A stretch of 11,661 nt of DNA, taken from positions 1 through 11,661 of the forward strand of contig CAMCIX010000019.1 of the NCBI GenBank assembly GCA_945875045.1, in the 5' to 3' direction. Below, piece by piece: positions 1-11,661 of this stretch. Source of the DNA: an uncultured Clostridia bacterium (GTDB lineage Bacteria > Bacillota > Clostridia > Oscillospirales > Acutalibacteraceae). The notes beneath the pieces are model-generated. The model ran no database searches. It saw only the letters and a program-made list of their open reading frames with translations, and was not told the origin of the DNA. The position numbers and the translations under genes were made by a program. How positions within the stretch are numbered: the first letter of the stretch is position 1; each line of letters opens with the position of its first letter.

Positions 1-3000
1 CCCTTACCCGCTCCAACACGCTTACGAGCATGGTAATGATAAAAATATCCTAATGTTGAACCATGACGTTCTGGACCTACAGGTGGATAACCATTTATAG
101 CAATAGCTAATCTCCTTGCCGCAGCATTAGAACTCGCAAAAACATCACCGCCTATTCGGACATATGCGATTGCAGCTTTTTGAGGAATAGGCATACAAGG
201 AAAGTATGTCGTTCGGGTTACATTTTTTCTCTTAAATGTTACTTTTGAGGCAATCCAATAATAATCTTGATAGCGTTTTGTTTGTATTACTGCCTTTGCT
301 TTGGAAATATTTTTTTCAACAGCTTTAGTGACAACCGTTGTTGCACTTTGAAACAATACTGTTATTCTATTCCACAGCCAACTTAGACCTATGCTCACTG
401 CTGAAGAAAAAGAATACCATGATTGTTTAAATTGTGGAGTTGACATATAGCTTGTTGAAATTGCAACACACACCGTAGCTAATATTGCAATACCTAGGAA
501 CGTCAAATCATCAACCAGCAAGAAATGTCCTGTGATATCATCAAAATTAACCGAATTGTTATTGCAATACGCAAACAAATTCATTCCAATAATGTTATCA
601 TTATTCAATAACATCATACTCGGCTCATCAGCATTAATAAAGCTACAAAACTCGGGGTTATAATACCTTGACTGTAAGTAGTAATATCCCGTCTCGCTGT
701 CAAAATAATAGCCACGGTAGCGCATTGGGTTGATTGCTCCTACCGTATTTGCCAAAGAGCCTGTCGCGGATAAAACCTTGCCCCATGCGTCATATGTATA
801 TGATACTACCAAAGCGCCGTTTAAGTCAAGTATGTCTTCAATATCACCCTGAATATTTTTAAGGTAGATATATTCCGTTCCGTTAAGATTAAATCCTATA
901 AGCGAATTTTCGGCATTATAGCGGAAATAAAGCGTGTTTGTTCCGTCATACTGTCCCGTAATTCTGCCGTCCACCGTAGTGTAATAGGTGGTAATTCCGT
1001 TTACTGTCTTTTCGGTGCGGATGCCGTTATCGTCATACTTGTAACTGTATGTATTCGTGCCGTTTGTAATCGACGAAAGCCGTCTTCCCGCAGTCCAGCT
1101 ATATGTGTAGCCGTTATAAGTAAGTAGATTGCCAAGTGAATCATATGTAAGTGCATTTCCGTCAAACGAGGTTAAAAGGTCGCTCCAAACAGAATTACCG
1201 TATGTGTATGTGACGGTAGATGTCGGAGTTCCGCTAACCGTTTCGGAGGTTGTATAAGGATAGTGTTTTACACTCTTTATATTTCCGCTTACGCCCTCGT
1301 ACTCATAAATAACCGTTTCGTTTAATTCCTCATCGTCAACCCTTATAAGCTGTCCCGCATTATCGTAATAATACCGTTTTTCTTTGCTTTCGGTATTATT
1401 ATCAAGAGGCGGAAGTTCATTTTCTCCGAGTTCATAATAGTCGCCGACCGTTTCGGTTACAGATATAATATTCCCGTAATCATCATAGTTGTAGGTATAA
1501 TTGCTCTCCGTACCGCCAAAGGTGTTTTTAATGGTCATGGGCAACTTATCTGAATTATAGGTGTAATCCGAATTTAAAACGCTGTTTACTCCGTTTTTAA
1601 CCGTAACGTCACTTATGTTTTCATCATCATCAAGCACGGCAGAATATGTAAAGCTACCGTAATTTAGACTGTTTTTGGTAAAATCGGTAGAAAAACTTTG
1701 CCCGTTAAAGATTTCGGTTATGCGCTCCATATCGGGTACTGTTTCGCTGTCGGTAATCAGCTCATATTCTTCGCCTAAATAGCCGGGCGGAAGTTCTAAT
1801 CTTTCAAAATTCTCTTTTATATAAGAATATTTTTCGGTCAGCTCCCCGTCCGCACCTATATCGCTTACCGTGACAGTATTTTCCGTAAATATGGTTTTTA
1901 CATTGTTTATGCAGTCGGTCTTTGAGGTCAGTTCGCCGTTTTCGTCATAAGTATATGTATAGGCAAGCGTATCACCGTAACGAAGCTCTGTAATATTGCC
2001 GTCGGTGTTATAGGCATACGAAACGCTCTGACCATTGGCGTATGATACGCTTGACAATAGTTCCTTTGCATCGTCGGTGTAGCTATAAACCGCAAGCGCA
2101 GTATTGCCCGCACGAACCTCCTCGACTTTTTGATTACCGTTTGTAAGAACCGTGTAGCAGCTTGCCCTGATTTCGGACAGCGTGCCGTCCTCTGCATAGT
2201 AATACCTTATACCTGAATTGACTTCTTGACCGTTGTTGTTGTATGAATCGTTGGCGGGCGTGCTTCTAAGCCCGTCATAATTCGGATTGTATTCCGCCTT
2301 GCTAAGCTTTTGCTTTACTCTTCCGTATATGTCGTAAACGGTACGGCTCTCTACCCCATTTTCATCTGCGGTGCGGATAACATCTCCGTTTAGGTTATAA
2401 TCATACGCGGCGTATTTATAATCTGGGTCGCCCTCACTGTTCTGCTGTTCGGATAATAGCCACCCGACAGTATTGTGACAGCTTGTAACGGTTTTACCGT
2501 CCGAACTGCTCTCACTGCTTAAATAACCGTTGCTGTCATAGGAATAGCTGGTTGTAATTCCGTCCGACATCAAAGTATTTACCGAGCCGTCGGCATAATA
2601 AGCATATCTTGTGTTTTCGGTTTCCTTGCCGTTAAGCTCTTTTACGGCCGTAAGAACATTGCCGTTAGCGTCATAGGTATAGCGGCTCACTTCACCGTCC
2701 GAGTTTTTGGATTTCAAGAGATTTCCATCTAAATCATAGGTGTTATACTCTGCATAAGTTTCATCGCCGTTTATTTCCGTTACACCTACGGTATTACCGG
2801 ACAAATCATATGAATACCTTATCTTTCCCCCGTCAGCGTTTTCAGAAACCGCAACGTCACCGTATATATTGCAATAAATATTTTGCTGAACGCCCTCGTC
2901 CGTACTGCTGAAAGTCAGATAATTATATCTATTATATATATACCTTGCAGTAATTTTGCCGTTTTCGGAAAGAGTTAAAGAATTATCCGAAGAATCATAC

Positions 3001-3812
3001 GCATAATCGGTGGTATTGTCGTCGCTGTCGGTAATGGACGACACAGAGCCGTCGGTTGAATACGCTATCCCTGTAAGCGTTTTGCCGAACGCATCCGATA
3101 CCCTTGTAAGCTTTTCTCCAATATAATCATAACGGTAGGTCACGGAAGATAATACTCCCGTCACGGTCTGAAGTCTGCCGTTTTCGTTGTATGAATAATT
3201 AACTGTTCTACCAGAACAGTCGGCAACAGAGGAAAGCCGTCCGTTATCGGCATATGCGTAGGTATATTCTCTGCCCACGCTGTCGGTCACCTTTTGTATT
3301 TTGCCGTTTAAATCAACATCTATTGAAACCGTGTTGCCGTTTCTGTCCGAAATAGAAATAAGATAGCCGCTCTGATTAAAAACATAGGTTAAGCCGTCTT
3401 CACCCTTGAAATCAAAGCCTCCCGCACTGTTTGCGGTAAGGGACGCACGGCTGTAATCACAAACATACTCGCCGCCAGAAAGCTTAAAGCCGTATCGCCT
3501 GCATACCTCATCAACAATGAAATCGGCTTTTTCCTCAGCGAGGCTATTTGCCTCAGCCTCAGCCTTTTGGGATCTTCTGCTTACCTCTTTCAAGAGCAGC
3601 TTATATCCTTTTCCGGCAATAATGGTTTTTGTAGTATATTCCTGCCCGTTGTTAAGCTTATTACATTTAAGCAATACCGGCGAGCAGTGCAAATAATAAC
3701 CGCGCCGTTCCGAGTCGCCGTTAAACCAATTGTAGCCGCCTTTCGAATAGAGCACCTCAAGACAGAGGTTATTTTCGCTCTCGGTAGGCTCGATAGGTAT
3801 ATATTTTTTCAT
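1..3812 (-). CDS. RHS/YD-repeat protein, C-terminus beyond the left edge
   Basis: The minus-strand frame is open from ATG at 3812 to the window edge: about 1270 codons with no stop. AGAAAGG (3830-3824) lies 11 nt upstream of the start. Residues 1-110 form a compact non-repetitive domain with GGYNWF, RGYYLHCSPV and KLLLKEVSRRSQKAEAEA. From about residue 125 (GLTYVFNQSGYLISI, then DRNGN) the protein becomes YD repeats such as REYTYAYADNGRL and NYSYNENGRL. The RHS-associated core signature GYYFDSETGYYYLQSRYY sits near residues 1033-1050. After DDITGH (about 1092) the sequence changes to a hydrophobic stretch and then a basic tail with GPERHG and YHYH near residues 1255-1265. In the RHS family the repeats form a shell around a variable C-terminal toxin. 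No signal peptide is visible, unlike many Gram-positive wall-associated RHS proteins. The RHS identity is certain. A toxic tail is inferred from position, and its activity is not recognised. Any immunity gene would lie outside the window. Confidence 0.93.
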   Translation of the reverse strand, partial: MKKYIPIEPTESENNLCLEVLYSKGGYNWFNGDSERRGYYLHCSPVLLKCNKLNNGQEYTTKTIIAGKGYKLLLKEVSRRSQKAEAEANSLAEEKADFIVDEVCRRYGFKLSGGEYVCDYSRASLTANSAGGFDFKGEDGLTYVFNQSGYLISISDRNGNTVSIDVDLNGKIQKVTDSVGREYTYAYADNGRLSSVADCSGRTVNYSYNENGRLQTVTGVLSSVTYRYDYIGEKLTRVSDAFGKTLTGIAYSTDGSVSSITDSDDNTTDYAYDSSDNSLTLSENGKITARYIYNRYNYLTFSSTDEGVQQNIYCNIYGDVAVSENADGGKIRYSYDLSGNTVGVTEINGDETYAEYNTYDLDGNLLKSKNSDGEVSRYTYDANGNVLTAVKELNGKETENTRYAYYADGSVNTLMSDGITTSYSYDSNGYLSSESSSDGKTVTSCHNTVGWLLSEQQNSEGDPDYKYAAYDYNLNGDVIRTADENGVESRTVYDIYGRVKQKLSKAEYNPNYDGLRSTPANDSYNNNGQEVNSGIRYYYAEDGTLSEIRASCYTVLTNGNQKVEEVRAGNTALAVYSYTDDAKELLSSVSYANGQSVSYAYNTDGNITELRYGDTLAYTYTYDENGELTSKTDCINNVKTIFTENTVTVSDIGADGELTEKYSYIKENFERLELPPGYLGEEYELITDSETVPDMERITEIFNGQSFSTDFTKNSLNYGSFTYSAVLDDDENISDVTVKNGVNSVLNSDYTYNSDKLPMTIKNTFGGTESNYTYNYDDYGNIISVTETVGDYYELGENELPPLDNNTESKEKRYYYDNAGQLIRVDDEELNETVIYEYEGVSGNIKSVKHYPYTTSETVSGTPTSTVTYTYGNSVWSDLLTSFDGNALTYDSLGNLLTYNGYTYSWTAGRRLSSITNGTNTYSYKYDDNGIRTEKTVNGITTYYTTVDGRITGQYDGTNTLYFRYNAENSLIGFNLNGTEYIYLKNIQGDIEDILDLNGALVVSYTYDAWGKVLSATGSLANTVGAINPMRYRGYYFDSETGYYYLQSRYYNPEFCSFINADEPSMMLLNNDNIIGMNLFAYCNNNSVNFDDITGHFLLVDDLTFLGIAILATVCVAISTSYMSTPQFKQSWYSFSSAVSIGLSWLWNRITVLFQSATTVVTKAVEKNISKAKAVIQTKRYQDYYWIASKVTFKRKNVTRTTYFPCMPIPQKAAIAYVRIGGDVFASSNAAARRLAIAINGYPPVGPERHGSTLGYFYHYHARKRVGAGK

Positions 3813-3919
3813 GTTTTTAAATTCCTTTCTCCGAAATTTTCAGGTACCGCATACCATCTGTAATCGGGAATATATCGCCTGTCAGACGAATAATCACAGC
3901 AATCCACAAGCACGATATA
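3809..3919 (-). pseudogene. Orphan 3' end of a gene upstream of the RHS gene
   Basis: A minus-strand frame different from the helicase frame is open from just after a TAG at 3922-3920 to TGA at 3811-3809. From the GTG at 3913 it spans 34 codons and contains CDYSSDRRYIPDYRWYAVPEN. Its stop overlaps the RHS start codon as ATGA, the usual arrangement of translationally coupled genes, and it holds the RHS ribosome site. It has no plausible start of its own and overlaps the last codons of the truncated helicase. I read it as the surviving tail of a gene once in operon with the RHS gene, joined to a helicase fragment by a deletion or recombination near 3910-3920. I do not recognise the protein. Chance openness of a 34-codon frame cannot be excluded, but the ATGA overlap and the protein-like composition argue against it. 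Confidence 0.45.
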
Positions 3920-4985
3920 CTATTTTATCTGTGTGCTTGTATATACCGTACATACGGTCAACATCGCTTATGCTCGATACCGTCTGTGCGACGCAGTCGG
4001 GCACAGTTTCATAAAGCTCTCGCACCCATTTTTTTGCAACATGGGACGGGCAGGTAATAACATTAACCTTGTCGCCTTTTTTGCCCGCACTTTTTTGATA
4101 GGCATACAGCGCCGCTGCGCCTATTTTTGTTTTGCCCGCACCGCAGCTCGCCGCAAGTATTCCGAGCTTTTCGTGCTGTAGACGGCGTTTAAGAGCCTCC
4201 GCTCCTGCTAACTGGGCGTCGTAGAGCGAGTAACCGTTCTTTGAGCGGATATATTCGTTCGCCTCCCTTAATTCCTCGCGTATTTCCTCCTTTGAGGGCT
4301 TGAATACCGGCACAAAGGTATTCTGTATGCGTTTTGCAATCGCTGTGCCGAAGGCTTCAAGGTAATTTGTAAATGAGCGTATACCGCTGAATGCGGAATC
4401 TCCGCGGACGCCGCCGGGTATTTCTATCTCGCCGGATTTAAGCCCGTCGGTAAGCACCTTGGATATTTTCCTTTCATCTTCCTTTATGCTCATTGTATAA
4501 GCGCAAAGAGGAAGGCTCACGCTGTAAACACTAAGCCTTTTTAAAAGCTTTCTGTCGATAAGCTCACGTATAAAGTATTCGCTCCAACAAGGAAAAAGCG
4601 GAACCGACAGCTTTCGGTCAAGCTCCGAAAACAGCTCCTCCTCGTTTTTGCAGAAGAAGTACATATTTCTCGGTTTTTCCTTTCCGTCGTCGGTAAGCTC
4701 GTCGTCCTTTACCTTCATAACACATTCGGCGCAGGTTTCGTAACTCACAGTCCGCCTTTCGTAATTTCTCACCCCTTTACTCGAAAGCACGGTATCTGTC
4801 TTTTCGCCCGGCAGTCTTATAGAGACGCTGCAATCGCTGAATATTGCGTCCGACATAGACTGCACCGTTTCCGGATAACCTCCGAACCTTAATACGATAA
4901 TGTTTTTATTTCCGTCAAACACCACCGTATCCGCGTAGTTTGTGACGCTGATTACATTTTTGTCGTCCTTAATTGTAATCGGCAT
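3894..4985 (-). pseudogene. Truncated SF2-type DNA helicase, N-terminal part only
   Basis: This 363-codon reading frame has a Walker A (SCGAGKTK, residues 280-287) preceded by a Q-motif-like SLYDAQLAGAEAL (253-265) and followed by a motif Ia-like NVITCPSHVAKKW (308-320). These are the first ATPase motifs of superfamily 2 / SNF2-like DNA helicases. Residues 1-250 are an N-terminal region I cannot assign, with cysteines at 85, 88 and 112. The frame ends at YRACGLL about 75 residues after Walker A, before a DEAD/DEAH box or the second RecA lobe, so it cannot be a working helicase. Similar N-terminally extended helicases occur in conjugative elements of Clostridia (from memory, not searched). ATG 4985 has no ribosome site of its own, an in-frame TGA lies a short way upstream, and no other start codon lies between; translation may be coupled to a leader ORF. 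The loss of the 3' end coincides with the orphan tail next to the RHS gene, which suggests a rearrangement junction. Confidence 0.75.
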
Positions 4986-5016
4986 CAGCGTTTGGCATTT
5001 TTCGCTGATAACACAT
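4969..5016 (-). CDS. 15-codon leader ORF overlapping the helicase start
   Basis: ATG at 5016 has a good ribosome site, AGGAAGG at 5027-5021. The frame reads MCYQRKMPNADADYN and stops at TAA 4971-4969, overlapping the helicase ATG (4985) by 17 nt in another frame. The helicase ATG has no Shine-Dalgarno of its own, so ribosomes ending this short frame could restart on it. That arrangement fits translational coupling or a control peptide. The peptide resembles nothing I know, and it could be only a by-product of the ribosome site. Confidence 0.35.
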   Translation of the reverse strand: MCYQRKMPNADADYN

Positions 5017-5031
5017 CAGTCCTTCCTGTTT

Positions 5032-5057
5032 TTTAAGGCGGTAAGGCATACCTTAAA
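5032..5057 (-). promoter_or_regulatory. Inverted repeat in the helicase 5' leader
   Basis: Arms TTTAAGG (5032-5038) and CCTTAAA (5051-5057) enclose 12 nt. In minus-strand RNA they form a 7-bp hairpin that ends five bases before the AGGAAGG ribosome site of the leader ORF. It could influence translation start or be an operator. No T-run follows, so it is not a terminator. Confidence 0.35.
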
Positions 5058-5128
5058 GAAATTCCGAATACAGTGTAAAATTCTTTTCAGATATGCTTAC
5101 CGTTCTGACCTTACGGTTTATGTAAAAA

Positions 5129-5176
5129 CAAAAAAGACCGACCCTCTCTGCATAAATACAGAGTTAAGGTCGGTCT
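5129..5176 (-). terminator. Second of two tandem minus-strand terminators
   Basis: Minus-strand RNA folds AGACCGACC (5176-5168) with GGTCGGTCT (5143-5135), a perfect 9-bp stem extended by an inner CTCTG/CAGAG helix (5146-5150 and 5159-5163), and is followed at once by TTTTTTG then TTTTT. No T-run follows on the plus strand. It lies between the promoter at 5328-5356 and the helicase leader, so transcription of the helicase from that promoter would have to pass it. Confidence 0.85.
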
Positions 5177-5229
5177 ATCTTGTGATTACCGAATTTGATT
5201 TGTGGGAGATTGAGGTTACCCTAAAACGC

Positions 5230-5268
5230 AAAAAAGCCGGACTTCTCCCTTTAAAGGAAAAATCCGAC
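5230..5268 (-). terminator. First of two tandem minus-strand terminators
   Basis: Minus-strand RNA pairs 5268-5256 with 5248-5236 in a 13-bp stem whose three G-U pairs are allowed only on this strand (plus-strand RNA would have A-C mismatches there). A TTTTTTG run follows. The wobble pattern shows that the minus-strand transcript is the functional one. It ends the short RNA that starts near 5321. Confidence 0.85.
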
Positions 5269-5321
5269 CTGTTTCCTCAAACCAATGTCTTCTGAGAGAC
5301 ATCACACTCAAACCATGTTAC
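5230..5321 (-). ncRNA. Short terminated RNA or leader with a repeated GGTTTGAG
   Basis: The strong promoter at 5356-5328 should start RNA near 5321 and the terminator at 5268-5230 should end it, giving about 90 nt. Near its 5' end the octamer GGTTTGAG occurs twice (5313-5306 and about 28 nt later), flanking a small hairpin with arms TGTCT and AGACA. No convincing ORF is present: the first ATG is followed by two codons and a stop, and the next has no ribosome site. It may be an independent small RNA or the start of a leader that ends at tandem terminators before the helicase. I do not recognise an Rfam family. Confidence 0.55.
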
Positions 5322-5327
5322 AAGTGT

Positions 5328-5356
5328 ATTATACTCTATGCAATAATGGTTGTCAA
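5328..5356 (-). promoter_or_regulatory. Sigma-A promoter, minus strand
   Basis: Perfect TTGACA (5356-5351), 17-bp spacer and perfect TATAAT (5333-5328). It drives the ~90-nt RNA toward the tandem terminators and the helicase. It stands back to back with the plus-strand promoter at 5386, with 29 bp between the two -35 boxes. Confidence 0.85.
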
Positions 5357-5385
5357 CCGAGAATGCGGTTTTTGTTTTTAAAAAC

Positions 5386-5413
5386 TTGACATTTTCACAA
5401 AGCGTGGTATAAT
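5386..5413 (+). promoter_or_regulatory. Sigma-A promoter of the candidate antitoxin RNA
   Basis: Perfect TTGACA (5386-5391), 16-bp spacer and perfect TATAAT (5408-5413). Predicted start is near 5420. No ORF with a ribosome site lies before the terminator at 5473-5512, so the product should be a short RNA facing the small peptide gene on the other strand. Confidence 0.8.
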
Positions 5414-5419
5414 ATAAAT

Positions 5420-5512
5420 GAAATAAGGCAAACCGATAGACGGCTAGCCCCAAAAAAAGCGTTAAAAAGATTTAGCCGCTAGTTTTGCAGACCGGGCGGC
5501 TACTTCTTTTTT
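5420..5512 (+). ncRNA. Candidate antitoxin RNA, convergent with the small peptide gene
   Basis: From the predicted start near 5420 to the T-run after the hairpin at 5473-5502 this RNA would be about 93 nt. It runs opposite to and overlaps the 3' end of the peptide mRNA, including its last four codons, stop codon and terminator. It also carries TTAGCCG (5472-5478), complementary to CGGCTAA in the 5' leader of the peptide mRNA. This is the layout of TxpA/RatA and BsrG/SR4 type I systems, where a convergent antisense RNA pairs with the toxin mRNA 3' region. It is predicted from promoter and terminator only. Confidence 0.65.
5466..5512. terminator. Bidirectional terminator shared by peptide mRNA and antisense RNA
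   Basis: TAGCCGC (5473-5479) pairs with GCGGCTA (5496-5502) around a 16-nt loop. On the plus strand it is followed by CTTCTTTTTT; on the minus strand by AATCTTTTT. It can therefore end both convergent transcripts. The stop codon TAG of the peptide is the first part of the minus-strand stem. Confidence 0.75.
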
Positions 5513-5565
5513 ATTGCAATGTCAGTATATAAAACAACAATTAAAATTATTATTATGTACTCCAT
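5500..5565 (-). CDS. Tiny hydrophobic peptide, candidate type I toxin
   Basis: A 21-codon frame starts at ATG 5565 and stops at TAG 5502-5500. It is preceded by a very strong ribosome site, AAGGGGG (5580-5574), 8 nt from the start. The peptide begins MEYIIIILIVVLY, continues through TDIA and ends in KKK: one short membrane-spanning stretch and a basic tail. That is the usual shape of membrane-acting type I toxins, and the short isoleucine/valine-rich core recalls the Ibs peptides of E. coli, although no homology is claimed. It has its own promoter (5662-5634), a ~60-nt leader, and a convergent antisense RNA overlapping its 3' end, with a shared terminator. It is too short for ordinary gene callers. 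Toxicity is inferred. The strong ribosome site together with a dedicated promoter and terminator makes a chance ORF unlikely. Confidence 0.75.
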   Translation of the reverse strand: MEYIIIILIVVLYTDIAIKKK

Positions 5566-5633
5566 CGGCAACGCCCCCTTTCGAGAGCAAGACTTAGCCG
5601 TTTACCGTTTAAGGTTTACCTTATTCCGACAGT

Positions 5634-5662
5634 ATTATACCATTATATCACGGTTTTTGCAA
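5634..5662 (-). promoter_or_regulatory. Sigma-A promoter of the small peptide gene
   Basis: TTGCAA (5662-5657), 17-bp spacer and perfect TATAAT (5639-5634). Start is expected near 5627, giving a leader of about 62 nt and an mRNA of about 160 nt to the shared terminator. A second TATAAT just upstream (5647-5642) may be an alternative -10. Confidence 0.7.
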
Positions 5663-5723
5663 GCAAAATAACGCCTTATTTTCTAATGACAAAAAGAATA
5701 AAAATAATTTCCGAAAAACAGCC

Positions 5724-5761
5724 TGTCAAACTTGACAAATAGAAAATATATGCTATATAAT
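5724..5761 (+). promoter_or_regulatory. Sigma-A promoter with an operator-like palindrome over its -35 box
   Basis: TTGACA (5732-5737), 18-bp spacer and TATAAT (5756-5761). The -35 box is the right arm of the inverted repeat TGTCAA-ac-TTGACA (5724-5737), a possible repressor site. The stretch 5663-5723 between this and the peptide promoter is AT-rich and shows nothing else I can name. The transcript meets a terminator about 65 nt later. Confidence 0.75.
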
Positions 5762-5767
5762 ACAGGC

Positions 5768-5830
5768 GGTGTAGAAAATACACCCTGTCTTCTTTTGAGG
5801 AACGCCTTTTGCATGTGGCGTTCCTCTTTT
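5768..5830 (+). ncRNA. Short two-hairpin RNA or attenuated leader upstream of the secreted hydrolase
   Basis: Transcription starting near 5768 gives a first hairpin, GGTGTA (5768-5773) with TACACC (5779-5784) around GAAAA, then a terminator hairpin and a T-run. ACAG (5762-5765) and CTGT (5785-5788) extend the repeat at DNA level. No ORF is present. It is either a ~65-nt small RNA or a leader in which reading on into the hydrolase gene would need antitermination. The gene has another promoter after this terminator. Confidence 0.5.
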
Positions 5831-5838
5831 GTTATTTT
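5797..5838 (+). terminator. Strong rho-independent terminator
   Basis: GAGGAACGCC (5797-5806) and GGCGTTCCTC (5817-5826) form a perfect 10-bp stem with a 10-nt loop, followed by TTTTGTTATTTTATTT. Only the plus strand has a T-run. A near copy closes the cassette at 11201-11239. Confidence 0.88.
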
Positions 5839-5850
5839 ATTTAATGATTG

Positions 5851-5900
5851 TTTACAGAACATTCCTTTTCTGATATAATTAACATAAGTCATTAATGTTA
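5851..5900 (+). promoter_or_regulatory. Promoter of the secreted hydrolase gene with an inverted repeat at the start site
   Basis: TTTACA (5851-5856), 17-bp spacer and perfect TATAAT (5874-5879); start is expected near 5886. TAACAT (5880-5885) and ATGTTA (5895-5900) form an inverted repeat centred on the start region, a plausible repressor operator. The ribosome site AGAAAGGA (5917-5924) follows, 9 nt before a GTG start. Confidence 0.7.
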
Positions 5901-5933
5901 CTATTATAAAACAAAAAGAAAGGACTGCTATTC

Positions 5934-8900
5934 GTGAAAGAAAAGAAGAGTAATTTGAATAGAATAATCGCATTGTTTTTATCAAGCCTATTAATTGTAC
6001 TCTCTGCAAACATTACAATGGTAACTGCACAGACTCTCCAACAAGACAATTATTCTGAACAATCAGCTTCGGAAGACAGTACATTCGTTTTATCAAAATC
6101 AAATATCCAGATCGGTGATGATTACTCGCCGAATGAAGCAGATACTGAAGAACCGGAAACGCCTTCATTCTTCAGCACGACCGATACTGTTGGTGACCCA
6201 ATGGTATACCTTACTCAGAAGTGGTTAAATCAAGAATATGGTGACGTCCCGGGATTTGGATCTGTTACGGAAAACGGGAAAACCGGTTGGAATGTTATCT
6301 ACGGCTTAACGCGTGCGTTGCAGCACGAATTGGGAATAACTGAGCTTGCCAACAACTTCGGACCGTCTACAAAAGCATTATATGCAAAAAATCCCTTACA
6401 TAGACAGGATGGTGTTACTGACAGAAAATTTGCCATATTGCAAGGTGCGTTATGGTGCAAAGGATATAATCCCGGATACTATCTTACAGAAGATCCTGAA
6501 ACGGGAATAGTCAGCTTTGAAGAGATTTTCAATGACAAGGTTGAAAAAGCAGTCATATCCTTAAAAACTGATGCCGGATTTATAAATCCGGACAGTGTTG
6601 TTACTCCGAATTTAATGAAAGCGCTGCTTTCAATGGATTCCTTTAAGCTTTTAAGCACCTATTACGGCGGAACATATGAAGTTCGTTCTATGCAGCAAAA
6701 GTTTAACCGTACATATGAAGAATACATAGGAGCCTTAGTACCTTGCGACGGTGTATACGGGAGAAGCACAAGCAAAGCTTTGGTATTTGCTTTACAGGCA
6801 GAGGAGGGTATGCCTGTAGGCACCGCAACCGGGAATTTCGGACCTGCAACAAGAAGCCATTGTCCTCAAATACCATACGTCAGAAATTCCAATGCCGCCA
6901 AGGATTATAACGGTAATTACTATACAGACGCTCAACTCTCGAGAATTATCGAACTTGTACAATTTGGCTTGTTCCTCAACGGCTTCGGAGACGGAATATT
7001 TGATGGAAAGTTCAATCCAGTGACGCAGCAGGCCGTCCTTGACTTCCAATCACATTATGCACTGCCGAGAACCGGGAAGGTAAACCTTGATACATGGATG
7101 TCACTCTTTATAAGCAGTGGCAACCCAAACCGTTCTGCTATAGCTGCGGATTGTGCTACAATACTCAATCCCGCGAAAGCAAAAACCCTTTACGACAACG
7201 GATACAGATATATCGGACGGTATTTGACCGGAACATATGCCGGTGGTCAAAGCAAAGCGCTTACCATAACGGAAGCTAAGATTATTTTAAAAGCAGGTTT
7301 ACGCTTTTTTCCAATTTATCAAACGAGCTCAAACAGCGAATCATATTTCACCCCCGAAAAAGGTATTTCAGACGCACAATCTGCAATAACGGCAGCTGAT
7401 GCTCTTGGATTGCCTGCAGATACGATTATATACTTTGCCGTGGATTTCGACGCCATGGATTACCAAATTACAAATAGCGTTATTCCTTATTTTGAAAAGG
7501 TTTCCGAAGAAATTGCCAAGAGCCGATATAAAGTCGGAGTCTACGGAGCGCGAAATGTTTGTAGCCGCGTTGCGAAAGAAGGTTATTCCTGCAGTAGCTT
7601 TGTAGGAGATATGTCTACCGGTTTCAGCGGAAATTTAGGCTTTAAAATTCCTGATAACTGGGCGTTTTCTCAATTTGCCAACCTTGAAGGCGACAATGCT
7701 TTAGGCTCTGGTGATGGAAGAATTGAAATAGATAAAGATGCTTTCTCGGGAAGAGATCAAGGAGTATCTAAGCTCAGATCAAGTAAAAAAGCAATATATG
7801 TTCTTCCCGGCTATTTAGGTTCAAGGCTTTACACTGCTGACGGAAACGAATATTGGGCAGATCAGGATAGGCTAAGCGCTGATATTGAAAATTATGTAAT
7901 TTGGGGTGAAACAAGCAACAGAAAAGATATTTTGAGGCTTGACGAAAACGGTGAAAATTCCAAAGTACATACTGATATATCCAAGGATTTTTACGGTACA
8001 GCTATGAATTCGGGTGATAACGGAGTATATAAAAACCTTGTCACCGCACTCAAAAAGCAATGTAAAGGTTATGATGTTGTTTTCTTCCCGTACAACTGGC
8101 TTGCCGACTTAAACGACTCTGCAAACGAGCTGCAAAATCATATTAATGACAACGGTTATGAAAGCATAGTCTTTGTCACCCATAGTACCGGCGGTTTATT
8201 AGCCGCAAGGTATATTGCAAAAAGCACCGCAAACAAAAGAAAGGTTGAAAAAGCCATTCTGATTGCTGCACCGCTTTACGGAACATATTATGCGCTTGAA
8301 CCGTTAGAATCCGGAAAGGTCGATTTGGTTGATAGTATATTAGCCGAGCAATTATCAAAAATGGGTATTGAAGGGCCTCTAAAATGGTTGGCATATCAAC
8401 GCACCTATAAATATGTACGTAAGGCAGTGCATAATTCTCCGACAACCTATCAGCTTTTACCAAGCATTGAATATTTAAAGCTTATGCCACAGTTGTACGA
8501 AGATGAATTTAAAAATGCTAAAGCAGTTACAACGCTTGATGAGTATTATAACATACTGAACCACAGTTCAAATCTCAACTCAAAACTTACTAACGGAAAT
8601 AACCGCAGTCATAAGATCTTCAGGAGCAATATTGGGGACATAGTATCAGTTTTGCAAAGCGTTGATACTACATTGATTGGTACAAGTAAAGGAATTAAAA
8701 CGTATTCTGTTGCACAGTATAAGATAGATGCTTTCGGAAAATCCGAAATGATAAGTATTTCAAAATCCAAAGACGGCGACGGAACAGTATTAGCTGCCAG
8801 CGCATTTGCACTAACTGCGGACGGAAGGCACAGGTTAAAATATAAAGATTTTGCTGACGAAGGTACATATGATCATATGGCTTTGGCTATGAACAAAAAA

Positions 8901-10094
8901 CCAATACAGTATGTATGCGATACCATTAATGGAAAAGCTTATGTGTCACCTGCTGAAGAAATTTCATTAATGTCAGAATCAGACGATAATATAGGAATGT
9001 CTGACAATATAAAAATCAATTATTCAAGCAACAAATTTTTAACTGTAAATATCTATGATGAGAGTAATAATAATGTTGCGCAAATTTCCGACAATAAATA
9101 CTTCGGATTTGATGGTGATAAATTTAGCTTTACTCCGCTTAATATTGAAGAAGATAATTGTCGAGCGGTAATTTATATGCCTAACAGTGGCTATCAAATC
9201 ACGTTCAGTTACGGTAATGAAGCCGGAGCTGTGGTTGATTTTGAGGCTGAGGTTTCAACCCTTGACGCCGACGGCTGGAAATCTGCCGGCGTCACCGATA
9301 CCAAAGCTCAAACATCGGAAAACGGTCTGCTCGCGTCGTATGACGGAACACAGAATATCATAAACGCTTCTAATATTTCAGAAATAGTTGGCGGCACGTT
9401 GCAAAATCACCTGACCGACTGGAAGCTACCGGCAAGTATGAAGCTTGACTTTAACACAGCGCAAAAAATCGAAATCACCGGTGAAAATGCACAGCTTGTT
9501 TCCTCTGGTCTTATTTGGAGTTCATCGGATGATTCTATTGTATCGGTCTCATCAGACGGAACCATCACAGCTACCGGTTACGGAAAAACTACAATATCTG
9601 CAACAGACGGAAACAAAATAGAAAGCTGTGAAGTAACCGTAAAATTAGATGTTCAATCAGTCAGCTTCCAAAATCTTGTTATGACGGTTGGCGAAAGAAG
9701 CGTAATCTCGCCTGCGTTCACGCCGATAAACGCAACACAGACAGATATGGTTTATACCTATGAGGAAGGAACCGTCATAAAAATTGACGAATACGGCGTT
9801 ATACACGCACTCGTACCGGGAACAATAATCGTAACAGGAACAACCTCCAACGGAGTCTCCGATACCTTTACTATCACCGTAACCGACGCAGATTTCACAA
9901 GAAAATCCGGTGATGTTAACGGTGACGACAGTGTAGACATAATTGATCTTGTCAAAGTGAAAAAGCATATTGCCGGTGCCTTTATCCTGACAGGAATAGA
10001 CTTCAACACCGCTAATCTTGATAAAAACGGCGATGTTAATTCCTCCGATTTGATTCTTTTACGCAAAATATTATTGAGCATTGATACAGAGTAG
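5934..10094 (+). CDS. Secreted peptidoglycan-binding / DUF1906 / LCAT-type lipase / Big_2 / dockerin protein
   Basis: This 1386-residue protein starts at GTG 5934, chosen by the AGAAAGGA site. Domains in order: a Sec signal peptide (basic N-terminus, hydrophobic 11-27, likely cut after VTA at 32); an acidic linker; four peptidoglycan-binding-like units (about 86-150, 159-235, 249-312 and 329-397, with repeated FGPSTK/FGPATR and DGxF motifs); a DUF1906/Rv2525c-like glycoside hydrolase-like domain (about 401-606, with NGYRYIGRYLTG and IIYFAVDFD); an alpha/beta hydrolase of LCAT type (about 618-1000) with nucleophile Ser751 in THSTGG, Asp947/949 in DGDGTV and His981 in YDHMA; a beta-rich region; two Big_2 domains (about 1165-1321); and a type I dockerin (1326-1386) with two calcium loops, DVNGDDSVD and DKNGDVNSSD. 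It should act outside the cell on wall and acyl-ester substrates, docked to a cohesin. The catalytic triad is read by motif. The true substrate is unknown. Confidence 0.92.
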   Translation: MKEKKSNLNRIIALFLSSLLIVLSANITMVTAQTLQQDNYSEQSASEDSTFVLSKSNIQIGDDYSPNEADTEEPETPSFFSTTDTVGDPMVYLTQKWLNQEYGDVPGFGSVTENGKTGWNVIYGLTRALQHELGITELANNFGPSTKALYAKNPLHRQDGVTDRKFAILQGALWCKGYNPGYYLTEDPETGIVSFEEIFNDKVEKAVISLKTDAGFINPDSVVTPNLMKALLSMDSFKLLSTYYGGTYEVRSMQQKFNRTYEEYIGALVPCDGVYGRSTSKALVFALQAEEGMPVGTATGNFGPATRSHCPQIPYVRNSNAAKDYNGNYYTDAQLSRIIELVQFGLFLNGFGDGIFDGKFNPVTQQAVLDFQSHYALPRTGKVNLDTWMSLFISSGNPNRSAIAADCATILNPAKAKTLYDNGYRYIGRYLTGTYAGGQSKALTITEAKIILKAGLRFFPIYQTSSNSESYFTPEKGISDAQSAITAADALGLPADTIIYFAVDFDAMDYQITNSVIPYFEKVSEEIAKSRYKVGVYGARNVCSRVAKEGYSCSSFVGDMSTGFSGNLGFKIPDNWAFSQFANLEGDNALGSGDGRIEIDKDAFSGRDQGVSKLRSSKKAIYVLPGYLGSRLYTADGNEYWADQDRLSADIENYVIWGETSNRKDILRLDENGENSKVHTDISKDFYGTAMNSGDNGVYKNLVTALKKQCKGYDVVFFPYNWLADLNDSANELQNHINDNGYESIVFVTHSTGGLLAARYIAKSTANKRKVEKAILIAAPLYGTYYALEPLESGKVDLVDSILAEQLSKMGIEGPLKWLAYQRTYKYVRKAVHNSPTTYQLLPSIEYLKLMPQLYEDEFKNAKAVTTLDEYYNILNHSSNLNSKLTNGNNRSHKIFRSNIGDIVSVLQSVDTTLIGTSKGIKTYSVAQYKIDAFGKSEMISISKSKDGDGTVLAASAFALTADGRHRLKYKDFADEGTYDHMALAMNKKPIQYVCDTINGKAYVSPAEEISLMSESDDNIGMSDNIKINYSSNKFLTVNIYDESNNNVAQISDNKYFGFDGDKFSFTPLNIEEDNCRAVIYMPNSGYQITFSYGNEAGAVVDFEAEVSTLDADGWKSAGVTDTKAQTSENGLLASYDGTQNIINASNISEIVGGTLQNHLTDWKLPASMKLDFNTAQKIEITGENAQLVSSGLIWSSSDDSIVSVSSDGTITATGYGKTTISATDGNKIESCEVTVKLDVQSVSFQNLVMTVGERSVISPAFTPINATQTDMVYTYEEGTVIKIDEYGVIHALVPGTIIVTGTTSNGVSDTFTITVTDADFTRKSGDVNGDDSVDIIDLVKVKKHIAGAFILTGIDFNTANLDKNGDVNSSDLILLRKILLSIDTE

Positions 10095-10105
10095 AGGGTG
10101 TTTGA

Positions 10106-10633
10106 ATGAAAAAACTGAATACCAAACGAAAGATTATTATCTTCATTGTCGCCGTACTTTTCGTTATTGCCGTCATATGCTCCGCCGTCTTTGTTCACGG
10201 CTTGATACAAAAGCATCGCATAGCAACAAGAAAGCCCATTCTTAAGGTAATGTCCATGATCCCCGGTGGGTGGATAACACCACGGAAAGAAATTTATTAT
10301 ATTGTCTATGATAACGGCGACTATGAGGAGACCGAAGAATTTTCCACTTCGCAAGCAAAAACCTATGATTTGTATTTGTACGATGAGGAACATATGGATA
10401 AATCTGAAATTCCTGATACCATTCCCCCTTATGTTGATAAAATCATAGCTTATATAAAAGATAAGGGTTCAATTTACTTGACAGAAAGTTATTTTATATG
10501 TGGCGATCGATATTTTTTCACTGTGGATGGTGACCATGAATGCTTTTTGTACGAATACTTTCCGCAAAAAGATAAGGCAAAGCAAATTACCAAAGTGCAA
10601 AACCACGATATAGTATATGTCGAGCTTTATTGA
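10106..10633 (+). CDS. Membrane-anchored extracytoplasmic protein, candidate partner or immunity protein
   Basis: This 175-residue protein starts 11 nt after the hydrolase stop, with AGAGGGTG at 10091-10098, so the two are one operon. Residues about 10-33 form a single transmembrane segment (IIIFIVAVLFVIAVICSAVF) after a basic N-terminus (NTKRK), so the rest should face outside. The outer part has a conserved core, ATRKPILKVMSMIPGGWITP then EIYYIVYDNGDY, and a tyrosine/aspartate-rich C-terminal half with DRYFFTVDG and FLYEYFPQ. I do not recognise the family. A second copy follows directly. A small membrane-tethered outward-facing protein, duplicated behind a secreted hydrolase, is what an immunity protein to that hydrolase would look like. 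A chaperone or surface partner is equally compatible with the sequence. Confidence 0.85.
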   Translation: MKKLNTKRKIIIFIVAVLFVIAVICSAVFVHGLIQKHRIATRKPILKVMSMIPGGWITPRKEIYYIVYDNGDYEETEEFSTSQAKTYDLYLYDEEHMDKSEIPDTIPPYVDKIIAYIKDKGSIYLTESYFICGDRYFFTVDGDHECFLYEYFPQKDKAKQITKVQNHDIVYVELY

Positions 10634-10885
10634 TTTTCCCTGTAAATGCGTGATTGCATGAATAAGCAAAATGACGTACTTAAAATTATAATTTCATTTA
10701 TTGCCGGTATGTCCGTAATATGCGCCGCCTCTTTTGCTCGTGATTTGGTAAAAATACATCAAGCTGCGACAAGAAAACCTATTCTTAAGGTAATGTCCTT
10801 AATCCCCGGTGGGTGGATAACACCATGGAAGGAAATTTATTATATTGTCTATGATAACGGCGACTATGATGAAACCGAAGAATTT
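10226..10885 (+). repeat. Direct DNA repeat inside the two partner genes
   Basis: 10226-10342 and 10769-10885 are 117-nt ungapped copies that match at 109 positions by my count (about 93%). Only three of the differences change the protein (M to L, R to W, E to D). Sequence on both sides, still the same gene, is far more diverged. The two copies lie 543 bp apart and could support recombination. Confidence 0.85.
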
Positions 10886-11179
10886 CAATTAGCAGATATA
10901 GAAATCTAAAATTTATATTCGGTAGAGGACATAGAAACAGATTTAGAAGGAATGCCGGAATATTCAAAAAATAAAATTGATTATGTGAACAATCTGAAAA
11001 ACGGCAATATATATAATCTTTATTTAGTAGACAATAGATGTTTTTTCGATATTCATGATAGCAGAACACTGCAAAATGAATACACCGGTACAGTATTTGA
11101 ATATTTTCCTGAAAGCAATTCTGTAGAAAAGCTCGTACAGTTCAAAAAGAATTATACAAGGCATGTCGAGCCTTACTGA
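10658..11179 (+). pseudogene. Second copy of the membrane-anchored protein, broken by one in-frame TAA
   Basis: The frame aligns along its whole length with the preceding gene: transmembrane segment, ATRKPILKVMSLIPGGWITP core, and a C-terminal half ending FEYFPES...HVEPY. A TAA at 10907-10909 interrupts it after DIEI, and the same frame then stays open through NLYSVEDIE and MPEYSKN to TGA 11177-11179, so the lesion is one nonsense codon and not a frameshift. Without it the product would be about 173 residues, against 175 for the intact copy. ATG 10658 aligns with the first copy's start better than ATG 10646, and neither has a clear ribosome site. The internal ATG 10952 has AGAAGGA too close to serve. 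It is a recently inactivated duplicate, unless the TAA is read through or is a sequencing error. Confidence 0.8.
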
Positions 11180-11200
11180 ATGTGTTTTTTCATGTCAAAG

Positions 11201-11239
11201 AGAGGAACGCCTTTTGTCCTGTGGCGTCCCTCTTTTTTT
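11201..11239. terminator. Terminator closing the hydrolase cassette, possibly bidirectional
   Basis: AGAGGAACGCC (11201-11211) and GGCGTCCCTCT (11223-11233) form an 11-bp stem with one A-C mismatch on the plus strand (G-U on the minus), followed by TTTTTTT on the plus strand. The stop codon of the minus-strand S1-domain gene lies in the T-run, so the hairpin may also end that transcript, although its minus-side T-run is weak. It is nearly the same hairpin as 5797-5826. Confidence 0.85.
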
Positions 11240-11661
11240 ACCATCTTGCAAGAATCTTTCCGTATATCAGCTTACGTTCATAGCTGTATTTGGTTATAAC
11301 GATTATTACCTTATCCCCTATGTGAAAATCACTGTCGTACTGGTCGGCGGAATAGCTGCACAGGCAGTCAAGCTCGTCCTCAAGGCGGCAGAAAAGCCCG
11401 CCGCGATACTTTCCCATTATTACAGACGCACGCCTTGAATCTATAGGGTGCCGCAACTGGGCGCCGTCGAAGGGATGAGGCTGCGCCTTCTTTATAGATA
11501 CGGCAAGCTTCATATTATCGGGGTCATAGTATTTAATTACAGCCTCCTTTGTCTCGCCGGCGTGATACCTCTCCCGCAAATCGGGAATTGCGGCATACGA
11601 TACGTCCGAAACCACTGAAAAAGTCAAGCGAAATGTAGAAAATCGGTAGAAAATGTGGTAT
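11238..11661 (-). CDS. C-terminal part of an S1/OB-fold nucleic-acid-binding protein
   Basis: The minus-strand frame is open from the right edge to TAA at 11240-11238 (141 codons visible). The first start inside it is a TTG at 11627, without a ribosome site, so the real start probably lies outside. The part from SDVSYAAIPDLRERY to LAVSIKKAQPHPFDG looks like the end of one S1-type beta-barrel. The C-terminal 75 residues, with ASVIMGKYRGGLFCRLED, HIGDKVIIVI and KLIYGKILARW, look like a second OB-fold. S1 domains bind single-stranded RNA or DNA, and similar multi-S1 proteins occur in Firmicutes mobile elements, which fits the helicase remnant on the same strand. The low-complexity stretch nearest the edge (FYRFSTF) may not be genuine coding sequence, so the gene could be truncated there. 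Confidence 0.6.
   Translation of the reverse strand, partial: YHIFYRFSTFRLTFSVVSDVSYAAIPDLRERYHAGETKEAVIKYYDPDNMKLAVSIKKAQPHPFDGAQLRHPIDSRRASVIMGKYRGGLFCRLEDELDCLCSYSADQYDSDFHIGDKVIIVITKYSYERKLIYGKILARW
11635..11654 (+). repeat. Two copies of GTAGAAAAT
   Basis: GTAGAAAAT occurs at 11635-11643 and 11646-11654, one helical turn (11 nt) apart, at the point where the S1 frame loses its protein-like composition. It could be a binding site, a junction mark, or chance. Confidence 0.25.

Follow-up and report, generated by a model that had tools for sequence, protein, structure and literature searches.

What is encoded at positions 5386-5662 of an 11,661-nucleotide stretch of DNA from an uncultured Clostridia bacterium of the gut (hereafter, the window), where sequence inspection finds a 21-codon, hydrophobic, lysine-tailed open reading frame (ORF), two convergent promoters and a central hairpin? 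The first-pass annotation read this arrangement as a type I toxin-antitoxin system. Sequence comparison lends that reading good support, although the layout had been partly misread. We favour, with a probability of roughly 80%, a chromosomal type I toxin-antitoxin locus of compact bsrG/SR4-like design as the best overall explanation. Computation supports the conservation of the locus, its promoters, its open frames, the polarity of its antitoxin terminator and a panhandle on the toxin strand.

A compact convergent locus and its clostridial relatives

The minus strand carries the putative toxin gene, MEYIIIILIVVLYTDIAIKKK (21 codons, stop TAG; 5565-5500), a hydrophobic and lysine-tailed frame as originally described, with GAAAGGGGG preceding it. 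Its promoter, TTGCAA-17-TATAAT (5662-5634, minus strand), is TG-extended and matches the consensus at 10/12 positions. Facing it on the plus strand is a TG-extended TTGACA-16-TATAAT promoter (5386-5413) with a 12/12 match, and both promoters are as first annotated. The 4800-6300 region has 10 promoter-like sites in all, with 4.0 expected. The plus-strand promoter would give a predicted antitoxin RNA of ~93 nt (5420-5512, both ends predicted) finishing in a T-run at 5507-5512; this length, proposed in the first-pass annotation, agrees with the covariance-model match at the locus (5419-5512). The central hairpin (about 5473-5502) would serve as the antitoxin-RNA terminator. Its 3' arm overlaps the toxin stop codon, and TTCTTTTTT follows the hairpin on the plus strand.

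A blastn search with 5386-5662 returned 10 matches on 7 contigs of the locus's own genome, the window locus counted, and matches in 18 of 60 genomes, the own genome counted. Allowing at most 3 mismatches, a search for the antitoxin-leader motif AAGGCAAACCGATAGACGGTTAG was positive in 15 of the genus's 70 genomes, the own genome counted, and a reversed control pattern gave 0 matches in all 70. Among named genomes, exact leader matches were found in 32 stretches, all of them metagenome-assembled, with titles naming Clostridia, Oscillospiraceae or Ruminococcaceae; where the titles name a sampled animal, it is a ruminant. The motif is also present on three viral contigs, and blastn of the locus against phage and plasmid records found no match. 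Some copies stand in tandem, as in L139, where five follow one another at spacings of 332-347 bp.

From 46 antitoxin-leader matches we kept 34 genus-level loci. Two matches were too short, three were toxin-side leaders (L007, L019, L068 plus strand), and beside seven other antitoxin leaders no toxin leader could be recognised (score <26; L042 and L054 are cut by the sequence end). The near-identical L053 was excluded from the alignment, the antitoxin model, and the cognate-pairing and masking comparisons. Our antitoxin covariance model (R1), built from 33 antitoxin RNAs, detects relatives in 71 of the order's 345 genomes (45 of 162 genera). At E <= 1e-4 it also detects them in 32 of 341 genomes from the class, and 27 of these 32 lie in other orders. 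With its 6 pairs, the model is led by sequence, and these genome counts rest mainly on sequence. The locus is a member of a large clostridial family, beyond chance. One RNA frame extends from the window's genus to those 27 genomes outside the order. It is often multi-copy and remains recognisable across the class with a model that makes this clostridial toxin-antitoxin RNA family searchable. An Rfam scan of the window gave no match at the locus, its mir-1303 match at 5120-5189 being far under the cut-off. The open-access literature searched, in the portions available, yielded no description of the family, and an earlier description is possible.

The elements named in the first-pass annotation are kept among the genus-level loci: the ORF, the ribosome site, the hairpin and both promoters. 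A rule based on a ribosome site and a start found the ORF in 33 of 34 loci. The one it missed, L039, has the ribosome site GAGGG and a frame that looks open in the alignment. The antitoxin-side promoter is in place (at least 9/12) in all 32 loci with enough sequence, 28 of which carry the full 12/12 consensus. The toxin-side promoter is in place at that threshold in 26 of the 34 loci, reaching at least 10/12 in 19, and was not found at the expected place in the other 8. Shuffles of the same stretches yield a promoter of at least 9/12 in about 10% of cases. The antitoxin promoter is nearer consensus than the toxin promoter, as expected if the antitoxin is made in excess.

Predicted transcript ends and a probable toxin-strand panhandle

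Where do the two convergent RNAs end? We scored terminator polarity in 28 of the 34 loci, the remaining 6 lying off the hairpin pattern. Past the hairpin, the longest T-run in the antitoxin direction measures 6-7 in 27 of the 28 loci and 2 in one. In the toxin direction, it is 2-3 in 23 loci, 4 in one, 5 in three and 6 in one. The central hairpin would terminate mainly the antitoxin RNA. The single bidirectional hairpin described for the window is therefore not a feature of the family: with its T-run of 5 (TTTTT) in the toxin direction, the window is an exception, one of 5 loci of 28 with at least 4 T. Because the hairpin is mainly an antitoxin terminator, the ~45-nt 3' overlap proposed earlier gives way to a predicted overlap that takes in the whole antitoxin RNA. 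Given the window's own T-run, a short toxin RNA of ~165 nt lacking the panhandle may also be made from this locus.

For the toxin RNA, a clue comes from the two leaders. The 5' leaders of the toxin and antitoxin RNAs have nearly the same sequence, and the toxin leader is complementary to the antisense of the antitoxin leader. The locus ends are inverted repeats, with arms at 5405-5434/5613-5642 and 5431-5446/5595-5610. Alignment and folding place the outer panhandle arm of the toxin leader at 5613-5627 (minus strand), with GGAAUAAGGUAAACC at the predicted 5' end, and its inner arm at 5594-5605 (minus strand). Their 3' partners in the toxin RNA would be the complements of the outer (5420-5434) and inner (5436-5447) arms of the antitoxin leader on the plus strand.

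Differences between the leaders are markedly strand-specific. Across 23 core columns, which we chose as the pairing stretch, and 32 loci (L045 and L060 were skipped in this count), 616 cells are identical and 10 are transversions, while G-U wobbles number 106 on the toxin strand versus 4 on the antitoxin strand. Per available core site, these are rates of 23.9% versus 1.4%, and 32 of 32 loci lean to toxin-strand wobbles. Over all 30 columns, the counts are 146 versus 22 wobbles and 34 transversions, with the antitoxin-strand excess sitting in the last columns, outside the predicted helix. Panhandle arms were not found in 2 of the 34 genus-level loci (L045, L060).

The same bias holds among 95 diverged matches, whose arms were placed by an identity-only alignment and called significant at p <= 0.01 by shuffles. 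A significant arm is present in 73 of them, with 171 versus 24 wobbles and 95 transversions, and arms were not found at this level in the other 22; all 95 together give 220 versus 38 wobbles and 169 transversions. Counted by genome, 36 lean to the toxin strand versus 0 to the other, with 2 ties (41, 1 and 4 without the p filter). The wobble P-values treat related loci as independent, a weakness that this per-genome sign test lessens without curing it. Arm sequences differ widely from locus to locus (GGCAACC, GGCTACC, GGAGCTATC, GGAGTTGACC and others), and each has a similar partner. Since the leader differences are wobbles that fall mostly on the toxin strand, the simplest reading is a toxin transcript that would continue across the antitoxin gene as far as its 5' end and fold into a 5'-3' panhandle. 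Strand-specific wobbles and folding together point to a predicted full-length toxin transcript of ~210 nt in the window (5418-5627, minus strand), the minimum-energy fold of which contains the panhandle, and of ~205-296 nt across the genus-level loci.

Folding of the aligned sequences points the same way. RNAalifold, unprompted, recovered the panhandle from 31 toxin-strand sequences, with 21 panhandle pairs. The 28-pair structure, itself taken from the alignment on which it is scored, has 97.4% of its cells paired and 8 pairs changed on both sides; 0 of 500 shuffles equal it on any of five measures. A shift of the partner by one column lowers pairing to 57% or less. Panhandle cells pair in 632/651 cases on the toxin strand versus 535/651 on the other strand, and the toxin-strand duplex is stronger in 32/32 loci (-41.5 versus -28.2 kcal/mol). 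As any inverted repeat is bound to, the antitoxin strand folds too, reaching at least 15 leader-end pairs in 27 of the 32 loci.

On average, the panhandle also prefers the partner from its own locus. Mean panhandle energies are -41.3 kcal/mol for cognate and -37.8 kcal/mol for non-cognate partners; the cognate partner comes top in 11 of the 31 loci, has a median rank of 3 and in 2 loci pairs less well than the mean partner. The 3' end of the toxin RNA pairs better with the antitoxin leader than with the toxin leader in 31/31 loci (-64.0 versus -41.3 kcal/mol), because the antitoxin leader is its perfect antisense.

No strong toxin terminator was found at the end of the panhandle. By a simple rule, the leader hairpin is terminator-like on the toxin strand, with a weak tail, in 17 of 31 loci, a count taken without a shuffle control; the window is among them, its 5436-5447 arm together with 5431-5435 also forming such a hairpin on the minus strand. 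Another terminator-like site lies within 157 nt beyond the panhandle in 16 of 31 loci, the window not among them, against 0.9 expected from mononucleotide shuffles. These sites are outside the predicted antitoxin RNA and may belong to neighbouring genes. Ahead of its conserved GG, the antitoxin is A-rich (in the diverged set, on average 5.8 A and 1.0 T among up to 9 bases), making the toxin strand U-rich there. Such a stretch would suit a terminator, and it would also suit a promoter-proximal position.

A proposed clamp, its displacement and the predicted masking of the ribosome site

How might these parts work together? A type I toxin-antitoxin system of compact bsrG/SR4-like design is very likely, and the clamp-and-displacement details set out here have about even odds. 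We infer the transcript ends, the toxicity, the repression and the order of events. Transcription of the minus strand would produce a toxin mRNA with a 5' leader that base-pairs to the 3' end of the same molecule. This 3' end would be an antisense copy of the antitoxin 5' leader, so the toxin RNA would span the whole antitoxin gene. Held at both ends by the panhandle, the message would be long-lived and poorly translated, with a local hairpin hiding its ribosome site. The plus strand, from its stronger promoter, would supply the ~93-nt antitoxin ending at the central hairpin. The leader of this RNA would be close to the toxin leader in sequence, yet a perfect complement of the toxin 3' end, and could displace the toxin leader and open the clamp. 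The long antitoxin-toxin duplex would then be open to cleavage by RNase III, by analogy with bsrG, bsrE and txpA; RNase III decay of such duplexes is reported for B. subtilis antitoxins in the available portions of PMC6562991 and PMC4147584. Should antitoxin supply fall, surviving message would be translated into the 21-residue membrane peptide.

The ribosome site bears on what the clamp does. It had been described as very strong, and its GGGGG (5574-5578) is indeed present, but it is predicted to be shut within the hairpin GCUCUC-GAAA-GGGGGC (5573-5588, minus strand). Across 31 loci, the predicted unpaired probability of the ribosome site is 0.08 in the full-length RNA and 0.02 in the truncated RNA. 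Masking by the local hairpin is predicted with or without the 3' end, so the clamp need not control translation.

This prediction weighs against a scheme like that of hok or AapA, in which 5'-3' pairing silences the full-length mRNA until trimming of the 3' end releases the leader and exposes the ribosome site to translation and to the antitoxin. The panhandle is conserved, as that scheme would have it, and long-distance 5'-3' pairing of the toxin mRNA is shared with aapA/IsoA of Helicobacter pylori and hok/Sok. aapA3 provides a precedent for such an interaction with an activating 3' truncation (as described in the accessible part of PMC6733600). In those systems, however, the pairing hides the ribosome site and truncation activates the message, whereas here the thermodynamic prediction assigns the masking in both forms to the local hairpin and not to the 3' end. 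We consider hok-like activation unlikely and, for this reason, favour a clamp that acts on stability.

A further idea goes beyond the clamp itself. The antitoxin could be a sequence mimic whose leader copies the toxin leader and, as the better partner, takes its place in the panhandle, in a frame with exchangeable peptides that would be among the most common type I systems in the class Clostridia and as yet unrecorded. We put this forward tentatively and regard it as somewhat doubtful. If mimicry is true, the one arm that clamps the toxin RNA to itself would, in the antitoxin, be the strand that invades.

Known designs and the peptides carried

Among the systems named in the first-pass annotation, bsrG/SR4 fits best, through its main helix, and the grouping with Fst is not supported. 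Convergent genes are common to the locus and to bsrG/SR4 of Bacillus subtilis (phage SPbeta, RF01412), together with bsrE/SR5. The Rfam bsrG consensus contains a 5'-3' main helix, and in both systems the toxin RNA passes the antitoxin terminator to close such a helix in the predicted structure. The two also share a ribosome site inside a local hairpin, and a lysine-rich toxin tail and stop codon that overlap the antitoxin U-tract and terminator. In the SPbeta bsrG RNA (L177:12627-12914, 288 nt, 210 bits), the helix joins positions 1-23 with 241-260 and is followed by the RNA's own terminator hairpin within the SR4 gene. The coding end of bsrG, AAAAGAAAAAATAG, is the complement of the SR4 T-run, and no T-run longer than 3 follows its central hairpin in the toxin direction.

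The differences concern economy. SR4 measures ~180 nt from promoter-like site to T-run, against the ~93-nt antitoxin here, and the antitoxin of our locus begins at the panhandle arm itself. In the window, we saw no distinct hairpin past the helix to terminate the toxin RNA, only the weak terminator-like leader hairpin. The locus would be a shortened form of the main-helix design and not an example of the Fst design. It makes the role of the 5'-3' helix in bsrG-type messages approachable on a locus of ~280 bp.

Covariance models place a limit on the kinship. Run over the locus's own genome, the Rfam BsrG model gave 4 matches with E up to 1, all of them family members; these paralogues score 37.8, 34.9, 31.6 and 24.0 bits, below the gathering score of 55, and the window locus is not among them. 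In 14 control genomes, the model matched in two, B. subtilis and M. jannaschii, and exceeded the cut-off in one. Conversely, R1 found no match to the bsrG region. The locus probably works like bsrG/SR4 and probably shares its ancestry, and it cannot be filed under RF01412.

The Fst/par locus of pAD1 resembles our locus in its convergent promoters, central hairpin, hidden ribosome site and toxin-RNA 5' end in a helix (available portion of PMC7472228). It has DNA direct repeats, DRa and DRb, and a shared bidirectional terminator (same portion); here, the predominant repeats are inverted, and it is chiefly the antitoxin that the hairpin would terminate. On an Fst-like scheme, a single bidirectional hairpin would terminate both RNAs, which would overlap nowhere but at the 3' ends and interact through the terminator loop and short direct repeats. 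The window offers some encouragement. In the toxin direction its hairpin is followed by TTTTT, and it has a 12-nt direct repeat, AAGA[T/C]TTAGCCG, that makes an arm of the antitoxin hairpin complementary to the toxin leader, a pairing in which the cognate partner ranks 2 of 31. Over 31 loci, however, the direct-repeat pairing is not locus-specific (-12.9 cognate versus -12.2 non-cognate). The short toxin-direction T-runs of 23 of the 28 scored loci speak against a bidirectional terminator, and the scheme leaves the strand-specific wobbles between the leaders unexplained. We judge it improbable. The peptide also differs: Fst-type peptides carry a PXXXG motif (PMC7472228) and have ~33 residues (PMC8167048), as far as the accessible text of these sources goes, and the window peptide, with 21 residues and no proline, is not of Fst type.

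Two further comparisons are by description only. txpA/RatA of B. subtilis shares convergent genes and a hydrophobic peptide, with an overlap of ~75 nt (according to the available part of PMC4147584); the RatA model (RF01776) found no match in any genome, controls included. CD2517.1-RCd8, CD0977.1-RCd11 and others of Clostridioides difficile are likewise clostridial convergent type I systems in several copies. Their toxins have 34-53 residues, and the available portions of PMC6563280 and PMC7699646 mention no panhandle.

Judged by sequence, unlike peptides are carried by one RNA frame. The MEYII...IAIKKK type of 21 residues occurs in the window and in L009; other loci carry MEYYFLVVLVLIVATGYISSIKK (23 residues), MDLYVFIILVLIFATGYIVAIKKK (24 residues), MVTYSELFLFSTLIVSVITLVYNITKKK (28 residues) or 34-residue forms. 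A hydrophobic ORF ends at the hairpin in 77 of 95 unique diverged matches, and the peptides of this set include MEYITLILIIVFYTVIAIKKK, close to that of the window, as well as some possible false picks by the rule (for example, 54 residues in L090 and 33 in L140). The RNA frame, more than the peptide, appears to be the conserved part. Toxin exchange within one RNA frame is not new, since exchange of toxin ORFs has been reported at bsrG/SR4 loci (available portion of PMC6562991).

As the first-pass annotation had found, the window peptide cannot be placed in a named family, with no match in Pfam or NCBIfam. Several paralogues of 28-29 residues come near the Pfam family of putative holin-like toxins, PF16935 (Hol_Tox), at best 22.5 bits (MVTYSEL...KKK) against a cut-off of 23.3. 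Neither the 21-residue window peptide nor the MEY/MDY-type relatives tried matched PF16935. Could the peptide instead be a non-toxic small regulatory membrane protein under antisense-RNA control? Twenty-one residues with one hydrophobic stretch are no proof of toxicity. We nevertheless find this a poor prospect: very different peptides share one RNA frame, some of them resemble the holin-like toxin family, albeit under its cut-off, and the nearest architecture, bsrG/SR4, is a studied toxin-antitoxin system (PMC6562991, in its available part). It is very improbable that the inverted repeats are a DNA feature (the ends of a small mobile element or two operators of one regulator) with incidental RNA pairing, for although the locus is multi-copy and tandem and the repeats sit at both promoters, such a feature predicts similar rates for the two kinds of transition that we found at 23.9% and 1.4% per core site, a wobble asymmetry that disfavours it, and both arms change together yet differ greatly between loci.

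Within peptide types, with the first and last codons excluded, pN/pS is 0.41 for 12 sequences of 23 residues and 0.33 for 8 sequences of 28 residues, as expected of peptides under selection. The peptide genes of the window and L009 differ by 3 synonymous and 4 non-synonymous changes, one close pair with too few differences to judge. The lysine tails may have a second reason to exist, because the toxin lysine codons are the complement of the antitoxin U-tract and the tail is thus its reverse side.

Arrays and lone leaders among related loci

Tandem arrays of toxin-antitoxin units were present in three stretches from other genomes, L139, L112 and L166. L139 carries five copies at 481-1916, spaced 332-347 bp. 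Antitoxin leaders also occurred with no recognisable adjoining toxin leader (L011:1518, L031, L032, L042, L054, L059 and L067); the stretches of L042 and L054 are both cut off by the sequence end. These seven leaders are possibly decayed copies or orphan antitoxins. The antitoxin leaders of L007 and L019 have a different inner part (AATAAGGCAAACCCATTGATAAACGGTTAG in L019); these loci lie outside the leader motif, and we left the sub-family out of the counts.

Promoter-hairpin elements

Scanning for promoters revealed an element on the plus strand at 5732-5845 that has a perfect TTGACA-18-TATAAT promoter, with a hairpin identified by eye (GAGGAACGCC...GGCGTTCCTC) and a T-rich tail at most ~90 bases past the promoter. 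We consider this element a candidate small RNA or leader preceding the gene for a 1386-aa protein. Across 40 genomes searched, it matched only within its own genome, and a partial second copy lies at 11202-11240 of the window. On the minus strand, a promoter and hairpin scan identified, within 5234-5356, a perfect TTGACA-17-TATAAT promoter followed by a 17-pair hairpin and a T-rich tail ahead of a helicase-like ORF. This arrangement is a possible leader or attenuator, or a simple terminator.

Protein-coding neighbours

The 1386-aa ORF (5934-10094, plus strand) encodes a secreted-looking protein in which domain searches found peptidoglycan-binding, Rv2525c-like glycoside hydrolase, Big_2 and dockerin domains, together with weak LCAT/alpha-beta hydrolase matches. 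Two consecutive ORFs on the same strand, at 10106-10633 and 10646-10909, encode related small membrane-anchored proteins whose central segments are almost identical (PILKVMS.IPGGWITP.KEIYYIVYDNGDY). Of the two, the second is shorter and possibly frameshifted. On the minus strand, a 363-aa ORF (3894-4985) looks truncated, and in the domain search it matched only the initial portion of a type III restriction (ResIII) domain. A 1270-aa RHS-repeat ORF (3-3812, minus strand) continues past the contig end.
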